Shown: positions 1 through 64,000 of the stretch, piece by piece
How positions within the stretch are numbered: the first letter of the stretch is position 1
How the letters are laid out: each line of letters opens with the position of its first letter
NCBI GenBank assembly: GCA_947627235.1
Contig: CANQVG010000002.1
Span: 1-64,000, forward strand
DNA from: an uncultured Clostridia bacterium
GTDB taxonomy: Bacteria > Bacillota > Clostridia > Oscillospirales > Ruminococcaceae
Direction: 5' to 3'
DNA: 64,000 nt
The notes under the pieces: generated by a model
What the model saw: the letters and a program-made list of their open reading frames with translations, nothing else
Told to the model about the DNA's origin: nothing
The model's database searches: none
Position numbers and translations under genes: made by a program

Positions 1-611
1 CCCGTACCGAATTTATTGCAGGCTCCGCCAAAGGGGCTCACAACGCCGTCTGCATCACACTCGGTACGGGTGTAGGCGGTGGAATAATCATTGACGATAA
101 GATATACTCCGGCTTCAATTTTGCCGGAGCCGAGATAGGTCATATGGTTATCGAAGTAGGCGGTGTTGAGTGTACATGCGGCAGGCGAGGCTGCTTCGAG
201 GCTTACAGCTCTGCTACCGGTCTGATAAGAATGACAAAAGAGGCAATGGACGCTCACCCCGAATCCAAAATGCACGAAATGATGGGCGACCACATTTCGG
301 GAAGACTCGCTTTTAACGCTATGCGTGAGGGCGACGCGGCCGCGAAAGAGGTAGTCGATAAATACATCAGATACCTTGCCGCGGGAATCGCCAATACAAT
401 AAACATTTTCCAACCGGAGGTGCTCTGCATCGGCGGGGGAGTATGCAACGAGGGCGACGCGCTTATGGTGCCGCTGCGCGAGGCGGTCGGGAACGAGGTA
501 TATTCAAAACGTTCCGCCAAAAATACCGAAATTGTCCGCGCCACACTGGGCAACGAAGCGGGGATAATCGGTGCGGCGTTTTTGGGTCTTCAGCGTAAAA
601 AGGAGCGGTAA
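1..611 (+). CDS. glcK: ROK-family glucokinase, 5' end cut by window
   Basis: This is the C-terminal part of a ROK-family sugar kinase, which phosphorylates glucose to glucose-6-phosphate with ATP in the cytoplasm. The reading frame is open from base 3, so the N-terminal ATP-binding half lies outside the window. The visible part has the ROK glycine-rich stretch L-G-T-G-V-G-G-G, the A-E-I-G-H metal/substrate segment, and the zinc-binding ROK signature C-x-C-G-x-x-G-C with E two residues later (around base 170-200). The stop at 609-611 lies 42 bases before ruvX on the same strand, so the two are probably co-transcribed. Assignment to the family is firm; glucose as substrate is inferred because glucokinase is the usual clostridial single-copy ROK kinase. 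A ROK repressor is unlikely because the catalytic motifs are intact. Confidence 0.88.
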   Translation, partial: RTEFIAGSAKGAHNAVCITLGTGVGGGIIIDDKIYSGFNFAGAEIGHMVIEVGGVECTCGRRGCFEAYSSATGLIRMTKEAMDAHPESKMHEMMGDHISGRLAFNAMREGDAAAKEVVDKYIRYLAAGIANTINIFQPEVLCIGGGVCNEGDALMVPLREAVGNEVYSKRSAKNTEIVRATLGNEAGIIGAAFLGLQRKKER

Positions 612-653
612 ATGGGCATTACAGTCCGTGTTGCTGAGAACGAGAGGTGAAAT

Positions 654-1076
654 ATGAAGATTCTTGCGATAGACTACGGCGATTCGAGGACGGGTCTTGC
701 ATACTGCGACAAATACGAGTCTATAGCTTCTCCTCTCGGAACGCTGTTTGAAAAAAGTCCCGAAAGATGTTTTCACAGAATACTTGAAAAGGCGGAGGAG
801 CTCGGCAGCGAGCTGATAGTCGTCGGGCATCCCGTAAATATGGACGGTTCGGCGGGAGCAAGGGCAAAGCTTTGTGAGGAGCTTGCGAAAAGACTGAAGG
901 CAGGGAGCGGCATTGAGACGGTTTTATGGGACGAACGCGTCACCACGGTGCAGGCTGCGGGTATTCTCAATGAGACTAATGTCCGCGGTAAAAAGCGCAA
1001 AGAGGTTATAGACACCGTCGCCGCGACGCTTATTCTCGAAAGCTATCTCGACTATCGCCGCAAAAAAGGGCAATAA
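654..1076 (+). CDS. ruvX: Holliday junction resolvase-like RuvX (YqgF)
   Basis: A 140-residue protein of the RuvX/YqgF RNase H-fold family, implicated in resolving Holliday junctions and in 16S rRNA processing in other bacteria. The N-terminus M-K-I-L-A-I-D-Y-G-D-S-R-T-G carries the first catalytic aspartate. The middle has V-V-G-H-P-V-N-M-D-G and W-D-E-R-V-T-T, and the C-terminus has the late acidic residue in V-I-D-T-V-A-A. The length is normal for the family. The start is set by GAGAGGTG seven bases upstream. In many Firmicutes ruvX neighbours a DUF1292 gene, as here, although here DUF1292 faces it from the other strand. Family identity is secure; the exact cellular role is taken from the family. 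Confidence 0.93.
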   Translation: MKILAIDYGDSRTGLAYCDKYESIASPLGTLFEKSPERCFHRILEKAEELGSELIVVGHPVNMDGSAGARAKLCEELAKRLKAGSGIETVLWDERVTTVQAAGILNETNVRGKKRKEVIDTVAATLILESYLDYRRKKGQ

Positions 1077-1440
1077 AACAGCGCCCACAATGCGGCGCCA
1101 AAGTTTGATATTAAGGTAATAAAACCCGACTCGAAAGCTTTCGGGCTTTACGCGTTCGGGACGGGGACAATTTAGAGGCGGGTTTTATGCTGAATAAAAT
1201 CCGCCTTGCCGATATTTGCGGACATAAAACCCGCACGAAGCAGGGTGGGTAAAGACGCCCCAAAAGTTTCTCGCTCCCTTCGTCCGACGCTGAGCGTCGG
1301 GAGGTCTGCAGTCCGCTTTCGGAGGACGAATCCCTTAATTTATGTGTTGGATTTAAAAAAACCGCAAATTGTCGCACAAGGCAGAAAAATGACTCATTTG
1401 TTACGCGCTTATTCTGTACGTTTTGAGAAAAAATATTCGT
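1077..1440. repeat. gene-free gap built of nested inverted repeats
   Basis: No credible gene lies between ruvX and the convergent DUF1292 gene. The element GCGGGTTTTATG at 1178-1189 is flanked by its reverse complement on both sides: a 10-base match at 1119-1128 and a perfect 12-base match at 1223-1234. The centre copy can therefore pair either way. A further perfect dyad, CCGACGCT / AGCGTCGG around one base, lies at 1284-1300. None has a run of T beside it, so they are not ordinary terminators. A degenerate miniature element or a structured 3' RNA are both possible. Confidence 0.5.
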
Positions 1441-1773
1441 TCAGGATTCTTCATCGGGGACATCGCTGTCTTCGTCATCTTCGTCGCTGTCGTAGTATCC
1501 CTCGAGACGTTCAAGAAAAATACCGCCAATGCGCTCATATTCTTCATCATCGTCAATGGAAATAAGAGTTTCCTCGTCATCGGGGTTTTCGAGTTTGAGG
1601 ACTACAAGCTCGGCGTCTCCGGCAATTGAGTCCTTCGGATCGTCGTAGACCGGAACCATAGCGTAATATACGTTGCCGTTTTCCTCGTAGGTGTCTAAAA
1701 GTTCAAAGGTCTGCTCCTCGCCGTTTTCATCGGAGAGGGTATATAAATCGGGACCATAGTCTAAATTTTTCAT
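1441..1773 (-). CDS. DUF1292 family acidic protein (YrzB-like)
   Basis: A 110-residue, strongly acidic protein of the DUF1292 family, conserved in Firmicutes and of unknown function. It shows the family pattern L-x-D-E-N-G-E-E-Q-T-F-E-L-L-D-T, then Y-Y-A-M-V-P and V-V-L-K-L-E. The last 20 residues are almost all D, E and S, so the tail is likely disordered. Its own promoter is listed separately. It converges on ruvX across the repeat-filled gap. In relatives the gene sits beside ruvX in the same direction, so its orientation here suggests a local rearrangement. No enzymatic motif is visible. Confidence 0.85.
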   Translation of the reverse strand: MKNLDYGPDLYTLSDENGEEQTFELLDTYEENGNVYYAMVPVYDDPKDSIAGDAELVVLKLENPDDEETLISIDDDEEYERIGGIFLERLEGYYDSDEDDEDSDVPDEES

Positions 1774-1809
1774 ATCGTTTTCCTTTACATTTTTATTCGC
1801 AACACATTT

Positions 1810-1838
1810 ATTATATCTGATATCCTCTGCAAAGTCAA
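1810..1838 (-). promoter_or_regulatory. sigma-A promoter of the DUF1292 gene
   Basis: Read on the minus strand: TTGACT (1838-1833), 17 bases, TATAAT (1815-1810). It lies about 37 bases before the DUF1292 start codon. Confidence 0.7.
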
Positions 1839-1896
1839 TAGGGAAAATGTTAACAATATATTAAATAAAATTTTTAAAAAAATTTTAAAAAAAGTA

Positions 1897-1925
1897 TTGA
1901 CAATCTACAAAAAGTATGTTATAGT
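1897..1925 (+). promoter_or_regulatory. strong sigma-A promoter of candidate RNA
   Basis: TTGACA at 1897-1902, a 17-base spacer, TATAGT at 1920-1925, preceded by a long A/T-rich UP-like tract (1855-1892). It points into a stretch without a long reading frame. Predicted start of transcription is near 1932. Confidence 0.78.
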
Positions 1926-1931
1926 ATAGAC

Positions 1932-2323
1932 ACAGAGAAGAGAAGAAAAGAGAAAAGAAAAAAATCTAAAGGGAGAGGGTTCCAATGAAGAGGTAGCTTC
2001 AATCACAGGTCGCAGGCCAACCACCGTATGACTTATGAAAGCAGTGATTCTTATGAAACTCGCAAGATCTTGGATTTGATTCCGAAATAAACTGAAAGAG
2101 GTGAGTCCCGCATACAGTTAAGCTTTAAAAAAGATTCATACAAATAGAAGCTGAAAGAATAATCTACGGAGATGATTCCGATGAATGTAAACAAACACAA
2201 AATTCTCTGAAATGCTTTGAAAGGCGTGAATCCAATGAACAGGTGTTTTACCGCATAGCGGATAAAGTTAAAAATAAAAATTTTATATATATAAAAGGAG
2301 CGGTTCACCACCGCTTCTTTTTT
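1932..2323 (+). ncRNA. candidate structured RNA of ~390 nt made of five repeat units
   Basis: A self-contained transcription unit: near-consensus promoter at 1897-1925, no gene-length ORF, and a hairpin-plus-T terminator at 2297-2323. After an A/G-rich start (1932-1970) the core GTGATTCCNATGAA occurs five times with spacing of roughly 55-70 bases: 1978-1989 (shortened), 2044-2057, 2101-2114 (degenerate), 2172-2185 and 2226-2239 (GTGAATCCAATGAA). Four copies are preceded by TGAAAG at varying distance. Three copies place an ATG behind a purine-rich stretch, opening mini-ORFs of 3-9 codons, so a set of tiny peptides is an alternative. It lacks a tRNA-like CCA end (not tmRNA) and does not resemble 6S or RNase P RNA by eye. 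I do not recognise the family. Confidence 0.6.
2297..2323 (+). terminator. intrinsic terminator of the candidate RNA
   Basis: Stem GGAGCGGT / ACCGCTTC with loop TCACC, preceded by AAAA and followed by six T. Confidence 0.82.
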
Positions 2324-2342
2324 CATATGAGCAGTTTTATTT

Positions 2343-2370
2343 CCGTCCGGGCAATACCGGACGGTTTTTT
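2343..2370 (+). terminator. second, back-up intrinsic terminator
   Basis: Perfect 8-bp stem CCGTCCGG / CCGGACGG, loop GCAATA, then TTTTTT. It lies 19 bases after the first terminator, so the upstream unit ends in two tandem terminators. Confidence 0.82.
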
Positions 2371-2434
2371 GCGCCGAAAATTTTTCAAAACAGTAATTAC
2401 CGTGATACAAGCCGAATATATATGTTTTGAGAAA

Positions 2435-2512
2435 TCAGAAGTCAGAAAAATGGACAGAAGGCTAAGGTCGGAAGTCGCCGCAGTTCTGACCTCTGACCTC
2501 TGACAATCTGAC
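2435..2512. repeat. heptamer tandem repeat with inverted partner
   Basis: TCTGACC is repeated in tandem from 2485 (three units, the third ending in A), followed by one more TCTGACA-like unit to 2512. The inverse, TCAGAAGTCAGAA at 2435-2447, pairs with 2484-2496 with one mismatch, giving a hairpin of about 13 bp enclosing 36 bases. It ends about 18 bases before the start codon of the next gene. It looks like a dispersed intergenic repeat rather than a terminator, since no T run follows. Confidence 0.55.
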
Positions 2513-2529
2513 ATCAAATAGGAGGAGCT

Positions 2530-4062
2530 ATGGATTTTAAGCTTACAAGGGAGAATTTCACCGTACAGAAGGTGCTTCTTGATACGGTGAGCGAGCAGGC
2601 GCTCGAGCTGGACTATGTCCTGCCCGACTACTGCCCTGAGATTTTCAAGGTTCTGAGCTGCAGGATATACCCGTCGGCGGCGCGCAGAACCTACAGCGGG
2701 ACAAAGCTCGGCTATGAGCTTACCGCGTTGGTTAGGGTGGTTTATGTTTCGGAGGACGGCGAAATATCCGCCGTAGAACAGAAGCTGTCCTATGACAAGT
2801 CGGTGGAGCTGAGCTACAGCCCAAAATCGCCGGTCGTGTATATCGACCCCACTGTCGAGACCAAAAGCTGCCGAGTTGTGAATAAGCGCAGGGTAGACAT
2901 CAGGGGCGTCATATCGGTCAAGGTAAAGGTTCTTGCAGACGAGCCGCGTCAGGCAGTGACGACCGCACAGGGCGGGGGAATACAGCTCAGAAAGACGCTT
3001 GTCACATATCCGTCTAAGAGACTGTTCATCACAAAAAGGGTGACGGTTATAGATGAGGTTGAGATAATACAGACAAAGCCGCCTGTCGGGGTGGTTCTTC
3101 GCACCGATGCGTCTGTCAGCTCTTCCGAGAAAAAGGTTCTTTCGGGCAAGCTTCTTACAAAGGGAGAAGCGGGGGTTACCGTAATTTACATACCCGAGGG
3201 CGGCGGCGAGATAGAGAAGATAAGCTTTGAGCTTCCGTTTTCTCAGGTATCTGACGTTGAGGGGCTTGACGAGAGATATGACGTATTTGTGGACGCGAGC
3301 GTTTCAAGCTGTGAGATAAGACCAGTTTCAAAGAGCGAACCGGCAAAGGTAGAGTGTGAGCTGGGAATAGACATAAGCTGTCTTGCATTGAAGTTCGAGA
3401 GCGCTCAGCTTGCCGACGATGTATTTTCTACCGAGTGCGAGGCCGATGCCGACAAGACCGACTGCTCTATCGAGTGTGTTCCGGTGCAGGTCAATGAAGC
3501 TCACCGCGTCAAGACCACTCTCACGTACAGCGAGGGCGAGATAAAAAATGTGATGTTTGCGAGCGCCGAAGCGGGTAAGCTTTCGGGAGTGGTCAAGAAA
3601 CCGGGCGGAGAGAGCGCCTTTGCCGGCAAACTCACCGTTACTGTGTTTGCAAAAAATGAGTCGGGCAAGCCGATATGTCTCGAAACCGAGGTTCCGTATG
3701 AGCACGAGCTTGAAAATCCCGTATGCGACTGTTCCTATTCGGACATAAGGGCGTCGGTCGGCACGGTGACTTATAATCTCACCAGTTCGAACGCGATAGA
3801 GGTCAGCGTAGATGTCAGGATTAAGGGGTACGTCTGCGAGGCGAAGTCCCGAAGCTTCATCAGCGACATACGCCTTGACGAGTCGAAGCCGATTCAGCGC
3901 GACCGCGACTGTTCTCTCAAGCTTTACTATGCTGAGACGGGTGAACAGCCGTGGGAGATAGCTAAGCGCTGCCATGCGAACCTTAACTCGATTCTCGAAG
4001 AAAACGAAATAGACAGCGAAGCGGTGGAAACCGGCTGCATGCTGTTGATACCGATAGAATGA
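2530..4062 (+). CDS. SPOCS (DUF3794) and LysM domain protein
   Basis: A 510-residue protein with repeated SPOCS/DUF3794 modules, a domain found in clostridial spore-coat and spore-morphogenesis proteins. Recognisable pieces are the early L-D-Y-V-L-P-D-Y-C-P-E-I-F-K-V-L segment (residues 27-42), repeated P-F-S-Q-V and P-Y-E-H-E-L type strands, and a C-terminal LysM-like region from about residue 463 (L-Y-Y-A-E-T-G-E-Q-P-W-E-I-A-K-R, ending M-L-L-I-P-I-E). There is no signal peptide, consistent with assembly from the mother-cell cytoplasm. The start follows AGGAGGAG. The gene ends 12 bases before spoIVA, so both probably share a mother-cell transcript. GATACAAG at 2404-2411 weakly resembles a sigma-E -10 box; I do not rely on it. 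Confidence 0.85.
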   Translation: MDFKLTRENFTVQKVLLDTVSEQALELDYVLPDYCPEIFKVLSCRIYPSAARRTYSGTKLGYELTALVRVVYVSEDGEISAVEQKLSYDKSVELSYSPKSPVVYIDPTVETKSCRVVNKRRVDIRGVISVKVKVLADEPRQAVTTAQGGGIQLRKTLVTYPSKRLFITKRVTVIDEVEIIQTKPPVGVVLRTDASVSSSEKKVLSGKLLTKGEAGVTVIYIPEGGGEIEKISFELPFSQVSDVEGLDERYDVFVDASVSSCEIRPVSKSEPAKVECELGIDISCLALKFESAQLADDVFSTECEADADKTDCSIECVPVQVNEAHRVKTTLTYSEGEIKNVMFASAEAGKLSGVVKKPGGESAFAGKLTVTVFAKNESGKPICLETEVPYEHELENPVCDCSYSDIRASVGTVTYNLTSSNAIEVSVDVRIKGYVCEAKSRSFISDIRLDESKPIQRDRDCSLKLYYAETGEQPWEIAKRCHANLNSILEENEIDSEAVETGCMLLIPIE

Positions 4063-4074
4063 GCAGGTGAAAAT

Positions 4075-5553
4075 ATGACAAATACAAACATATACAAGAG
4101 CATTTCCGAGCGCACCGGCGGCGACATCTATATCGGCGTCGTCGGACCCGTGAGAAGCGGAAAATCAACATTTATCCGCAGGTTTATGGAGGAGCTTGTA
4201 ATTCCCAACATTTCTGAGCAGTATATGCGTGAGCGTGCTGTTGACGAGCTTCCACAGGCTTCGGCGGGCAGAACGATAATGACTACCGAGCCGAAGTTCA
4301 TTCCCGAGGAAGCTGTCGCGATAAGCCTTGACGACGCGGCGACGGTAAACATCAGAATGATAGACTGCGTCGGTTATATCATTCCTTCGGCTGTAGGATA
4401 TATCGAGAACGACGCGCCGAGAATGGTCAGAACTCCGTGGTTTGATACCGAGGTGCCGTTTAATATGGCAGCCGAGATAGGCACTCAGAAAGTCATTACC
4501 GAGCACTCGACGGTCGGAATAGTAGTCACCACCGACGGTTCCGTCTCGGGACTTGACCGCGACGAATACGAGGAGTGCGAGCAAAGGGTCATAAGCGAGC
4601 TTTCGGAGCTTGGCAAGCCGTTTGTCGTGCTGATGAACACCGTCGACGAGACATCCGAGCGCACCGAAGCGCTTTGCGAGAGTCTGCGTCAGAAATACGG
4701 AGTTGCGGTGCTGCCCGTCAACTGCCTCACGATGACCCGCGACGACATCTCGAAAATCATAACCTCATTATTATATGCTTTCCCGGTCAAGGAGATAGGC
4801 GTGAGCATGCCCCGCTGGGTAAATTCGCTCTCTAAGGGTCACTGGCTCAAGGAGGAGCTTTTCGGCGGGATCAGGCGTTCGGCTGAAAAGGTGAAATTCC
4901 TGCGCGACATCAAGGCACTCTGCGGAGAGATTACCGAGTGCGACGACGTTTTGAGTTCCGGCATCTCCGAGATAGACCTCGGCACCGGCGCCTGCAAGAT
5001 AAAGGTCGAGCTTGACGGAACGCTGTTCTATAAGATTCTCAGCGAGGAGTCGGGACTCGAAATATCCGGCGACGACGAGCTTATGCCGACAATTCTGGAG
5101 CTTGTGAGGTTCAAAAGACGCTTCGAGAAGTTTTCACAGGCGCTCGATCAGGTCGAAAGGACCGGTTACGGCATAGTTATGCCGGACGAGGGCGAGCTGT
5201 CGCTCGACGAGCCGGAGATAATCCGTCAAGGCGGGAAATACGGCGTAAGGCTCAAGGCAAACGCGCCGTCCATTCACCTTATCCGCGCGGACATTTCGGC
5301 GGAGGTAGAGCCGATAGTCGGTTCGGAGAGGCAGAGCGAGGAGCTAATCAGCTACCTTATGAACGACTTCGACCGTGACCCCGAGAAAATTTGGGATACA
5401 AACATCTTCGGAAAGTCGCTTTCGGAGCTTGTGAGCGAGGGGCTTCAGCAGAAACTCAGCCGACTGCCCGAGGACGCCCGTGAGAAGCTTCGCGAAGCGG
5501 TGGAGCGCATCATCAACGAAGGCTGTTCGGGACTTATCTGCCTGCTGATATAA
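4075..5553 (+). CDS. spoIVA: stage IV sporulation protein A
   Basis: A 492-residue SpoIVA, the ATPase that polymerises on the forespore surface as the basement layer of the spore coat. Near the N-terminus it has the Walker A motif G-P-V-R-S-G-K-S-T (residues 24-32), then the switch-like I-D-C-V-G-Y segment and the D-x-x-E-Y-E-E-C-E-Q-R-V region typical of this TRAFAC-class protein. The C-terminus G-C-S-G-L-I-C-L-L-I is characteristic of the family and is needed for anchoring in Bacillus. The length matches the family. The start follows AGGTGAAAAT. An intrinsic terminator follows directly, closing the two-gene unit with the SPOCS protein upstream. Confidence 0.97.
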   Translation: MTNTNIYKSISERTGGDIYIGVVGPVRSGKSTFIRRFMEELVIPNISEQYMRERAVDELPQASAGRTIMTTEPKFIPEEAVAISLDDAATVNIRMIDCVGYIIPSAVGYIENDAPRMVRTPWFDTEVPFNMAAEIGTQKVITEHSTVGIVVTTDGSVSGLDRDEYEECEQRVISELSELGKPFVVLMNTVDETSERTEALCESLRQKYGVAVLPVNCLTMTRDDISKIITSLLYAFPVKEIGVSMPRWVNSLSKGHWLKEELFGGIRRSAEKVKFLRDIKALCGEITECDDVLSSGISEIDLGTGACKIKVELDGTLFYKILSEESGLEISGDDELMPTILELVRFKRRFEKFSQALDQVERTGYGIVMPDEGELSLDEPEIIRQGGKYGVRLKANAPSIHLIRADISAEVEPIVGSERQSEELISYLMNDFDRDPEKIWDTNIFGKSLSELVSEGLQQKLSRLPEDAREKLREAVERIINEGCSGLICLLI

Positions 5554-5557
5554 TTTT

Positions 5558-5589
5558 AAAACGGGGAGCCGCTCGGTTTCCCCGTTTTT
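5558..5589 (+). terminator. terminator of the spoIVA unit
   Basis: Stem AAAACGGGGA / TCCCCGTTTT followed by T, starting four bases after the spoIVA stop. Confidence 0.8.
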
Positions 5590-5654
5590 ATTCGTCTGTT
5601 TTTTAATATACTTGGGCAAGAGTATAACTTTTGCTATATATAATTGTCAGACAG

Positions 5655-5691
5655 AAAACGCTCCGACGATTTTATACTCGTCCGGAGCGTT
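5655..5691 (-). terminator. probable terminator of the minus-strand gene at 5.7 kb
   Basis: Long stem AACGCTCCG-ACGA / TCGT-CCGGAGCGTT with one bulge. On the minus strand it is followed by TTTT. Confidence 0.6.
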
Positions 5692-5747
5692 CCTATTCAC
5701 TGTTTAAACCTATTGCACAAGGCAAGGGCTTTTGCAGCCTGCAAAAA

Positions 5748-6950
5748 TCAGTATATCAGTATCATCGTTTCGTCGTAGCCAAGCTCCGAGAGTACGGGTA
5801 TCAGCGACTCGTCCGAAACTGCAGGTATCAGCGTTTTGCCGCTGTCTTTCAGTTCCTCGGCAACGCTTCTGAACACCACCGTCGCCTTGTCGCTCTCGCC
5901 GAGTCCCGAATAAGAGACCTCGGTGCCGTCGGCGCGAACAAGCCTCGTACCCACGGCGGCGGAGTCGTATCTGACGTAAATGGTGTTGCAGTTGAGAAGC
6001 GACGGGTCATTCAGGACTTCGTCTCTGCCCGCGACGATATCTTCGGCGTTGACCTCGACGGCGTAGCTCTTAGCCGAACCGAGCGTATCCTGCAAGGCGT
6101 TTGAAAATTCGGCGAGGGCGGTGTATCTGTCCGCGCTCTGAACGATAGCGCCGACATATCCGAGGTCGGAACGCCTAAACGGCGGAAACTCGAGTTCGCC
6201 CGCGATGATGCCCGCAAAGCCCGCTTCGGAAATCTCGGAGACAAGGCTTGAAATATAGCTGCGGGAATTTTCGGAAAAAGCGGAAATCCACGGCTGACCT
6301 CCCGCTGCGAGGGAATTGTCGAGCCAAGTGCTGGTAGAGTTTTCAAAGAGATAGCATATGCTTTTATCCGCCCAGCTAAGAATGTGGTCTGTAAGAACCG
6401 ACAGACGCGCGTACGGCAGAAGTCCGGCATCGGAAATCTTCTTTGCCGCGTCTGAGAGGCTGTTTATCGCCTGAGAAGACACCGCTGAAACTTTAATCGC
6501 ACTCTCATTTGCGGTATTGTAGCCTATTGTTCCGCCGTCTGCAAGCAGTTCAAGCGCTATGCCGTAGTAGTTATTCTCGACAGCGTATCCGATATTCTGT
6601 TCTAAAACCGCGTCATAGCTCTGCGAATCCGGCAGCGAGACGAACAGTATGCCCTTTTTAGGGTCAGGTTCCGGCTCCGGTTCGGTTGTGACCGGAGTGG
6701 TATCGGGCGGAGGCGTGGTCGTCGTAGGTGTTGTAATAGGTTCCGAGGGACCGGGCGTGGGCGTTGTCACGGAAGCCTGCCTATCGGGACGGTTACGCAT
6801 AAAGTCCATAATCGGCTTGCCGACGCTGTAACCGAGAAAAGCTATCCCGAGCAGCAGCGCAACGGTGAGAAAGACGTTCAGAACGGTGCGTGCCGGCGAG
6901 CGCTTTCTTTTGAACATTGGCTTTGTTTTTTTAATTTTTCTTTTTCGCAT
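5748..6950 (-). CDS. membrane-anchored putative glycosidase-like TIM-barrel protein
   Basis: A 400-residue protein with a very basic N-terminus (K/R-rich to residue 20), one membrane anchor (about residues 23-45), a Pro/Thr/Glu-rich linker (60-98) and an extracytoplasmic domain. The domain opens with K-K-G-I-L-F-V-S-L-P and carries beta-strand-like repeats such as G-I-A-L-E-L-L, L-P-Y-A-R-L-S-V-L and F-A-G-I-I-A-G-E-L-E-F. This resembles the DUF4015/GH18-like putative glycosyl hydrolase fold of Firmicutes cell-surface proteins, but I could not identify a catalytic acid pair. It ends with Y-D-E-T-M-I-L-I-Y. It lies 18 bases downstream of the Rnf-like operon on the same strand and may be co-transcribed. 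The function is not established. Confidence 0.6.
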   Translation of the reverse strand: MRKRKIKKTKPMFKRKRSPARTVLNVFLTVALLLGIAFLGYSVGKPIMDFMRNRPDRQASVTTPTPGPSEPITTPTTTTPPPDTTPVTTEPEPEPDPKKGILFVSLPDSQSYDAVLEQNIGYAVENNYYGIALELLADGGTIGYNTANESAIKVSAVSSQAINSLSDAAKKISDAGLLPYARLSVLTDHILSWADKSICYLFENSTSTWLDNSLAAGGQPWISAFSENSRSYISSLVSEISEAGFAGIIAGELEFPPFRRSDLGYVGAIVQSADRYTALAEFSNALQDTLGSAKSYAVEVNAEDIVAGRDEVLNDPSLLNCNTIYVRYDSAAVGTRLVRADGTEVSYSGLGESDKATVVFRSVAEELKDSGKTLIPAVSDESLIPVLSELGYDETMILIY

Positions 6951-6968
6951 ACCGAAACCACTTCCTTG

Positions 6969-7544
6969 TCAGATTTTCAGGCTGTAAATAATCATAGCGA
7001 TAATCCCGATGTACAGTACCGAGGCAGGAAAGCCGCGGAACGACGCGGGAACGTTTTCATTTGAAAGCTTTTTGTAGTTAATTGCGAGAAGATATGCCGC
7101 GAGAACGAAGCCCAAGCCGAGTTCTGCCGCGTAAATAAGTCTGTCCGAAAGGGGCGCTCCGCCGATGCCGTTATTGAAAAGACACCCAAGCACCGCGCAG
7201 TTAAAAGCGGTCAGATGAACGTATTTTCTGAGCGCGTAAAAATGCTTCTTCGCGACTATTCTTATTACCAAGAGAGTCAGAATATATACAAGTCCAAGGC
7301 ACAGGACGTAAACAGTCGGCTTAAAAAGTCGGGATGTTTCGGTTTTAAGAAGTCCCTCGGCGTAATAGGCGATAAGGCTTGAAAGCACGGAAAACTCAGT
7401 TATGAACGCCCCGAACGACAAAAGCTGTTTCGGCGATTTAGCACACTCTATGAGGGTAGAAGTGCCGATTGCCGAGGTGAATATGACGTTTTCGAGCGTG
7501 ATTGCTGCGAACGCAGAGAGAAGCATCTGCAAAAACGCGGTCAT
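6969..7544 (-). CDS. Rnf/Nqr membrane subunit, RnfA-like
   Basis: A 191-residue integral membrane protein with six predicted segments, of the RnfA/RnfE/NqrD/NqrE family. The N-terminal half-repeat contains L-E-N-V-I-F-T-S-A-I-G-T-S. The second half has N-C-A-V-L-G-C-L-F-N-N-G, matching the family's cysteine-containing half-helix that holds a [2Fe-2S] cluster between the A and E subunits. The C-terminus V-P-A-S-F-R-G-F-P matches the RnfA form. In complete systems these subunits carry electrons across the membrane between ferredoxin and NAD coupled to Na+ or H+ transport. Here only D-, E- and A-like subunits are encoded, so the partner oxidoreductase is unclear. Confidence 0.72.
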   Translation of the reverse strand: MTAFLQMLLSAFAAITLENVIFTSAIGTSTLIECAKSPKQLLSFGAFITEFSVLSSLIAYYAEGLLKTETSRLFKPTVYVLCLGLVYILTLLVIRIVAKKHFYALRKYVHLTAFNCAVLGCLFNNGIGGAPLSDRLIYAAELGLGFVLAAYLLAINYKKLSNENVPASFRGFPASVLYIGIIAMIIYSLKI

Positions 7545-7646
7545 AACCCGTGACTTCCTTTCTGGATATTATAGTATGACGCAGGCAAGTAATCTATCGA
7601 ATTAGGGGAGCGGGTATTGAATGTCTGCGATAAACTGCTGAAGTTA

Positions 7647-8273
7647 TCATTGTTTTGTTTCGGAATAGGCGCCCGAGAGTATCTGCAAAAGCCATCTGAA
7701 CGCGGCGCTGACTACGGCAAGAAGTATAAATCCTCCGTAGAGATTTGAAAAAGCGGGTATAGAGAAAGACAGCACCTTTATTCCGAGCACGGTACCGGTC
7801 GACAAAAAGCCTCTTATGCCTCCGAAGGTCAGCAGGGCAAGGTCGTAGCCGATGACGTAAAACGCTGCGAGCTTCATCATATATGCGCGTGAAAGCCGAT
7901 AAAACTTTGTCTCGGTGCGAAGCGTAATAAGCGAGTTGGTTATGAGCAGGGGAGCATAGATTCCCACCGCGAGATACATCTGTGACAAAACCTCTCCGCT
8001 CATAAAGAACAGGTGAACGGGTACATACACTAATGATGCAACGACTGTATATAATATAATACGGAATGTATATACGATTTTTCGGGGAACAAAGCTGCAA
8101 AGAGCTATCGTTACGAAAGTTACTGCGGTGAAAACCGCGGCCAGCACCGCGCCGCTGTAAAAGCTTGTGCAAGCAGCGGCAGCCGGCGCGATTATAACGC
8201 CGCTCGAATACAGAGGGTTTTTAGTCAGGATACCTTCGCGTTCGGCGTCCTTTAAAAACGGTCTTTCATTCAT
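7647..8273 (-). CDS. Rnf/Nqr membrane subunit, RnfE-like
   Basis: A 208-residue membrane protein paralogous to the gene downstream. It begins M-N-E-R-P-F, and R-E-G-I-L-T-K-N-P matches the start of RnfE/NqrD. The end, F-L-S-T-G-T-V-L-G-I-K-V-L, followed by an aromatic-rich last helix, matches RnfE. The start codon overlaps the end of the RnfD-like gene by eight bases, so translation is coupled. A longer reading frame exists upstream, but it only mirrors the charged tail of the RnfD-like gene in another frame. The cysteines expected in the half-helices are sparse: S-F-V-P and C-T-S-F are seen, so cluster binding is less sure than in the A-like subunit. Confidence 0.7.
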   Translation of the reverse strand: MNERPFLKDAEREGILTKNPLYSSGVIIAPAAAACTSFYSGAVLAAVFTAVTFVTIALCSFVPRKIVYTFRIILYTVVASLVYVPVHLFFMSGEVLSQMYLAVGIYAPLLITNSLITLRTETKFYRLSRAYMMKLAAFYVIGYDLALLTFGGIRGFLSTGTVLGIKVLSFSIPAFSNLYGGFILLAVVSAAFRWLLQILSGAYSETKQ

Positions 8274-9543
8274 CCGTTTCTGCCTCCTTTTTTTCCGCTG
8301 CTTTTTCTGCGGCGTTTTCCTGCGGCTTTTCTTCGCCTGCTTCGGGGCTTTCCGACTCGGCGGACGCTTCTTTCGTGGCGCTTTCTTCGGCAGTTTTCTC
8401 TTTCTTTTCCTTTGAACGCTTTTTGGATTCCTTAACCTTTTTGACGATAAAGTCGGCAAGCCTGTCGAGCAGCTTTGAGACAAATGCCGCGAACGCCGCA
8501 GCGGCGGTCTTTGATTTTGCCCAGAGCCATTTTGCAAAGATGACCGTATATTTTGCGGTGAACTTCGAGATAATTATAATCCATTTTTTGAGGAAGCGCA
8601 GGAGCTTTTCGAGTGAATCGGAGAGACGGTCAAATTCGTCCCTGAAGACGCACACAAGCGGCAGCATAAATATCGCGCCGTTTTCTATGGTGGTATTTAT
8701 GCGAATCAAAAACGCCCCCGCAGCAAAGATTATTCCGTAGAGAAGCTGTGAAAATGCCCGCTTCGGGACATATCTCGGGTCGCAGGCCATAAATACGAGT
8801 ACAAATAGGTAGGAACCCGCCGCGAGAGAGTTGATTACGGCATACCAGCCCGCTTCTCCGACGGGAAACAGCACACTTATCAGGACATTTGCGGCAAGTC
8901 CCGAGAAGAAAGCTACGGCGGGAATGTCGCGGAAGAAGTAGAGCGCAACCGCGCATATAAGAATAATCAGCACCGCTGATGTTCCCATAGGTCCGGCGAG
9001 CTTTCCCCATATAAGGTCTAAAAGACTGAAAGTTCCGAAGGTCCCGTTGTCGAGATAATAGGTATAGGAGTGGGTCAGGTTTTCGGTGACGGTGTTAGTC
9101 AGCGGCACCGAGCCGAACGGCTGCGGATACGGATATCTTACGATGTATGACGGAAAACAGAGCAGAGTGAAAATATAGGAAACGCAGACAGGACAGAAAA
9201 TAAGATTTTTATTTCCTCCGAACGCGTGCTTGCAGACAACGGTCATAAAAACCGCCGAAAAAGCCATAATCGTATATGGCACCGACGCCGGCATAAGAAG
9301 CGCGAGCAGAAGTCCCGACATAAGCGGAGATTCATCGGTCCAGTCAAATTTCTTTTTCATTGCGGAGCAGCATATATAATCCGAAACGACGCTTGAGAAT
9401 ACCGACGTTGCCGCCACAAGCACGGCGCGCAGTCCGTAGTAATAATACGCCATAAAAACTATGGTGAACAAAAGCGCGGAGGTTTTTGCATACCTGAGTT
9501 TTTCTGATTTTTCGGTTGACAAGGACATAGCCGTAAAAATCAC
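8266..9543 (-). CDS. Rnf/Nqr membrane subunit, RnfD-like with charged C-terminal tail
   Basis: A 425-residue protein. Residues 1-315 resemble RnfD/NqrB: W-T-D-E-S-P-L-M-S-G-L-L-L-A-L-L-M-P near residue 75 and I-W-G-K-L-A-G-P-M-G-T-S-A-V near 185 are the family landmarks. The S/T-G-A-T motif that carries covalent FMN in RnfD is not visible; the corresponding stretch reads P-L-T-N-T-V-T-E-N-L. A cytoplasmic tail of about 100 residues is rich in K, E and A (coiled or disordered) and is absent from ordinary RnfD. The start is uncertain: the annotated GTG is only two bases from AAAGGA, and ATG at 9528 is an alternative. It is the first gene of the D-E-A operon. Confidence 0.68.
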   Translation of the reverse strand: MIFTAMSLSTEKSEKLRYAKTSALLFTIVFMAYYYYGLRAVLVAATSVFSSVVSDYICCSAMKKKFDWTDESPLMSGLLLALLMPASVPYTIMAFSAVFMTVVCKHAFGGNKNLIFCPVCVSYIFTLLCFPSYIVRYPYPQPFGSVPLTNTVTENLTHSYTYYLDNGTFGTFSLLDLIWGKLAGPMGTSAVLIILICAVALYFFRDIPAVAFFSGLAANVLISVLFPVGEAGWYAVINSLAAGSYLFVLVFMACDPRYVPKRAFSQLLYGIIFAAGAFLIRINTTIENGAIFMLPLVCVFRDEFDRLSDSLEKLLRFLKKWIIIISKFTAKYTVIFAKWLWAKSKTAAAAFAAFVSKLLDRLADFIVKKVKESKKRSKEKKEKTAEESATKEASAESESPEAGEEKPQENAAEKAAEKKEAETDE

Positions 9544-9595
9544 GATCCTTTAAGTATAGTTGTACGAAGTCTTTTCCGACAGGGGTGTTTGTAAT

Positions 9596-9913
9596 TTGAG
9601 CATGTCAAAGCGCCGCAGACTTCGCGCATTTGCGGCAGATACGCAGGTAGTATGTATGATGAGCGCGGAAAATTCGCTGCGCTGCCTTGCCGACAGCCTT
9701 AAAAACTGCGGAGCCGCAGACAGCAGCCTTATCTATACCGGAAGCCTGTGTCTCGGCTTCAAGGTCAAGACCAGAGAGCTCGGCAGGCTTCTTCCGAGAA
9801 TATGCGAGCACAGCGACTGTGTATGCATAGGCAATAGCTACCGCGAGATTTTTTCGGAGCACGGCAAAGTGATAATAAAGAACGGCGCGCTGAAAATACT
9901 ATCTTCTCATTGA
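9596..9913 (+). CDS. small protein resembling the MecA C-terminal domain
   Basis: About 105 residues, probably starting at TTG 9596 (AGGGGTG ten bases upstream) or at ATG 9602. After a basic start it contains S-L-R-C-L-A-D-S-L-K-N-C-G, S-S-L-I-Y-T-G-S-L-C-L-G-F and I-F-S-E-H-G-K-V-I. The pattern resembles the C-terminal domain of the ClpC adaptor MecA (short helix, S-x-L-Y strand, closing E-Y/H-G). The N-terminal substrate-binding domain of MecA is absent. I saw this similarity by eye only; it could be an unrelated protein. Its 3' end overlaps the 3' end of rpe by 15 bases in convergent orientation. Confidence 0.45.
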   Translation: MSMSKRRRLRAFAADTQVVCMMSAENSLRCLADSLKNCGAADSSLIYTGSLCLGFKVKTRELGRLLPRICEHSDCVCIGNSYREIFSEHGKVIIKNGALKILSSH

Positions 9914-10546
9914 GGCGACCGCAGCCGCCATATCATCGGCTTTAAAGAGATATGAGCCGGATACGAGTACGTTTGCACCCGCATGTCTTACCTTGGGCGA
10001 AGTGTTGAATCCGATTCCGCCGTCGACCTCAATGTCAAGCTCGACACCCTGCCTTTGGGCTTCTGAGCGCAGGGCGGAAATCTTTTCAAGCGTCTCGGGG
10101 ATAAATCCCTGACCTCCGAAGCCCGGCTCCACGGTCATTATCAGCACCATATCGAGCTGCTTGAGCAGCGGGTATACAAGCTCGACGGGAGTTTTGGGCT
10201 TTACGGATATTCCTGCGGTCAGACCGCGCGAACGAATCTTTGCGATTACCTCCTCGGGGTCTGAGCCGACCTCCTGATGAAATGTGATGTGATCGGCTCC
10301 GGCGTCGGCAAAGGCGTCTATAAATTTCAGCGGGTCGGTTATCATAAGGTGGACGTCAAACGGTAGAGAGCAGTATTTTCTGATTGATTTTAGCACCGGA
10401 ACCCCGTAGCTGAGGTTCGGCACGAAATGCCCGTCCATCACGTCGAAGTGAACCATATCGCAGCCCGAGGCCTCGGCGCGCCTGAATTCGCGCTCAAGAT
10501 TTCCGAAATCGGCGCTGAGAATGGATGCTGAAACTTTGGTTTTCAT
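9899..10546 (-). CDS. rpe: ribulose-phosphate 3-epimerase
   Basis: A 215-residue cytoplasmic TIM-barrel enzyme that interconverts ribulose-5-phosphate and xylulose-5-phosphate in the pentose phosphate pathway. Family motifs are complete: S-A-S-I-L-S-A-D-F at the N-terminus (catalytic D), H-F-D-V-M-D-G-H-F-V-P-N (metal-binding H and D), H-L-M-I (metal-binding H), V-E-P-G-F-G-G-Q-G-F (phosphate) and V-D-G-G-I (second catalytic D). The length is normal. It has its own promoter and is convergent with the MecA-like gene. Its product, xylulose-5-phosphate, is also made by the xylulokinase at 23.4 kb. Confidence 0.97.
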   Translation of the reverse strand: MKTKVSASILSADFGNLEREFRRAEASGCDMVHFDVMDGHFVPNLSYGVPVLKSIRKYCSLPFDVHLMITDPLKFIDAFADAGADHITFHQEVGSDPEEVIAKIRSRGLTAGISVKPKTPVELVYPLLKQLDMVLIMTVEPGFGGQGFIPETLEKISALRSEAQRQGVELDIEVDGGIGFNTSPKVRHAGANVLVSGSYLFKADDMAAAVASMRR

Positions 10547-10597
10547 AACATTCCTCTTATATTGTCATTTTAAATCAGTACACAAAAATACAGATTA

Positions 10598-10626
10598 AGT
10601 ATACTATATTTTAACGGCTTTGTCAA
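10598..10626 (-). promoter_or_regulatory. sigma-A promoter of rpe
   Basis: Minus strand: TTGACA (10626-10621), 17 bases, TATACT (10603-10598), about 50 bases before the rpe start. Confidence 0.78.
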
Positions 10627-10914
10627 ACAAAAACCGAAATTGATACCGAATTTTAACTTTTTTCTTTAAGATTTACCCGGATTATTCAGGCGCCGCCATA
10701 CCCCGAAAGATATGGCGGCGGTATATAAAAACGGCGAAGGCGTGTGCCGGACCGTTAGTTTATACTATGCCTGAACGGGCGTGGGCGACACTTTTGATTT
10801 GAATGTATTGTTTGAACGCTTTACAGTCAGAGGTCGGCGCAGAGCGGCACCCGAAGACTTTGAAAAGGCCGGACAAAACTTTTCATATCTTCGGAATGTT
10901 TGGATGCAAAGCAC
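10627..10914. repeat. intergenic stretch with a perfect 10-bp hairpin
   Basis: No gene is supported between the divergent rpe and parE promoters. The one clear structure is CGCCGCCATA (10691-10700) and TATGGCGGCG (10711-10720) around a 10-base loop. There is no T run on either side, so it is not an obvious terminator. It could be a protein-binding dyad or part of an upstream transcript. Confidence 0.5.
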
Positions 10915-10943
10915 TTGCATTAGTGGAAAATGTGTGATATAAT
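10915..10943 (+). promoter_or_regulatory. sigma-A promoter of the topoisomerase pair
   Basis: TTGCAT (10915-10920), 17 bases, TATAAT (10938-10943), about 50 bases before the ParE-type start. Confidence 0.78.
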
Positions 10944-10994
10944 AACTATATATTGTGATACGCGGCATTGCGCCTTGAAAGGATTGATAAATTG

Positions 10995-12977
10995 ATGCCA
11001 CAAAAAAGCGAATACGGCAACGAAGCGATACGTTCCCTCAAGGGGGCTGACAGAGTAAGAAAACGTCCGGCGGTCATCTTCGGCTCGGACGGGCTTGAGG
11101 GCTGCAAGCACTCTGTTTTTGAGATAATCTCAAACTCGGTTGACGAGTCGCATCAGGGCTACGGTAAAAAGATTTCCGTCACATATTATAACGATTTTTC
11201 TGTGGAGGTTGAAGACAACGGGCGCGGCTGCCCGGTAGATTTCAACAAGGTTGAAAACAGATATAACTGGGAGCTTGTTTATTGCGAGCTTTATGCGGGC
11301 GGAAAGTATGACAACGTCGACGGCGGGAGCTATGAGTATTCCCTCGGCTTGAACGGACTCGGCGCCTGCGCCACTCAGTACGCCTCGAAGTATATGGATG
11401 TTGAGGTTTACCGCGACGGCTTCAAATATAATCTTCATTTTGAAAAGGGAGAGAACATCGGCGGTCTGAAAAAAGAGGAGACCAAAAGCCGCAGGACAGG
11501 CACCCGCACCCGCTGGCTGCCCGACCTCGAGGTTTTTACCGACATAGCCATCGAAAAGGACTACTTCCTCGATGTTCTCAAAAAGCAGGCTATAGTCAAT
11601 CCCGGGATAGAGTTTCATTTGAAATATCAGAACCCCGAGGGGGATTTTGAGCAGTATGAGTTTTTATACGAAAACGGAATACTCGATTATGTAAATGAAA
11701 TTGTCGGCGACAGCGCAATGACTGCGCCGCAGCTCTGGACGGCTGAGCGAAAGGGCAGAGACCGCGACGATATGAATGACTACAAGGTAAAGTATAATTT
11801 CGCGTTTGCCTTTTCAAAGACGGTGAAACTCGCCGAATACTTTCACAATTCAAGCTTTCTTGAATACGGCGGCTCCACCGAAAAGGCGGTGCGTCAGGCG
11901 TTTACCTCATATATCGACAGCTACTTAAAGCAGAACAACAAATATCTTAAAAACGAGTCGAAGATATTATTCTGCGACATTGAGGATTGCCTTGTTATGG
12001 TTTCAAGCTCGCTTTCGACTCAGGCTTCCTACGAGAACCAAACCAAAAAGGCTATAAACAACCGCTTTATTTACGAGGCGGCGGTGGACTTTCTGAAGCA
12101 TCAGCTCGAGGTCTACTTTATCGAAAACCCCGACGACGCCAACAAGATATGCGATCAGGTTTTGATTAACAAGCGCTCACGCGAGTCGGCGGAAAAGACA
12201 AGAATCAATACCAAAAAGCTCTACGCCGAGAAGCTCGATATGGCGAATATGGTCAAGAAGTTTGTAGACTGTCGCTCTAAAGACGTCGAGCGCCGCGAGC
12301 TGTATATAGTGGAGGGAGACTCGGCTCTCGGCTCGGTCAAGCTCGCGCGCAACGCTGAGTTTCAGGCGGTCATACCCGTCAGGGGAAAGATACTTAACTG
12401 CCTCAAGGCGAGCTACAACAAGATCTTTGAGAGCGAGATAATTACCGACCTTATGAAAGTCCTCGGTTGCGGCGTAGAGGTAAAATCCTCAAAGAACAAG
12501 GAGCTTTCAAGCTTCAATCTCAACGCTCTGAGGTGGTCAAAAATCGTCATCTGTACCGATGCCGACTACGACGGTTTCCAGATAAGAACGCTGATTCTTA
12601 CAATGCTCTACACCCTCGCGCCGACTCTCATCGAAAAAGGCTTTGTATTTATCGCGGAGTCGCCGCTATATGAGATAAACACCAAGGACAGAACCTATTT
12701 TGCCTACGACGAGACCGAGCGCACCGATATTCTTCGGCAGATAGGCAATCAGAAATTCACTATTCAGCGCTCTAAGGGACTCGGCGAGAACGAGCCTGAT
12801 ATGATGAGCCTCACCACGATGAACCCCGAGACTCGGCGTCTGATAAAGGTCAGCCCCGACGAAGCCGAGCATACAAAGTTTATGTTCGATATGCTCCTTG
12901 GGGACAACCTCTCGGCGCGAAAGGAATTTATAAACAACAACGGCCATGACTATCTCGATATGGCGGATATAAGCTGA
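10995..12977 (+). CDS. parE: type IIA topoisomerase subunit B, ParE/GyrB-like
   Basis: About 660 residues: a GHKL ATPase plus TOPRIM subunit of a type IIA topoisomerase. The ATPase has F-E-I-I-S-N-S-V-D-E (Mg/ATP site) and D-N-G-R-G-C-P-V. The lid reads L-G-L-N-G-L-G where most family members have G-G-L-H-G-V-G, a divergent form. The TOPRIM part has the E-G-D-S-A motif and D-A-D-Y-D-G, then Q-R-S-K-G-L-G-E-N. AAAGGA lies 11 bases before ATG 10995; TTG 10992 in the same frame is equally possible. With the next gene it forms a two-subunit enzyme. I call it topoisomerase IV-like because the pair is not next to recF/dnaN, but a second gyrase cannot be excluded. Confidence 0.85.
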   Translation: MPQKSEYGNEAIRSLKGADRVRKRPAVIFGSDGLEGCKHSVFEIISNSVDESHQGYGKKISVTYYNDFSVEVEDNGRGCPVDFNKVENRYNWELVYCELYAGGKYDNVDGGSYEYSLGLNGLGACATQYASKYMDVEVYRDGFKYNLHFEKGENIGGLKKEETKSRRTGTRTRWLPDLEVFTDIAIEKDYFLDVLKKQAIVNPGIEFHLKYQNPEGDFEQYEFLYENGILDYVNEIVGDSAMTAPQLWTAERKGRDRDDMNDYKVKYNFAFAFSKTVKLAEYFHNSSFLEYGGSTEKAVRQAFTSYIDSYLKQNNKYLKNESKILFCDIEDCLVMVSSSLSTQASYENQTKKAINNRFIYEAAVDFLKHQLEVYFIENPDDANKICDQVLINKRSRESAEKTRINTKKLYAEKLDMANMVKKFVDCRSKDVERRELYIVEGDSALGSVKLARNAEFQAVIPVRGKILNCLKASYNKIFESEIITDLMKVLGCGVEVKSSKNKELSSFNLNALRWSKIVICTDADYDGFQIRTLILTMLYTLAPTLIEKGFVFIAESPLYEINTKDRTYFAYDETERTDILRQIGNQKFTIQRSKGLGENEPDMMSLTTMNPETRRLIKVSPDEAEHTKFMFDMLLGDNLSARKEFINNNGHDYLDMADIS

Positions 12978-13115
12978 GCCGCGCCGACGCGCGCCACCCG
13001 CTCGCACAGTCCCGCCGCCGCGGGACGCGCTCCGCGGACGGCGCGCCCTGACAGAGACAGAATAATCAGAAAATAACGATAGGTATCATAGAAAAAGTAC
13101 GGAAGAGGATAAAAA
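12978..13115. other. GC-rich hairpin segment between parE- and parC-like genes
   Basis: The first ~75 bases are almost entirely G and C, far above the surroundings. They contain the stem GTCCCGC / GCGGGAC (loop CGCC) and the palindrome GGCGCGCC. There is no T run, so readthrough is expected. The parC-like gene then begins after GGAAGAGGAT. Confidence 0.6.
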
Positions 13116-15359
13116 ATGCCCAAGAAAAAAGACAAAGAACCAAAGCAGCCGAAGCTCTCGCAGCGCCACGCCGACGCCTATATCAACGGTGCCGGGACGA
13201 TTGTTGACGAGCCGATAACCGTGACCCTTGAAAAAAACTATATGCCCTATGCGATGAGCGTAATCGTCTCGCGCGCATTCCCCGAGATAGACGGCTTTAA
13301 ACCCTCTCACCGTAAGCTCCTTTATACAATGTATAAAATGGGACTTCTGACGGGTGCGAGAACAAAGTCGGCGAATATCGTCGGTCAGACTATGAAGCTT
13401 AATCCCCACGGCGATCAGGCAATTTATGAGACTATGGTGCGTCTCGCGCGGGGAAACGAAGCGCTTCTGCACCCTTATATCGACTCAAAGGGAAACTTCG
13501 GCAAGGCGTATTCGAGCGATATGGCTTACGCAGCCTCGCGTTATACCGAGGCAAAGCTCGAACCCATATGCAACGAGCTGTTCGCGGATATCGACAAGGA
13601 TACCGTCAATTTCGTTCCCAATTACGACAATACTATGACCGAGCCGGAGCTTCTGCCGGTTACTTTCCCGTCGATTCTTGTCAATTCAAACGTCGGCATC
13701 GGCGTTTCGATGGCGAGCGCTGTCTGTCCGTTTAATCTTCGTGAACTCTGTGAGGCGACCGTCGCGCTTATCCGCGACCCCGACTACGATGTTATGCAGA
13801 CTATGAAGGGCCCCGATTTTCCGGGCGGCGGCGATATGATTTATGATGAGGACAAGCTCAGGCAGATTTTCTCGACGGGCAGGGGAGCGGTCAGGATTCG
13901 CGCGAGATACAGCTATGACAAAGAGGCAAATTGCATCGAGATAACCGAGATTCCCCCGACTACGACGGTCGAGGCGATAATCGAAAAGGTTATTGACCTC
14001 GCGAAAAACGGTCTGAAAGAGGTAAGCTATATCCGCGACGAGACCGATCTTGACGGTCTGAAAATAGCGATAGATCTGAAGCGCGGCGTCGACCCCGACG
14101 AGCTTATGAAAAAGCTCTATCGGCTCACCCCGCTTCAGGACAGCTTTTCCGCCAATTTCAACATTCTCGTGAACGGCTATCCGAAGGTTCTCGGCGTTAC
14201 CGATATTATACGCGAGTGGCTGAAATTCCGCATAGGCTGTGTAAAGCGCCGCGTGAGGTTCGACCTCGACAAGAAAAAAGAGCGGCTTCATCTTCTCGAC
14301 GGTCTCGAAAAAATACTTCTTGATATCGACAAGGCAATAAAAATAGTCCGGGAGACCGAGGAAGAGGCTGACGTCGTTCCAAACCTTATGATAGGCTTCG
14401 GAATCGACGAGATTCAGGCGGAATACGTAGCCGAAATCAAGCTGCGGCACCTTAACCGTGAGTACATTCTCAACCGTTTGAAAGATATAAACGACCTCAC
14501 AGCCGAGATAGACGAGCTTGAGGATGTCTTAGGCAGCGAGAGAAAAATAAAGCTCATCATTATCGACGAGTTGAAAAGGGTTGCCGAGAAGTACGGTCAG
14601 CCCCGCAGGACTGGCATCATATACGCCGACGACGAGCAGGAGGTCAAAGATGAGCCTCTTGTCGCCGATTATCCCTGCAGGTTAATTCTCACGCGGGGCG
14701 GGTATTTCAAGAAGATAACCCCGCAGTCGCTGAGAATGTCAGGCGAGCAGAAGGTCAAGGAAAACGACGTCGTCACGACCGAGATCGACCTTTCGAATCG
14801 CGCCGAGCTGCTGTTCTTCACCTCAAACGCCAAGTGTTACAAGTCGAAAGCGTCGGCTTTTGCCGACTCAAAGGCGAGTCTTCTCGGCGACTTCATACCC
14901 GTAGCGCTTAAATTCGACGAGGGTGAAAACGTCTTCGGAATGGCTGCGACTCTCGACTATTCCGGCTGTCTGCTGTTCGTATATAAAAACGGCAAGGCGG
15001 CAAAGGTGCCATTGAGTTCATATGCCACCGTGACAAACCGCAAGGTGCTGTTAAAGGCATATTCCGACAAGTCGGAGCTTGTGGCAATCCTTGATGTCAA
15101 AGACGGCTGCGACGTTATGCTCCGCTCCTCAAACGGCAGGGCGATAGTCTTCAATACGGGAATGATTCTCCCGAAGTCCACACGCGACACTCAGGGCGTA
15201 CAGGTGATGACTCTCAAGGCAGGCTCGCACGTTGAGTCGGCGCACATTCTGACGGAGGAGCAGGCAAAGGAGCTTTCAAAGTACCGCACCAAGACTCTGC
15301 CTGCGGCCGGACCGTTTGCCAAGGACGTTTTGGACCTCGACCAGTTCACGCTGATTTGA
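13116..15359 (+). CDS. parC: type IIA topoisomerase subunit A, ParC/GyrA-like
   Basis: A 747-residue DNA breakage-reunion subunit, partner of the ParE-like protein upstream. The start of the catalytic core reads M-P-Y-A-M-S-V-I-V-S-R-A, followed by the quinolone-pocket region K-P-S-H-R-K-L-L-Y-T-M and H-G-D-Q-A-I-Y-E. The active-site tyrosine is in A-A-S-R-Y-T-E-A-K-L. A coiled coil (about residues 360-480) and a C-terminal beta-strand domain with repeated R-G-G-Y-F-K-K and S-S-N-G-R-A-I-V blocks follow. The canonical GyrA box (Q-R-R-G-G-K-G) is not seen, which favours a topoisomerase IV-like or clostridial paralogous role. A bidirectional terminator follows. Confidence 0.88.
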   Translation: MPKKKDKEPKQPKLSQRHADAYINGAGTIVDEPITVTLEKNYMPYAMSVIVSRAFPEIDGFKPSHRKLLYTMYKMGLLTGARTKSANIVGQTMKLNPHGDQAIYETMVRLARGNEALLHPYIDSKGNFGKAYSSDMAYAASRYTEAKLEPICNELFADIDKDTVNFVPNYDNTMTEPELLPVTFPSILVNSNVGIGVSMASAVCPFNLRELCEATVALIRDPDYDVMQTMKGPDFPGGGDMIYDEDKLRQIFSTGRGAVRIRARYSYDKEANCIEITEIPPTTTVEAIIEKVIDLAKNGLKEVSYIRDETDLDGLKIAIDLKRGVDPDELMKKLYRLTPLQDSFSANFNILVNGYPKVLGVTDIIREWLKFRIGCVKRRVRFDLDKKKERLHLLDGLEKILLDIDKAIKIVRETEEEADVVPNLMIGFGIDEIQAEYVAEIKLRHLNREYILNRLKDINDLTAEIDELEDVLGSERKIKLIIIDELKRVAEKYGQPRRTGIIYADDEQEVKDEPLVADYPCRLILTRGGYFKKITPQSLRMSGEQKVKENDVVTTEIDLSNRAELLFFTSNAKCYKSKASAFADSKASLLGDFIPVALKFDEGENVFGMAATLDYSGCLLFVYKNGKAAKVPLSSYATVTNRKVLLKAYSDKSELVAILDVKDGCDVMLRSSNGRAIVFNTGMILPKSTRDTQGVQVMTLKAGSHVESAHILTEEQAKELSKYRTKTLPAAGPFAKDVLDLDQFTLI

Positions 15360-15367
15360 TTTAAGAT

Positions 15368-15401
15368 AAAAAAATAAGACCCGTATAGGGTCTTATTTTT
15401 T
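15368..15401. terminator. bidirectional terminator
   Basis: AATAAGACCC / GGGTCTTATT around GTATA, with A on the left and T on the right. It serves the parC-like gene and the convergent anti-sigma-like gene. Confidence 0.88.
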
Positions 15402-15408
15402 CTGCTTA

Positions 15409-17220
15409 TTATTGCATATTTATTTCCGACACGATGCCGTCCTTGAATCTCACTTTTACCGACCATCTGCCGTCCTCCTCGGAGGCGACAAGAGTCAGCA
15501 CCGCGTCCGGTGAAAAGCTGTAGCGCGTCAGGTAAAACGCTTTTATGGCGTCCTCAATGCTGCTTCCGACCGATATTCCGTTGACTGTAATCAGCCCGTC
15601 GGCGTCGGGGTCGTTGTTAGTGACGACAAGAAGTCCGGTCGGGTAGTTTGCTCTGAGATTGGTGTACACCTCTCCTGCGGGCTCCGTATCGGTCTGGGGA
15701 GGCTCGGTAGGGACAGGTACAGTTTCGGCGGGAACGGGTTCTGCTGGCGGCTCCTCATCGTTTTTATCGACCGAAACGTCAAGAAGTTCAGGATTCATTC
15801 TCATAATGTTTCTGCGCAGATAATATGTCAGCTCCCTTACCGCCGCCTTTTGTGTGTAGCGCTCGGGGTTGTTGAGGGTGTTGGTCACAACCTCGGTTTC
15901 CTCAGGCAGTATTCCCATATTCGTGCTTCCCGGGTCGACCTCGTAGCCGTCCTCGCAATAGACGTGGTAGGCGATATCGAGACCGTTCACATTGTGGACG
16001 GAGTAAACGAGCTGCGGTACAGGTTCGAGCACTCCGTCGCCGTTTTCATATACGAGCGCGATGTATTCGCCCTGCATGACCGGTCGCCCGACGAGCTGAC
16101 AATCAGCGGTTCCGTAGTTGAGAAGCAGCCTGTCGGCGTTCTCGCTTTCGTTCGAGAGATACTCACGGTTGATGTTTATGCTGTAGAGGGTCTGGGTCGC
16201 GACGTCCATATTCAGCCCGGAGGTTGTGTTGACCGAAACCTCTACGTAGCCGGTATAGGCGTCCTCGACGGTAAAGCGTATCAGCGCGATTTTGTCGAGT
16301 TTCGCGATAACTCCGTCGCGTATGTCGTAATACTCATAGCTTGCGATTGTGGTATCGACGGCGCTCTCCCCATCGTCGTCAGCCGTATACGTTTCCAGTT
16401 CATCGGAGTCCGCTTCTACCTGTGCGGGGGCCTCCACATCTTCCGCAGGAGCTTCAATGCGTTCGTCTGTCGGCTCTGCGCCGCCACCGCCCGCGGGGGT
16501 GACGAACACGGGTGAGGAATTAGCGAGCATAGCCTCAGAGGTGCCGTATACCGAGGCTGAACCGGCGTCGGTGACGGAGCGCTTTGCCAAAACGTAGTCG
16601 TCGCCGTTGTAATCGCCGTCATAGTCTTCGCTCGCATATTGAGAGTAGAGAGATTCCGAATCCTGAGTCTGTTCACCGAGCAGCAAATCGGGAGTCGGTT
16701 CATCGAGCAGCAAATCATCGGAAGCGTTTATATCTTCGCCGGTGTAATCGTTCTGCATAGACGATTCCGGCGCACCATCCTCGGAATCCGGCATCGGTTC
16801 GTAGTCGTTTTCGGCAGGGTCCGCCAAATCTTCGGCGGAGGTATCATATCCCACGGCTTCGTCAACGGAATCTTCGTCAGAGTACATGTTGCCGCCGTCA
16901 GCGGCACCCGGAGCCGGCATATCTTCGGCGACCGTGTTAGGCTGATTTTGTTCGTTTTCGGAAGCTTCTCTGGCGGATTTCTGCATAGGCAGACCCTTGA
17001 CGGCGAGTATTCCCGCCGTGGATACGACGAGCAGAAGACATGCGGCGAGCGCGGCGTATTTTGCATATTTTCCCGTGAAAGCCGAGACGGTTATTTCCTT
17101 TTCTTTTTTTTCGGGGGAGTGTTCCTCGTAGACTTCGAGCATCTTTTTCTTCAGTTCGGATTTAAATTCGTCGCTCAGCCGGAGCGAGCTGACTTCGTTT
17201 TTATATTCATTTATCATCAT
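15409..17220 (-). CDS. large membrane anti-sigma-like protein
   Basis: About 603 residues. The start ATG at 17220 (or 17217) overlaps the end of the sigma factor gene and has GGAAGGAGAG upstream, so the two are translationally coupled. The first 60 residues form a short charged cytoplasmic part, then a membrane segment L-A-A-C-L-L-L-V-V-S-T-A-G-I-L-A-V (about 55-75). A region of about 200 residues very rich in D, E, S and P follows, likely disordered and extracytoplasmic. Then comes a folded part with Y-E-Y-Y-D-I-R-D-G and L-L-L-N-Y-G-T-A-D-C, a second P/E/T linker (about 500-525) and a small C-terminal domain. By position and topology it is the anti-sigma partner. No zinc-binding H-x-x-x-C-x-x-C motif was found, and the sensory domain is unrecognised. 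Confidence 0.65.
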   Translation of the reverse strand: MMINEYKNEVSSLRLSDEFKSELKKKMLEVYEEHSPEKKEKEITVSAFTGKYAKYAALAACLLLVVSTAGILAVKGLPMQKSAREASENEQNQPNTVAEDMPAPGAADGGNMYSDEDSVDEAVGYDTSAEDLADPAENDYEPMPDSEDGAPESSMQNDYTGEDINASDDLLLDEPTPDLLLGEQTQDSESLYSQYASEDYDGDYNGDDYVLAKRSVTDAGSASVYGTSEAMLANSSPVFVTPAGGGGAEPTDERIEAPAEDVEAPAQVEADSDELETYTADDDGESAVDTTIASYEYYDIRDGVIAKLDKIALIRFTVEDAYTGYVEVSVNTTSGLNMDVATQTLYSININREYLSNESENADRLLLNYGTADCQLVGRPVMQGEYIALVYENGDGVLEPVPQLVYSVHNVNGLDIAYHVYCEDGYEVDPGSTNMGILPEETEVVTNTLNNPERYTQKAAVRELTYYLRRNIMRMNPELLDVSVDKNDEEPPAEPVPAETVPVPTEPPQTDTEPAGEVYTNLRANYPTGLLVVTNNDPDADGLITVNGISVGSSIEDAIKAFYLTRYSFSPDAVLTLVASEEDGRWSVKVRFKDGIVSEINMQ

Positions 17221-17704
17221 CGTCAAACTCTCCTTCCAGCATAGTTCTGAGCTGTTTTCTCGCGCGAAGAAGCAGCGAGGAAACGGTATTTTGGTTTTTT
17301 CCGAGCATTTCCGCAATTTCCGAGACCTTATAGCCCTCAAAGTAGTGGAGATACACGGCGGTGCGGTATTTTTCCGGCAGTTCCATAACCGCCTCCATCA
17401 CAGGACCCTGACCGAACCTCTCGGTTTTGGTGATATTATCGGTGAGTTCCTCCGTTGGGTGGGAATACACCTTTCTGTTATAGGTTTTACACATATTTAG
17501 TGTTACCTTTATCAGCCATGCCTTTTCGTGCTCGTCCGACTCAAAATCGGGAAGCACGCGCATAAGCTTCAAAAAGACCTCCTGAGCGATATCCTCTGCA
17601 TAGCTTCGGTCGCACAGAGCGTGATACGCCGTGCGGTAAACCATGTCGGAATATTTATCAACCACAGAAGATATGTAAACACCGACGTCGTTAGTAGTTT
17701 GCAT
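17207..17704 (-). CDS. ECF-type RNA polymerase sigma factor
   Basis: A 165-residue sigma-70 family factor with only regions 2 and 4. Region 2: Y-S-D-M-V-Y-R-T-A-Y-H and A-E-D-I-A-Q-E-V-F-L-K-L. Region 4: L-P-E-K-Y-R-T-A-V-Y-L-H-Y-F-E-G-Y-K-V-S-E-I-A-E-M-L (in two parts), then the recognition helix N-T-V-S-S-L-L-L-R-A-R-K. It directs RNA polymerase to extracytoplasmic-stress type promoters and is probably held inactive by the coupled membrane protein. The start follows AAGAGGATT. A possible promoter on the minus strand (TTGACC, 17 bases, TATGAA) lies about 60-100 bases upstream. Its regulon cannot be deduced from the window. Confidence 0.93.
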   Translation of the reverse strand: MQTTNDVGVYISSVVDKYSDMVYRTAYHALCDRSYAEDIAQEVFLKLMRVLPDFESDEHEKAWLIKVTLNMCKTYNRKVYSHPTEELTDNITKTERFGQGPVMEAVMELPEKYRTAVYLHYFEGYKVSEIAEMLGKNQNTVSSLLLRARKQLRTMLEGEFDDDDK

Positions 17705-18003
17705 AATCCTCTTCTTATCGGCTGAAAGTCAGCCAAGAACTCCTTTCCGCCCGTTCTGAAATACGTTTCATAAGTAATACGCACAAACGGGTCAAAATAT
17801 TGCATACAGGAAAAAATTTTTTTAAAAATTTTTCCGACGATATTATTTTACCAGATTTCAGAAAAAAGTAAAGTAAAACGGTAAAAAAATATAAAAATCA
17901 TTAAAATTAAGAATTTCTTTTTCCGCCATCTATTGACAAAACGGAAAAAATATGGGACAATTATAATGAATAAGTTTGATTTTGCCATAACTTTGAAACG
18001 GAT
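17705..18003. other. divergent intergenic region
   Basis: This AT-rich stretch separates the sigma operon from the ArgC-like gene. It holds a plausible minus-strand promoter for the sigma gene and a GGCTGA/TCAGCC hairpin just before its ribosome site. For the plus strand there is TTGACA at 17933-17938 and TATAAT at 17962-17967, but their spacing of 23 bases is too long for a normal sigma-A promoter. No gene is supported. Confidence 0.45.
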
Positions 18004-18957
18004 GTGAGACAGTTGAAAAAAGTTCTCGTTGACGGGCATTACGGAACCGTCAATTTAAATCTCAACAAAATAATTGCCGGACGGGACGACCTTGAGGTCA
18101 TCACTCTTGAAAGCAAAAATAAAGTGACTCCTCAGCAGAGGGTATCGCTTTTAAATACCGCCGATATAGTTATACTTTGTCAATCCGCGCAGACCGTCGT
18201 CGAGACCATCCCGCTGATAACCAACCGCAGCGTAAAGGTTATTGACACGTCTAACGCCTACCGTCTTTCTCCGAGCTGGGTATACGGAATGCCTGAACTC
18301 AGTCCCGAGCAGCGCAGAAAAATCGCCGAGGCGAGGTTTGTGTCACTGCCCGCGCCTATGGCTGTCGGAACCGTCGCGCTTATAAATCCGCTTTTAAAGG
18401 GCAGAATAATGCCGCCATATCTTCCGCTTTATGTCAACTGTGTCGTCGGATATTCGAGCGGCGGCGCTAATATGATTGCTATGTATGAAGACCCCGGGCG
18501 TCCGCGCGCCTATTCTTCCGCGCGGCAGTACGGTCTCGATCAGGCGATGCTGCAGCAAAAAGAGATAATGCACGCCAGCGGACTTTCATACCGTCCGTCC
18601 CTCAACCCGATGATAGACGACTATCCCAACGGTATACTCGTCACTCTGCCTCTTCACCTCAGAACTCTTTCCAAAAGGCTTCATTCGCGGCAGATTTGGG
18701 ATGTAATCAAGCGCTTTTATGAGCGCGAACCGCTTATCGAGGTGGCTGACTTTGAAACCGCTTCGCAGGATCTTGGCGGATTCCTCGACGCCGGCGGAAT
18801 GGCTGGCTCCAACAAAATGCAGATTTTCGTCTTCGGCGACAACGACATCTGTCTCTTAGCCGCAAGGTTTGACAATCTCGGCAAGGGCGGAGCCGGCGCC
18901 GTGGTTCAGTGCTTAAACCTTATGCTTGGTCTCGACGAGCTCAAAGGAGTTATTTAG
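18004..18957 (+). CDS. ArgC-like (type 2) protein without the catalytic cysteine
   Basis: A 317-residue homologue of short-form N-acetyl-gamma-glutamyl-phosphate reductase. The N-terminal Rossmann part reads V-L-V-D-G-H-Y-G-T-V, and the core has V-V-G-Y-S-S-G-G-A-N-M-I-A-M-Y-E, the place of the usual G-Y-S-G-G-G-K. However, the active-site motif N-P-G-C-Y-P-T is replaced by L-P-A-P-M-A-V, so the nucleophilic cysteine is a proline. The K-H-x-P-E histidine segment also looks replaced (A-M-L-Q-Q-K-E). The reductase reaction is therefore unlikely. No arginine genes are nearby. The start is GTG 18004 or TTG 18013, both with weak ribosome sites. It may be a binding or regulatory protein of unknown role. 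Confidence 0.7.
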   Translation: MRQLKKVLVDGHYGTVNLNLNKIIAGRDDLEVITLESKNKVTPQQRVSLLNTADIVILCQSAQTVVETIPLITNRSVKVIDTSNAYRLSPSWVYGMPELSPEQRRKIAEARFVSLPAPMAVGTVALINPLLKGRIMPPYLPLYVNCVVGYSSGGANMIAMYEDPGRPRAYSSARQYGLDQAMLQQKEIMHASGLSYRPSLNPMIDDYPNGILVTLPLHLRTLSKRLHSRQIWDVIKRFYEREPLIEVADFETASQDLGGFLDAGGMAGSNKMQIFVFGDNDICLLAARFDNLGKGGAGAVVQCLNLMLGLDELKGVI

Positions 18958-18967
18958 AGACTGTGTC

Positions 18968-18995
18968 GGCGGGGGCGCACCCCGCCTTTTGTTTT
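18968..18995 (+). terminator. terminator of the ArgC-like gene
   Basis: Stem GGCGGGG / CCCCGCC, loop GCGCA region, followed by TTTTGTTTTG. Confidence 0.82.
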
Positions 18996-19005
18996 GTCAC
19001 CGTCG

Positions 19006-19148
19006 GGGTAAACCCGTACGCATAACCCAAATCCGCAAAAGGAGGTTCATAAAAATGCGTATTCGCAGATAAAAAAGGCTTACGGATGAGCAGTCATAGT
19101 AAGTCTTTACCCAAAAAACTTTAATTTTACACGGAGGACATATGACTG
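19006..19148 (+). promoter_or_regulatory. hflX leader with competing pairings
   Basis: Around the five-codon ORF there are several exact complements. GGGTAAA (19006-19012) matches TTTACCC (19106-19112). CTTAC (19079-19083) matches GTAAG (19099-19103) just after the leader stop. CAGTCATA (19091-19098), in that loop, matches TATGACTG (19141-19148), which includes the hflX start codon. A ribosome paused on the leader would cover the first arm of the small hairpin and could change access to the hflX start. This looks like translation attenuation. Confidence 0.5.
19055..19072 (+). CDS. five-codon leader peptide M-R-I-R-R upstream of hflX
   Basis: ATG CGT ATT CGC AGA TAA, preceded by AAAAGGAGG nine bases upstream, one of the best ribosome sites in the window. 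The peptide M-R-I-R-R contains the pattern R-x-R, i.e. the +x+ motif at which ribosomes carrying macrolide antibiotics stall. It sits 69 bases before hflX, whose product rescues stalled ribosomes and in some Firmicutes gives macrolide/lincosamide resistance. This supports a role as a sensor peptide. The ribosome site and codons are seen; the sensing role is inference. Confidence 0.6.
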   Translation: MRIRR

Positions 19149-20416
19149 ATAATTTTGAAAATCTTTTTAACCGCGCCCCGGAAGCCGAAAGGGTTCCCAA
19201 GGCGCTTACCGTCGCCATAGATACCGGCGACTACGATGTCGAACGCTCGCTTGCCGAGCTTAAGGAGCTTATAAGGACCGCCGGCGGCGAAACGGTCGCC
19301 GAGGTAGTGCAGAAGCGTCAGTCGCCGGACAGCGCCACCTGCATCGGTTCCGGCAGGCTTGAGGAGATGAAGACGCTTTGTGAGGAAATGGAGATAGACG
19401 TAGTAGTCTTCGACCTCGAGCTGACGGCGACCCAGATAAGAAACATAGAAAAGGTTCTCGACACGGAGACCATCGACCGCACTATGCTGATTCTTGATAT
19501 TTTCGCTCAGCGTGCTACTACCCGCGAGGGAAAGCTTCAGGTTGAGATTGCGAAGTATAAATACCTGCTTCCGAGGCTGTCGGGAATGGGAAAATCGCTT
19601 TCAAGGACGGGCGGAGCCGTTGGAATGAGGGGAGGTCCCGGCGAGACAAAGCTCGAACTCGACCGCCGCTATATTCGCTCGCGGATAGATACTCTCGAAG
19701 CCGAGCTGAAAAACATCGGAGCAAGGCGGGAGCTTATGAGAAAGCGCCGCAAAAAGGACGGCGTACTGACGGCAGCGATAGTAGGATATACAAACGTCGG
19801 CAAGTCCACACTTATGAACGCGCTAACGGAGGCGGGCGTTCTTGTCGAAAACAAGCTTTTCGCTACGCTTGAGACCACTTCGCGCTCTATCATTCTTCCT
19901 GACGGCAGAAGCGTTCTTCTGACCGACACCGTTGGGCTTATAAGCAGACTCCCTCATCATCTTATCGAGGCGTTCAAGTCCACGCTTGAGGAGGCAGCCG
20001 ACGCGGACGTAATCCTGCACGTCTGCGACAGCGCGAGTCCCGATATCGAGGAGCAGACGAGGGTAACGCGCGAGCTGCTTTCCGAACTCGGCTGCGACGG
20101 AATACCGGTGGTGACAGTGCTGAATAAAAGCGACATTTCGGATTATGACGGCGCAAATCTGCAAGACGGAACCGTGCTGATTTCTGCTAAGGACGGCACC
20201 GGTCTCGACCGGCTTCTTGAGGAGCTTGCAAAGGCTCTGCCCGAGACCGCGAGGCGTATGAAGCTCAGATTGCCGTTTTCCGAGGCGGGGCTGCTCGCAA
20301 AGATAAGAGCCGAGGGCGGAGTTTTCAGCGAGGAGTACACTTCCGACGGAATTGAAGTCGACGCGCTTGTAGACGTGAAGCTGATACATTCTGCCGAGAA
20401 ATACAAAACGGAATAA
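19142..20416 (+). CDS. hflX: ribosome-associated GTPase HflX
   Basis: A 424-residue HflX, a GTPase that splits stalled ribosomes. The N-terminal HflX domain has T-C-I-G-S-G-R-L-E-E-M and V-F-D-L-E-L-T-A-T-Q-I-R-N. A coiled middle contains the conserved G-M-R-G-G-P-G-E-T-K-L-E. The GTPase domain has G1 G-Y-T-N-V-G-K-S-T, G3 D-T-V-G-L-I-S-R-L-P, G4 N-K-S-D and G5 S-A-K-D-G. The start follows ACGGAGGAC. A leader peptide and alternative RNA pairings upstream suggest expression responds to translation inhibition. The length is typical, and a terminator follows. Function in ribosome rescue is from the family; antibiotic resistance is only possible. Confidence 0.95.
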   Translation: MTDNFENLFNRAPEAERVPKALTVAIDTGDYDVERSLAELKELIRTAGGETVAEVVQKRQSPDSATCIGSGRLEEMKTLCEEMEIDVVVFDLELTATQIRNIEKVLDTETIDRTMLILDIFAQRATTREGKLQVEIAKYKYLLPRLSGMGKSLSRTGGAVGMRGGPGETKLELDRRYIRSRIDTLEAELKNIGARRELMRKRRKKDGVLTAAIVGYTNVGKSTLMNALTEAGVLVENKLFATLETTSRSIILPDGRSVLLTDTVGLISRLPHHLIEAFKSTLEEAADADVILHVCDSASPDIEEQTRVTRELLSELGCDGIPVVTVLNKSDISDYDGANLQDGTVLISAKDGTGLDRLLEELAKALPETARRMKLRLPFSEAGLLAKIRAEGGVFSEEYTSDGIEVDALVDVKLIHSAEKYKTE

Positions 20417-20424
20417 ATTTTTAC

Positions 20425-20459
20425 GGCCCGCGACCGGTTTTCGGCTGCGGGTCGGTTTT
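20425..20459 (+). terminator. terminator of hflX
   Basis: Stem G-G-C-C-C-G-C with C-C-G against C-G-G and G-C-G-G-G-T-C, loop GTTTT, then TTTT. Confidence 0.7.
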
Positions 20460-20617
20460 ATACGCAGATAATACAGAGGGTTCCGTATAACGTGAACCCC
20501 GATATGCGGATTTACGTTAATAAATTTCCTGACAAAACTGACTTGCCTCCACTGCTTCGACAATCTTATATTTCTCTGACTGCTATACTTGTCCCATAAC
20601 AGCAAAGGAGGACGAGT

Positions 20618-21601
20618 ATGAAAGATTTTTTCAGGGGTATTGCCTTAATAACCGCCGCACTGCTTTTGTTTCCAGCAGTTCCGTATATTGTCGGAGCGTT
20701 TTTTGGACCTCAGGAGACGGTCGAAGCTGTTGCCGACGCCGTTGTCCCGCTTGAGAAGACATATGAGCCGATAACCGAGGTCAATATTTACGATATCGTT
20801 TCGGAGCGTGTGCTTACCGTGACGACAGAGGAGTACATTGCCTCAGCACTTGCCGCGCTTCTTCCGCCCGACGCCGAGCCGGAGCTTTTAAAAGCGCAGG
20901 CGGTGTTGATGTATACCTATATTCTTCGCCGCAGGATAGAGGAGCAGGAGAGTCCGACTCCCGAGCTGTACGGGTGCGACATCAGCACAGATGTGTCAAA
21001 ATATCCGCGTCTTGTCCTCGGCGACGGATTGAGTTACAATCTTGAGCCGTTCAGAAGCGCGGCAAAAGAGGCTTCGGGTATCTATTGCGCCTATAACGGC
21101 GAGCCTATCAGCGTGGCGTACTGCTATTCGGCGGGAACAGTTACGGAAAGCTCCGATACCGTACTCGGTGTTGACCTGCCATATTTAAAATCCAAGGCGA
21201 GTTATGAGCCGGACGCCTATATCACTACCGTAACCTATACTTCTGAGGAGGTTTTTGCGCGTCTCACAACTGCTTCTGACGGCTATGTCTTGCTTGGGGG
21301 AGCGTCGGGCTGGATAACCGAAAAGGAGACCGCCGCAAACGGATATGTAAAATCGGTTTATCTCGACTCGAGGTTTGTGGTGAGCGGAATTGAGTTAGCG
21401 CGTCTTCTTAATCTTCCGTCTGCGAGATTCACATACCGCTACAGTGACTCTACAGACCGCTTTACCTTTACCGTATCGGGCAGCGGCAGCCTTGTGGGAA
21501 TGTCTCAGCGAGGAGCTGAGGTTCTCGCTAAGGACGGCTGGAATTATAAAGAAATCCTGCTGTATTATTTCACCGGAACAGAGATTATCGGTCCGTTCTG
21601 A
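20618..21601 (+). CDS. spoIID: stage II sporulation protein D
   Basis: A 327-residue SpoIID, the membrane-bound lytic transglycosylase that thins septal peptidoglycan during engulfment. It has one N-terminal membrane segment (residues 7-30). T-T-E-E-Y-I-A-S-A-L near residue 70 is the conserved region holding the catalytic glutamate. It also has the L-K-A-Q-A-V-L-M-Y-T-Y segment, a conserved cysteine pair region, and near the end G-M-S-Q-R-G-A-E-V-L-A-K-D-G. Many SpoIID proteins have H-G-V-G-M-S-Q there; here the first part reads G-S-L-V. The start follows AAAGGAGG. Usually expressed from a sigma-E promoter; I could not find a convincing one. It is monocistronic between two terminators. Confidence 0.93.
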   Translation: MKDFFRGIALITAALLLFPAVPYIVGAFFGPQETVEAVADAVVPLEKTYEPITEVNIYDIVSERVLTVTTEEYIASALAALLPPDAEPELLKAQAVLMYTYILRRRIEEQESPTPELYGCDISTDVSKYPRLVLGDGLSYNLEPFRSAAKEASGIYCAYNGEPISVAYCYSAGTVTESSDTVLGVDLPYLKSKASYEPDAYITTVTYTSEEVFARLTTASDGYVLLGGASGWITEKETAANGYVKSVYLDSRFVVSGIELARLLNLPSARFTYRYSDSTDRFTFTVSGSGSLVGMSQRGAEVLAKDGWNYKEILLYYFTGTEIIGPF

Positions 21602-21611
21602 CAATAAATAA

Positions 21612-21648
21612 GCAAAAGTCCCCGTTTTAGGCGGGGACTTTGCTTTTA
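21612..21648 (+). terminator. terminator of spoIID
   Basis: Stem AAGTCCCCG / CGGGGACTT with flanking GCAAA/TTTGC, then TTTT. Confidence 0.85.
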
Positions 21649-21673
21649 TATATTGGAGAACAAAAAGGAGGTA

Positions 21674-22417
21674 TTATTGAAGCAGCTGTGAAAGAATCCT
21701 TTCGGGGTTCTTAAGAAAACCGAGCATTATCTGCCAGTGGGGCGTTTCTCGGAAAGGGACATTTTTTATCTCGCCTTCGCAGATGTAAAGAAGCTCTGCG
21801 TCCGGCAGCGCCATAAGCATCGGCGAGTGCGTGGCGATGATGAACTGCGAACCTGAGTCCGCGAGGCGTTTTATCTCGCATATCAGGGTCAGGATGTTCA
21901 TAGGCGAGAGCGCCGCCTCGGGTTCGTCGAGAATGTACAGCCCGCTGCCTGAAAAGCGGCTTTGCACAAGCTTTAGAAAGCTCTCTCCATGAGACATTTT
22001 ATGCAGCGATATTCCGCCGTATGATTTTAGAATCGGCGGCGCCGCACAGGGAATTTCGTCGAGCCGTTCGAGATAGCTCGCGGCGTTGTAAAAGCTCTCG
22101 GCCCTCAGAAAGAAGCCGTCTTTAGGTCTGAAAAGTTTCGAGAGCAGAAGATGCCGGTAAAGCTCTGAGTGTGTGGCATTTGTCTCGAAGCTGTAATTCA
22201 GCGAGCCGCCCTCCGGGTTGAACCCATATGCCGTTGCGATGCCTTCAAGAAGCGTTGACTTGCCAGAGCCGTTTTCGCCTGCGAAAATGCTCACCCGCTT
22301 TCTGAACTCAAGCGGGTGACGCTCAAGAAACCTAACCGCCGGCAGTTTTTTAAGATACGAGCCTTCCGGAATCGGGCTTTTGAGTCGCACTTCGGTGATA
22401 AATCTGTCGGATTCCAT
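21674..22417 (-). CDS. AAA-family ATP-binding protein, RecF/SMC-like
   Basis: About 247 residues from ATG 22417. A soluble ABC-type ATPase without transporter features: Walker A G-E-N-G-S-G-K-S-T, signature-like M-S-H-G-E-S-F, Walker B L-Y-I-L-D-E-P-E-A-A-L-S, and switch histidine in I-I-A-T-H-S-P. The opening R-F-I-T-E-V-R-L-K-S-P matches stand-alone ATPases of the COG3910 type (predicted ATPases found beside varied genes). I chose the start just after the small upstream gene because the family begins there; upstream in-frame ATGs at 22462 and 22516 are alternatives. No catalytic partner (nuclease, toxin) is adjacent, so the role is unknown. Confidence 0.75.
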   Translation of the reverse strand: MESDRFITEVRLKSPIPEGSYLKKLPAVRFLERHPLEFRKRVSIFAGENGSGKSTLLEGIATAYGFNPEGGSLNYSFETNATHSELYRHLLLSKLFRPKDGFFLRAESFYNAASYLERLDEIPCAAPPILKSYGGISLHKMSHGESFLKLVQSRFSGSGLYILDEPEAALSPMNILTLICEIKRLADSGSQFIIATHSPMLMALPDAELLYICEGEIKNVPFRETPHWQIMLGFLKNPERILSQLLQ

Positions 22418-22424
22418 AAAAATA

Positions 22425-22613
22425 TCAGCTTGCTCGCTCAAATCTCTTGCAATATTCTTCATTTTGAGGTATAATGTTCGCAGAGACGTTTTCAAGACGG
22501 GCGTCGCGTGAAGCACGGGCGGCGTCGCGGCGGTTCTGCAAAATCAGCAGACCGTCCCTTAGGGAATAAATAAAGAGCAAACCGAGTGCGAGTACAATAA
22601 AATAAATCATCAT
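22425..22613 (-). CDS. small single-span membrane protein
   Basis: 62 residues. A hydrophobic segment, M-I-Y-F-I-V-L-A-L-G-L-L-F-I-Y-S-L, occupies residues 2-18. A charged, probably helical cytoplasmic part rich in R, A and D follows. It is preceded by GGAGGT with good spacing, which is the main reason to call it a gene. It ends seven bases before the chosen ATPase start, so the two look co-translated. The function is unknown; a membrane tether for the ATPase is a possibility only. Confidence 0.55.
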   Translation of the reverse strand: MMIYFIVLALGLLFIYSLRDGLLILQNRRDAARASRDARLENVSANIIPQNEEYCKRFERAS

Positions 22614-22771
22614 TTTTGTTACCTCCGTAATCGTTTCAAAGGCTTACGTCCTTCGTCTGATTCCATTATATTGTACAAGTTGTCCGTTAATACGGACTCG
22701 TTTTGAAATTTTTGAAAAATAAGTCCGTTTTATGGGACTTAAGAGAGGAGAGGGCGGTTATTTCGGAGTTT

Positions 22772-23311
22772 ATGCTGACTGCGGGCGTGAATATTCCCGA
22801 CGTTTCCGGGCTGCGTCGTGAGTATAAGGTCAGAAAGTCAAAGATTATTTTCAGCCTTTCGGCTCAGGACTACGGCGAGTTTTTCACCCGGGCCGTAAAG
22901 CTCTTAAAGGAACCTCTCTTTTTCTTCGTCGAGATACCGGCAGACAACGATTCCGTCAGAACCTACTATTTAGACAACTGCACCGAGCCGGTTGCGCAGG
23001 CGGTGCTTGAGCGCTACGGCGGAATACTTTACGCCGACGGTGTAATAAAATTCGGCTTCGGCTCACATTCGGCGGACGACGAAATCTACATGCAGGAGTA
23101 CCAGACCGTTTCTGTGTGTTCCGAGAGGGCAGAGGAATTTGAAAAGATTCTTGATTCCCTCGGGTATAAAAGGAACGACAGGGCGCTGCTCACTTGGGAC
23201 GTTTTGAGTGAGCAAAACGTGGGTGAATGTGTCAACGTCGACGTCGAGGGCGAGGGATACCCCGATATGTTAGACAACCTTATAGATATAGGGATGTATC
23301 CCGCGGAATAA
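22772..23311 (+). CDS. conserved hypothetical protein
   Basis: About 179 residues from ATG 22772; TTG 22703 would give 202. Predicted mixed alpha/beta, soluble, acidic, with no signal peptide. Visible blocks are L-L-K-E-P-L-F-F-F-V-E-I-P, Y-Y-L-D-N-C, V-I-K-F-G-F-G-S-H, and a C-terminal helix with Y-P-D-M-L-D-N-L. I do not recognise a family with certainty. The ribosome site is unclear (AGAGGAGAGG lies about 17 bases before the ATG). A perfect dyad AAGTCC / GGACTT lies at 22721-22740. It is followed after 62 bases by the xylulokinase gene. Confidence 0.55.
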   Translation: MLTAGVNIPDVSGLRREYKVRKSKIIFSLSAQDYGEFFTRAVKLLKEPLFFFVEIPADNDSVRTYYLDNCTEPVAQAVLERYGGILYADGVIKFGFGSHSADDEIYMQEYQTVSVCSERAEEFEKILDSLGYKRNDRALLTWDVLSEQNVGECVNVDVEGEGYPDMLDNLIDIGMYPAE

Positions 23312-23373
23312 CAAAGTATATTTCCGATTGCAAAATCGGTAAGATAAAAAACAAGAAAGCGAGTGACATTATT

Positions 23374-24897
23374 ATGGCATATGTTATCGGAGTGGATATC
23401 GGCACAAGCGGCACTAAGACCGTTCTGTTTGACGAGCGGGGGAGCGTTATCGCCTCTAAAACCATTGAATATCCGATGTATCAGCCGAAAAACGGATACG
23501 CGGAACAGGAACCCTCAGACTGGGCGAACGCCGCGCTGAATACCATCAAGGCGGTTGTCGCCGAGAGCGGAGTGAAGAAGGAAGACGTCAAGGGCATCGG
23601 TCTTTCGGGGCAGATGCACGGACTCGTTATGCTCGACAAGGACAACGAGGTCATTCGCCGTTCCATTATCTGGTGCGACCAGAGGACGGCGAAGGAAGTC
23701 GACGAGATGAACGCAAAGCTGGGTCGCGAAAAGCTTATTGAGATAACCGCAAACCCCGCGCTGACCGGTTGGACCGCCGCCAAAATACTTTGGGTAAAGA
23801 ACAACGAGCCTCAGAACTATGAGCGCTGCCGTCACATTCTTCTCCCGAAGGACTACATACGCTTTGTACTTACTCACGAATACGCCACCGAGGTCTCCGA
23901 CGCTTCGGGAATGCAGCTTCTGAATGTTCCCGAGCGCGACTGGTCTGATGAAATAATCGACGGTCTCGGTCTTGACGGTTCAATGCTTGGAAAGGTCTAC
24001 GAGTCGTGTGAAATCACTGGACGCCTTACAAAGGACGTCGCCGATATGGTAGGTCTCTGCGAGGGGACTCCCGTAGTCGGCGGAGCGGGCGACAATGCCG
24101 CAGCCGCCGTCGGAACGGGCGTCGTTGAGGACGGCAAGGCATTCACAACTATAGGCACCTCTGGCGTTGTGTTTGCCCACACCTCAAAGATTTCGATTGA
24201 CAAGCTCGGCAGGGTCCACACTTGCTGCGCCGCCGTTCCCGGAGCGTGGCACGTTATGGGCGTCACACAGGGCGCTGGTCTTTCGCTCAAGTGGTTCCGC
24301 GACAACTTCTGCAACGCCGAAAAGGAAACCTCGGGACTTATGGGTGTCGACCCATACTACCTTATGGACAAGGAAGCCGCCACCGTTCCGATAGGCTCGA
24401 ACAGGCTTCTATACCTGCCCTACCTTATGGGCGAGCGCACTCCTCATCTCGACCCCGACGCGAGAGGCGTATTCTTCGGTCTCTCGGCGATGCACACAAA
24501 GAAGGATCTTCTCCGTGCGGTTATGGAGGGCGTTTCTTACAGTCTCCGTGACTGCGTTGAGGTCTTCAAGCAGATGGATATAAACGTCAGCGATATGATG
24601 GCCTGCGGCGGCGGCGGAAGCTCTCCGCTCTGGAGACAGATGCTCGCCGACCTCTATGCCTGTCCCGTTAAGACCGCTTCTTCCAAGGAGGGACCTGCTC
24701 TCGGCGTAGCGCTTTTGGCAGCCGTCGGCACAGGACTCTATTCGAGCGTTCCCGAGGCGTGCCGCGAAGTTGTCAAGACCGATAAGGTTCAGGAGCCGAT
24801 TCAGGAGAACGTCAAGCCCTATGAGGACTCCTACAGGCTCTATACCGAGATTTATCCCGCGCTCAAGGAGAGCTTCAAGAAGCTCGCTGCGCTCTGA
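23374..24897 (+). CDS. xylB: xylulokinase (FGGY family)
   Basis: A 507-residue FGGY kinase that phosphorylates D-xylulose to xylulose-5-phosphate. It opens Y-V-I-G-V-D-I-G-T-S-G-T-K (ATP site) and has G-L-S-G-Q-M-H-G-L-V, a substrate loop typical of XylB. Then come G-G-A-G-D-N-A-A-A-A-V-G (catalytic aspartate) and the FGGY signature Y-L-M-G-E-R-T-P-H-L-D-P-D-A-R-G, with G-G-G-G-S-S-P-L-W near the end. A longer frame upstream overlaps the previous gene and is not conserved in character, so ATG 23374 is the start. There is no xylose isomerase or transporter beside it. A redox operon follows within three bases. Xylulose is the likely substrate; another ketopentose cannot be excluded. Confidence 0.93.
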   Translation: MAYVIGVDIGTSGTKTVLFDERGSVIASKTIEYPMYQPKNGYAEQEPSDWANAALNTIKAVVAESGVKKEDVKGIGLSGQMHGLVMLDKDNEVIRRSIIWCDQRTAKEVDEMNAKLGREKLIEITANPALTGWTAAKILWVKNNEPQNYERCRHILLPKDYIRFVLTHEYATEVSDASGMQLLNVPERDWSDEIIDGLGLDGSMLGKVYESCEITGRLTKDVADMVGLCEGTPVVGGAGDNAAAAVGTGVVEDGKAFTTIGTSGVVFAHTSKISIDKLGRVHTCCAAVPGAWHVMGVTQGAGLSLKWFRDNFCNAEKETSGLMGVDPYYLMDKEAATVPIGSNRLLYLPYLMGERTPHLDPDARGVFFGLSAMHTKKDLLRAVMEGVSYSLRDCVEVFKQMDINVSDMMACGGGGSSPLWRQMLADLYACPVKTASSKEGPALGVALLAAVGTGLYSSVPEACREVVKTDKVQEPIQENVKPYEDSYRLYTEIYPALKESFKKLAAL

Positions 24898-24899
24898 TA

Positions 24900-25037
24900 A
24901 TGTCAAAGACAGTTATAAGAATAGTTGTTCTCGGCGCTGGCGTTTTATCGCTGGCGCTGGGGATTTTGCAGGGCGGATACGGCGATACCCTGCAAAAAGC
25001 CGTGAAGCTTTGCATGGAGTGTGTCGGAATTGGCTGA
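24900..25037 (+). CDS. CD1871A-type small membrane CXXC protein
   Basis: A 45-residue peptide that is easily missed. One N-terminal membrane segment (V-I-R-I-V-V-L-G-A-G-V-L-S-L-A-L) is followed by a short loop and the C-terminal motif C-M-E-C-V-G-I-G. This is the layout of the small CXXC proteins annotated in Clostridia as the CD1871A family. These occur, as here, directly before a membrane polyferredoxin-like protein and a TlpA-like thioredoxin. The ATG lies two bases after the xylB stop and the gene overlaps the next gene by eight bases. The cysteine pair may pass electrons or disulphides between the two neighbours. Confidence 0.75.
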   Translation: MSKTVIRIVVLGAGVLSLALGILQGGYGDTLQKAVKLCMECVGIG

Positions 25038-25890
25038 TAAATTAAATTTCAGACGCCGCCTGATTCAGCTTGCTTCGGCGCTCATCTACAATGCAAATCT
25101 CCCGGGATTTGTGAGCGGAAAACTCTACAGGGGTGTGAATAAGGGCATATGCGTACCGGGGCTGAACTGTTATTCCTGTCCCGGGGCGATAGGAAGCTGT
25201 CCGCTCGGCGCTCTACAGAACGCGATATCGAATATGCCGCACAAAGCGCCGTTTTATATCGCCGGTTTCATAATGCTTGTCGGACTGCTCTTGGGCAGGG
25301 TGGTCTGCGGATTTTTATGTCCGTTTGGGCTGATACAGGAGCTTCTGCATAAAATTCCCACACCGAAAATCAAAAAGAGCCGCGTCACTCGGGTTCTCAG
25401 CAAGCTCAAATATGTAGTGCTGGCGGTTTTTGTGATAATTCTTCCGCTCTGGTACGCGTTTGCGAAGGGTCTGCCGGTGCCGGCGTTCTGCAAGTATATC
25501 TGTCCCGCAGGGACTTTCGAGGGAGGCTTCCCGCTCGTCGCACTGAGGGAGGAATACCGTGGAGTTATCGGCCTTCTGTTCGGCTGGAAGACGCTTGTAT
25601 GCGTCGCGATACTCGTACTCTGCGTATTTCTTTACAGGGCGTTCTGCCGCTTTTTGTGTCCGCTCGGGGCGCTCTATTCGCTTTTCGCCAAAATTGCGCT
25701 CATTGCCGTGAGAGTGGATAAATCTGCCTGCGTCGGCTGCGGACTCTGCGTAAAAGAGTGCGGAATGGACGTCAAAGAGGTGGGGGACAGCGAATGTATC
25801 CACTGCGGGCAGTGCATTTCACGCTGCCCGAAAAACTGTATTTATATAGGATTGGAGAAACGAAAATGCAAAGAACCAAAAGAATCCTGA
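25030..25890 (+). CDS. membrane 4Fe-4S protein, NapH/YccM-like
   Basis: About 286 residues with five predicted membrane segments and many cysteines. The membrane part has the paired C-x-x-x-C-P motifs of the NapH/NosR/YccM family: G-F-L-C-P-F-G, C-K-Y-I-C-P-A-G and C-R-F-L-C-P-L-G. The C-terminal cytoplasmic part has two ferredoxin-type clusters, C-V-G-C-G-L-C-V-K-E-C and C-I-H-C-G-Q-C-I-S-R-C-P. The start is TTG 25030 with GGAG ten bases upstream; GTG 25021 would be too close to it. It overlaps both neighbours, so the three genes form one translational unit. It probably supplies electrons across the membrane to the thioredoxin-like protein. Confidence 0.87.
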   Translation: MADKLNFRRRLIQLASALIYNANLPGFVSGKLYRGVNKGICVPGLNCYSCPGAIGSCPLGALQNAISNMPHKAPFYIAGFIMLVGLLLGRVVCGFLCPFGLIQELLHKIPTPKIKKSRVTRVLSKLKYVVLAVFVIILPLWYAFAKGLPVPAFCKYICPAGTFEGGFPLVALREEYRGVIGLLFGWKTLVCVAILVLCVFLYRAFCRFLCPLGALYSLFAKIALIAVRVDKSACVGCGLCVKECGMDVKEVGDSECIHCGQCISRCPKNCIYIGLEKRKCKEPKES

Positions 25891-26399
25891 TAATATTCAC
25901 CGTTGCGGCGCTCTGCCTGTTTACGGTTTCCTGCGTCGATCACCGCTTTGGGGAAAACGCCGATTACACCGCTGCTGAGGTGGGCGACGAGATGCGCGAC
26001 TTCACCGGCGAGACCGTTTCGGGCGATGAGTTTACCCTTTCCGACCACAAAGGCAAGGTTATTCTTCTGAACTTCTGGGCGACTTGGTGCGGTCCCTGCG
26101 TCGGAGAGCTGCCTGCGTTTCCGAGGCTTATCGAAAAATACGGCGACGACCTCTGTCTTGTTACCGTAAACTGCGGGGAGGACAAGGAGACCGTTGAAAG
26201 TTTTCTTTCCGAAAACGGCTACTCATTCACGGCGCTTCTCGACACCGACTATGTCATCAGCGATATGTACCCGACCGACGGCATACCCTACACGGTGATA
26301 TTTGACCGTGATGGAAAGATTTCGCACATACAGCTCGGAGCCGGCGACGCCGACGAGATGTTTGATATGTACTGCGAGACCATAGACGGTCTGCTCTGA
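25866..26399 (+). CDS. TlpA/ResA-like thioredoxin lipoprotein
   Basis: 177 residues: signal peptide with lipobox (L-C-L-F-T-V-S-C, cysteine at about 23), then a thioredoxin fold of the TlpA/ResA type. Active site F-W-A-T-W-C-G-P-C, with the cis-proline in G-I-P-Y-T-V-I-F-D. It acts outside the membrane, reducing or oxidising disulphides of secreted or cytochrome-like proteins. The start at ATG 25866 follows GGAG and lies inside the end of the Fe-S protein gene (25-base overlap), so the two are coupled. The operon xylB-CXXC-FeS-TlpA ends in a strong terminator. The partner substrate is unknown. Confidence 0.9.
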   Translation: MQRTKRILIIFTVAALCLFTVSCVDHRFGENADYTAAEVGDEMRDFTGETVSGDEFTLSDHKGKVILLNFWATWCGPCVGELPAFPRLIEKYGDDLCLVTVNCGEDKETVESFLSENGYSFTALLDTDYVISDMYPTDGIPYTVIFDRDGKISHIQLGAGDADEMFDMYCETIDGLL

Positions 26400-26410
26400 T
26401 TTTAGTCATA

Positions 26411-26444
26411 AAAAAATCCCCGTATTTTTTACGGGGATTTTTTT
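26411..26444. terminator. strong bidirectional terminator
   Basis: AAAAAATCCCCGTA / TACGGGGATTTTTT around a short T loop, ending the TlpA operon. Confidence 0.9.
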
Positions 26445-26496
26445 ATGGATTATTTTCTTGCAAAAGCTAAACCGCGCAGCGGCAAGAGCCGCTTTG

Positions 26497-29400
26497 CTAA
26501 TAGCTGTCGCCGGGAGCATCGTCGGTTATCTGTTCGGTACTTTCGGTAGGAGCGTCTATATCAACTCTGTCGTCGTCGCCCGGGACGTTTTCCGGCGGGT
26601 TGACAGGGTCTGCAAGACCTGTTGACGGACGGGTATATAAGCAGACTGTGCAGATGTCATTGACAAAGTTGTGAGGAGCATAGCCTGTGATTTCACCGCA
26701 TCCGCTGCATCTACCCCAGTGATAGTTTGAGTCGAACTGCGCATAATACGTATGCGTATGGGTTTGGGCGGCTGTGTATCCGCAGGCGGTGCAAACGCCG
26801 TAGACAGAATAAGTATGCTGGTATATTTCGGAACTCTGACCGCAGACTGTGCATATGAAGTGATGTCCAAGCTCAGCATCCGGCACGGCCTGAGTGCCGT
26901 AGGTGTGAGTGTGGCTTCCGGAGTTAGAGACAGCAACGATAACGGTGTCATTTGATTTTGTGGAAGCGGTGCTGCCGGCAGCGGAAGCGATCGCTACTAC
27001 ATAGTAAGTACCTGCATAAGAGGCGTCCACGCTGCTGATGACGAGCTCGTCGCCGGTGCCGACCATCTTGTCGTGACCGATGCCGTTGCCGTCGACAAGA
27101 TACCACTGATACGTGTAGGCGTTGTTCGGATTAGGCACGCGAAGAGTAAGTTCGCCGCCGTTTTGTGCCGTGACTGTTCCGAGGGCGCCGATGCTGAACT
27201 CGCCGGGCTTTGAAGCGGTCGGCAGAACAGTTACGCCGCTAAGCTCGTTTGAAACCTTTTCGGTGACGAATGTTGCGTTGACAATCGTAGCCCCGAGTAC
27301 TATGTCGTCATAGCCTATTTCAAAGGTGTACTCGGATTCGTTGCCGGTGTAATTCCTGTTTTCGGTGAGATCCGAGGCGATAACGGTATCAATCACATAA
27401 CCGGGGTCTGCGGTTACGGTTACGGTGGCTTTTTCGCCGGGATTAAGTACCAGCGAACCGTTTTCGCTTCCGACCGCAGTGACGCTGCCGCCTACATCGG
27501 AAATAAGTTCTATCCTCTTTTCGGGGTCAGGTTCGCCGTGAACCGCTACGATTGCAAACGGCGAGAAGCTCTTTACCTCGATGAGAAGACCATACTTTGT
27601 GATAGTGCAGGGGATTTCATCTATGCTGATGATTTCTCCCATACTGTTCTTATTGAAGTGATATGCCTTGAAAGTGACTCCCTCATCATCGGGACCGTAT
27701 CCTTCGGGGAAACCGAGCTGAATTCTGACCGACATTCCGTCGCCGAGCTCTGCCCACTGCTTTTTGCATAGCGTGAGATTGATGTTATATGTCAGAGCTG
27801 AGAGAACATCTTCGCCAACATTTTTGACCATTTCTTCCATTTTGTGGGAGTCCTTCATACCGGTGTCGGAGACGACGAGCATAAGCCTCGACTTATAGTT
27901 TTCGTCCCAAGGAGTACCGTTCCAAGTATTTCCCTCGCTGTCTTTCCAGCCCGTCATAGAGAGGTCGCTGTCGTCGACGAGGGTGGGCTTTGCAAATACG
28001 TTGTAATCAAATCCTCTGCTCTTCCAGCAGCAAATCGCGCAGGGGTGCGCGGCGCCGTAGGTGAACGGAGCAGGCTCTTTGCCGCTGTATGCGCCGACAA
28101 GTCCCTGAAGTGTGAAATCGTAGAGGACGTTATCGTCCGCCCAGAGTTCACTCGGCTTGAAGTCAAATTCGAGGACGGTTTCCTGTCCCTCAAACGAAAG
28201 CGCAAAGTTATTGATAAGACTGTTATAATAGCTGTCGGATTGATATTTGCCTGTCAGCCTGTCTATTATATCTACCTTTACGTTTATATCTTTGACCGTT
28301 GCGCTGCGAAGAGCTTCCTGATATCCCGGTACGTTGACGTCGCCGGGCTCGCAGAACTGAGAGTAGACCTTCGGAGTTACGAGAATGTCATTGTAATAAG
28401 CCTTGATGTGATAGGTCGGACCTATGTCAAGAGTGACGGTCATCTTAGGCGTAGCTTTCATAACGGCAGGAGCCGCTTTGTAATCGCCGTATTCGTTTTC
28501 AATCATTCCGGAATCGGCGAGAAGCAGAGTGGTGTCGCCGTGGAAGTAAGAGTCATAATTCAACATTTCGTTGGGAGGGAGAAGCGGCGGATAAGGAGTG
28601 GTGGTGACGCCGAACTCGAGGTACTGAACGTGACCCATATAGAACGCAGTCTCGTTGCCGACATTCGGGAAGCCGGCATTGTCATACATTTCGGGTATTA
28701 CATAATACCATTCGGTATTCTGCCAGCCCTTGTCAACGTCGAAGACCTTATTGCGCATAATAAGGTAGTAACCGTTTTTGATCATATCGGTGACGTTCAT
28801 TCCCATATAGCTTACATAGAAAGTACCCGCCTGAATATCTTCAAATTCGTTTACTTTATATCTTATTCTGAGAGGGCTGTTTTCGTCGCCGATATCGGTG
28901 ATACCGTGGGCGTCTATGCCGACCATAGGATAGCCGAACTTGAAGCCACTCTCTGACATCTGAGAGGACTCCTGATGATTGAGCGCCATAACCGATGTTC
29001 CGACGAGCATATACTTGTGGTTTTCATAGCCGTCGTTACCGGTGCTGACCGACTGAGTCTTCGGGTTAATGGGGTCGTCCATAGTCACGTCTACGGCAAA
29101 CCATTCGCCGTCAATCTCAACTTCGTTCCAGATATGGAACTCAGCGACATTATCATCATGGCGGTAAACTCCGTACACGACAACGCAGGGGATTCCGAGA
29201 ACGTCCATAGCCGCCTTGAAAGCGCGGGTATATGCCTCGCAGACGCCTTCGTGCTTGACAAGAGCGCCATAAGCGGTGCGGATGAAGCCCATATCGTTCG
29301 GGTTGAGAACGCTGAGCTCATCGCGATATGTAACGCTCTTGGTAATGTAATCGTGGACGGCTTCAACCTGCTTTTCCGGCGAGGACTCGGCGCGCCCCGC

Positions 29401-29910
29401 CCGAACGAGAGCGTCAAGAGCCGTTTTATACTCTGCAAGAGCAAGCTCTACGTCGTTTTTGCTTGTGAAGCCCTGAGTATAATAGGTATCGTATCTTCCG
29501 GGACCGAGGTAGAGATGGTACTCACCGTTGTTCGAGGTTATTTTAACGGTAAGCGCCGAAAAATCCACATAGAAGATATCGGGGTAGTCGGCATAAAACG
29601 CGTCGCGAGCTGCGGCGTAGTCGTATAAAATGTTTGCTGAGCCCGTCATATGCTGCTGAATAAGCGGCTGAAGGGCAGGATATTTTTCAGCGGTAAATTC
29701 ATAAATTCCGTCGCCGGTTTCGAAAAGCCCGCTGTTATACATCTCAACCATACCGTCATATAAAAGCTTTGCTTTTTCGTCAAGCTGGTTGTAGAAGTAC
29801 CTTGAAGTGTCGGTCTTCGCGGCTTCGACGGTCTTGGTGATAAGACCGCTCGGAACAAGAGCGATGACAAGACACAGCGCGATAAGTACACTTAAAAGTC
29901 TCTTTTTCAA
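26497..29910 (-). CDS. secreted multidomain transglutaminase-like protein
   Basis: A 1137-residue secreted protein. The start is TTG 29910 after GGGAGG. Signal peptide (residues 1-31). At about 190-280 lies a transglutaminase-like core: H-E-G-V-C-E-A-Y-T-R-A-F (catalytic Cys), F-H-I-W-N-E-V (His) and A-V-D-V-T-M-D-D-P (Asp). Then come a long beta-rich region, a repeat-type Ig-like domain (T-Y-Q-W-Y-L-V-D-G-N, near 950) and, near 1010-1100, three cysteine-pair modules (I-C-T-V-C, V-C-T-A-C, R-C-S-G-C, I-C-T-V-C) mixed with H-x-H-x-Y, a layout common in large clostridial surface proteins. There is no sortase motif; the acidic tail ends D-S-Y. It may be a protein-crosslinking enzyme or a protease; the role is not proven. 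Confidence 0.8.
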   Translation of the reverse strand: MKKRLLSVLIALCLVIALVPSGLITKTVEAAKTDTSRYFYNQLDEKAKLLYDGMVEMYNSGLFETGDGIYEFTAEKYPALQPLIQQHMTGSANILYDYAAARDAFYADYPDIFYVDFSALTVKITSNNGEYHLYLGPGRYDTYYTQGFTSKNDVELALAEYKTALDALVRAGRAESSPEKQVEAVHDYITKSVTYRDELSVLNPNDMGFIRTAYGALVKHEGVCEAYTRAFKAAMDVLGIPCVVVYGVYRHDDNVAEFHIWNEVEIDGEWFAVDVTMDDPINPKTQSVSTGNDGYENHKYMLVGTSVMALNHQESSQMSESGFKFGYPMVGIDAHGITDIGDENSPLRIRYKVNEFEDIQAGTFYVSYMGMNVTDMIKNGYYLIMRNKVFDVDKGWQNTEWYYVIPEMYDNAGFPNVGNETAFYMGHVQYLEFGVTTTPYPPLLPPNEMLNYDSYFHGDTTLLLADSGMIENEYGDYKAAPAVMKATPKMTVTLDIGPTYHIKAYYNDILVTPKVYSQFCEPGDVNVPGYQEALRSATVKDINVKVDIIDRLTGKYQSDSYYNSLINNFALSFEGQETVLEFDFKPSELWADDNVLYDFTLQGLVGAYSGKEPAPFTYGAAHPCAICCWKSRGFDYNVFAKPTLVDDSDLSMTGWKDSEGNTWNGTPWDENYKSRLMLVVSDTGMKDSHKMEEMVKNVGEDVLSALTYNINLTLCKKQWAELGDGMSVRIQLGFPEGYGPDDEGVTFKAYHFNKNSMGEIISIDEIPCTITKYGLLIEVKSFSPFAIVAVHGEPDPEKRIELISDVGGSVTAVGSENGSLVLNPGEKATVTVTADPGYVIDTVIASDLTENRNYTGNESEYTFEIGYDDIVLGATIVNATFVTEKVSNELSGVTVLPTASKPGEFSIGALGTVTAQNGGELTLRVPNPNNAYTYQWYLVDGNGIGHDKMVGTGDELVISSVDASYAGTYYVVAIASAAGSTASTKSNDTVIVAVSNSGSHTHTYGTQAVPDAELGHHFICTVCGQSSEIYQHTYSVYGVCTACGYTAAQTHTHTYYAQFDSNYHWGRCSGCGEITGYAPHNFVNDICTVCLYTRPSTGLADPVNPPENVPGDDDRVDIDAPTESTEQITDDAPGDSY

Positions 29911-29968
29911 GTTGAGTTTCCTCCCAAATCAAATTTTGTCTAAAGAGTGTCTGTTTATAGACCAATAT

Positions 29969-29997
29969 AGTATACACTATAAATAGCCGTTTGTCAA
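29969..29997 (-). promoter_or_regulatory. sigma-A promoter of the transglutaminase gene
   Basis: Minus strand: TTGACA (29997-29992), 17 bases, TATACT (29974-29969), 59 bases before the TTG start. Confidence 0.82.
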
Positions 29998-30062
29998 TGG
30001 AAAAAGCGCAAAATATTGCGGTTTGAGCGAAATTGAGAGTATTTGTTTTTTACTCGCCGATG

Positions 30063-30091
30063 TTGACAACGGTCTCGGAATCTGATAAAAT
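30063..30091 (+). promoter_or_regulatory. sigma-A promoter of the GH39 gene
   Basis: TTGACA (30063-30068), 17 bases, TAAAAT (30086-30091). The start codon follows only 27 bases later. Confidence 0.78.
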
Positions 30092-30118
30092 AAACAAAAT
30101 AAACGTGAGGTGATAAAT

Positions 30119-31633
30119 GTGAGAATTGAAAAGTCTTACCAGATTAACCCGAACGATAGGGTAGAGTTTAACAACCGCGTGGATTTCTGCGTAGGCACCG
30201 GAAGAATGGGGCTTGCATTGCAGCGAGAGTATTTTGAGCAGCTCAAACTTGTTCAGAAATACATCGGCTTCAAGCATATACGAGGGCATGGTCTGTTTCA
30301 TGACGACATGGCGATATATCGCGAGGGCTTCAACTGGCGCACCGGCGAGGTCACATATCGCGACTACTGTTTTACATATCTCGACCTCGTTATGGATTCG
30401 TATCGCGAACTTGGTCTCAAGCCGTTTCTCGAACTCGGCTTTATGCCGGGGCGCCTCGCGTCGAGTGAAAACAGAGTGTTCGTATGGGGCGGGCATACAT
30501 GTCCTCCGAAGGACTACGCCCTCTGGAACGACCTCGTAAAAGCGACTTTGCGTCACCTTATCGAGCGCTACGGAGCCGATGAAGCGGTCACATATCCCAT
30601 TGAGGTATGGAACGAGCCTAACCTTCCCGGATTCTGGGAAAAGGCTGATATGCAGGCGTATTTCAAACTCTTTGACGAGACCTTTGCCGCCGTCAAGGAG
30701 GTCGACCCGAGATTCAAGGTCGGCGGACCGGCGGTATGCGGCGGCTCTGACGAGCTATGGATATCGAAATTTATGGAGCACTGCGATGAAAAGGGGATCG
30801 CGCTCGACTTTGTGACCCGTCACCACTACACCACCGAGCAGCCCGACCGCAGCGGACACTATGTTTATCAGGAGCTGATGGATCCCGAAGCGGGATTCGC
30901 GAACCTCAAAACCACCCGCGACATCATTGACAGTCACGACCGTTATAAGGGTCTTCCGATACACATTACCGAGTTCAACACGTCTTACAGTCCCGACAAC
31001 CCGATTCATGATACCAACCGCAACGCCGCGTTTTTATGCCATCAGCTTTCAAGACTCGGAGACATAAACGAGAGCTATTCTTACTGGACTTTCGGCGATA
31101 TATTTGAGGAAGTAGGCGTACCGTTCGCACCGTTCCACGGTGGGTTCGGGCTTGTTGCAAACGGCTGCATCCCGAAGCCGACATTCTGGAGCTTTGCGTT
31201 TTTCAAAAAGCTTGTCGGCGGCGAGTGCGTCCACCGTTCGGACGACGCGGTTATAGTCAAAGACGGGGATATATATAAAGGCGTTCTCTGGAACTCAGGA
31301 CGCAAGCGCGAGGGCAGGGAGCTTTGCTTAAGCTTCACATTACCTGCCGAGGGCGACCTTTGCCTTTTGACAAAGACCGTCGATGAAAAATCCTGCAATC
31401 CGCTCAAGCTTTGGCACGACCTCGGCGAGCCGAGAAGCCTGAACCGCGAGCAAAAAGAGCTTTTGCAGTCGGCGGCATACCCGGCGGTAAGTTCCGAAAG
31501 GATTCACGCCGAGGGCAGCGCGAAACTTGTCTTTGACATTGATGAGTTTGGGGTCAAATACTTTGAGCTCAGACCCGCTCCGCTCACTCCGGACAGAGGC
31601 TTTGACTACGAAAGAGCTGTTCAGGAGGACTGA
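30119..31633 (+). CDS. GH39-family beta-xylosidase-like enzyme
   Basis: About 504 residues, cytoplasmic (no signal). GH39 TIM barrel: Y-I-G-F-K-H-I-R-G-H-G-L-F near residue 45, L-G-F-M-P near 105, the acid/base in I-E-V-W-N-E-P-N-L (about 160) and the nucleophile in H-I-T-E-F-N-T-S (about 280). A C-terminal beta domain follows. The family cleaves beta-xylosides, and intracellular members finish xylo-oligosaccharide breakdown. Start GTG 30119 follows GAGGTGAT; an in-frame GTG at 30110 overlaps that site. The gene stands alone between its own promoter and terminator. Together with xylB and rpe it suggests pentose use, but transport genes are not in the window. Confidence 0.88.
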   Translation: MRIEKSYQINPNDRVEFNNRVDFCVGTGRMGLALQREYFEQLKLVQKYIGFKHIRGHGLFHDDMAIYREGFNWRTGEVTYRDYCFTYLDLVMDSYRELGLKPFLELGFMPGRLASSENRVFVWGGHTCPPKDYALWNDLVKATLRHLIERYGADEAVTYPIEVWNEPNLPGFWEKADMQAYFKLFDETFAAVKEVDPRFKVGGPAVCGGSDELWISKFMEHCDEKGIALDFVTRHHYTTEQPDRSGHYVYQELMDPEAGFANLKTTRDIIDSHDRYKGLPIHITEFNTSYSPDNPIHDTNRNAAFLCHQLSRLGDINESYSYWTFGDIFEEVGVPFAPFHGGFGLVANGCIPKPTFWSFAFFKKLVGGECVHRSDDAVIVKDGDIYKGVLWNSGRKREGRELCLSFTLPAEGDLCLLTKTVDEKSCNPLKLWHDLGEPRSLNREQKELLQSAAYPAVSSERIHAEGSAKLVFDIDEFGVKYFELRPAPLTPDRGFDYERAVQED

Positions 31634-31657
31634 GCGCAGTCAGTCGAATATACAAAG

Positions 31658-31686
31658 CAGTCCCGCCGTGAGCGGGGCTGTTTTTT
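31658..31686 (+). terminator. terminator of the GH39 gene
   Basis: CAGTCCCGC / GCGGGGCTG around CGTGA, followed by TTTTTT. Confidence 0.87.
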
Positions 31687-31818
31687 GCGTTTTTAACTTT
31701 CCGCACTGCTCGTACATATACTGAAACATAGCCGCGTACTCCGCGCTGCTGTGTTGTATAAAATTGATTTTGCTGTCAAAACTATCGTTAAAGAATACCA
31801 ACAAGGAGAGTGAAATCA

Positions 31819-32172
31819 ATGCCTTCTGTTTACAGAGGAGAAATTTATTACGCCGACCTCAGTCCGGTGGTCGGTTCGGAACAGGGCGGAATAAGGCCCG
31901 TACTTATCGTTCAGAACGACGTCGGCAACAGACACAGTCCGACGGTCATCGCAGCGGCGATAACGAGCCGTCAGGAGAAGACGCGCCTTCCCACCCATAT
32001 AGAAATAGATTCGCAGTCATGCGGACTTGCAAAGGACAGCGTAGTGCTGCTGGAGCAGATACGCACGATAGACAAAAAGCGTCTGAAAGAGCGAATGGGA
32101 ACACTTGACAGCACAGCGATGGATAAAATAAACAACGCATTGTCAATCAGTTTCGGGCTTCAGCAGATATAA
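31819..32172 (+). CDS. mazF: MazF/EndoA-type endoribonuclease toxin
   Basis: 117 residues, PemK/MazF family, an mRNA interferase of type II toxin-antitoxin systems. The start shows [12 protein letters not shown], then [15 protein letters not shown] (catalytic Arg region), A-A-I-T-S-R (catalytic Thr/Ser) and [15 protein letters not shown] at the C-terminal part. Highly similar in layout to Bacillus EndoA (NdoA). The start follows AAGGAGAG. No MazE/EndoAI-like antitoxin ORF is present in the ~185 bases upstream, nor downstream, where a strong terminator lies. In Bacillus the antitoxin gene is immediately upstream, so this copy is an orphan here. Confidence 0.92.
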
Positions 32173-32177
32173 AAACA

Positions 32178-32205
32178 GCCGGCAGGAGATATCCTGCCGG
32201 CATTT
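32178..32205. terminator. hairpin terminator between mazF and ricT
   Basis: Perfect GCCGGCAGGA / TCCTGCCGGC around GATA. A run of A precedes it and ATTT follows, so it can serve both convergent genes. Confidence 0.75.
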
Positions 32206-32237
32206 CTGTAATTCTAATCAGGCCCGACCGAGCGTTT

Positions 32238-33101
32238 TTATTCCTTTTCAAGCTCTTTGAGCGCGTTGATTTCCTCGCGGCTGAGACGCATCACCGAGTC
32301 CTTTACGAGCTTGACCTGTTCTCTTGTAAATACCGCGTCGCCACCGGTAGCGTCGAGCTTTACGTGCATTTTTCCCGAGATGAGATTTACGTCGGTCACG
32401 GTGCCTCGTCCCGACGGGGTATCAACAACGGCGCCGAATTTCGGCGTTATCTTCAAAAGCTCCTCATAGCCGTCCTGCTCGTATTTAAGACAGCACATCA
32501 GCCTGCCGCATGTGCCGGAAATTTTGGTCGGGTTGAGCGAAAGGCTCTGTTCCTTAGCCATTTTTATCGAGACGGGCTGGAAATCCCCGAGAAAGCTTGA
32601 ACAGCAGAAAGGTCTGCCGCAGATTCCGAGACCGCCGAGCATTTTTGCCTCGTCGCGGACGCCTATCTGCCTGAGTTCTATCCTTGTGCGGAACACCGAA
32701 GCAAGCTCTTTGACGAGTTCGCGGAAATCCACACGGTTTTCGGCTGTGAAATAAAACAGCAGTTTGGAATTGTCGAAGGTACATTCGACGTCAACAAGGC
32801 TCATATTAAGCCCAAGCTTCTGGATTTTTTCCTCGCAGATTCCGAAAGCTTCTTTTTCCCTGAGCCGGTTTTTTTCTATCTGTTTAAGGTCGTCGTCGGT
32901 GGCGATTCTTATAACCTCTTTGAGCGGCGCGACAATTTCATCGTCCTCCACCATTTTGTTGCCGAATACCACAAGACCGCATTCCACGCCTCTTGCGGTC
33001 TCGACAATCACGTTTTCGCCGCCTTTAACCGAGAGTTCCCCCGGAGCGAAGTAATAAATTTTTCCGACATTCTTGAAACGAACGCCAATTATTTCGGTCA
33101 T
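32238..33101 (-). CDS. ricT: RicT/YaaT, PSP1-domain Fe-S complex subunit
   Basis: A 287-residue PSP1-domain protein, equivalent to Bacillus YaaT/RicT. With RicA and RicF it forms an Fe-S-bearing complex that affects RNase Y processing, sporulation and competence. Seen: N-terminal G-V-R-F-K-N-V-G-K-I-Y-Y-F, the cysteine clusters G-I-C-G-R-P-F-C-C and G-T-C-G-R-L-M-C-C-L-K-Y-E that hold the cluster, and a hydrophilic C-terminus. The order darA-holB-ricT on one strand is the conserved Firmicutes order. It begins 16 bases after holB. The normal length and full set of cysteines make the call secure. Confidence 0.94.
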   Translation of the reverse strand: MTEIIGVRFKNVGKIYYFAPGELSVKGGENVIVETARGVECGLVVFGNKMVEDDEIVAPLKEVIRIATDDDLKQIEKNRLREKEAFGICEEKIQKLGLNMSLVDVECTFDNSKLLFYFTAENRVDFRELVKELASVFRTRIELRQIGVRDEAKMLGGLGICGRPFCCSSFLGDFQPVSIKMAKEQSLSLNPTKISGTCGRLMCCLKYEQDGYEELLKITPKFGAVVDTPSGRGTVTDVNLISGKMHVKLDATGGDAVFTREQVKLVKDSVMRLSREEINALKELEKE

Positions 33102-33117
33102 AAAAAATATCCTTTCC

Positions 33118-34080
33118 CTAACGGTTTATCGAAAGCCTGCCGCATAGGTCGCTCAGACAAAGAACAGGCGAGGCGTTACCGTTTATTTTTGTTTCGGCAG
33201 ACGTTATATCGTCATACATCTGCTGCAAGGCGCTTTTACGGACAGAGCCTGAAAGCGCTTTTGCCTTATCGCGGCATACTGAGTAAAGCCTTCCGCCCAG
33301 CTTCTGAACGGCGGCGTCGCGTATGGCGGTTTTCAGCGCCGCGAGGACGTCAAGGCAAAGCTCTCTGTCCTTTTCAAGTGAACTGAGGCTTTTAAGCAGA
33401 GCATACTCGTCGCCTGAAATGAGACAGTCCATTATTTCATCCACCGCCTGCGGAAGCTTTTTTGCCTCGTCGTCTTGGAGGTATTCAAGGCATCTTCCGA
33501 TATTTCCGCCGAAAATAGAGATTGCATTGTCGGCGTCATTTTTGCCGACGCCTTCCGAAAGCAGCGCTTCGAGACATTCCTCTTCGCTCGGCACGTCGAT
33601 GTTCAGCACTATTGCACGCGAAAGCACGGTAGGCAGTATTTTGTCCTTTGATTCCGCAGTCATAATAAAACAGACGTGCTCCGGCGGCTCCTCCACGATT
33701 TTCAGAAGAACGTTCTGAGCTGCGGGGAGCGCCTTGTCTATTCCCGGCAGAAAATATATCTTTCTGCTGCCTTCGTTCGGCGCTACGTTCGCGTCCGAGA
33801 TAACCGCGCGCAGGTCGTCGGCGAGATAGTTTCCCGACTTGCCGCTTGCCTTTGCGGTCATAAAATCCGGGTGCGCGTCGTTTTTAATCATTCGGCAGGA
33901 TTTGCATTTTCCGCAGGGCAGACCTGTTCCGCCTTCGCAGAGAATCTGCGCAGCCATATATTTTCCAAGCGTTCTTTTGCCTACGCCGCGTTCACCGCAC
34001 AGTATAAAGGCATGGCACAGACGGTCGCTGCTCACCATAGTCTTTATCATAGAAACAACGGAATCTTTCGAGTAAAGCAT
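33118..34080 (-). CDS. holB: DNA polymerase III delta' subunit
   Basis: A 320-residue clamp-loader subunit. The P-loop region reads C-G-E-R-G-V-G-K-R-T (modified Walker A, as usual for delta'). A zinc module follows, C-G-K-C-K-S-C-R-M-I. D-A-H-P-D-F, E-P-P-E-H-V-C-F-I-M and L-P-T-V-L-S-R-A precede the helical C-terminal collar domain. It works with DnaX and HolA to load the sliding clamp. Start ATG 34080 abuts darA (two-base gap), in the conserved YaaQ-HolB-YaaT arrangement. Thymidylate kinase, often the first gene of this operon, is not present here. Confidence 0.93.
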   Translation of the reverse strand: MLYSKDSVVSMIKTMVSSDRLCHAFILCGERGVGKRTLGKYMAAQILCEGGTGLPCGKCKSCRMIKNDAHPDFMTAKASGKSGNYLADDLRAVISDANVAPNEGSRKIYFLPGIDKALPAAQNVLLKIVEEPPEHVCFIMTAESKDKILPTVLSRAIVLNIDVPSEEECLEALLSEGVGKNDADNAISIFGGNIGRCLEYLQDDEAKKLPQAVDEIMDCLISGDEYALLKSLSSLEKDRELCLDVLAALKTAIRDAAVQKLGGRLYSVCRDKAKALSGSVRKSALQQMYDDITSAETKINGNASPVLCLSDLCGRLSINR

Positions 34081-34082
34081 CG

Positions 34083-34400
34083 TCAGAACTTTTCAAATCT
34101 TTCGACGTCGGTGACAAACACGGTCGCGCCGCCTACGGTAATCTCAATCGGATAAGTAGAAAAAGCTCCGCTCACAGCGTGAGACGGCAGAAGCTGCTTG
34201 CGTTTGCGGCAATGCGAGCGGATAACTTCTATTGCGTTATCCACATTGTCGTCGTCAATGCAAATCAGCAGAGTGGTGTTGCCGGACTTTAAAAAGCTTC
34301 CTGTGGAGCTCAGACGGGTTGCCTGAATCTCCTTTTGAATCAGCGCGTCGGATACGAACCTCACGTCGTCGTCGTTGATAATTGCGAATATCAGTTTCAT
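34083..34400 (-). CDS. darA: cyclic-di-AMP receptor DarA (PstA/YaaQ)
   Basis: 105 residues, PII-like trimeric signal protein that binds cyclic di-AMP. It begins M-K-L-I-F-A-I-I-N-D-D-D, then R-L-S-S-T-G-S-F-L-K-S-G-N-T-T, the nucleotide-binding loop typical of DarA, and ends G-G-A-T-V-F-V-T-D-V-E-R-F. The start follows GAAAGGAGCGGG; an in-frame ATG eight codons earlier overlaps the ribosome site and is rejected. It has its own promoter, and the 5' leader contains a stem GGGCGGA / TCCGCCC. It is first gene of darA-holB-ricT. The downstream effector of DarA is generally unknown. Confidence 0.94.
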   Translation of the reverse strand: MKLIFAIINDDDVRFVSDALIQKEIQATRLSSTGSFLKSGNTTLLICIDDDNVDNAIEVIRSHCRKRKQLLPSHAVSGAFSTYPIEITVGGATVFVTDVERFEKF

Positions 34401-34463
34401 ATGTCCCGCTCCTTTCGGCGTCATAATTCACGGACGGGGCGGAGCAGAAGTCCGCCCGCATAT

Positions 34464-34492
34464 ATAATACCACATTTTTTATAAAAAAGCAA
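34464..34492 (-). promoter_or_regulatory. sigma-A promoter of darA-holB-ricT
   Basis: Minus strand: TTGCTT (34492-34487), 17 bases, TATTAT (34469-34464). Confidence 0.7.
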
Positions 34493-34498
34493 TAAGTT

Positions 34499-34783
34499 TT
34501 ACCGTCTTACGCAATATTTTAATGCTTTGAAAATCCTGCGTTCTGCTCTTGAGACGGTCCGCGATACCGTGGAAACAGAAACGTTTCTTTCCGACGCGAT
34601 TTCATACATAGTTTTACCGCAAAAATAGTAGTCGTTAAGATAAAGGCTCTGAGTTTCGGTCAGGCACTCTCCGATGACCTGCAAAACAAGCTTTTCACTC
34701 AGTTTTCCCGATGATTTTCCTATGCTCTGACGCCACAGTTCAAGCTCGGCGCTTTCAAGGGATATCACACGTTTTCTCGGCAT
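34499..34783 (-). CDS. small protein with sigma region 4-like helix-turn-helix
   Basis: 94 residues. The C-terminal two thirds match sigma-70 region 4: L-T-E-T-Q-S-L-Y-L-N-D-Y-Y-F (helix), M-Y-E-I-A-S-E-R-N-V-S-V-S-T-V-S-R-T-V-S-R (turn and recognition helix), then a basic helix R-R-I-F-K-A-L-K-Y. There is no region 2, so it cannot act as a normal sigma factor. It could bind DNA and RNA polymerase as a co-activator, as phage-type late regulators do. Translation overlaps the end of the upstream coiled-coil gene by 19 bases. The pair lies behind an SOS-type operator. The function is not established. Confidence 0.7.
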   Translation of the reverse strand: MPRKRVISLESAELELWRQSIGKSSGKLSEKLVLQVIGECLTETQSLYLNDYYFCGKTMYEIASERNVSVSTVSRTVSRAERRIFKALKYCVRR

Positions 34784-34995
34784 TTTTGCATCTCCGCTTC
34801 GTAGGACATCATAGCCTTCATATCCGCCAAAATCTCGTATCTTTCAGCGTCCGCAGTTTTAATTCTTAGCTCGTAGTCGGCAAGTCTGTCGGGGTCCGTC
34901 TCCTCGCTCATCTTCAATTTAAGATCCTTTTTATACTGCGCAAGCTTAGCTGCCTCACGTCCGTATTCTTTTATCATTTTTTTAAATTCGCTCAA
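34765..34995 (-). CDS. small coiled-coil protein, first gene of SOS-box operon
   Basis: 76 residues starting at TTG 34995 (AAAGGAG eight bases upstream); an upstream in-frame ATG overlaps the LexA-like box region and is less likely. Almost wholly helical and highly charged: heptad-like K-M-I-K-E-Y-G-R-E-A-A-K-L, Y-E-L-R-I-K-T-A-D-A-E-R-Y-E-I-L. No known domain is recognised. Co-translated with the region-4-like protein, so the two probably act together, for instance as a sigma-like factor split into partner and DNA-binding part. This is inference. Confidence 0.6.
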   Translation of the reverse strand: MSEFKKMIKEYGREAAKLAQYKKDLKLKMSEETDPDRLADYELRIKTADAERYEILADMKAMMSYEAEMQKCRENV

Positions 34996-35027
34996 TTTTT
35001 TATCTCCTTTGCATTTAATCCAAATAT

Positions 35028-35045
35028 AAAGAACATACGTTCTTT
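35028..35045. promoter_or_regulatory. LexA (DinR) SOS box
   Basis: AAAGAAC-ATAC-GTTCTTT, a perfect dyad containing GAACNNNNGTTC, the Gram-positive LexA operator core. It lies 10 bases downstream of the -10 box of the coiled-coil/region-4 operon, i.e. over its transcription start, where LexA would block transcription. Confidence 0.72.
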
Positions 35046-35054
35046 TCAATATTT

Positions 35055-35082
35055 ATAATAACACTTTTTCGGGAGATGTCAA
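35055..35082 (-). promoter_or_regulatory. promoter of the SOS-box operon
   Basis: Minus strand: TTGACA (35082-35077), 16 bases, TATTAT (35060-35055), directly upstream of the LexA-type dyad. Confidence 0.75.
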
Positions 35083-35123
35083 TACCCTAATTAAAAAGAG
35101 TCTGATTTTTTGGACTTAAACTA

Positions 35124-35152
35124 TTGCAAAGAATAAAAATATGTGTTAAAAT
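35124..35152 (+). promoter_or_regulatory. sigma-A promoter of DUF896-WYL
   Basis: TTGCAA (35124-35129), 17 bases, TAAAAT (35147-35152), 24 bases before the DUF896 start. Confidence 0.75.
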
Positions 35153-35176
35153 AATAAAAAAGATTCGGAGGGAAGT

Positions 35177-35371
35177 ATGGAAAAAAACAAGATATTGAGA
35201 ATAAACTATCTCGCAAAAAAGGCGAAGACCTCCGGTCTTACCGCCGAGGAGGCTGCCGAGCAAAGAATGCTTCGGGACGAATACCGCGCCGAGATCCGCC
35301 GAAGCCTCGAAGACGAACTTGACCGTATTGAATTTACCGACGCGCCGCTTAACGGCAGAAAGGGGAGCTGA
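35177..35371 (+). CDS. DUF896 (YnzC-like) small protein
   Basis: 64 residues, DUF896 family. N-terminal helix pair: I-L-R-I-N-Y-L-A-K-K-A-K-T-S-G-L-T-A-E-E, then Q-R-M-L-R-D-E-Y-R-A-E-I-R-R-S-L. Bacillus YnzC, of the same family, belongs to the LexA-controlled yneA-yneB-ynzC operon. Here the gene stands about 130 bases from a LexA-type box, on the divergent side. The start follows GGAGGGAAGT. It is followed after two bases by a WYL regulator. The molecular function of DUF896 is unknown. Confidence 0.88.
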   Translation: MEKNKILRINYLAKKAKTSGLTAEEAAEQRMLRDEYRAEIRRSLEDELDRIEFTDAPLNGRKGS

Positions 35372-35373
35372 GA

Positions 35374-36375
35374 ATGTCTGAGGCGAGGTCTAAGCAGAAG
35401 CAGAAGCTTTTGTATCTCAGAAAAATTCTTCTTGAGCAGACCGACGAAAACCACAAACTCTCCGGTCCTGAGCTTATAGCGCAGCTTGAGCTTTACGGCA
35501 TATCCGCCGAGCGCAAGACAATATACGACGATGTTGCGGCTCTGACTGAGTCCGGGCTTGACATCGAGATAGACCATAAAGGTCATTCAAACGTCTATTA
35601 TGTTGCATCGCGGCTGTTTCAGGAGGAGGAGCTTTATGTACTTGTGGACGCCGTTGCGTCTTCTAAGTTTCTGACCCAGAAGAAATCAAACGAGCTTATA
35701 AAAAAGCTTCAGCAGCTTACAAGCAAGTACAAGGCGCAGCATCTGAGGCGCACGGTTTACGTCGGCAACCGTGCCAAGACTTATAACGAGACCATCTACT
35801 ACACGACCAACGCAATCCATGAGGCTATAAACTGCAACCGTCAGATTTCCTTTAAATATACGGAATACGACCTTTCCAAAAACAGGCGCTACCGCCACGG
35901 CGGAGAGATTTACACGGTGTCGCCGTACTATCTTATATGGGAGAGCGACTGCTATTATCTTGTCTGCTTTTGCAATAAGCACCAAAAGATAAGCCGTTAT
36001 AGGGTCGACAGAATGGCGGAGGTTTCGCTTACCGATCAGAAGCGCCGAGAGCTGACTCTCGACGAGGAGGGTTTTGCCAAGAGTCTGCGCGCCACTTACA
36101 ATATGTACGGCGGAACCGAGGCTTCGGTGGTGCTTGAGATGTCCGATAAGTTGGTAAATGTTATCATCGACCGCTACGGCGAGTCCGTGCATCTCAACCC
36201 CGTTGCGGGAGGGCGTTTTACGGTAAGGGTCGACGCCCAAATCAGTCCTACTTTCTGGGGCTGGCTGTTCCAGTTCGGTCCCGACGCAAGGGTGATTGCG
36301 CCCGAATGGGTTGTCAGCGAGGCAAAAAGGCTCCTTGCGGATATGCAGAGGGCATACCGCGAGCCGACAGAGTAG
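35374..36375 (+). CDS. WYL-domain transcriptional regulator
   Basis: 333 residues. N-terminal winged helix-turn-helix (L-S-G-P-E-L-I-A-Q-L-E-L-Y-G, R-K-T-I-Y-D-D-V-A-A-L), a middle WYL domain (S-P-Y-Y-L-I-W-E-S-D-C-Y-Y-L-V-C, followed by Y-R-V-D-R-M), and a WCX-type C-terminal extension with G-W-L-F-Q-F-G. The signature triad reads Y-Y-L rather than W-Y-L. WYL proteins sense nucleic acid or nucleotides; in mycobacteria PafBC uses single-stranded DNA to start a DNA-damage response. The gene is in one operon with DUF896 and next to an SOS-box operon, which suggests a DNA-damage theme. Its targets are unknown. Confidence 0.9.
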   Translation: MSEARSKQKQKLLYLRKILLEQTDENHKLSGPELIAQLELYGISAERKTIYDDVAALTESGLDIEIDHKGHSNVYYVASRLFQEEELYVLVDAVASSKFLTQKKSNELIKKLQQLTSKYKAQHLRRTVYVGNRAKTYNETIYYTTNAIHEAINCNRQISFKYTEYDLSKNRRYRHGGEIYTVSPYYLIWESDCYYLVCFCNKHQKISRYRVDRMAEVSLTDQKRRELTLDEEGFAKSLRATYNMYGGTEASVVLEMSDKLVNVIIDRYGESVHLNPVAGGRFTVRVDAQISPTFWGWLFQFGPDARVIAPEWVVSEAKRLLADMQRAYREPTE

Positions 36376-36408
36376 AAAAACGTGCAGCGTCGGAAGCAGA
36401 CAGATATT

Positions 36409-36440
36409 AAAAACCCCCGTCGGAATTGACCGGCGGGGAT
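36409..36440. terminator. terminator between WYL gene and metY
   Basis: CCCCGTCGG / CCGGCGGGG (one G-T pair) around AATTGA. The minus strand continues in TTTTT, so it mainly ends metY; the plus side has only a weak T tract. Confidence 0.78.
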
Positions 36441-36455
36441 TGTATTTATTTAAAC

Positions 36456-37739
36456 TTATTTTACTGCCGCGAAGCCCTGTTCGAGGTCGGCAATGATGTC
36501 GTCGATGTGCTCGGTGCCTATGGACAGGCGAATGGTGTTCTGCCTAATGCCTTGGTCTTCGAGTTCCTCATCGGTGAGCTGCGCGTGGGTGGTGGTTGCC
36601 GGGTGAATCACGAGGCTCTTGACGTCCGCGACGTTCGCAAGAAGCGAGAATACCTTTAGACTGTCGATGAATTTGTGCGCTTCTGCGCGCCCACCCTTTA
36701 TTTCAAAGGTGAATATCGATGCGCCGCCGTTAGGGAAGTATTTTTCGTAGAGCGCGTGGTCGGGGTGGTCGGGAAGCGACGGGTGGTTGACCTTTACGAC
36801 CTGCGGGTGCTTGGAAAGATACTCGACGACTTTTTTGGTGTTTTCGGCGTGGCGTTCGAGACGGAGCGAAAGGGTCTCGACGCCCTGAAGAAGCAGAAAA
36901 GCGTTGAAAGGCGATATGCAGGCGCCGGTGTCTCTGAGAAGAATTGCGCGTATGTAGGTGACGAACGCGGCAGGTCCCGCCGCTTCGGCGAAGCACACGC
37001 CGTGATAGCTCGGGTTAGGCTCTGATATTGCAGGGAACTTTCCGGACGCCTTCCAGTCGAATCTGCCTGAGTCCACGATAATGCCGCCGAGGGACGTCCC
37101 GTGACCGCCGATGAACTTTGTGGCAGAGTGTATGACGATGTCGGCGCCGTGTTCTATGGGTCGGATAAGATAGGGGGTACCGAAGGTGTTGTCGATGACG
37201 AGAGGAATATTGTGCCTGTGAGCGATTTCCGCTACGGCGTCGATATCCGGAATGTCGCTGTTCGGGTTGCCGAGGGTCTCAAGGTATATCGCGCGGGTGT
37301 TTTCACGAATCGCTCCCTCAATTTCCTTGAGGTCGTGGGCGTTTACAAAGGTGGTCGAGATGCCGAAGTGTGCAAAAGTCTGACCAAGGAGGTTGAAGCT
37401 TCCGCCGTAAATCGTCTTCTGCGCGACGATGTGACCGCCGTCCTGCGCGAGAGCCGCAGCGGCATATGTGACCGCTGCCGCTCCGGAGGCGACTGCAAGA
37501 GCCGCCGAGCCGCCTTCGAGAGCGGCTATTCTCTTTTCAAGAACTTCCTGAGTGGGGTTGGTAAGACGTCCGTAGATGTTGCCCGATTTGGAAAGATCGA
37601 ACCTCGCCGCGGCGTCCGCCGAGCTGTCAAAAACGTATGATGTGGTCTGATAGATAGGCACCGCTCTTGAGTCGGTAGCGGGGTCGGGCTGCTCCTGTCC
37701 TACGTGGAGCTGAAGTGTTTCAAATTTATAGTTGCTCAT
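36456..37739 (-). CDS. metY: O-acetylhomoserine sulfhydrylase
   Basis: 427 residues, PLP-dependent Cys/Met metabolism family. It makes homocysteine from O-acetylhomoserine and sulfide. Seen: L-H-V-G-Q-E-Q-P-D-P-A-T near the start (a MetY/Cys-Met signature), Y-G-R-L-T-N-P-T-Q-E-V-L-E (PLP phosphate), V-I-D-N-T-F-G-T-P-Y and the PLP lysine in H-S-A-T-K-F-I-G-G-H-G. The length is usual for MetY and longer than cystathionine lyases, which lack the first insertion. It lies on the minus strand behind a leader with a small ORF and a terminator/antiterminator. Homocysteine feeds metH on the other side of the B12 riboswitch. Confidence 0.94.
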   Translation of the reverse strand: MSNYKFETLQLHVGQEQPDPATDSRAVPIYQTTSYVFDSSADAAARFDLSKSGNIYGRLTNPTQEVLEKRIAALEGGSAALAVASGAAAVTYAAAALAQDGGHIVAQKTIYGGSFNLLGQTFAHFGISTTFVNAHDLKEIEGAIRENTRAIYLETLGNPNSDIPDIDAVAEIAHRHNIPLVIDNTFGTPYLIRPIEHGADIVIHSATKFIGGHGTSLGGIIVDSGRFDWKASGKFPAISEPNPSYHGVCFAEAAGPAAFVTYIRAILLRDTGACISPFNAFLLLQGVETLSLRLERHAENTKKVVEYLSKHPQVVKVNHPSLPDHPDHALYEKYFPNGGASIFTFEIKGGRAEAHKFIDSLKVFSLLANVADVKSLVIHPATTTHAQLTDEELEDQGIRQNTIRLSIGTEHIDDIIADLEQGFAAVK

Positions 37740-37809
37740 AAAATATCCTCTTTTCTAAGATAGTTTTAAAATAATTCCGGTACGGTTTGTGAGTGGGTAA
37801 ATCTGAGCG

Positions 37810-37839
37810 AAAAAAATCCGGAAAGCTTGTAAAGCTCCC
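37810..37839 (-). terminator. leader terminator (attenuator) of metY
   Basis: Minus strand: GGGAGCTT (37839-37832), loop TAC, AAGCTTTC (37828-37821), then CGGA and seven T (37816-37810). It stands between the promoter and metY, 70 bases before the start codon, so it must be bypassed for expression. Confidence 0.72.
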
Positions 37840-37933
37840 GGGCAAACGGCAAGATAAACACAAATTCTCGATTTGTGAAATTCAGGCGCACGAAAATACA
37901 GCCGAACGCTCTGCCGCGAGAGATGCCCGGGAG
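37835..37933 (-). promoter_or_regulatory. antiterminator pairing in the metY leader
   Basis: CTCCCGGGCA (minus strand, 37933-37924) and TGCCCGGGAG (37844-37835) are perfect 10-base complements. The second arm uses the same GGGAG that opens the terminator stem, so the two structures exclude each other. Inside the loop is a further hairpin, CACAAAT / ATTTGTG (37859-37877). Confidence 0.65.
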
Positions 37934-37983
37934 ATAGACATTCGACGGATACAACCGACCGTATTGAAATAACGGGTTGTCAT
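37882..37983 (-). CDS. 33-residue leader peptide of metY
   Basis: ATG at 37983 follows GGAGG with nine bases spacing. The peptide begins M-T-T-R-Y-F-N-T-V-G-C-I-R-R and ends V-F-S-C-A, with Arg/Ser-rich middle. It has two cysteine codons, the eleventh and the next to last. Codons 17-20 carry the first arm of the antiterminator. A leader ORF threaded through an antiterminator, in front of a sulfur-amino-acid gene, suggests ribosome-mediated control sensing cysteine, though regulation by arginine-rich nascent peptide or a protein is possible. I do not recognise the peptide family. Confidence 0.6.
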   Translation of the reverse strand: MTTRYFNTVGCIRRMSISRASLAAERSAVFSCA

Positions 37984-38024
37984 TTTCACTGCCTCCTGAT
38001 AGATTTCGCTCAAATTATGGAGAA

Positions 38025-38053
38025 AGAATACCACATTATTCCGCGGTTGTCAA
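38025..38053 (-). promoter_or_regulatory. sigma-A promoter of the metY leader
   Basis: Minus strand: TTGACA (38053-38048), 17 bases, TATTCT (38030-38025). Predicted transcription start near 38018, leaving a leader of about 280 bases. Confidence 0.8.
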
Positions 38054-38083
38054 TAGGTAAGAACAAAAAATGTCACAGATCAC

Positions 38084-38112
38084 TTGCATTTGACGGAAAA
38101 CCATGTTATAAT
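38084..38112 (+). promoter_or_regulatory. sigma-A promoter of the cobalamin-controlled operon
   Basis: TTGCAT (38084-38089), 17 bases, TATAAT (38107-38112), divergent from the metY promoter. Confidence 0.78.
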
Positions 38113-38133
38113 CGTAAAAATCAATATGATTCA

Positions 38134-38309
38134 GCGGAGTTGCCGCCGGATTCGGCGGCAGAGAGCAGGGGAAGCGCGGTGAAAACCCGCCGCAACAGTC
38201 ATTACGGTAAAAGTCCGATAGCCTGCCCGCCGGATACGCCGTTTTCTCGGGCAGAGGAGAATTTAAGCGGCGTCTTTTTGCCATGCCCGAGAATCGGGCA
38301 TTTTTTATT
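38134..38309 (+). promoter_or_regulatory. cobalamin riboswitch with terminator switch
   Basis: The aptamer shows a GGGAAG...CGGTGAAAA core at about 38167-38185, CCGC-CGCAACAGT at about 38187-38200, and the B12 box AGTCCGATAGCCTGCC at 38212-38227. The expression platform is a terminator ATGCCCGA / TCGGGCAT plus T run (38283-38309). Its left arm can instead pair with TCTCGGGCA at 38245-38253, the likely antiterminator. Cobalamin binding would therefore end transcription before the DUF4430/ECF genes. Confidence 0.88.
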
Positions 38310-38325
38310 TTAAGGAGGAATTTCT

Positions 38326-38775
38326 ATGAAAAAATTTGCAAAACTCATCTCTGTAATAATCGCGGTACTTACGGTTACGCTTGCGTTCGCGTCCTGCGGC
38401 GAGGAGTCGTCCTCGGCGGCGAAGCTTCTCGAAAGCTCGGACAAGCTTGTGGTAATCGAAGCCAAAGAAACCGGCGGAAGTCTTTTAGACGCGCTTAACT
38501 CGCTTAAAGAAGACGGAAGCCTCACCTTTGAGGGCGAAGACAGCGAATACGGTTTTTATCTTAACTCGGTGAACGGCTACACTCCCGACGCCTCTGCAAA
38601 CGAATTTTGGGCTATTTACACCACTCTCGGCGAGTATGAGGGAGTCGCCTATTCGAGTGCGGAATACGGCACCTACGATTACAACGGCAAGACGTGTGCA
38701 AGCGCTTCCTACGGCGCTTCGGGTCTTGTTATGGTTGAAGGCGAGATATACGTTCTTGCCGTGGAATCTTACTGA
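38326..38775 (+). CDS. DUF4430 lipoprotein, predicted cobalamin capture protein
   Basis: 149 residues. Signal peptide with lipobox ending at A-S-C-G-E (Cys about 24), then a DUF4430 domain: S-L-L-D-A-L-N-S-L-K, G-F-Y-L-N-S-V-N-G, F-W-A-I-Y-T-T-L-G-E-Y and G-L-V-M-V-E-G-E-I-Y. DUF4430 resembles the C-terminal domain of transcobalamin. Placed directly behind a cobalamin riboswitch and overlapping by one base an ECF-type S component, it most likely binds a corrinoid outside the membrane and hands it over. Start follows AAGGAGG. The cobalamin ligand is inferred from the riboswitch and the domain. Confidence 0.82.
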   Translation: MKKFAKLISVIIAVLTVTLAFASCGEESSSAAKLLESSDKLVVIEAKETGGSLLDALNSLKEDGSLTFEGEDSEYGFYLNSVNGYTPDASANEFWAIYTTLGEYEGVAYSSAEYGTYDYNGKTCASASYGASGLVMVEGEIYVLAVESY

Positions 38776-39473
38776 TGAAAGCTAAGAGACTCGCTCTCTG
38801 CGCGGTTACGACGGCGCTCCTGATTGCCGTTCAGTATGTTCTCGGCTTTGTCTCGGGAGTAGAACTCGTCACCGTGTTTTTTCTCTGCTTCTGCTATGTT
38901 TTCGGCGCTCGTGACGGGCTTCTCGTCGGGATAGCTTTTTCGCTCCTAAGATGCCTTATATTCGGCTTTTTTCCGAACGTTATCCTGTTGTATCTCGTCT
39001 ATTACAGCCTGTTTGCGGCGGTTTTCGGTTTTATGGGAAGACATTCGGCGCTGCTTAAGGTCTGTCCGGCGGTTACACTGATTATTATGGCTGCGAGCGG
39101 ATATTTCGCCGTAAAGGGGATACCCGTAAGCGCGCTTTATAAGACCCGTGTCCGCGTGATGCTCTGGGTGCTTTTCGCTATTTCCGCTGTCATATTGATT
39201 TTTTATCTTGTGTCATCGTTTATAAAAAGGTCGGAGAACGGAGCCGAGCTTGCCTCGGTTACATCTGCTGCCGTTTTTATGACGGTACTATTCACGCTTA
39301 TTGACGACGTTATCACGCCGTTGACTATGGGATACAGCGCCGAAGCAGCCGCAGGATATTTTTACGGCGGTTTTCTCGCGATGCTCCCGCAAACGGTATG
39401 CGCCGCGGTGAGCGTCTTTCTGCTGTTCAGACCGCTTAAGAGCGTATTTGAACGCTTTGAGCGTACAGTGTGA
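38775..39473 (+). CDS. ECF transporter S component, predicted cobalamin uptake
   Basis: 232 residues with six or seven hydrophobic segments, few charges, and the short K-A-K-R-L-A-L-C-A-V-T-T-A-L-L-I-A N-terminus typical of ECF S components, with small-residue helix 1 for docking EcfT. Start overlaps the stop of the DUF4430 gene (TGATG). The energising EcfA/EcfT proteins are not in the window, as expected for group II ECF systems with a shared module. Substrate: cobalamin or a precursor, from the riboswitch in front. It supplies cofactor to metH nearby. Confidence 0.82.
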   Translation: MKAKRLALCAVTTALLIAVQYVLGFVSGVELVTVFFLCFCYVFGARDGLLVGIAFSLLRCLIFGFFPNVILLYLVYYSLFAAVFGFMGRHSALLKVCPAVTLIIMAASGYFAVKGIPVSALYKTRVRVMLWVLFAISAVILIFYLVSSFIKRSENGAELASVTSAAVFMTVLFTLIDDVITPLTMGYSAEAAAGYFYGGFLAMLPQTVCAAVSVFLLFRPLKSVFERFERTV

Positions 39474-39487
39474 CTTAGTTGGCGTTC

Positions 39488-39519
39488 CGCGCTTTGACCG
39501 ATTTCGCGGTCAAAGCGCG
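39488..39519. repeat. perfect 13-bp hairpin after the ECF gene
   Basis: CGCGCTTTGACCG / CGGTCAAAGCGCG around ATTTCG, 15 bases after the ECF stop. Without a T run it may protect the 3' end or act as a weak terminator. Confidence 0.6.
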
Positions 39520-39596
39520 CAACACTTTGTGCGGGTTTTCGACGCATAAAAATGTCCGCTGGAATCTGTTTTGGATGCATCTTCATATCGATTTTA

Positions 39597-39625
39597 TTGA
39601 CAACCTACATTTATTATGTTAAAAT
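39597..39625 (+). promoter_or_regulatory. sigma-A promoter of metF
   Basis: TTGACA (39597-39602), 17 bases, TAAAAT (39620-39625), so metF-metH can be transcribed apart from the riboswitch-controlled genes. Confidence 0.8.
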
Positions 39626-39661
39626 ATCCAAAACTGTCACTAACCGAATCTGAGGTGCAAA

Positions 39662-40528
39662 ATGAGAATAGATGAAATTCTGAAAAATAAGAGGACGCTT
39701 TCATTCGAGGTCTTCCCGCCGAAAAAGGAGGGTGTCGAGCGTGAGGAGCTTTACCGCACTATAGACTCTCTCAGGGAGCTGAAGCCCGATTTTATCAGCG
39801 TGACCTACGGCGCCGGAGGCGGCAACGCGAGAAATGCCGTTGAAATTGCCGGACACATAAAATCCGTCGGGATAGAGCCGCTCGCGCACATAACCGGCGG
39901 ACCCTCATCGCCAGAGGACATCGACGCCGTCACTGCCGAGCTTAAGCGCCTTAATGTCGACAATGTTTTGGCGCTCAGGGGCGACCGCCCGCTCGACTAT
40001 ACGGCTGAATACTGCAAATACTTTTCTCACGCGACCGATTTGATGAAATATATCGGCGACAGATTCTGTCTCGGCGGTGCCTGCTATCCCGAGGGACACT
40101 CCGAGTGTTCGACTCTCGGGGAGGATCTCATCAGCCTGAAAAAGAAACAGGACTGCGGCGCGAAGTTTTTGATTACGCAGATTTTTTATGACAATTCCTA
40201 TTATTACCGACTTGTCCACGAGGCGGGAAAGGCGGGCGTCACCGTCCCGATAATCCCGGGAATTATGCCGCTTGTCAACGCTAAAAACATCGCCCGAATC
40301 AAGTCAATGTGCGGGAGTACCATTCCGCTCGACTTCAGAAATATGATTGAAACCTATTCTCAGAGTCCCGCTGTGATGCGTGAGATAGGGCTTAACTACG
40401 CGGTTTACCAGATAATAGACCTCATCGCGAAGGGCGCGCCGGGAATACATCTTTACATAATGAACAAGGCCGACACAGCCGTCGAGATTTACGAAAGGCT
40501 CAGAGTGGTTTTCAATGAACTTTTCTGA
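39662..40528 (+). CDS. metF: methylenetetrahydrofolate reductase
   Basis: 288 residues, FAD-containing TIM barrel that makes 5-methyltetrahydrofolate for methionine synthesis. Seen: L-S-F-E-V-F-P-P-K-K (catalytic Glu), S-V-T-Y-G-A-G-G, L-A-L-R-G-D-R-P (folate/FAD), Y-P-E-G-H-S, F-L-I-T-Q-I-F-Y-D-N and P-G-I-M-P. The length fits the short bacterial form without the regulatory domain. Its stop lies 14 bases inside the next gene, which encodes the methionine-synthase activation protein, so the folate and B12 steps are co-translated. In anaerobes such MetF can use reduced ferredoxin or NADH; the sequence does not tell which. Confidence 0.95.
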   Translation: MRIDEILKNKRTLSFEVFPPKKEGVEREELYRTIDSLRELKPDFISVTYGAGGGNARNAVEIAGHIKSVGIEPLAHITGGPSSPEDIDAVTAELKRLNVDNVLALRGDRPLDYTAEYCKYFSHATDLMKYIGDRFCLGGACYPEGHSECSTLGEDLISLKKKQDCGAKFLITQIFYDNSYYYRLVHEAGKAGVTVPIIPGIMPLVNAKNIARIKSMCGSTIPLDFRNMIETYSQSPAVMREIGLNYAVYQIIDLIAKGAPGIHLYIMNKADTAVEIYERLRVVFNELF

Positions 40529-41132
40529 AATAAAGCCGCAAATATACAATTATCTCGGATTCCGTGGAGTTGCTGAGTCGCTTAAGACCGACGGCGCTAT
40601 AGCGTCATGCCTTGAGGAACTTGAGAGAACGGCGCAGTTCAACTGCCTTTACAAGGCGTTTGAGGAAGCGCCGGATTTTCTGAATAAGCCGCCTTACGAG
40701 GGCTTTCTTCGCGGAACATCGGGGGTCATTCTCTCGGTGACGACCCTCGGAGCAGGTGTCGACAGGCTGACAAACCGTCTTTACCGCACCGATATGTCCC
40801 GCGCGGTGGTGCTTGACGCCTGCGCGAGCGCCTATCTCGAAGCAAAATCCGACGAATACGAGCGCACCCTTGGTGACAGTCTTACTTACAGGTTCTGTCC
40901 CGGCTACGGCGGAAGCTCGGTTGAGGATTTGAAATATATCTTTGAGATTCTCAGACCCGAAAAGATAGGCGTGACGCTCAGCGAGAGCTTCTTTATGCTT
41001 CCGGCGAAGACAATGGCGGGGGTAATCGGGATAGGAAAAACAGTGAAAAAGACCTGCGAGGGCTGTTTTATGCTCCCGCACTGCAAGTACAGGGAGGAGG
41101 GGAAAAGATGCTACAGCTCGGAAAAAAGGTGA
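40515..41132 (+). CDS. stand-alone MetH activation-domain protein
   Basis: 205 residues homologous to the C-terminal AdoMet-binding reactivation domain of cobalamin-dependent methionine synthase. Seen: L-E-E-L-E-R-T-A, V-V-L-D-A-C-A-S-A-Y-L-E-A, R-F-C-P-G-Y-G-G-S-S (the R-x-x-P-G-Y-x-x AdoMet motif) and I-G-V-T-L-S-E-S-F-F-M-L-P. The C-terminus has C-E-G-C-(8)-C, an Fe-S-like or zinc cluster motif also seen in other split clostridial forms. It overlaps metF and metH on both sides. It restores inactive cob(II)alamin of the adjacent MetH by reductive methylation. Confidence 0.88.
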   Translation: MNFSEIKPQIYNYLGFRGVAESLKTDGAIASCLEELERTAQFNCLYKAFEEAPDFLNKPPYEGFLRGTSGVILSVTTLGAGVDRLTNRLYRTDMSRAVVLDACASAYLEAKSDEYERTLGDSLTYRFCPGYGGSSVEDLKYIFEILRPEKIGVTLSESFFMLPAKTMAGVIGIGKTVKKTCEGCFMLPHCKYREEGKRCYSSEKR

Positions 41133-43450
41133 TTGTCTTTGACGGAGGCTTCGGCAGCGAGCTTGAAAGGCTCGGTCTGTCGGGAATCCCCGAAGACCTC
41201 AATATCACCGCTCCCGAAGCGATTCAAAGCATACACCGCTCTTATTCCTGTGCGGATATAATCACGACCGACAGCTTCGGGCTGAACAGAGTCAAATATC
41301 ACGGCGCGTATAAGCTTGCAGATGTTGCCGTTCAGGCTGTAAAAAATGCGCGCGCAGCGGGCAGAACGGTCTTTTTTGACGTAGGTCCTACCGGCGCTAT
41401 GCTCGAACCGCTCGGTACGCTCTCATTTGATGAAGCGTATGATGCGTTTGCCGAGATAGCCGATATAACCAAGGACATTGTCGACGGTTACATCGCCGAG
41501 ACTTTTTCCGACCTATACGAACTTAAAGCCTGCGTTCTCGCGCTCAAAGAGCACTCAGACAAACCGGTTTTTGCGACCGCGACCTTCGACTCGACCTGCC
41601 GCACTCTCACAGGTTCCACGCCCGAAATAGTCGCCAACACCCTTGAGGGTCTCGGCGTTGATGCGCTCGGCGTCAACTGTTCTCTGGGTCCGAAGGAGCT
41701 TATGCCGATAGTCGAGAGGCTTGTAAACTCCACAAACGTCCCGATAATAGTTCAGCCTAACCGCGGTTTGCCTGTTTTGGAGAACGGCAGAACCGTCTAT
41801 AAGCTCGGCGTAGACGAATTTGACGAATATATCGAAAAGATGCTCGAAGCAGGAGTAAGTGTTATCGGCGGCTGCTGCGGCACCACCCCCGAGTTTATAA
41901 AGAGGATTTCCCGCTTTTCGGGGGCTGAGGTAAAAAAGCGCACGGTTGCGTCGAAAACGATTATAAATTCCGCAAACGTACTCGTTGAAATAGACGGCGT
42001 GAAGATATGCGGCGAGCGTCTAAATCCCACCGGAAAAAAGGCACTCAAAGAGGCGCTGATTTCGGAGAATTACGACTATCTCGTAGACGAAGCGCTTAAG
42101 CAGCAGGAAGCGGGCGCTCATCTATTGGACATAAACGTAGGTCTGCCGCAGCTTGATGAGAAAAAGGTGATGCCGGCAGTCGTAAAAAAGGTTCAGGAAT
42201 ACTGCGACCTGCCTTTGCAGATAGACTCGTCCGACGCCGCCGCGATAGAGGCTGGGGTGCGGCACGTCAACGGAATCCCGCTGATTAACAGCGTCAACGG
42301 CGAGGAAGAGGTGATGGCAAAGGTCTTTCCGATTGCAAAGAAATACGGCGCCGTGGTTTTGGGTCTTGCGATGGATAAAAACGGAGTCCCGCGGACGGCA
42401 GAGGGACGCTTTGAGATAGCGAAGCGCATCATTTCCCGCGCGGCTGATTTCGGTATCCAGCGCCATAAAATTATGATAGACACACTTGTTGTGACTGCTT
42501 CCGCCGAGCAGGCTCTCGTCAAGGAGACTCTTGAAGCGCTACGTCTCGTCGGTACGCTCGGAGTAAAAACTGCGCTCGGCGTGTCAAACGTTTCCTTCGG
42601 GCTGCCCAACCGACCGCTCCTGAACCGCACTTTTTTGGCTATGGCAATGACTTGCGGACTGAACATGCCGATTCTTAATCCTTTAGACGGTGAGATGACC
42701 GGTGCGGTTAAAGCGTTCGGCGTTCTCTCGGGCGATGATGAAAATTCAGAGAATTATATAGAAGCATACAAGGACTATACCCCGACGTCGCCGTCGGCAG
42801 TCATATCTGCTTCGCAAAAGGCGGAAAAGAACGCGTCGTCGCTCTACGACTGCGTAAAATCGGGTCTGAAAAACAAAGCCGAGGAGCTATGTGAACTCGA
42901 GCTTCTCAATAAAGACCCGCTTACGGTTGTCAACGATATTCTCATAAAGGCTCTGACTGAGGTCGGGGAGCTTTACGAGAGCGGAAAGCTTTTCCTGCCG
43001 CAGCTCGTTTCGGCGGCTGAGGCGGCGAAGGCGGCTTTTGCGGCGGTCGGCAGGCATATGCCTAAGGACGCCGAGCCGAAAGGCAAAGTAGTTCTTGCGA
43101 CCGTAAAAGGCGACGTTCACGACATCGGAAAGAACATCGTCAAAGTAGTGCTTGAATCCTATGGATACAGAGTTATAGACCTCGGAAAGGACGTGCCGGC
43201 TGAGAGGGTAGTCGAAGCCTACGAGGAACACAAACCCATTGTTATAGGGCTTTCAGCGCTTATGACCACGACGGTCAGGGGTATGGAGGAGACGATAGCC
43301 GCTCTCAGGGCAGCGAACTGTACCGCAAAAATTTTTGTCGGGGGAGCGGTGCTCAACGCCGAAACCGCCGAGCGCATCGGTGCGGACTACTACACCCGCG
43401 ACGCCCTCGAAATGGCAAAGCTGCTTGATAAGCTGTTTCCGACGTTGTAA
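41108..43450 (+). CDS. metH: cobalamin-dependent methionine synthase without activation domain
   Basis: 780 residues. Domain order: homocysteine-binding barrel (1-285; zinc ligands in G-V-N-C-S and G-G-C-C-G-T), methyltetrahydrofolate-binding pterin domain (about 300-560; G-E-R-L-N-P-T-G, D-I-N-V-G), helical cap and B12 domain (about 590-780; D-V-H-D-I-G-K-N-I-V with the cobalt-ligand His). The C-terminal reactivation domain of E. coli MetH is missing and is provided by the gene just upstream, whose end overlaps this start by 25 bases. B12 dependence explains the linked cobalamin riboswitch and transporter. A terminator follows. Confidence 0.95.
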   Translation: MLQLGKKVIVFDGGFGSELERLGLSGIPEDLNITAPEAIQSIHRSYSCADIITTDSFGLNRVKYHGAYKLADVAVQAVKNARAAGRTVFFDVGPTGAMLEPLGTLSFDEAYDAFAEIADITKDIVDGYIAETFSDLYELKACVLALKEHSDKPVFATATFDSTCRTLTGSTPEIVANTLEGLGVDALGVNCSLGPKELMPIVERLVNSTNVPIIVQPNRGLPVLENGRTVYKLGVDEFDEYIEKMLEAGVSVIGGCCGTTPEFIKRISRFSGAEVKKRTVASKTIINSANVLVEIDGVKICGERLNPTGKKALKEALISENYDYLVDEALKQQEAGAHLLDINVGLPQLDEKKVMPAVVKKVQEYCDLPLQIDSSDAAAIEAGVRHVNGIPLINSVNGEEEVMAKVFPIAKKYGAVVLGLAMDKNGVPRTAEGRFEIAKRIISRAADFGIQRHKIMIDTLVVTASAEQALVKETLEALRLVGTLGVKTALGVSNVSFGLPNRPLLNRTFLAMAMTCGLNMPILNPLDGEMTGAVKAFGVLSGDDENSENYIEAYKDYTPTSPSAVISASQKAEKNASSLYDCVKSGLKNKAEELCELELLNKDPLTVVNDILIKALTEVGELYESGKLFLPQLVSAAEAAKAAFAAVGRHMPKDAEPKGKVVLATVKGDVHDIGKNIVKVVLESYGYRVIDLGKDVPAERVVEAYEEHKPIVIGLSALMTTTVRGMEETIAALRAANCTAKIFVGGAVLNAETAERIGADYYTRDALEMAKLLDKLFPTL

Positions 43451-43452
43451 AT

Positions 43453-43481
43453 AAAAACCGAGCCGCTGCGGCTCGGTTTTT
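43453..43481. terminator. bidirectional terminator of metH and queA
   Basis: AAAAACCGAGCCG / CGGCTCGGTTTTT around CTG. Confidence 0.9.
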
Positions 43482-43526
43482 ACTATAAATGGAATCGGAA
43501 AGCTTGCGTAACCGACGTTTGTGGCT

Positions 43527-44570
43527 TTACAGAATCATCATCGCGTCGCCGAAAGAGAAGAAGCGGTATTTTTCCTCCACGGCGATGCGGTAGGCGTTCA
43601 TTGTCGTTTCATATCCAGCAAAAGCCGACACAAGCATTATCAGAGTACTTTCGGGCAGGTGGAAGTTGGTGATAAGCCCGTCTATTGCTCCGAACTTATA
43701 TCCGGGATAGATGAAAATGTCGGTCGAGCCCTCGTCGGGGGCGATTTTCCCGAGCTTTTTCACGACGCTTTCGAGCGTTCTGCAAGACGTTGTCCCGACG
43801 GCTATTACCCGTCCGCCTTCTGCCTTGGTGCGGTTGATTATGTCGGCGGTCTTCTGCGGCAGGACGTAAAACTCGCTGTGCATCTTGTGTTCGGCGACGG
43901 ATTCCTCCTTGACGGGTCTGAAAGTCCCGAGTCCGACGTGAAGCGTGACATACGCAATGTTTATTCCTCGGCCTTCGAGGTCGGCAAGCTGTTCTTTGGT
44001 GAAGTGAAGGCCTGCCGTCGGCGCGGCGGCGGAGCCGGTCTCACGGGAATACACCGTCTGGTACCGCTCTTTGTCTTCAAGCTTTTTTGTGATATAAGGC
44101 GGCAGGGGCATTTGCCCGATTTCGTCGAGCACCTCGAACAGGCTGCCGTCGCAATAAAACCTCGCGATGCGGTTGCCGTCTTCCATAACATCGAGTATTT
44201 CAGCTCTGAGTCTGCCGTTCCCGAACGTGAAAAATGTTCCGATTTTGGCTTTTTTCCCGGGACGGCAGAGTATTTCCCAGACGTTTTGCTCCTTTTGTTC
44301 AAGAAGCAGAAATTCGATGAAGCTTCCGTTTGATTCGCGTTCGCCGTAGATTCTCGCGGGCAGAACGCGCGAATCGTTCACTACAAGAGTGTCGCCTTTT
44401 TTGAGGTAATCGCATAGATTATAGAAGCGGTCGTGAGAAACCCCGCCGTTTTTGCGGTCTATAATCATAAGTCTCGAACTGTTGCGCGGCTCCACAGGCG
44501 TCTGCGCGATAAGCTCCTCAGGAAGCTCGTAATAAAAGTCGCTTTTTTTGAGATTGTTTAAATCAAGCAT
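43527..44570 (-). CDS. queA: S-adenosylmethionine:tRNA ribosyltransferase-isomerase
   Basis: 347 residues. QueA adds the cyclopentene ring precursor of queuosine to tRNA, using AdoMet as ribosyl donor. Motifs: [14 protein letters not shown] at the N-terminus, [42 protein letters not shown] and [10 protein letters not shown]. Start ATG 44570 follows GGAG; an in-frame ATG ten codons earlier is not needed by the family. Its tgt partner is not in the window. It stands alone on the minus strand. Confidence 0.96.
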
Positions 44571-44593
44571 ATTTTTGCTACTCCGAAAATTTG

Positions 44594-44622
44594 TTGACAT
44601 ATTTCTTTCAGTGTGATATTCT
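44594..44622 (+). promoter_or_regulatory. sigma-A promoter of the asd-dap operon
   Basis: TTGACA (44594-44599), 17 bases, TATTCT (44617-44622), 59 bases before asd. Confidence 0.78.
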
Positions 44623-44680
44623 ATATCTGTGTATGATTATATACCATCCGTAGGATTTTTTCAAGAGAGGAATTGACAGT

Positions 44681-45760
44681 ATGAAAAATTATAATGTAGG
44701 AGTTATCGGCGCGACAGGTATGGTGGGTCAGCGCTTCGTCACGCTTTTGGCGGAGCATCCTTGGTTTAAAATCAAGGTACTGGCGGCTTCAGGGCGTTCT
44801 GCCGGCAAGACTTATCGCGAGGCGGTAGGCGCGAAGTGGGCTATGAAGACCCCCATACCCGAGAAAATAGGCGATATAATCGTCAGGGACGCCATCGCCG
44901 ATATGGCTCAGATAGCCTCCGAGGTAGATTTTGTATTCTGCGCGGTCGATATGCCGTCCGAGGAGATAATCGCTCTTGAGGAGGGCTATGCAAAGTTAGA
45001 GTGTCCGGTTGTTTCAAACAACAAGGAGCACCGTCTCTATCCCGACGTCCCGATGCTCATTCCCGAGTGCAACTCCGAGCATCTTGCGGTCATCGAGACC
45101 CAGCGCAAACGTCTCGGCACAAAGCGCGGCTTTATCGCCGTCAAGCCCAACTGTTCGATTCAGAGCTATGTTCCTGCGCTTCACCCGCTCAAAGAATACG
45201 GCATCAGCGCGGTTCTCGCCTGCAACTATCAGGCGATTTCAGGCGCCGGCAAGACCTTTGAGACTTGGCCCGAGATGGTCGACAACCTCATACCTTTTAT
45301 CAAGGGAGAGGAGCAGAAAAGCGAAATCGAGCCTATGAAGATCTGGGGCGAGGTCAAGGACGGCGTTATCGTTCCCGCCGAGAAGCCCCTGATAACCACG
45401 CAGTGTCTGCGCGTGCCAGTTTCCGACGGTCACACCTCGGCGGTCTTTGTAAAGTTCGAGCGCAAGCCCCTTAAAGAGGAGATAATCAAAGCTTGGAGCG
45501 AATATAAGGGCGAGCCGCAGCGCCTCGGACTTCCGTCGGCGCCGAAGCAGTTCCTCAACTACTTTGAGGACGATAACCGTCCGCAGGCTAAGCTCGACCG
45601 CGACCTCGAAGGCGGTATGGCAGTTTCTATCGGTCGTCTTCGCGAGGACTCTCTCTTTGACTACAAGTTTGTCTGCCTTTCGCACAACACGCTGCGCGGC
45701 GCGGCAGGTGGGGGAGTACTCGTAGCTGAGCTTCTGGCAGCAAAGGGCTATTTTGACTGA
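44681..45760 (+). CDS. asd: aspartate-semialdehyde dehydrogenase
   Basis: 359 residues; reduces aspartyl phosphate to aspartate semialdehyde, the branch point of lysine, threonine and methionine synthesis. Seen: G-V-I-G-A-T-G-M-V-G-Q-R (NADP), K-P-N-C-S-I-Q-S-Y (catalytic Cys), N-Y-Q-A-I-S-G-A-G and S-D-G-H-T-S-A-V-F (catalytic His). The layout, with a longer central part, is that of the archaeal/fungal-type enzyme seen in many Clostridia rather than the E. coli type. First gene of asd-dapA-dapB. Confidence 0.95.
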   Translation: MKNYNVGVIGATGMVGQRFVTLLAEHPWFKIKVLAASGRSAGKTYREAVGAKWAMKTPIPEKIGDIIVRDAIADMAQIASEVDFVFCAVDMPSEEIIALEEGYAKLECPVVSNNKEHRLYPDVPMLIPECNSEHLAVIETQRKRLGTKRGFIAVKPNCSIQSYVPALHPLKEYGISAVLACNYQAISGAGKTFETWPEMVDNLIPFIKGEEQKSEIEPMKIWGEVKDGVIVPAEKPLITTQCLRVPVSDGHTSAVFVKFERKPLKEEIIKAWSEYKGEPQRLGLPSAPKQFLNYFEDDNRPQAKLDRDLEGGMAVSIGRLREDSLFDYKFVCLSHNTLRGAAGGGVLVAELLAAKGYFD

Positions 45761-45836
45761 TATAAGTGAAAAGGTGGGCGAAATTTTCTGGTTAGCTTTT
45801 TAAGACATAGTACATTTTAAGAAAGGCCGGATTTTT

Positions 45837-46727
45837 ATGAAAAAACTGCTTTTTGAGGGTGCGGCGACCGCGATTGTGACGCCGTTTAACCCCGACGGAA
45901 GTATAAATTTTGAAAAATACGGCGAACTTATTGATTGGCAGATTGAAAGCGGCATTGACGCTATTGTCGCCGTCGGAACCACCGGGGAAAACGCCACCCT
46001 CACGGGCGAAGAACACCGCGAACTTATGCGATATGCCGTGAAGAGGGTAAACCATCGTGTTCCCGTGATTTGTTCTACCGGCTCTAACGACACCGCTTAT
46101 GGCGCCGAAACCTCGAAAGCAGCCGAGGAGGCGGGCGCCGACGGTCTGCTATGGGTCACGCCCTACTACAACAAGACATCTCAGCACGGACTTATACGCC
46201 ACTATGAGAAGATGCTTAAAAGCGTTTCGCTGCCTGTAATTCTCTATCATATCCCCGGGCGAACCGGTTTGACTGTAAAGGTCGAGACCTTTAAGGAGCT
46301 TTCAAAGCACCCGCAGATTGTCGGCGTAAAGGAAGCGAGCGGCAATATCTCCCAGGTCGCGGCTCTTATAGAAGCCTGCGGCGATGACCTGCCCGTCTAC
46401 AGCGGCAACGACGACCAGATTCTGCCCACTATGGCGCTCGGCGCAAAGGGCGTAATTTCGGTGCTTTCCAACATTCTTCCGCGCGAGACCCACGACATCT
46501 GCCGACTTTGCCTTGACAACGATTTTGCCTCTGCGCGCGCTCTTATGCTTAAATATCTCGGACTTGCGAATAAGCTCTTTATCGACGTCAATCCCGTGCC
46601 GGTAAAAGAGGCTATGAATATGATGGGATTCGATGTCGGAGGCTGCCGTCTGCCGCTCTGCGAGATGACCGAGCGCGACCGATATGCACTGCGTGAGGCT
46701 CTTGTTAAGCACAATCTTGTAAAGTGA
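45837..46727 (+). CDS. dapA: 4-hydroxy-tetrahydrodipicolinate synthase
   Basis: 296 residues, class I aldolase-type TIM barrel that condenses pyruvate with aspartate semialdehyde, the first committed lysine/diaminopimelate step. Seen: T-A-I-V-T-P-F, G-T-T-G-E-N-A-T-L (substrate loop), I-L-Y-H-I-P-G-R-T-G (Tyr of the triad) and V-G-V-K-E-A-S-G-N (Schiff-base Lys). Start follows AAAGG. It lies 76 bases after asd and 50 before dapB. Besides cell wall and lysine, the pathway feeds dipicolinate in spores. Confidence 0.96.
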   Translation: MKKLLFEGAATAIVTPFNPDGSINFEKYGELIDWQIESGIDAIVAVGTTGENATLTGEEHRELMRYAVKRVNHRVPVICSTGSNDTAYGAETSKAAEEAGADGLLWVTPYYNKTSQHGLIRHYEKMLKSVSLPVILYHIPGRTGLTVKVETFKELSKHPQIVGVKEASGNISQVAALIEACGDDLPVYSGNDDQILPTMALGAKGVISVLSNILPRETHDICRLCLDNDFASARALMLKYLGLANKLFIDVNPVPVKEAMNMMGFDVGGCRLPLCEMTERDRYALREALVKHNLVK

Positions 46728-46777
46728 TAGAGCTTTACATATAAAAACCGAACATATTTTTTAAGGAAGTGAAAGCT

Positions 46778-47527
46778 TTGACAAAGATAGTAATAAGCGG
46801 CGCTAACGGCAAGATGGGCAGGGCAGTTGCTGACGTGATATCGACCCGCGAAGACTGTAAGGTGATAGCCGGAATTGACCCCAATACCGTAAAGCTTTCT
46901 GACTTTACAGTGTATTCGTCGCCTTCCGAACTTCCCGAGGCGCCGGATGTTATTGTCGACTTTTCCCACCCCTGTGCGCTCGACGGACTTTTAGGCTATG
47001 CTCTCACAAACGGCGTTGCGCTTGTTCTCGCATCAACCGGCTATACACCGGAGCAGACCGAGAAGATTCGTTCGGCCTCGCTCCAGATACCGATTTTCTT
47101 TACCGCCAATATGTCGCTTGGGATAAATCTTCTGCGCGAGCTTGCGAAGAAAGCTGCTTCGGTTCTCGGCGACCAGTTTGACGTCGAGATAGTCGAGCGG
47201 CACCACAATCAGAAGCTCGACGCCCCGAGCGGTACCGCGCTGATGCTCGCAGATTCGATAAACGAGGCGCGCGACGGCAGATACAACTATGTCTACGACA
47301 GGCACAGCTACAGGCGCAAGCGCGAGCGCACTGAAATAGGGATTCACTCTGTTCGCGGGGGAACGATTGTCGGCGACCACGAAATTATATTTGCGGGTCG
47401 CGACGAGGTAATCACGCTCAGTCATTCGGCGGCTTCAAAGGAGGTATTTGCGGTCGGCGCTGTCAACGCTGCTGTCTTTATCAGCCGTAAAGCCGCAGGA
47501 CTTTACAGTATGTCGGATATGATTTAA
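46778..47527 (+). CDS. dapB: 4-hydroxy-tetrahydrodipicolinate reductase
   Basis: 249 residues from TTG 46778. NAD(P)-binding G-A-N-G-K-M-G-R-A at the N-terminus, A-S-T-G-Y-T-P-E-Q, the catalytic E-R-H-H-N-Q-K-L-D-A-P-S-G-T, and G-I-H-S-V-R-G-G. AAGGAA lies ten bases before TTG 46778, while it directly abuts GTG 46769, so the TTG is preferred. Length is a little short of the usual 260-270 but all motifs are present. It is third in the asd-dapA-dapB operon; a GH5 lipoprotein gene follows after 17 bases. Confidence 0.94.
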   Translation: MTKIVISGANGKMGRAVADVISTREDCKVIAGIDPNTVKLSDFTVYSSPSELPEAPDVIVDFSHPCALDGLLGYALTNGVALVLASTGYTPEQTEKIRSASLQIPIFFTANMSLGINLLRELAKKAASVLGDQFDVEIVERHHNQKLDAPSGTALMLADSINEARDGRYNYVYDRHSYRRKRERTEIGIHSVRGGTIVGDHEIIFAGRDEVITLSHSAASKEVFAVGAVNAAVFISRKAAGLYSMSDMI

Positions 47528-47544
47528 AGAAAGGAATGTTACCT

Positions 47545-48711
47545 ATGGTCGGTGCAAAGAGAATATCGTCAATACTTCTTGTATTTTTCATTCTTGTGTC
47601 GCTTCTTTCCGGCTGCGGCTCGGAGTCCGAGTCCGGCATCTATTTGATGCGCGAGGGCTTAAAGGCGACTGACATCGTCGAAGAAATGGGTATGGGAATC
47701 AACCTCGGCAACACGTTCGAGGCTTATTACAGCGACGACGGCAACCTCTGCGGCTTTTCGCAGATAGTTGATGACGGCGAGTCTACCGACTACGAAACTT
47801 GCTGGGGCGCTGTTGAGACCACCCGCGAGATGATAGACGGCATAAAGGATTCAGGCTTTAAGACTTTGAGGATACCCGTTTTCTGGGGCAACGGTATGGC
47901 TGACGGCTCGGATTTCAAAATCAGCAAAAGGGTAATCGGCCGTGTGGAGCAGGTTGTCAAGTGGGCACTTGAAGACGGTCTTTATGTCGTCATAAATATG
48001 CACCACTACGATGAGCGGCTTATCATGTTTCTTGACCGCGAGGATGCTGTCGCGGCGGCGGGAAAGGTCTGGACGCAGGTCGCAGAGCATTTCAGGGATT
48101 ACGGCGACCACCTCATATTTGAGGGATATAACGAGTATCTTGGCGGCGTAAAGGACGGCACTTCCGCCTCAGACGCCGAAAAGTTTGACTACTGCAACGA
48201 AATGAACCAGATTTTTGTCGACTCCGTGCGCGCAACTGGCGGCAACAATTCCGAGCGCATACTCATAGCTTCCGGCTTTAACACGAATATCGACAAGACT
48301 TCGAGCGACGGCTTTAAGATGCCGGAAGATTCCGCCGAGGATAAGCTGATGGTTTCGGTGCATTATATCGACAACGCGATGTACTGGTCGAATCAGATAG
48401 GCAGCGAAAACTGGCACGACTATTCGGTGTCGCAGTGCGATCTTCTCAAAAAGCGTTTTACCGCCGAGGGCATACCAGTTTTCGTGGGCGAGTGTACCGG
48501 CAGTTACGACGGCAGAATGGTGAGCGACCCGAAATACGGGTCTTCACAGGACTGCGTTCGCGAGCTGATACGGTTAGCTAAGGAGGATTACGGTTTTATC
48601 CCCGTCATCTGGGATACACACAACAGTGATGGCAGTTCTTTCTACAATCGCATCAAATGCGAGATTTCGGACAGCGAAAACGCTGAAACTATAAAAAAGT
48701 ACGGAAATTAA
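47545..48711 (+). CDS. GH5-family glycosidase lipoprotein (cellulase-like)
   Basis: About 388 residues. The signal peptide is a lipobox type, L-L-S-G-C-G-S, so the enzyme is anchored outside the membrane. GH5 barrel: G-M-G-I-N-L-G-N-T-F near residue 52, L-R-I-P-V-F-W, I-N-M-H-H-Y-D, the acid/base in F-E-G-Y-N-E-Y, V-H-Y-I-D, and the nucleophile in F-V-G-E-C-T-G-S. Family members cut beta-1,4-glucans, mannans or xylans. Start ATG 47545 has AAAGGA nine bases upstream; ATG 47536 abuts it. It is placed only 17 bases after dapB and ends in a terminator, an unusual operon partner for lysine genes. Confidence 0.88.
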   Translation: MVGAKRISSILLVFFILVSLLSGCGSESESGIYLMREGLKATDIVEEMGMGINLGNTFEAYYSDDGNLCGFSQIVDDGESTDYETCWGAVETTREMIDGIKDSGFKTLRIPVFWGNGMADGSDFKISKRVIGRVEQVVKWALEDGLYVVINMHHYDERLIMFLDREDAVAAAGKVWTQVAEHFRDYGDHLIFEGYNEYLGGVKDGTSASDAEKFDYCNEMNQIFVDSVRATGGNNSERILIASGFNTNIDKTSSDGFKMPEDSAEDKLMVSVHYIDNAMYWSNQIGSENWHDYSVSQCDLLKKRFTAEGIPVFVGECTGSYDGRMVSDPKYGSSQDCVRELIRLAKEDYGFIPVIWDTHNSDGSSFYNRIKCEISDSENAETIKKYGN

Positions 48712-48748
48712 CACGGTCAGGCAAAGCTCTGCACTATATATGAAAAAC

Positions 48749-48777
48749 AAAAAAGCGGTCAGAAGACCGCTTTTTTT
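48749..48777. terminator. bidirectional terminator of GH5 gene and asnB
   Basis: AAAAGCGGTC / GACCGCTTTTTTT around AGAA. Confidence 0.9.
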
Positions 48778-48778
48778 G

Positions 48779-50356
48779 CTATTTTCCGCTTTCGCCGTAG
48801 TTTGAAAGCACCCTTGCCGAGGGGTCGTTTACGTTGCAGCCCTCCCAGTCCTTATTCGGCATCCAGAAGCCGACTATCATCTGCGACTGGTTCGGGTAAT
48901 ACTTCTCAAAAATTTCGCGGTAGAGGAGCGACTCCTTTGTAAACGGCTTTGCGTGGTCGTATTTCTGCGATTTTTCCTCAAATTCGGCGTCGCTGTAAAG
49001 GCTTTCGGCATATTCTTTCAGGTAGTCCACCATAGAGTGACCGACCGCGTCGGAAAAAGCTGCCTTTTCGCGGTAGAGAATGTCGTGCGGGAGATAGCCG
49101 CCGCTCTCAAACGCCTTTCTGAGCAGATATTTTCCCTTGCTATATTTGTTGAGCTTCAGCTCGGGATTTACCGACATCACGTACTCTACAAAGTCGAGGT
49201 CGCCGAAAGGCACCCGGGCTTCGAGCGAGTTGACCGAGATGCAGCGATCGGCTCTGAGGACGTCGTACATATGAAGCTCGCGGACGCGCTTTTCGGCTTC
49301 TTTCTGGAAAGCTTCCGCGGAGGGCGCGAAGTCGGTGTATTTATAGCCGAAAAGCTCATCGGATATCTCGCCTGTGAGGATAACCCGTATATCAGTCTGT
49401 TCGTGAATGGCCTTACAGACGAGATACATTCCTATACTCGCGCGGACCGTTGTTATGTCAAAGGTTCCGAGAAGCTCTATGACCCTTTCAAGCGATGCAA
49501 TTACGTCGTCTTTTGAGATGATGACCTCGGTGTGGTCGCTGCCGATGTAATTGGCAACCTGACGCGCGTATTTAAGGTCTATAGCGTCTCCGCTCATACC
49601 TATTGAAAACGTCTTTATTGGCACGTCCGACGCCCTCTGCGCCACGGCGCATACAAGCGAGCTGTCGAGCCCGCCGCTCAGCAGGTACCCGACCTTTGCG
49701 TCGGAGACAAGCCGCTTTTCGATTCCCTTTTTAAGCAGGTCGTGAATTTTTCGGGTGACTTCTTCAATGCCGTCGGGGGAGTAGGAATCGGCGCGGGCGA
49801 TGTCGCGGTAGCGGATAAACTCGCCGTTTTTGTAGTAGTGTCCGGGAGGAAATGGCAGGATTTTGTCGCAAAGACCTATGAGGTTTTTCGGTTCGCTCGC
49901 AAAGGCGATGTTCCCGTCGGCTTTGAAGCCGTAGTAGAGCGGACGGATACCTATGGGGTCGCGTGCGGCGATAAATTCGCCCGTCTTTCCGTCGAAAAGT
50001 ATAAGGGCAAATTCAGCGTCGAGCATACTGAACATATCGGTGCCGTATTCAAAATACATCGGCAGCAGGATTTCGCAGTCGGAGCCGCTTCTGAAGCTGT
50101 ACTTTTTGCTAAGCTTTTCCTTTATTTTTTCAAAACCGTATATCTCGCCGTTGCAGACGATATAGCTTCCGTTGCGTTCAAAGGGCTGCATGCCCTCCGG
50201 TGTCAGTCCCATTATGGCGAGGCGGTGGAAGCCCAGAAGCCCATTGCCGGTGTCGACTATGCGGCTGTCGTCGGGACCGCGCGATTTTGTTCTCTGAAAT
50301 CCCGCCTTAAAAAGTCCGATGTCGGTTTCGCCGCAGCAGCCCATTATTGAGCACAT
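48779..50356 (-). CDS. asnB: asparagine synthetase, glutamine-hydrolysing
   Basis: 525 residues. The class II amidotransferase domain starts M-C-S-I-M-G-C-C-G (Cys2 nucleophile after Met removal), with R-G-P-D-D-S-R and H-R-L-A-I-M-G. The synthetase domain has the ATP pyrophosphatase loop L-L-S-G-G-L-D-S-S and E-I-S-D-E-L-F-G-Y. It is close to the AsnB form (about 550). AAAGGACAG precedes the start. It is the last of glnN, amt-PII, asnB on the minus strand, so glutamine made by GlnN can be used for asparagine. No separate regulator is seen. Confidence 0.94.
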   Translation of the reverse strand: MCSIMGCCGETDIGLFKAGFQRTKSRGPDDSRIVDTGNGLLGFHRLAIMGLTPEGMQPFERNGSYIVCNGEIYGFEKIKEKLSKKYSFRSGSDCEILLPMYFEYGTDMFSMLDAEFALILFDGKTGEFIAARDPIGIRPLYYGFKADGNIAFASEPKNLIGLCDKILPFPPGHYYKNGEFIRYRDIARADSYSPDGIEEVTRKIHDLLKKGIEKRLVSDAKVGYLLSGGLDSSLVCAVAQRASDVPIKTFSIGMSGDAIDLKYARQVANYIGSDHTEVIISKDDVIASLERVIELLGTFDITTVRASIGMYLVCKAIHEQTDIRVILTGEISDELFGYKYTDFAPSAEAFQKEAEKRVRELHMYDVLRADRCISVNSLEARVPFGDLDFVEYVMSVNPELKLNKYSKGKYLLRKAFESGGYLPHDILYREKAAFSDAVGHSMVDYLKEYAESLYSDAEFEEKSQKYDHAKPFTKESLLYREIFEKYYPNQSQMIVGFWMPNKDWEGCNVNDPSARVLSNYGESGK

Positions 50357-50456
50357 ATGTATCTGTCCTTTCGATTTTCCGATTAGAAGGAATCCTGTGA
50401 GGATTAAAAGTTTTCGTCTGCCTTTTAAAGCTATAAATCCGGCTTCTGCCGATGTG

Positions 50457-52181
50457 TCATTCTACGTCTTGCAGGGCGTCGTAGCCCTCTTCGCCGGTTC
50501 TCACCTTTACGACGTTCTCAACGTCGTATACGAATATCTTGCCGTCTCCGATGTGGCCGGTGTACAGCACCTTTTTGGCGGTCTCGATTACCGTTCTGAC
50601 GGGTATCTTTGAGACTACTATGTCGACCTGAACCTTAGGCAGCAGGTTTGTCTCTACGGGAACGCCGCGGTAGTATTCCGGTTTGCCTTTCTGGGCGCCG
50701 AAGCCCATAACGTGCGAGACGGTCATACCGGTGATGCCGAGTTTGGACATAGCGGTTTTGAGAGCGTCGAATTTCGCTTCCTTGCAGATGATTTCAACCT
50801 TTGTAAACTTTGGAGAATCGCCCGCAAAGGTGGGCATCTTTCTGACTGGAACAGCCTCCGCCTCGGGGACGTCTCCGCTGACGACAGACGGGGCTTCGTA
50901 GTCGCCGTATGAGGTAAACTTATCAACTGCGGGCATAAAGTCGGGGTAAGCCGAGGGAAGACCATGTTCGGGAATATCGAGACCCATAATTTCCTCGTCG
51001 GCGGTGACTCTTATTCCGTGGAACTTCTTGATGAACGCGAAGAAAATCACCATCATTACCGCCGCATATGAAGCTACGCTTACAAATCCGAGGAGCTGAA
51101 GCCCAAGCTGTTTGAATTCTCCGGTGTAGAAGAGACCGCGCAGACCGGCAGGGGCGTCGGGGTTGGAAAGAAGTCCTACGGCTATCGTTCCCCAGATGCC
51201 GTTTGCCATATGGACGCCTACCGCACCGACGGGGTCGTCGATGTGGAGTTTGAGGTCGAGCGTTTCAACCACGACAACAACGAGTATGCCCGAAACAAGA
51301 CCGACTACAGAAGCTCCTATGGCGTCCATAGAATCGCAGCCGGCGGTTATGCCTACAAGTCCCGCGAGGGAGGCGTTAAGGCACATCGAAACGTCCGGTT
51401 TGCCGTTTTTTATCCAAGTGAAAATCATAGTAGTGCAGGTCGCGACGGAGGGGGCTACGGTAGTTGTGAGGAAGATTGAGGCGAGTTCGCTCACGCTTGT
51501 CGCGGCGGCGCCGTTAAAGCCGTACCAGCCGAGCCAGAGAATGAATACGCCGAGTGCGCCGAGGGTTATTGAGTGACCGGGAATGGCGTTTACCTTGACA
51601 ACCTTGCCGTCCTTGTCGCGGACGTATTTGCCGATTCTCGGACCGAGGAATATCGCGCCGACGAGGGCAGCGATGCCGCCGACCATATGAATTGCGCAGG
51701 AGCCTGCGTAGTCGTGGAAGCCGAGCTGAGAGAGCCAGCCGCCGCCCCATATCCAGTGTGCCTCAATGGGGTAGACTACGAGAGAAATTATCGCGCTGTA
51801 TATGCAGTATGCCGAGAACTTTGTTCTCTCCGCCATAGCTCCCGAGACTATAGTCGCGGTAGTGGCGCAGAAAACGAGGTTGAATACGAATGTCGAAGCG
51901 CCGGTGAAGCCATCGGCGGGGGAGGCGATGAACTCCTTGAAGTTGGTAAACAGGTCCATATTCGGAAGACCTATAAGCCCGAAGAGAGTATCTTCACCCA
52001 TCATAAGAGTGTAGCCGAGGAGCGAAAAGACCACGGTGCCGATACAGAAGTCCATAAGGTTTTTCATTATTATGTTGCCGGCGTTTTTGGCTCTTGTGAA
52101 GCCGGTTTCGACCATTGCGAAGCCCGCCTGCATCCAGAAAACAAGTGCGGCGCCTATGAGGTACCAGAATTCTACTGTCAT
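50457..52181 (-). CDS. amt: ammonium transporter fused to a PII signalling protein
   Basis: 574 residues. Residues 1-400 form an Amt/Rh channel with eleven membrane segments; landmarks are G-F-A-M-V-E-T-G, D-Y-A-G-S-C-A-I-H-M-V-G-G and the twin His pattern with D-P-V-G-A-V-G-V-H. A linker of about 60 residues rich in P, E and V leads to a C-terminal PII (GlnK) domain: V-E-I-I-C-K-E-A-K, G-M-T-V-S-H-V-M-G-F-G, a T-loop with K-P-E-Y-Y-R-G-V, then G-H-I-G-D-G-K-I-F-V. Normally GlnK is separate and plugs Amt; here plug and channel are one chain. Start ATG 52181 follows AAAGGTG. Confidence 0.93.
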   Translation of the reverse strand: MTVEFWYLIGAALVFWMQAGFAMVETGFTRAKNAGNIIMKNLMDFCIGTVVFSLLGYTLMMGEDTLFGLIGLPNMDLFTNFKEFIASPADGFTGASTFVFNLVFCATTATIVSGAMAERTKFSAYCIYSAIISLVVYPIEAHWIWGGGWLSQLGFHDYAGSCAIHMVGGIAALVGAIFLGPRIGKYVRDKDGKVVKVNAIPGHSITLGALGVFILWLGWYGFNGAAATSVSELASIFLTTTVAPSVATCTTMIFTWIKNGKPDVSMCLNASLAGLVGITAGCDSMDAIGASVVGLVSGILVVVVVETLDLKLHIDDPVGAVGVHMANGIWGTIAVGLLSNPDAPAGLRGLFYTGEFKQLGLQLLGFVSVASYAAVMMVIFFAFIKKFHGIRVTADEEIMGLDIPEHGLPSAYPDFMPAVDKFTSYGDYEAPSVVSGDVPEAEAVPVRKMPTFAGDSPKFTKVEIICKEAKFDALKTAMSKLGITGMTVSHVMGFGAQKGKPEYYRGVPVETNLLPKVQVDIVVSKIPVRTVIETAKKVLYTGHIGDGKIFVYDVENVVKVRTGEEGYDALQDVE

Positions 52182-52297
52182 AAATTTCACCTTTCTTGAA
52201 ATAAGAAGTGTATATCTATAACCAGCTCCAGAGCCTGACCCCACGGTCTGCCGCTTGCCCGCAAAGGACGCTTAGTAATTAAGATATTCAGTTTTTA

Positions 52298-52330
52298 GGC
52301 AGACGTCGGCAACATTTTCCGACGCCTGCC
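52298..52330 (-). repeat. 12-bp hairpin between glnN and amt-PII
   Basis: On the minus strand the stem GGCAGGCGTCGG / CCGACGTCTGCC (one G-U pair) has a 9-base loop; the same strand can also form CCGACG / CGTCGG. There is no T run, so it may be a processing or stability element that sets the ratio of glnN to amt message. The rest of the 167-base gap holds no gene. Confidence 0.55.
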
Positions 52331-52348
52331 GTCGGTTTTTATGTGGGG

Positions 52349-54439
52349 TTATCTTACCCCGAACAGAAGCTCGCCGTATGTCGGATATTTCCAGTATTTC
52401 TCCGATGTCATGGTTTCCGCTTCGTCGGCGGGGGCGCGCAGGGCGTCCATTCTCGGAAGAATCTCGTCGCGTATGAAGAAGGAAGCCTTTTCCACGTCCT
52501 CAATGGTCTTATATTCCGAAATCTTAGCTTCGAGGTCGTCGGTTGCGGCGTCTATCTTTTCGAGGAGCGCCGAAAGCTTTTCGATTATCTTCTTCTCGTA
52601 GTTGTAGGGTACGCCTATGCCCATCTTCTTGTATGCCGCTTCCGAGAGGTCGGCTATGTATTCGTCGATAGAGGGCATAATCATCTTTCTCGACATCTCT
52701 GCCATAGTTTTTGCCTCGATGTTTACGGTCTTGACATAGTTTTCAAGCATTATCTCGCAGCGCGACTTAAGCTCCGCTTCCGAGTATACTTTATGTGCGG
52801 TGAGCATATCCACGTTCTTTTTGTCAAGCAGGTGAGGCATAGCGTCGGGAGTGGTGCGAAGGTTCATAAGACCTCTCACTTTTGTAGCTTCCTCTATCCA
52901 GCTTTCGTCGTAGCCGTTGCCGTTGAAGATGATTCTCTTGTGTTCTCTTATGGTACGGCGAATCATATCGTGGAGTGCCGAGTTGAAATCCTCAGCCTTT
53001 TCAAGCTCGTCGGCGAACTGCTTCAGGCTCTCCGCGACGGCGGAGTTGAGCATAATGTTCGCGCAGGCGATAGAGTTGGAGGAGCCGAGCATACGGAACT
53101 CGAACTTGTTGCCGGTAAAGGCGAAAGGCGAGGTGCGGTTGCGGTCGGTGTTATCGCGCTGGAAGCGAGGCAAAACGTGTACGCCGAGCTTCATAGTTGT
53201 TTTTTCGGAGCCGCCGTAGGGTGTGTCGCTCTCAATGGCGTCGAGAACGGCCTGTAGCTCGTCGCCGAGGAACATCGAGACAACTGCCGGAGGCGCTTCG
53301 TTCGCACCGAGACGGTGGTCGTTGCCCGCGGTGGCAACTGCGAGTCTCAACAGATCCTGATAATCGTCTACCGCCTTGATGACCGCCACAAGGAACAGCA
53401 GGAACTGTGCGTTTTCGTAGGGGGTCTCGCCGGGAGCGAGGAGGTTTACGCCGGTGTCGGTCGAAATCGACCAGTTATTGTGCTTGCCGCTTCCGTTCAC
53501 TCCGGCAAACGGCTTTTCGTGGAGCAGGCATACAAGACCGTGTTTTGCCGCGACCTTCTGCATAATTTCCATAGTGAGCTGGTTGTGGTCGGTGGCGATG
53601 TTGGTGGTCGAGTAGATGGGAGCAAGCTCGTGCTGAGCCGGCGCGACTTCGTTGTGCTCGGTCTTAGCAAGGATTCCGAGCTTCCAAAGCTCGTCGTTTA
53701 GCTCTGCCATATAGGCCGCGACTCTCGGCTTGATTACGCCGAAGTAGTGGTCGTCAAGCTCCTGACCCTTAGGCGGCATCGCGCCGAAAAGCGTTCTGCC
53801 GGTGTATATGAGGTCTGGACGGCGGTCATACAGCTCCTTGTCAACAAGGAAATACTCCTGCTCCGGACCTACGGAGGTCTTCACGCATTTTACGTCGTCA
53901 TTGCCGAAGAGCCTGAGAATTCTGAGCGCCTGCTTGTTGAGTGCCTCCATCGAGCGCAGAAGCGGAGTCTTCTTGTCGAGAGCCTCGCCGCCGTATGAGC
54001 AGAAAGCTGTCGGGATGCAGAGCGTTTTGCCCTTGATGAACGCATAGGAAGTGGGGTCCCAAGCGGTGTAGCCTCTTGCCTCAAAGGTGGCTCTCAGCCC
54101 TCCAGACGGAAAGCTTGAGGCGTCCGGCTCGCCTTTGATCAGCTCTTTGCCGGAAAATTCCATTATCACCCTGCCGTCGGGCGAAGGGGAGATAAAGCTG
54201 TCGTGTTTTTCGGCTGTGATGCCGGTAAGCGGCTGGAACCAGTGGGTGTAGTGAGTGGCGCCTTTTGAGACCGCCCAGTCCTTCATAGCCTCCGCGACGG
54301 CGTTGGCTACCGAAATGTCGAGCCGTGCGCCCTCATCAATAGTCTTTTTCAGAGACTTGTAGACCGAGGCGGAAAGCGTCGCTTTCATAACTCTGTCGTC
54401 AAATACCATGCTGCCGAAGTAATCCGTAACGTTTGCCAT
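52349..54439 (-). CDS. glnN: glutamine synthetase type III
   Basis: 696 residues, the long GSIII (GlnN) class found in Bacteroides, Clostridia and rumen bacteria. Joins ammonia to glutamate with ATP. Seen: F-Q-P-L-T-G and K-H-D-S-F in the N-terminal part, [22 protein letters not shown], the ATP-site [12 protein letters not shown] and [12 protein letters not shown]. The C-terminal coiled region ([10 protein letters not shown]) is typical of GSIII. It has its own promoter and an intrinsic terminator in the leader. A second, type I enzyme lies at 59.8 kb on the other strand. Confidence 0.96.
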
Positions 54440-54474
54440 AATCTTCTTCTCCTGTCCTGTAAGATTTGATAAAC

Positions 54475-54519
54475 AAAAAAGAAAGACGCCGTCGGGAAAC
54501 GTATCCCGAAGACGTCTTT
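54475..54519 (-). terminator. leader terminator (attenuator) of glnN
   Basis: Minus strand: outer stem AAAGACG / CGTCTTT, inner stem TCGGGA / TCCCGA, six-base loop TACGTT, then CTTTTTT. It starts only about 15 bases after the predicted transcription start and 36 bases before the glnN coding region. Loop lacks the A1/G4 pattern of ANTAR targets. Confidence 0.75.
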
Positions 54520-54535
54520 GCCTTCAACGTTTGCC

Positions 54536-54564
54536 ATTCTACACCCTTTTTGCCCATTTGTCAA
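54536..54564 (-). promoter_or_regulatory. sigma-A promoter of glnN
   Basis: Minus strand: TTGACA (54564-54559), 17 bases, TAGAAT (54541-54536). Confidence 0.8.
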
Positions 54565-54679
54565 TACCAAAACTTCATTTTTTTATAATTATTTTTGAAT
54601 TTGCAGCGAATTGTTAAAATTTTTGCAGGACTACGGTGTATGTTGATTCATTTTTGTGCAAAATTTTCTCTGAATCCGA

Positions 54680-54708
54680 TTGACATTTTTATTATTGTAT
54701 GTTAGAAT
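54680..54708 (+). promoter_or_regulatory. sigma-A promoter of the split glutamate synthase operon
   Basis: TTGACA (54680-54685), 17 bases, TAGAAT (54703-54708). Same -10 sequence as the divergent glnN promoter. Confidence 0.8.
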
Positions 54709-54727
54709 ACGTAAAGTGACAATTCAA

Positions 54728-54792
54728 AGTGAGCAACGGCGTTCACTCGTTAGGGGCATCTGTGTCCTTTTGCGGGTGGCGTTTATTTTTTT
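54728..54792 (+). promoter_or_regulatory. probable ANTAR-responsive antitermination leader
   Basis: First hairpin: stem AGTGAGC / GTTCACT (54728-54734, 54741-54747, one G-U), loop AACGGC with A at position 1 and G at position 4, the rule for ANTAR targets. Four bases on, a second hairpin AGGGGC / GTCCTT has a six-base loop ATCTGT (G at position 5, not 4). A terminator stem CACTCG / CGGGTG (54744-54749, 54773-54778) followed by TTTATTTTTTT shares the 3' arm of the first hairpin, so they exclude each other. An ANTAR regulator is encoded at the end of this same operon. Confidence 0.62.
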
Positions 54793-54810
54793 ATGAAAGG
54801 ATATGATGGT

Positions 54811-55923
54811 ATGCGGGATTGTCCCAACGACAATTTAAAAGAGGGCGCGGTGAGAATACCCTCCGGCTGCGCCATTTCCGCCGCGATATCCCGCGACGGC
54901 AGAAAGTTCACCGGAGAGGGAATTATCAAAAGTATGATACCTATGCATGACCGTTCCAACGGTCTCGGAGGAGGTTTTGCCGCCTACGGTATCTATCCCG
55001 ACTACAAGGATTATTATGCGCTCCACATTTTTTACGACGACAACGAAAGCCGTTTTGACTGCGAAAAATATCTTGCGGAGAGATTTGAAATAGTCCGCAG
55101 CGAGATAATCCCGACCCGCAAGATGCCCGAGATAACCGACTGTCCGCTTATATGGCGCTATTTTGCTGTTCCCGAGCACAACCGGCTCAACGCCTCGCAG
55201 CTCACACCGGACGAATACGTCGCCCGTGCGGTGACGGGGATAAACGCCGGACTTAAGGGCGCATATGTCTTTTCGAGCGGCAAGAATATGGGCGCGTTCA
55301 AGGCGGTAGGTTTTCCGGAGGACGTCGGCAGGTTCTATAAGCTCGACGAATACGAGGCTTATCTCTGGACGGCTCACGGCAGATATCCTACAAACACCCC
55401 CGGATGGTGGGGCGGCGCCCACCCGTTTGCGCTGCTCAATTATTCGATAGTACATAACGGCGAGATTTCTTCATACGACGCCAACCGCAGGTTTATAGAG
55501 ATGTTCGGCTACCGCTGCACTCTTCAGACCGATACCGAGGTCATCACGTATATTGCCGACTATCTGCTGAGAAAGCAGGGTCTTACCCTTGAGGAGACGG
55601 CCTCTGTTATCGCAGCGCCGTTCTGGTCGACGATAGCGAAAAAGCCTCCCGAGGAGGCGGAAAAGCTCAAATTCCTGCGAACCGTCTATCCGAACCTGCT
55701 CATCACCGGACCTTTCTCGATAATACTCGGCTTCGAGGGAGGAATGATGGCTCTTAACGACCGTTTAAAGCTGCGCTCTATGGTCGTCGGTGAAAAAGAC
55801 GATATGGTTTACGCAGCGAGCGAGGAGGCTGCCATCAGGGTGATGGAGCCTGAGCTTTCAAAGCTTTACGCCCCTGCGGGCGGCGAGCCGGTAATTGTTA
55901 AGGTAAAGGAGGGCGCGTTTTAA
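54811..55923 (+). CDS. glutamate synthase, glutamine amidotransferase subunit
   Basis: About 370 residues from ATG 54811 (AAAGGA nine bases upstream; ATG 54793 lies inside the terminator T run). Class II glutamine amidotransferase domain of a split glutamate synthase. The catalytic cysteine is in P-S-G-C-A-I-S, so a propeptide of about 19 residues must be removed to free the N-terminal Cys. G-L-G-G-G-F-A-A-Y-G, A-H-G-R-Y-P-T-N-T-P-G-W-W-G, H-P-F-A and V-H-N-G-E-I-S-S-Y are the substrate-binding motifs. It releases ammonia for the synthase subunit encoded next. The stop overlaps the next start. Confidence 0.9.
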   Translation: MRDCPNDNLKEGAVRIPSGCAISAAISRDGRKFTGEGIIKSMIPMHDRSNGLGGGFAAYGIYPDYKDYYALHIFYDDNESRFDCEKYLAERFEIVRSEIIPTRKMPEITDCPLIWRYFAVPEHNRLNASQLTPDEYVARAVTGINAGLKGAYVFSSGKNMGAFKAVGFPEDVGRFYKLDEYEAYLWTAHGRYPTNTPGWWGGAHPFALLNYSIVHNGEISSYDANRRFIEMFGYRCTLQTDTEVITYIADYLLRKQGLTLEETASVIAAPFWSTIAKKPPEEAEKLKFLRTVYPNLLITGPFSIILGFEGGMMALNDRLKLRSMVVGEKDDMVYAASEEAAIRVMEPELSKLYAPAGGEPVIVKVKEGAF

Positions 55924-57428
55924 TGGGAATTGAATATATTTATCCCGAGTTTGAGGTCGTCAGAAACGATTCAAGGTGCATAAGGTGCCGCGTCTGCGAG
56001 CGCCAGTGTGCAAACTGCGTCCACAGCTACGATCCCGACGGCGACGTTATGCTCAGCGACGAGACAAAGTGTGTCGACTGTCAGCGCTGCGTGGCGCTCT
56101 GTCCGACAAGAGCGCTCAAAATTGTCAAGAGCGACTGCGCTCTGCGTCCCAATGCCAACTGGGGTCAGGACACGGTAAAGGAAATATACAAGCAGGCGTC
56201 AAGCGGCGGCGTTCTGCTGTCTTCTATGGGCAATCCCAACCCGCTCCCCGTATACTGGGACAGAATCCTGATAAATGCCTCGCAGGTCACGAACCCGTCG
56301 ATTGACCCGCTCAGAGAGCCTATGGAGACCAAAGTTTTCCTCGGAAAAAAGCCGTCGGAGATAAGAAGGGACGAAAACGGAAGGCTCATAACTAAGCTTG
56401 ACCCTCAGCTCGAGCTTTCGATGCCGGTTATGTTTTCGGCGATGAGTTACGGTTCGATAAGCTATAACGCACACGAGAGTCTTGCACGCGCCGCAACTCA
56501 GCTCGGGCTTTTCTACAACACCGGCGAGGGCGGTCTTCACGAGGACTTCTATAAATACGGACCGAATACGATAGTTCAGGTAGCGTCCGGACGATTCGGC
56601 GTTCACGAGGGATATCTCAAGGCGGGAGCCGCGATTGAGATAAAAATGGGGCAGGGTGCGAAGCCGGGTATAGGCGGGCATCTTCCGGGTGCAAAGATAG
56701 TCGGCGATGTCTCCCGCACAAGAATGATTCCCGAGGGTTCGGACGCTATCTCTCCCGCGCCTCATCACGATATTTACTCGATAGAGGACCTCAGACAGCT
56801 CGTCTACTCTCTCAAGGAGGCGACGGAATACAAAAAGCCGATAATCGTCAAGGTTGCGGCGGTGCATAACATCGCGGCAATAGCGTCGGGAATCGCGCGC
56901 TCAGGCGCCGATATAATCGCAATTGACGGTTTCAGAGGAGGAACCGGAGCGGCTCCTACGAGAATCAGAGATAACGTCGGAATACCGATAGAGCTTGCTC
57001 TCGCTTCGGTGGACAAGAGGCTCCGCGACGAGGGCATACGTGGAAACGTAAGTCTTGTAGTCGGCGGCTCGATACGTTCGGCAGCGGACGTTGTAAAGGC
57101 TGTAGCGCTCGGAGCCGACGCCTGTTACATAGCGACTGCTGCGCTTCTGGCTCTCGGATGTCATCTTTGCCGCACATGTCAGACCGGCAAGTGCAACTGG
57201 GGAATAGCTACGCAGCGTCCGGAGCTTGTGAAGCGTCTGAATCCCGACATCGGCAGCGAGCGGCTTGTCAACCTTATGACCGCATGGCGTCACGAGATAA
57301 TGGAGCTTATGGGCGGAATGGGCATAAATTCCATAGAGGCGCTCAGGGGAAACAGGCTTATGCTCAGAGGCGTGAATATGACGGAAAAGGAGTTGGAGAT
57401 ACTCGGTATCTCCCACGCGGGTGAATGA
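55923..57428 (+). CDS. gltB: glutamate synthase, FMN-binding synthase subunit with ferredoxin domain
   Basis: 501 residues. N-terminal double 4Fe-4S module (C-I-R-C-R-V-C-E-R-Q-C and C-V-D-C-Q-R-C-V-A-L-C-P), then the FMN TIM barrel: S-A-M-S-Y-G-S-I-S, G-E-G-G, K-M-G-Q-G-A-K-P-G-I-G-G-H, D-G-F-R-G-G-T-G-A-A-P and V-V-G-G-S-I-R-S. The 3Fe-4S cysteines are in C-H-L-C-R-T-C-Q-T-G-K-C. It reduces 2-oxoglutarate plus ammonia to glutamate. This is the archaeal/clostridial split form, where the domains of GltB are separate chains. Electron input probably comes from the ferredoxin and flavoprotein encoded downstream. Confidence 0.93.
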   Translation: MGIEYIYPEFEVVRNDSRCIRCRVCERQCANCVHSYDPDGDVMLSDETKCVDCQRCVALCPTRALKIVKSDCALRPNANWGQDTVKEIYKQASSGGVLLSSMGNPNPLPVYWDRILINASQVTNPSIDPLREPMETKVFLGKKPSEIRRDENGRLITKLDPQLELSMPVMFSAMSYGSISYNAHESLARAATQLGLFYNTGEGGLHEDFYKYGPNTIVQVASGRFGVHEGYLKAGAAIEIKMGQGAKPGIGGHLPGAKIVGDVSRTRMIPEGSDAISPAPHHDIYSIEDLRQLVYSLKEATEYKKPIIVKVAAVHNIAAIASGIARSGADIIAIDGFRGGTGAAPTRIRDNVGIPIELALASVDKRLRDEGIRGNVSLVVGGSIRSAADVVKAVALGADACYIATAALLALGCHLCRTCQTGKCNWGIATQRPELVKRLNPDIGSERLVNLMTAWRHEIMELMGGMGINSIEALRGNRLMLRGVNMTEKELEILGISHAGE

Positions 57429-57429
57429 T

Positions 57430-57858
57430 ATGAAAAGGGTTTATGTAAACGAAAAATGGTGCCTTGGGTGCCGTCTCTGCGAATATAACTGCGCCTATGC
57501 CAATTCCGGCGAAAGCAGTATGATAAAGGCGCTGCGCAAAAAGGCGATTCGTCCGAACATTACCGTCGAGGAGGACGGAGATATTAACTTTGCCGTATCA
57601 TGCCGACACTGCCGTGACCCCATATGCGTAAAAAGCTGCATTTCAGGCGCGCTTTCAATTAAGGACGGCGCGGTAGTGGTTGACCACGACAAATGCGTAG
57701 GCTGCCTGACATGCGTTCTTGTCTGCCCCTACGGCTGCATACGCGAGGGTGAGGGCGGCGCCGTGCAGAAATGCGAGCTTTGCCTCAACAATTCCTTCGG
57801 AGAACCTGCCTGCGTGAAGGGCTGCCCCAACAGGGCGATAGTTTTTGAGGAGAGGTGA
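57430..57858 (+). CDS. 4Fe-4S ferredoxin-type electron carrier
   Basis: About 142 residues with four cysteine clusters in the HycB/DmsB-like arrangement: C-L-G-C-R-L-C-E-Y-N-C, C-R-H-C-R-D-P-I-C-V-K-S-C, C-V-G-C-L-T-C-V-L-V-C-P and C-E-L-C-L-N-N-(6)-C-V-K-G-C-P. It should carry up to four cubane clusters and pass electrons between the flavoprotein and the synthase subunit. Start ATG 57430, one base after the gltB stop. It overlaps the next gene by ribosome-site distance. Alternative: subunit of another oxidoreductase, but the operon argues for glutamate synthase. Confidence 0.88.
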   Translation: MKRVYVNEKWCLGCRLCEYNCAYANSGESSMIKALRKKAIRPNITVEEDGDINFAVSCRHCRDPICVKSCISGALSIKDGAVVVDHDKCVGCLTCVLVCPYGCIREGEGGAVQKCELCLNNSFGEPACVKGCPNRAIVFEER

Positions 57859-57863
57859 GCGGT

Positions 57864-59096
57864 TTGAAACAATATCTGATTATAGGCAACGGTGCGGCGG
57901 CAGTCGGCGCGATAGAGGGTATACGCTCGGTCGACAAAAACGGCGAAATAACCGTTATTTCCCGCGAAAATCATCATGTCTATGCCCGTCCGCTGATTTC
58001 CTACTATCTTGAGGGGAAGACCGACCTTAAGCACATACTTTACCGCCCCTCTGACTTCTATGAGAAAAACTCGGTAAACGTGCTTTACGGCGAGGAGGCG
58101 GTTTCGGTAGATCCCGACGGGAAAACCGTCGCGCTGAAGAGCGGCAAGAAGCTCGGGTACGACTCGCTCTGTGTTGCGGCAGGGTCGGCTCCGTTCGTAC
58201 CGCCTACGGAGGGGCTCGGCAGCGTTCCGTCGGTTCACAGCTTTATGACGCTTGACGACGCCGAGACGCTGAAATCAAGTCTCACGCCCGATTCAAGGGT
58301 TCTGATAGTGGGCGCGGGGCTTATAGGTCTTAAGTGTGCGGAGGGTATACTCGGGCTCTGCAAAGAGATAACCGTCTGCGACCTCGCGCCGAGGGTGCTT
58401 TCGAGCATACTCGATTCCGACTGCGCTGCGATAATGCAGACTCACCTTGAAAAAATGGGAATAAAATTCCTGCTCGGCGACACAGTTGAAAAATTCGACG
58501 GAAGCACTGCGCATATGAAAAGCGGCTGTAAGGTTGGTTTCGACGTTTTGGTCATGGCAGTCGGTGTGAGGGCGAATATATCGCTTGTAAAGGAGATCGG
58601 CGGTGAGTGCGGCAGGGGAATTTCGGTAAACGAAAAAATGCAGACCACACTTTCAGATATTTACGCCGCGGGCGACTGCACCGAATCCTTTGACATCACC
58701 TCCGGCACCCGCAGGGTTATGGCAATAATGCCGCTTGCTTATATGCAGGGACACTGTGCCGGAGTGAATATGGCAGGAGGCACGGAGAGCATAGAAAACG
58801 CCCTGCCTATGAATTCTATAGGCTTTGCGGGACTTCATTGCTTGACGGCGGGAAGCTATGACGGCGAATGTTACGAGGAACGCTTTGAAGACGGAATCAA
58901 GCGGCTTTACGTCAAGGACAATCTGCTCAACGGCTTCATTCTCATCGGCAAAATCGACCGTGCGGGAATATATACAAGCCTCATAAGGAACAGAACTCCG
59001 CTCGACACGGTGGACTTTGAGCTTTTAAAGAAGTTTCCCGCGCTCGCGCCATTCGGCAGGACATATCGGAGCGAAAAACTCGGAGGTGAAGTATGA
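57864..59096 (+). CDS. NAD(P)/FAD-dependent oxidoreductase of the glutamate synthase cluster
   Basis: About 410 residues, starting TTG 57864 (AGGAGAGG eight bases upstream) or GTG 57855. N-terminal FAD dinucleotide fold I-I-G-N-G-A-A-A-V-G, a second fold V-I-V/V-L-I-V-G-A-G-L-I-G-L-K for NAD(P), and the FAD-closing motif I-Y-A-A-G-D-C-T-E. This is the rubredoxin-reductase/NirB-like class. It probably takes electrons from NAD(P)H and gives them to the Fe-S protein, replacing the usual GltD. Start overlaps the preceding gene; stop overlaps the next by four bases. Confidence 0.88.
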   Translation: MKQYLIIGNGAAAVGAIEGIRSVDKNGEITVISRENHHVYARPLISYYLEGKTDLKHILYRPSDFYEKNSVNVLYGEEAVSVDPDGKTVALKSGKKLGYDSLCVAAGSAPFVPPTEGLGSVPSVHSFMTLDDAETLKSSLTPDSRVLIVGAGLIGLKCAEGILGLCKEITVCDLAPRVLSSILDSDCAAIMQTHLEKMGIKFLLGDTVEKFDGSTAHMKSGCKVGFDVLVMAVGVRANISLVKEIGGECGRGISVNEKMQTTLSDIYAAGDCTESFDITSGTRRVMAIMPLAYMQGHCAGVNMAGGTESIENALPMNSIGFAGLHCLTAGSYDGECYEERFEDGIKRLYVKDNLLNGFILIGKIDRAGIYTSLIRNRTPLDTVDFELLKKFPALAPFGRTYRSEKLGGEV

Positions 59097-59830
59097 TGGC
59101 TGAAAATAAAATCAGGGTTATCGACGCAGAAAATCTTGAATTTTCGGAATTAAATGCTATAATAAGAGAATCAGGCGACTGCGAGATAAAAAACTGTCTC
59201 GGTCAGAGGTTCATAGCCGCCGGTATGAGCTATCGCAATATCAGAATCAGCGGCACTCCGGGCAACGCTCTCGGCGCATATCTCAACGGCGGAACCGTTG
59301 AGGTCTTCGGCAACGCGCAGGACGCCGTCGGCGACACTATGAACGACGGAAGAATCATCATTCACGGCTCTATAGGAGACGCGGCGGGATATGCTATGCG
59401 CGGAGGCGAGATTTTTGTCAGGACCGACGCCGGCTACCGTGCGGGAATACATATGAAAGCCTATAAAGACAAGATTCCCGTAATGGTGATAGGCGGTAGG
59501 ACCGGAAGCTTTCTCGGGGAGTATCAGGCGGGCGGGCTTATTATAGTTCTCGGCCTGAATCGCGGCGACAAGCCCATTGTCGGCAACTTTCCCTGCACCG
59601 GTATGCACGGTGGAAAGCTGTTTTTAAGGTCAAACTGCGAGGGTATTACTTTCCCGAAGCAGGTTACTGCGCGTCCGGCGGAACCTCAGGATGTAAACGA
59701 AATCGAGAAATATGTAAGACGTTACTGTGAGATTTACGGAGAGGATTTTGATAAGCTCATCTCGTCGGACTACACCGTAGTCACGCCCGACAGCAAGAAC
59801 CCCTACAAGCAGATGTATGTTCAGAATTAA
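59093..59830 (+). CDS. glutamate synthase GXGXG-domain subunit
   Basis: 245 residues forming the right-handed beta-helix that in ordinary GltB is the C-terminal domain. Repeated glycine patterns are visible: G-N-A-L-G-A-Y-L-N-G-G, G-N-A-Q-D-A-V-G-D-T-M-N-D-G, G-S-I-G-D-A-A-G-Y-A-M-R-G-G and Y-R-A-G-I-H-M. The role is structural, holding amidotransferase and synthase subunits together for ammonia channelling. Start ATG 59093 or 59096. Completes the five-gene split synthase (amidotransferase, synthase, ferredoxin, flavoprotein, GXGXG). Confidence 0.92.
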   Translation: MMAENKIRVIDAENLEFSELNAIIRESGDCEIKNCLGQRFIAAGMSYRNIRISGTPGNALGAYLNGGTVEVFGNAQDAVGDTMNDGRIIIHGSIGDAAGYAMRGGEIFVRTDAGYRAGIHMKAYKDKIPVMVIGGRTGSFLGEYQAGGLIIVLGLNRGDKPIVGNFPCTGMHGGKLFLRSNCEGITFPKQVTARPAEPQDVNEIEKYVRRYCEIYGEDFDKLISSDYTVVTPDSKNPYKQMYVQN

Positions 59831-59846
59831 AGGAAGGAAGAACGCT

Positions 59847-61070
59847 ATGATTTACACGCCCGAGGAGACCATTCAATATGTCGCGGAGGAGGACGTAAAG
59901 TTTATACGTCTCGCTTTTACAGATGTTTTCGGCACGCAGAAAAACATTTCGGTTATGCCGGGAGAGCTTGAGCGCGCCTTTAAATACGGCATCGCCATAG
60001 ACGCTTCCGCGATAGCCGGTTTCGGAGGCGTAGTTCGTTCCGACCTCTTTTTACATCCCGACCCCTCTACGCTCGCCATACTGCCTTGGAGACCCGAACA
60101 CGGCAGGGTTGTCAGAATGTTCTGCACGATAACCTATCCCGATGGCAGGGAGTTTGCGCCCGACACAAGAAGTCTTCTCAAAAAGGCGGTAGAGCTTGCC
60201 GAGGCGGAGGGCTACAGCTTTTATATCGGCTCCGAGACGGAGTTTTACCTCTTTAACCGCGACGAGAACGGCAATCCTACTTCTGTTCCATACGATCAGG
60301 CAGGGTATATGGACATCGCTCCCGCTGACAAGGGCGAAAACGTGAGGCGCGAAATATGTCTCGACCTCGAGCGTATGGGCATTATCCCCGAAAGCTCTCA
60401 CCACGCCGAGGGACCCGGTCAGAATGAGATTGATTTCAGACGTTCCGACCCTCTTACCGCCGCCGACAACGCGGTTACTTTCCGCTCGGTGGTCAGTACC
60501 ATCGCGGCGAGGAACGGTCTTTACGCCGACTTTTCGCCGAAGCCCATCAAGAACAAGCCGGGCAACGGCTTCCATATCAAGATATCCGTCGCCAATAACG
60601 CGAGAGGCGAGCTTTTGCCGCGCGTCATCGCCGGAATCCTCAGGCGCATACCCGATATTACCCTTTTCCTCAATACCTCCGAGGAGTCGTATCTGCGGCT
60701 CGGCGCGCATAAAGCGCCGAAATACATTACATGGTCGAGCGAAAACCGCTCGCAGCTCATAAGAATCCCCGCGCCGACAGGCGAATCCGACGATCTCAGA
60801 GCCGCCGAGCTAAGGTCGCCCGACCCGCTTGCCAATCCGTATCTTGCTTTCGCGCTGCTTATTCTCGCGGGGCTTGAGGGACTCAAGAACGATGCCGTTC
60901 TGCCGCTTCCCGCAGATATCGACCTTTATACCGCCGACGAGAAGACGCTCAGCGGTTTCAAAGCGCTTCCCCACGACCTTGAGGAAGCCGTCCGTGCTGC
61001 GCGTTCGAGCGATTTTATCGGGAAATATCTTCCCGCCCAGATAACCGACTGCTACTGTTCAAAGCGCTGA
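59847..61070 (+). CDS. glnA: glutamine synthetase type I (short form)
   Basis: 407 residues, shorter than the usual 440-470. N-terminal beta-grasp: V-K-F-I-R-L-A-F-T-D-V-F-G-T-Q-K-N. Catalytic part: G-S-E-T-E-F-Y-L-F (metal), H-H-A-E-G-P-G-Q-N-E-I-D-F, G-N-G-F-H-I-K-I, S-E-N-R-S-Q-L-I-R-I-P and R-S-P-D-P-L-A-N-P-Y-L-A. The adenylylation-site tyrosine segment of the beta class is absent, pointing to the alpha class. AAGGAAGGAAG precedes the start. It is in the same operon as glutamate synthase, so the two make a complete GS-GOGAT cycle besides glnN. Confidence 0.93.
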   Translation: MIYTPEETIQYVAEEDVKFIRLAFTDVFGTQKNISVMPGELERAFKYGIAIDASAIAGFGGVVRSDLFLHPDPSTLAILPWRPEHGRVVRMFCTITYPDGREFAPDTRSLLKKAVELAEAEGYSFYIGSETEFYLFNRDENGNPTSVPYDQAGYMDIAPADKGENVRREICLDLERMGIIPESSHHAEGPGQNEIDFRRSDPLTAADNAVTFRSVVSTIAARNGLYADFSPKPIKNKPGNGFHIKISVANNARGELLPRVIAGILRRIPDITLFLNTSEESYLRLGAHKAPKYITWSSENRSQLIRIPAPTGESDDLRAAELRSPDPLANPYLAFALLILAGLEGLKNDAVLPLPADIDLYTADEKTLSGFKALPHDLEEAVRAARSSDFIGKYLPAQITDCYCSKR

Positions 61071-61111
61071 GCGTGTCCGCAAGCGTATTCCTTATCGAGG
61101 AGGGTAGAGCC

Positions 61112-61696
61112 TTGAGTTCAAAAGAACAGGTTTACAGTGTTCTTATAGTTTCAAATTCCGAAAAGTTCAACACTTCGCTTCAAAACGCTCTTCCCGCCGG
61201 GAAGTATCTGCCGGTGAGGGTAGTGTCGGGTGTGGGCGCGGCAAGGCGTGAGCTTTTGGAGCGCAGCTACGATATCGTTATAATAAACACACCGCTTCCC
61301 GACGACTACGGAACCCGTCTCGCGATAGACCTTTCAAGTGAAATAGGCATCGGGGTAATGCTTTTTGTGAAAAGCGAAAACTTCGACGATGTATACAGTC
61401 AGGTGACCGAATACGGTGTCCTTACGGTTTCAAAGCCGGCGAGCGGGCAGATAGTTCTGCAATCAATGCTGCTTTTGTGCGCCACCCGTGAAAGGCTCCG
61501 CAGAATGGAGCGCAAGGCGGCCTCGCTGGAGGAAAAAATGGAGGAGATAAGGCTTGTCAACCGTGCCAAATGGGCGCTCATCAACGAATTTGGAATGAAT
61601 GAGGCTGAGGCGCACAAATATATAGAGCGCAAGGCGATGAACGGCTGCATCACTAAAATGAAAGCAGCCGAGGAGATAATCGAGAAGTATAAATAA
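61112..61696 (+). CDS. ANTAR-domain RNA-binding regulator with degenerate receiver
   Basis: About 194 residues from TTG 61112, seven bases after GGAGGG. Residues 8-115 have a receiver-like fold (Y-S-V-L-I-V-S-N-S, R-S-Y-D-I-V-I-I-N-T-P-L-P-D-D). The expected phosphoacceptor Asp is Asn in I-I-N-T-P-L-P, so phosphorylation is unlikely. A coiled coil (S-L-E-E-K-M-E-E-I-R-L-V) leads to the ANTAR helices: R-A-K-W-A-L-I-N-E-F-G-M-N-E-A-E-A-H-K-Y-I and K-A-A-E-E-I-I. ANTAR proteins bind tandem hairpins and prevent termination. A matching hairpin stands in the leader of this operon at 54728. The signal it senses, likely nitrogen state, is unknown. Confidence 0.9.
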   Translation: MSSKEQVYSVLIVSNSEKFNTSLQNALPAGKYLPVRVVSGVGAARRELLERSYDIVIINTPLPDDYGTRLAIDLSSEIGIGVMLFVKSENFDDVYSQVTEYGVLTVSKPASGQIVLQSMLLLCATRERLRRMERKAASLEEKMEEIRLVNRAKWALINEFGMNEAEAHKYIERKAMNGCITKMKAAEEIIEKYK

Positions 61697-61707
61697 AGGG
61701 AGGATAA

Positions 61708-63321
<1,614 letters not shown>

Positions 63322-63342
63322 TTTAACGGAGGAACGGTTGAT

Positions 63343-63972
63343 ATGAACGTCAGACTTTACAATGAGCTTCAGAAAGCCGTCGAGCACATCGGACCCGAAT
63401 GGAAAATGCAGAATAATTTTGACGACCGCAGAAGCCGCTTCATCTACAGTGTGAACACCTATGACGAGGTAGTGGAGCAGTCGGAGACGCTGGGCGTAGA
63501 CACGCGTTACGCGCTGCACCGCTGGTATAACTACAAAACCTTCAAAGAGTGCGAACGGCTGTTTGCGGTTTACGGCGCTGTCAGGGAGCGCAACAGTACC
63601 CATCACTCGATTGATTTTTACATTCTCGGCGAACACTTTGACCTAAAACTGACAGTTTACCCTGCAAAGCTTTCATATCATCCATACGATCTCACAACCC
63701 GCGGCGGCAAGAACAGAATGATTCAGTGGCTTTACGAGCATCAGTCGCAGGACGGCAGAAAGCACCTTGACAACCGTCTGTTTATCGTCTGCGACGGCGG
63801 CAGTTCCTATGAAAGTCTGAGGCTCAAGTCCGACTTCGAGCGGATAGAGCAGGGGATAAAGAAATATATGGAGTATGTGAAGCTCCACGGCTTCAATTAC
63901 GTCGACATCACCGATAATGATATAATCTATTCCGTAGTGAGCGACATCATATACATCAAAAGTGACAATTAA
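63343..63972 (+). CDS. conserved hypothetical protein
   Basis: 209 residues, soluble, rich in Tyr, Asp, Arg and His, with no signal peptide or membrane segment. Alpha/beta pattern with V-D-T-R-Y-A-L-H-R-W-Y-N-Y-K, H-H-S-I-D-F-Y-I-L-G-E-H-F-D, G-G-K-N-R-M-I-Q-W-L-Y-E-H, and a C-terminal I-I-Y-S-V-V-S-D-I-I. I do not recognise the family. Clear ribosome site GGAGGAACGG upstream and 21 bases after pyrG, so it is likely co-transcribed. A terminator follows at the window edge. Confidence 0.7.
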   Translation: MNVRLYNELQKAVEHIGPEWKMQNNFDDRRSRFIYSVNTYDEVVEQSETLGVDTRYALHRWYNYKTFKECERLFAVYGAVRERNSTHHSIDFYILGEHFDLKLTVYPAKLSYHPYDLTTRGGKNRMIQWLYEHQSQDGRKHLDNRLFIVCDGGSSYESLRLKSDFERIEQGIKKYMEYVKLHGFNYVDITDNDIIYSVVSDIIYIKSDN

Positions 63973-63977
63973 AAAGC

Positions 63978-64000
63978 AAAAGGCTTCCTTTAAAGAAGCC
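63978..64000 (+). terminator. probable terminator, cut by window end
   Basis: GGCTTC / GAAGCC around a 7-base loop, preceded by AAAA. The T run, if any, is beyond the window. Confidence 0.6.

Follow-up and report, generated by a model that had tools for sequence, protein, structure and literature searches.

The gene hflX, which encodes a ribosome-splitting GTPase, lies downstream of argC in the window (the whole stretch of 64,000 nucleotides that was analysed), and the region between the two genes carries the leader described here (Table 1). The identity of hflX was established by a TIGR03156 score of 433 bits against a cutoff of 216.75, and a genome search returned one hflX only, the remaining matches being remote GTPases. 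An intrinsic terminator separates argC from hflX, which is therefore expected to be transcribed separately; no promoter match was found upstream of the short leader ORF (uORF). The sole plus-strand terminator that we found lies upstream of the uORF and none was found between the uORF and hflX, making it more likely that any control is translational. Rfam returned no credible match to the leader, only a sub-threshold snoRNA match on the opposite strand.

Table 1. Features of the hflX leader and its surroundings, with two further RNAs found in the window.
Feature	Position	Strand	Remarks
argC	18004-18957		Upstream gene of hflX; TIGR01851
Intrinsic terminator of argC	18968-18995	+	Stem 18968-18986 plus T-rich tail
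uORF Shine-Dalgarno, AGGAGG	19040-19045	+	Conserved in leader alignment
uORF MRIRR, ATGCGTATTCGCAGATAA	19055-19072	+	5 codons; from sequence and conservation
Region 0, uORF codons 4-5 plus stop	19064-19072	+	Can pair with region 1 in several relatives
Region 1, 5′ arm of helix A, AAAGGCTTAC	19074-19083	+	Core GGCTTAC 19077-19083
Region 2a, anti-start, CAGTCATA	19091-19098	+	Complement of hflX start region
Region 2b, 3′ arm of helix A, GTAAGTCTTT	19099-19108	+	GTCTTT 19103-19108 can pair instead with GAGGAC over the hflX SD (helix B)
hflX Shine-Dalgarno, GGAGG	19133-19137	+	Mostly within helix B
Region 3, hflX start region, TATGACTG	19141-19148	+	Closed by anti-start in helix B
hflX, ribosome-splitting GTPase	19142-20416	+	Single copy; TIGR03156
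6S RNA	1194-1390	-	Rfam RF00013, 56.1 bits
AdoCbl-II riboswitch	38153-38232	+	Rfam RF01689, 50.7 bits

The strong ribosome site and five-codon ORF of the preliminary description were both found, with nine bases between the Shine-Dalgarno (SD) sequence and the ATG and with the codons ATG, CGT, ATT, CGC and AGA followed by TAA. A degenerate pattern of this uORF occurred only once in the 1.65 Mb genome, with no second copy elsewhere, and other short frames beginning MRI or MSI had no comparable leader after them in the stretches inspected. HflX was found in all 31 genomes of the same genus that were searched, including that of the window, and the upstream region was read in every one. An HflX clade of 14 species (support 100/100) shares the arrangement: a short uORF with its own ribosome site, a hairpin beginning 0-5 nt past the uORF stop, and a segment complementary to the hflX start (the anti-start) occur in 13 of the 14 species. 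Loss of the ORF or of the pairing in close relatives, which had been named as an observation that would count against the proposal, was thus confined within the clade to L015, in which no part of the arrangement was seen. Start and stop codons of the uORF are conserved amid synonymous changes (CGT/CGC, TAA/TGA), and the encoded peptides are MRIRR (8 species), MRIRG (2), MSIRR, MIIRR and MTR.

Related leaders, whose peptides diverge more, occur in two species outside the clade (MRILG in L023 and MSIKD in L026), and most other members of the genus have a short argC-hflX gap and no such leader that we could see. A model of the whole leader sequence (R1), searched against 396 genomes of the family, gave strong matches (60-91 bits) in the same genus and before hflX only; the next match scored 21 bits, and these weaker matches looked unrelated among those read, except for one (L159) that proved to be a different hflX leader. 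No uORF conserved before hflX across the family was found, other short frames being scattered. In most species of the leaderless sister group (L027-L036) hflX follows close behind the argC stop codon, as if co-transcribed, and the intergenic region upstream of hflX is longer in the leader clade than in that group.

The exact complementarity to the hflX start region that had been reported was recovered in full: CAGTCATA matches TATGACTG, which contains the hflX start codon, at eight of eight bases. Among the 41 genes of the window that are preceded by an SD sequence, this is the longest exact complement to a gene's own start (the next were 7, 6 and 6), with a pairing energy of −10.8 kcal/mol, and 26 of the 41 have no such complement of 4 or more. 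Across the 13 leader-bearing species the duplex between leader and start had a mean of −10.8 kcal/mol, compared with −4.56 (sd 0.48) for shuffled leaders, so the proposed sequestration of the start codon agrees with a predicted pairing that is conserved and far stronger than in shuffled leaders. Matched to the hflX SD stretch by itself, region 2 was no more complementary than shuffled sequences were. The competition with other pairings that had been claimed was also borne out, in that the strand containing CAGTCATA also belongs to a 10-bp hairpin just past the uORF stop. According to the folding models, this hairpin (helix A) joins regions 1 and 2b and leaves the hflX start free, whereas in helix B the strand 19091-19108 pairs with 19134-19139 and with region 3, covering both the hflX SD and the start; prediction and covariation thus give this strand two mutually exclusive pairings. 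Their predicted energies lie no more than 1.5 kcal/mol apart in 9 of 13 species and less than 5 kcal/mol apart in all, a near-balance as expected of a switch.

Covariation was assessed on a 28-column block alignment in which core arms, anti-start and start were placed by hand, so the pairing count leans towards the proposed structure; in this alignment 98.2% of cells were paired, compared with 16-39% when the partners were slid. Five pairs were altered on both sides. The stem pairing AC/GU is replaced by CU/AG in L017, L018 and L020, and the hflX starts ATGATCG (L018) and ATGGCTG (L020) are matched by changes in the anti-start, GATCAT facing ATGATC and GGCCAT facing ATGGCT. The alignment has eight distinct rows only, and its 13 sequences come from one clade of related species and therefore contain few independent changes. 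Covariation in both helices would also suit an H-type pseudoknot, in which helix A and the anti-start:start pairing form together and block initiation until destabilised by a ribosome on the uORF; in most species the anti-start lies in the hairpin loop next to the 3′ arm, so that the two helices could stack. In L017, L018 and the outlying L023 and L026, however, the anti-start is partly or wholly inside the extended stem, so both helices cannot fully coexist there, and the predicted closed state pairs the 3′ arm with the hflX SD region too, which fits exclusive pairing. We regard the pseudoknot as rather improbable.

In E. coli, HflX is among the heat-shock proteins, and helix B might accordingly be read as an RNA thermometer that melts on heating, with the uORF incidental; the start accessibility predicted for the window's leader is 0.24 at 30°C and does rise to 0.67 at 47°C. 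A thermometer, however, would need neither the uORF with its SD nor the competing helix, all of which are conserved with compensatory changes, and the hosts appear, from isolate names, to be gut bacteria living at a steady temperature. This explanation is very improbable.

The effect of a ribosome on the uORF was modelled by folding. In nascent transcripts that lacked region 3, helix A had a median probability of 1.00 whether the uORF was free of ribosomes or had one at codon 1, of 0.99 with one at codon 3, and of 0.00 with one at the last sense codon; with the ribosome at codon 3 the nascent helix was weak in L016 (0.11) and L017 (0.32). In 10 of the 13 species the core hairpin starts 15-17 nt past the first base of codon 3. 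The edge of the ribosome footprint has been placed at +16 to +18 from a start codon in the P site (PMC12121999), so that region 1 begins roughly where a ribosome whose P site holds codon 3 would have its leading edge. For full-length leaders at equilibrium, helix B prevailed in most species, and did so even when codon 3 was occupied by a ribosome, so the ON state must be kinetic; a ribosome at codon 1 raised mean start accessibility from 0.12 to 0.26. Since a ribosome at codon 1, and usually one at codon 3, allows helix A to form and one at the stop codon abolishes it, early stalling would turn hflX on and completion of the uORF would turn it off, a direction that we infer from the folding models.

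The reading that we favour, as having somewhat better than even chances, is therefore that the leader is a translational attenuator of hflX that is turned on by early stalling on the uORF. Helix A would fold first, during transcription. Ribosomes completing the uORF would cover region 1 at the stop codon and melt helix A, whereupon helix B would form and hflX would be off. If a ribosome instead stalled between the start codon and codon 3, whether under an antibiotic that acts on the peptidyl transferase or the exit tunnel or through some other early block to elongation, region 1 would remain outside the ribosome, helix A would persist and hflX would be translated, and the HflX so made would split stalled ribosomes. 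Early arrest of ribosomes on the uORF, by an antibiotic or by another stress, is thus the probable condition under which the uORF and hairpins turn hflX on. The switch could also have the opposite sign, a ribosome held on the uORF masking region 1, freeing region 2 and closing the start in helix B, so that stalling or heavy translation of the uORF would repress hflX, which would be open only when the uORF is not translated; masking region 1 in the models did pair the start in essentially all species (median unpaired 0.00). Such a switch would need a stall at the last sense codon or the stop, whereas codon-1 and codon-3 ribosomes usually leave the core hairpin outside their footprint and the known antibiotic stalls on uORFs of the MRI and MRLR types map to the start codon or to codon 3 (PMC10201436, PMC12121999, PMC8298421). 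It would also shut off a rescue factor just when it is needed, and we consider it unlikely.

We also considered a four-segment attenuator that includes pairing between regions 0 and 1. This pairing was modestly above shuffles (mean −5.90 vs −4.24, sd 0.55) and looked attractive in L010, L011, L013, L014, L017 and L018; cognate segments did no better than swapped ones and the pairing is absent in the window's own sequence, so on these models it would be at most an optional extra.

The preliminary description had linked the uORF to macrolides through its R-x-R motif. The motif, taken as Arg/Lys-X-Arg/Lys, is present in the window and in 10 of the 13 clade leaders, but it is absent from MSIRR, MIIRR and MTR as well as from the outlying MRILG and MSIKD, so that a strict macrolide reading is supported only in part. 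Short MRLR peptides are reported to stall ribosomes with macrolides, the ErmDL stall has the Leu of R-L-R in the P site, and on ErmDL R-x-R is required for telithromycin and largely dispensable for erythromycin (PMC8298421). MRIR resembles ErmDL and MRLR arrest peptides in its R-x-R and would, like R-L-R, place Ile3 in the P site with Arg4 in the A site, although ErmDL controls an erm methyltransferase and R-x-R is not invariant in the Clostridia hflX leaders, the second residue varying in MSIRR and MIIRR. In clostridial cplR leaders the uORF follows the consensus MR[I/M], which is MRI in C. difficile, and pleuromutilin, lincosamide and streptogramin A drugs are believed to stall ribosomes on it with little dependence on context (PMC10201436); drugs of these types have been described as stalling at start codons (PMC12121999), a mode that would tolerate variation at codon 2. 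Because R-x-R occurs in only 10 of 13 leaders and MRI resembles the cplR uORF, lincosamide- and pleuromutilin-type drugs appear by analogy as plausible as macrolides. We thus infer that the inducer would be either a drug of the lincosamide, pleuromutilin or streptogramin A type acting at the start codon or a macrolide or ketolide acting at R-I-R, in which case the stall would have Ile3 in the P site.

Three of the five codons specify arginine and argC lies upstream, which could instead point to a sensor of arginine starvation, in which scarce charged tRNA-Arg stalls ribosomes early at the Arg codons; a ribosome waiting with codon 2 or codon 4 in its A site would likewise be an early stall. However, clade relatives have Ser, Ile or Gly at codons 2 and 5, MTR has a single Arg codon, and hflX is not an arginine gene and is set apart from argC by the terminator. 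Starvation sensing is accordingly a poor prospect. More tentatively, and with rather less than even confidence, we propose a genus-restricted, purely translational antibiotic switch on the sole hflX, in which the stalled ribosome would halt short of the hairpin without melting it, early stalling being ON and ordinary completion of the five-codon ORF being OFF. Drugs of several classes, all of them blocking formation of the first peptide bonds, would then act as inducers.

The leader had been taken to be an undescribed attenuator, which holds in part. A leader ORF with R-L-R precedes hflXr of Listeria monocytogenes in rli80, which acts by transcription attenuation and is induced by lincomycin and erythromycin (PMC6310831). 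The Clostridia leader resembles rli80 in having a short R-x-R leader ORF before an hflX gene and alternative RNA structures, but rli80 has a 14-codon ORF and an intrinsic terminator and serves a resistance-type copy beside another hflX, whereas here a 5-codon ORF, no leader terminator and start-codon sequestration are found on a single hflX. A transcription attenuator of the Listeria type is less likely, as the intrinsic terminator that it requires between uORF and hflX was not found. In Bacillales, the published account of uORFC-6-1 proposes the same logic for an Arg-Leu-Arg uORF that lies upstream of hflX and has a covarying RNA structure after it (PMC8632094); that system differs in its host group and in its proposed effect on transcription. 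The C. difficile cplR leader is likewise clostridial, with a very short MRI uORF and alternative structures that hide an SD, and its translational attenuation has been shown by experiment, in addition to transcriptional attenuation (PMC10201436); it differs in controlling an ABC-F resistance factor and in also having an intrinsic terminator. We found no description of a translational, start-codon-sequestering hflX leader in Clostridia in the literature searched, which included few subscription journals. Leader ORFs with R-L-R for hflX are therefore already published or proposed, and what seems to be new is that in these Clostridia the control is translational, works by sequestering the start codon and acts on the sole hflX. 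If this is correct, antibiotic-sensing control of hflX, so far tied to Listeria and Bacillales and to a specialised resistance copy, would also operate in gut Clostridia and on the only hflX of the cell, suggesting ribosome splitting as a drug-inducible defence in these gut bacteria. The position of the hairpin just beyond the edge of a codon-3 ribosome gives clear predictions on where the stall should lie.

Other hflX leaders were noted in the family. In genus g16, L062 (G045) and L159 (G232) have a different leader, with the uORFs MIFFTFMMAK and MIIFYKNN, respectively, and a CCAAAGG complementary to a CCTTTGG over the hflX SD; a third g16 genome (G161, L199) is without it. About 190 nt upstream of hflX, L049 and L053 have a promoter-like sequence and a 20-codon frame, VIIHHTYH(R/K)N(E/Q)PNIAAKVPD, with a terminator-like hairpin between the frame and hflX, a layout that marks a possible transcription attenuator. 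L063 also has a promoter-like sequence, followed by a terminator-like hairpin (GGTCTCC/GGAGACC-TTTTT) just before hflX.
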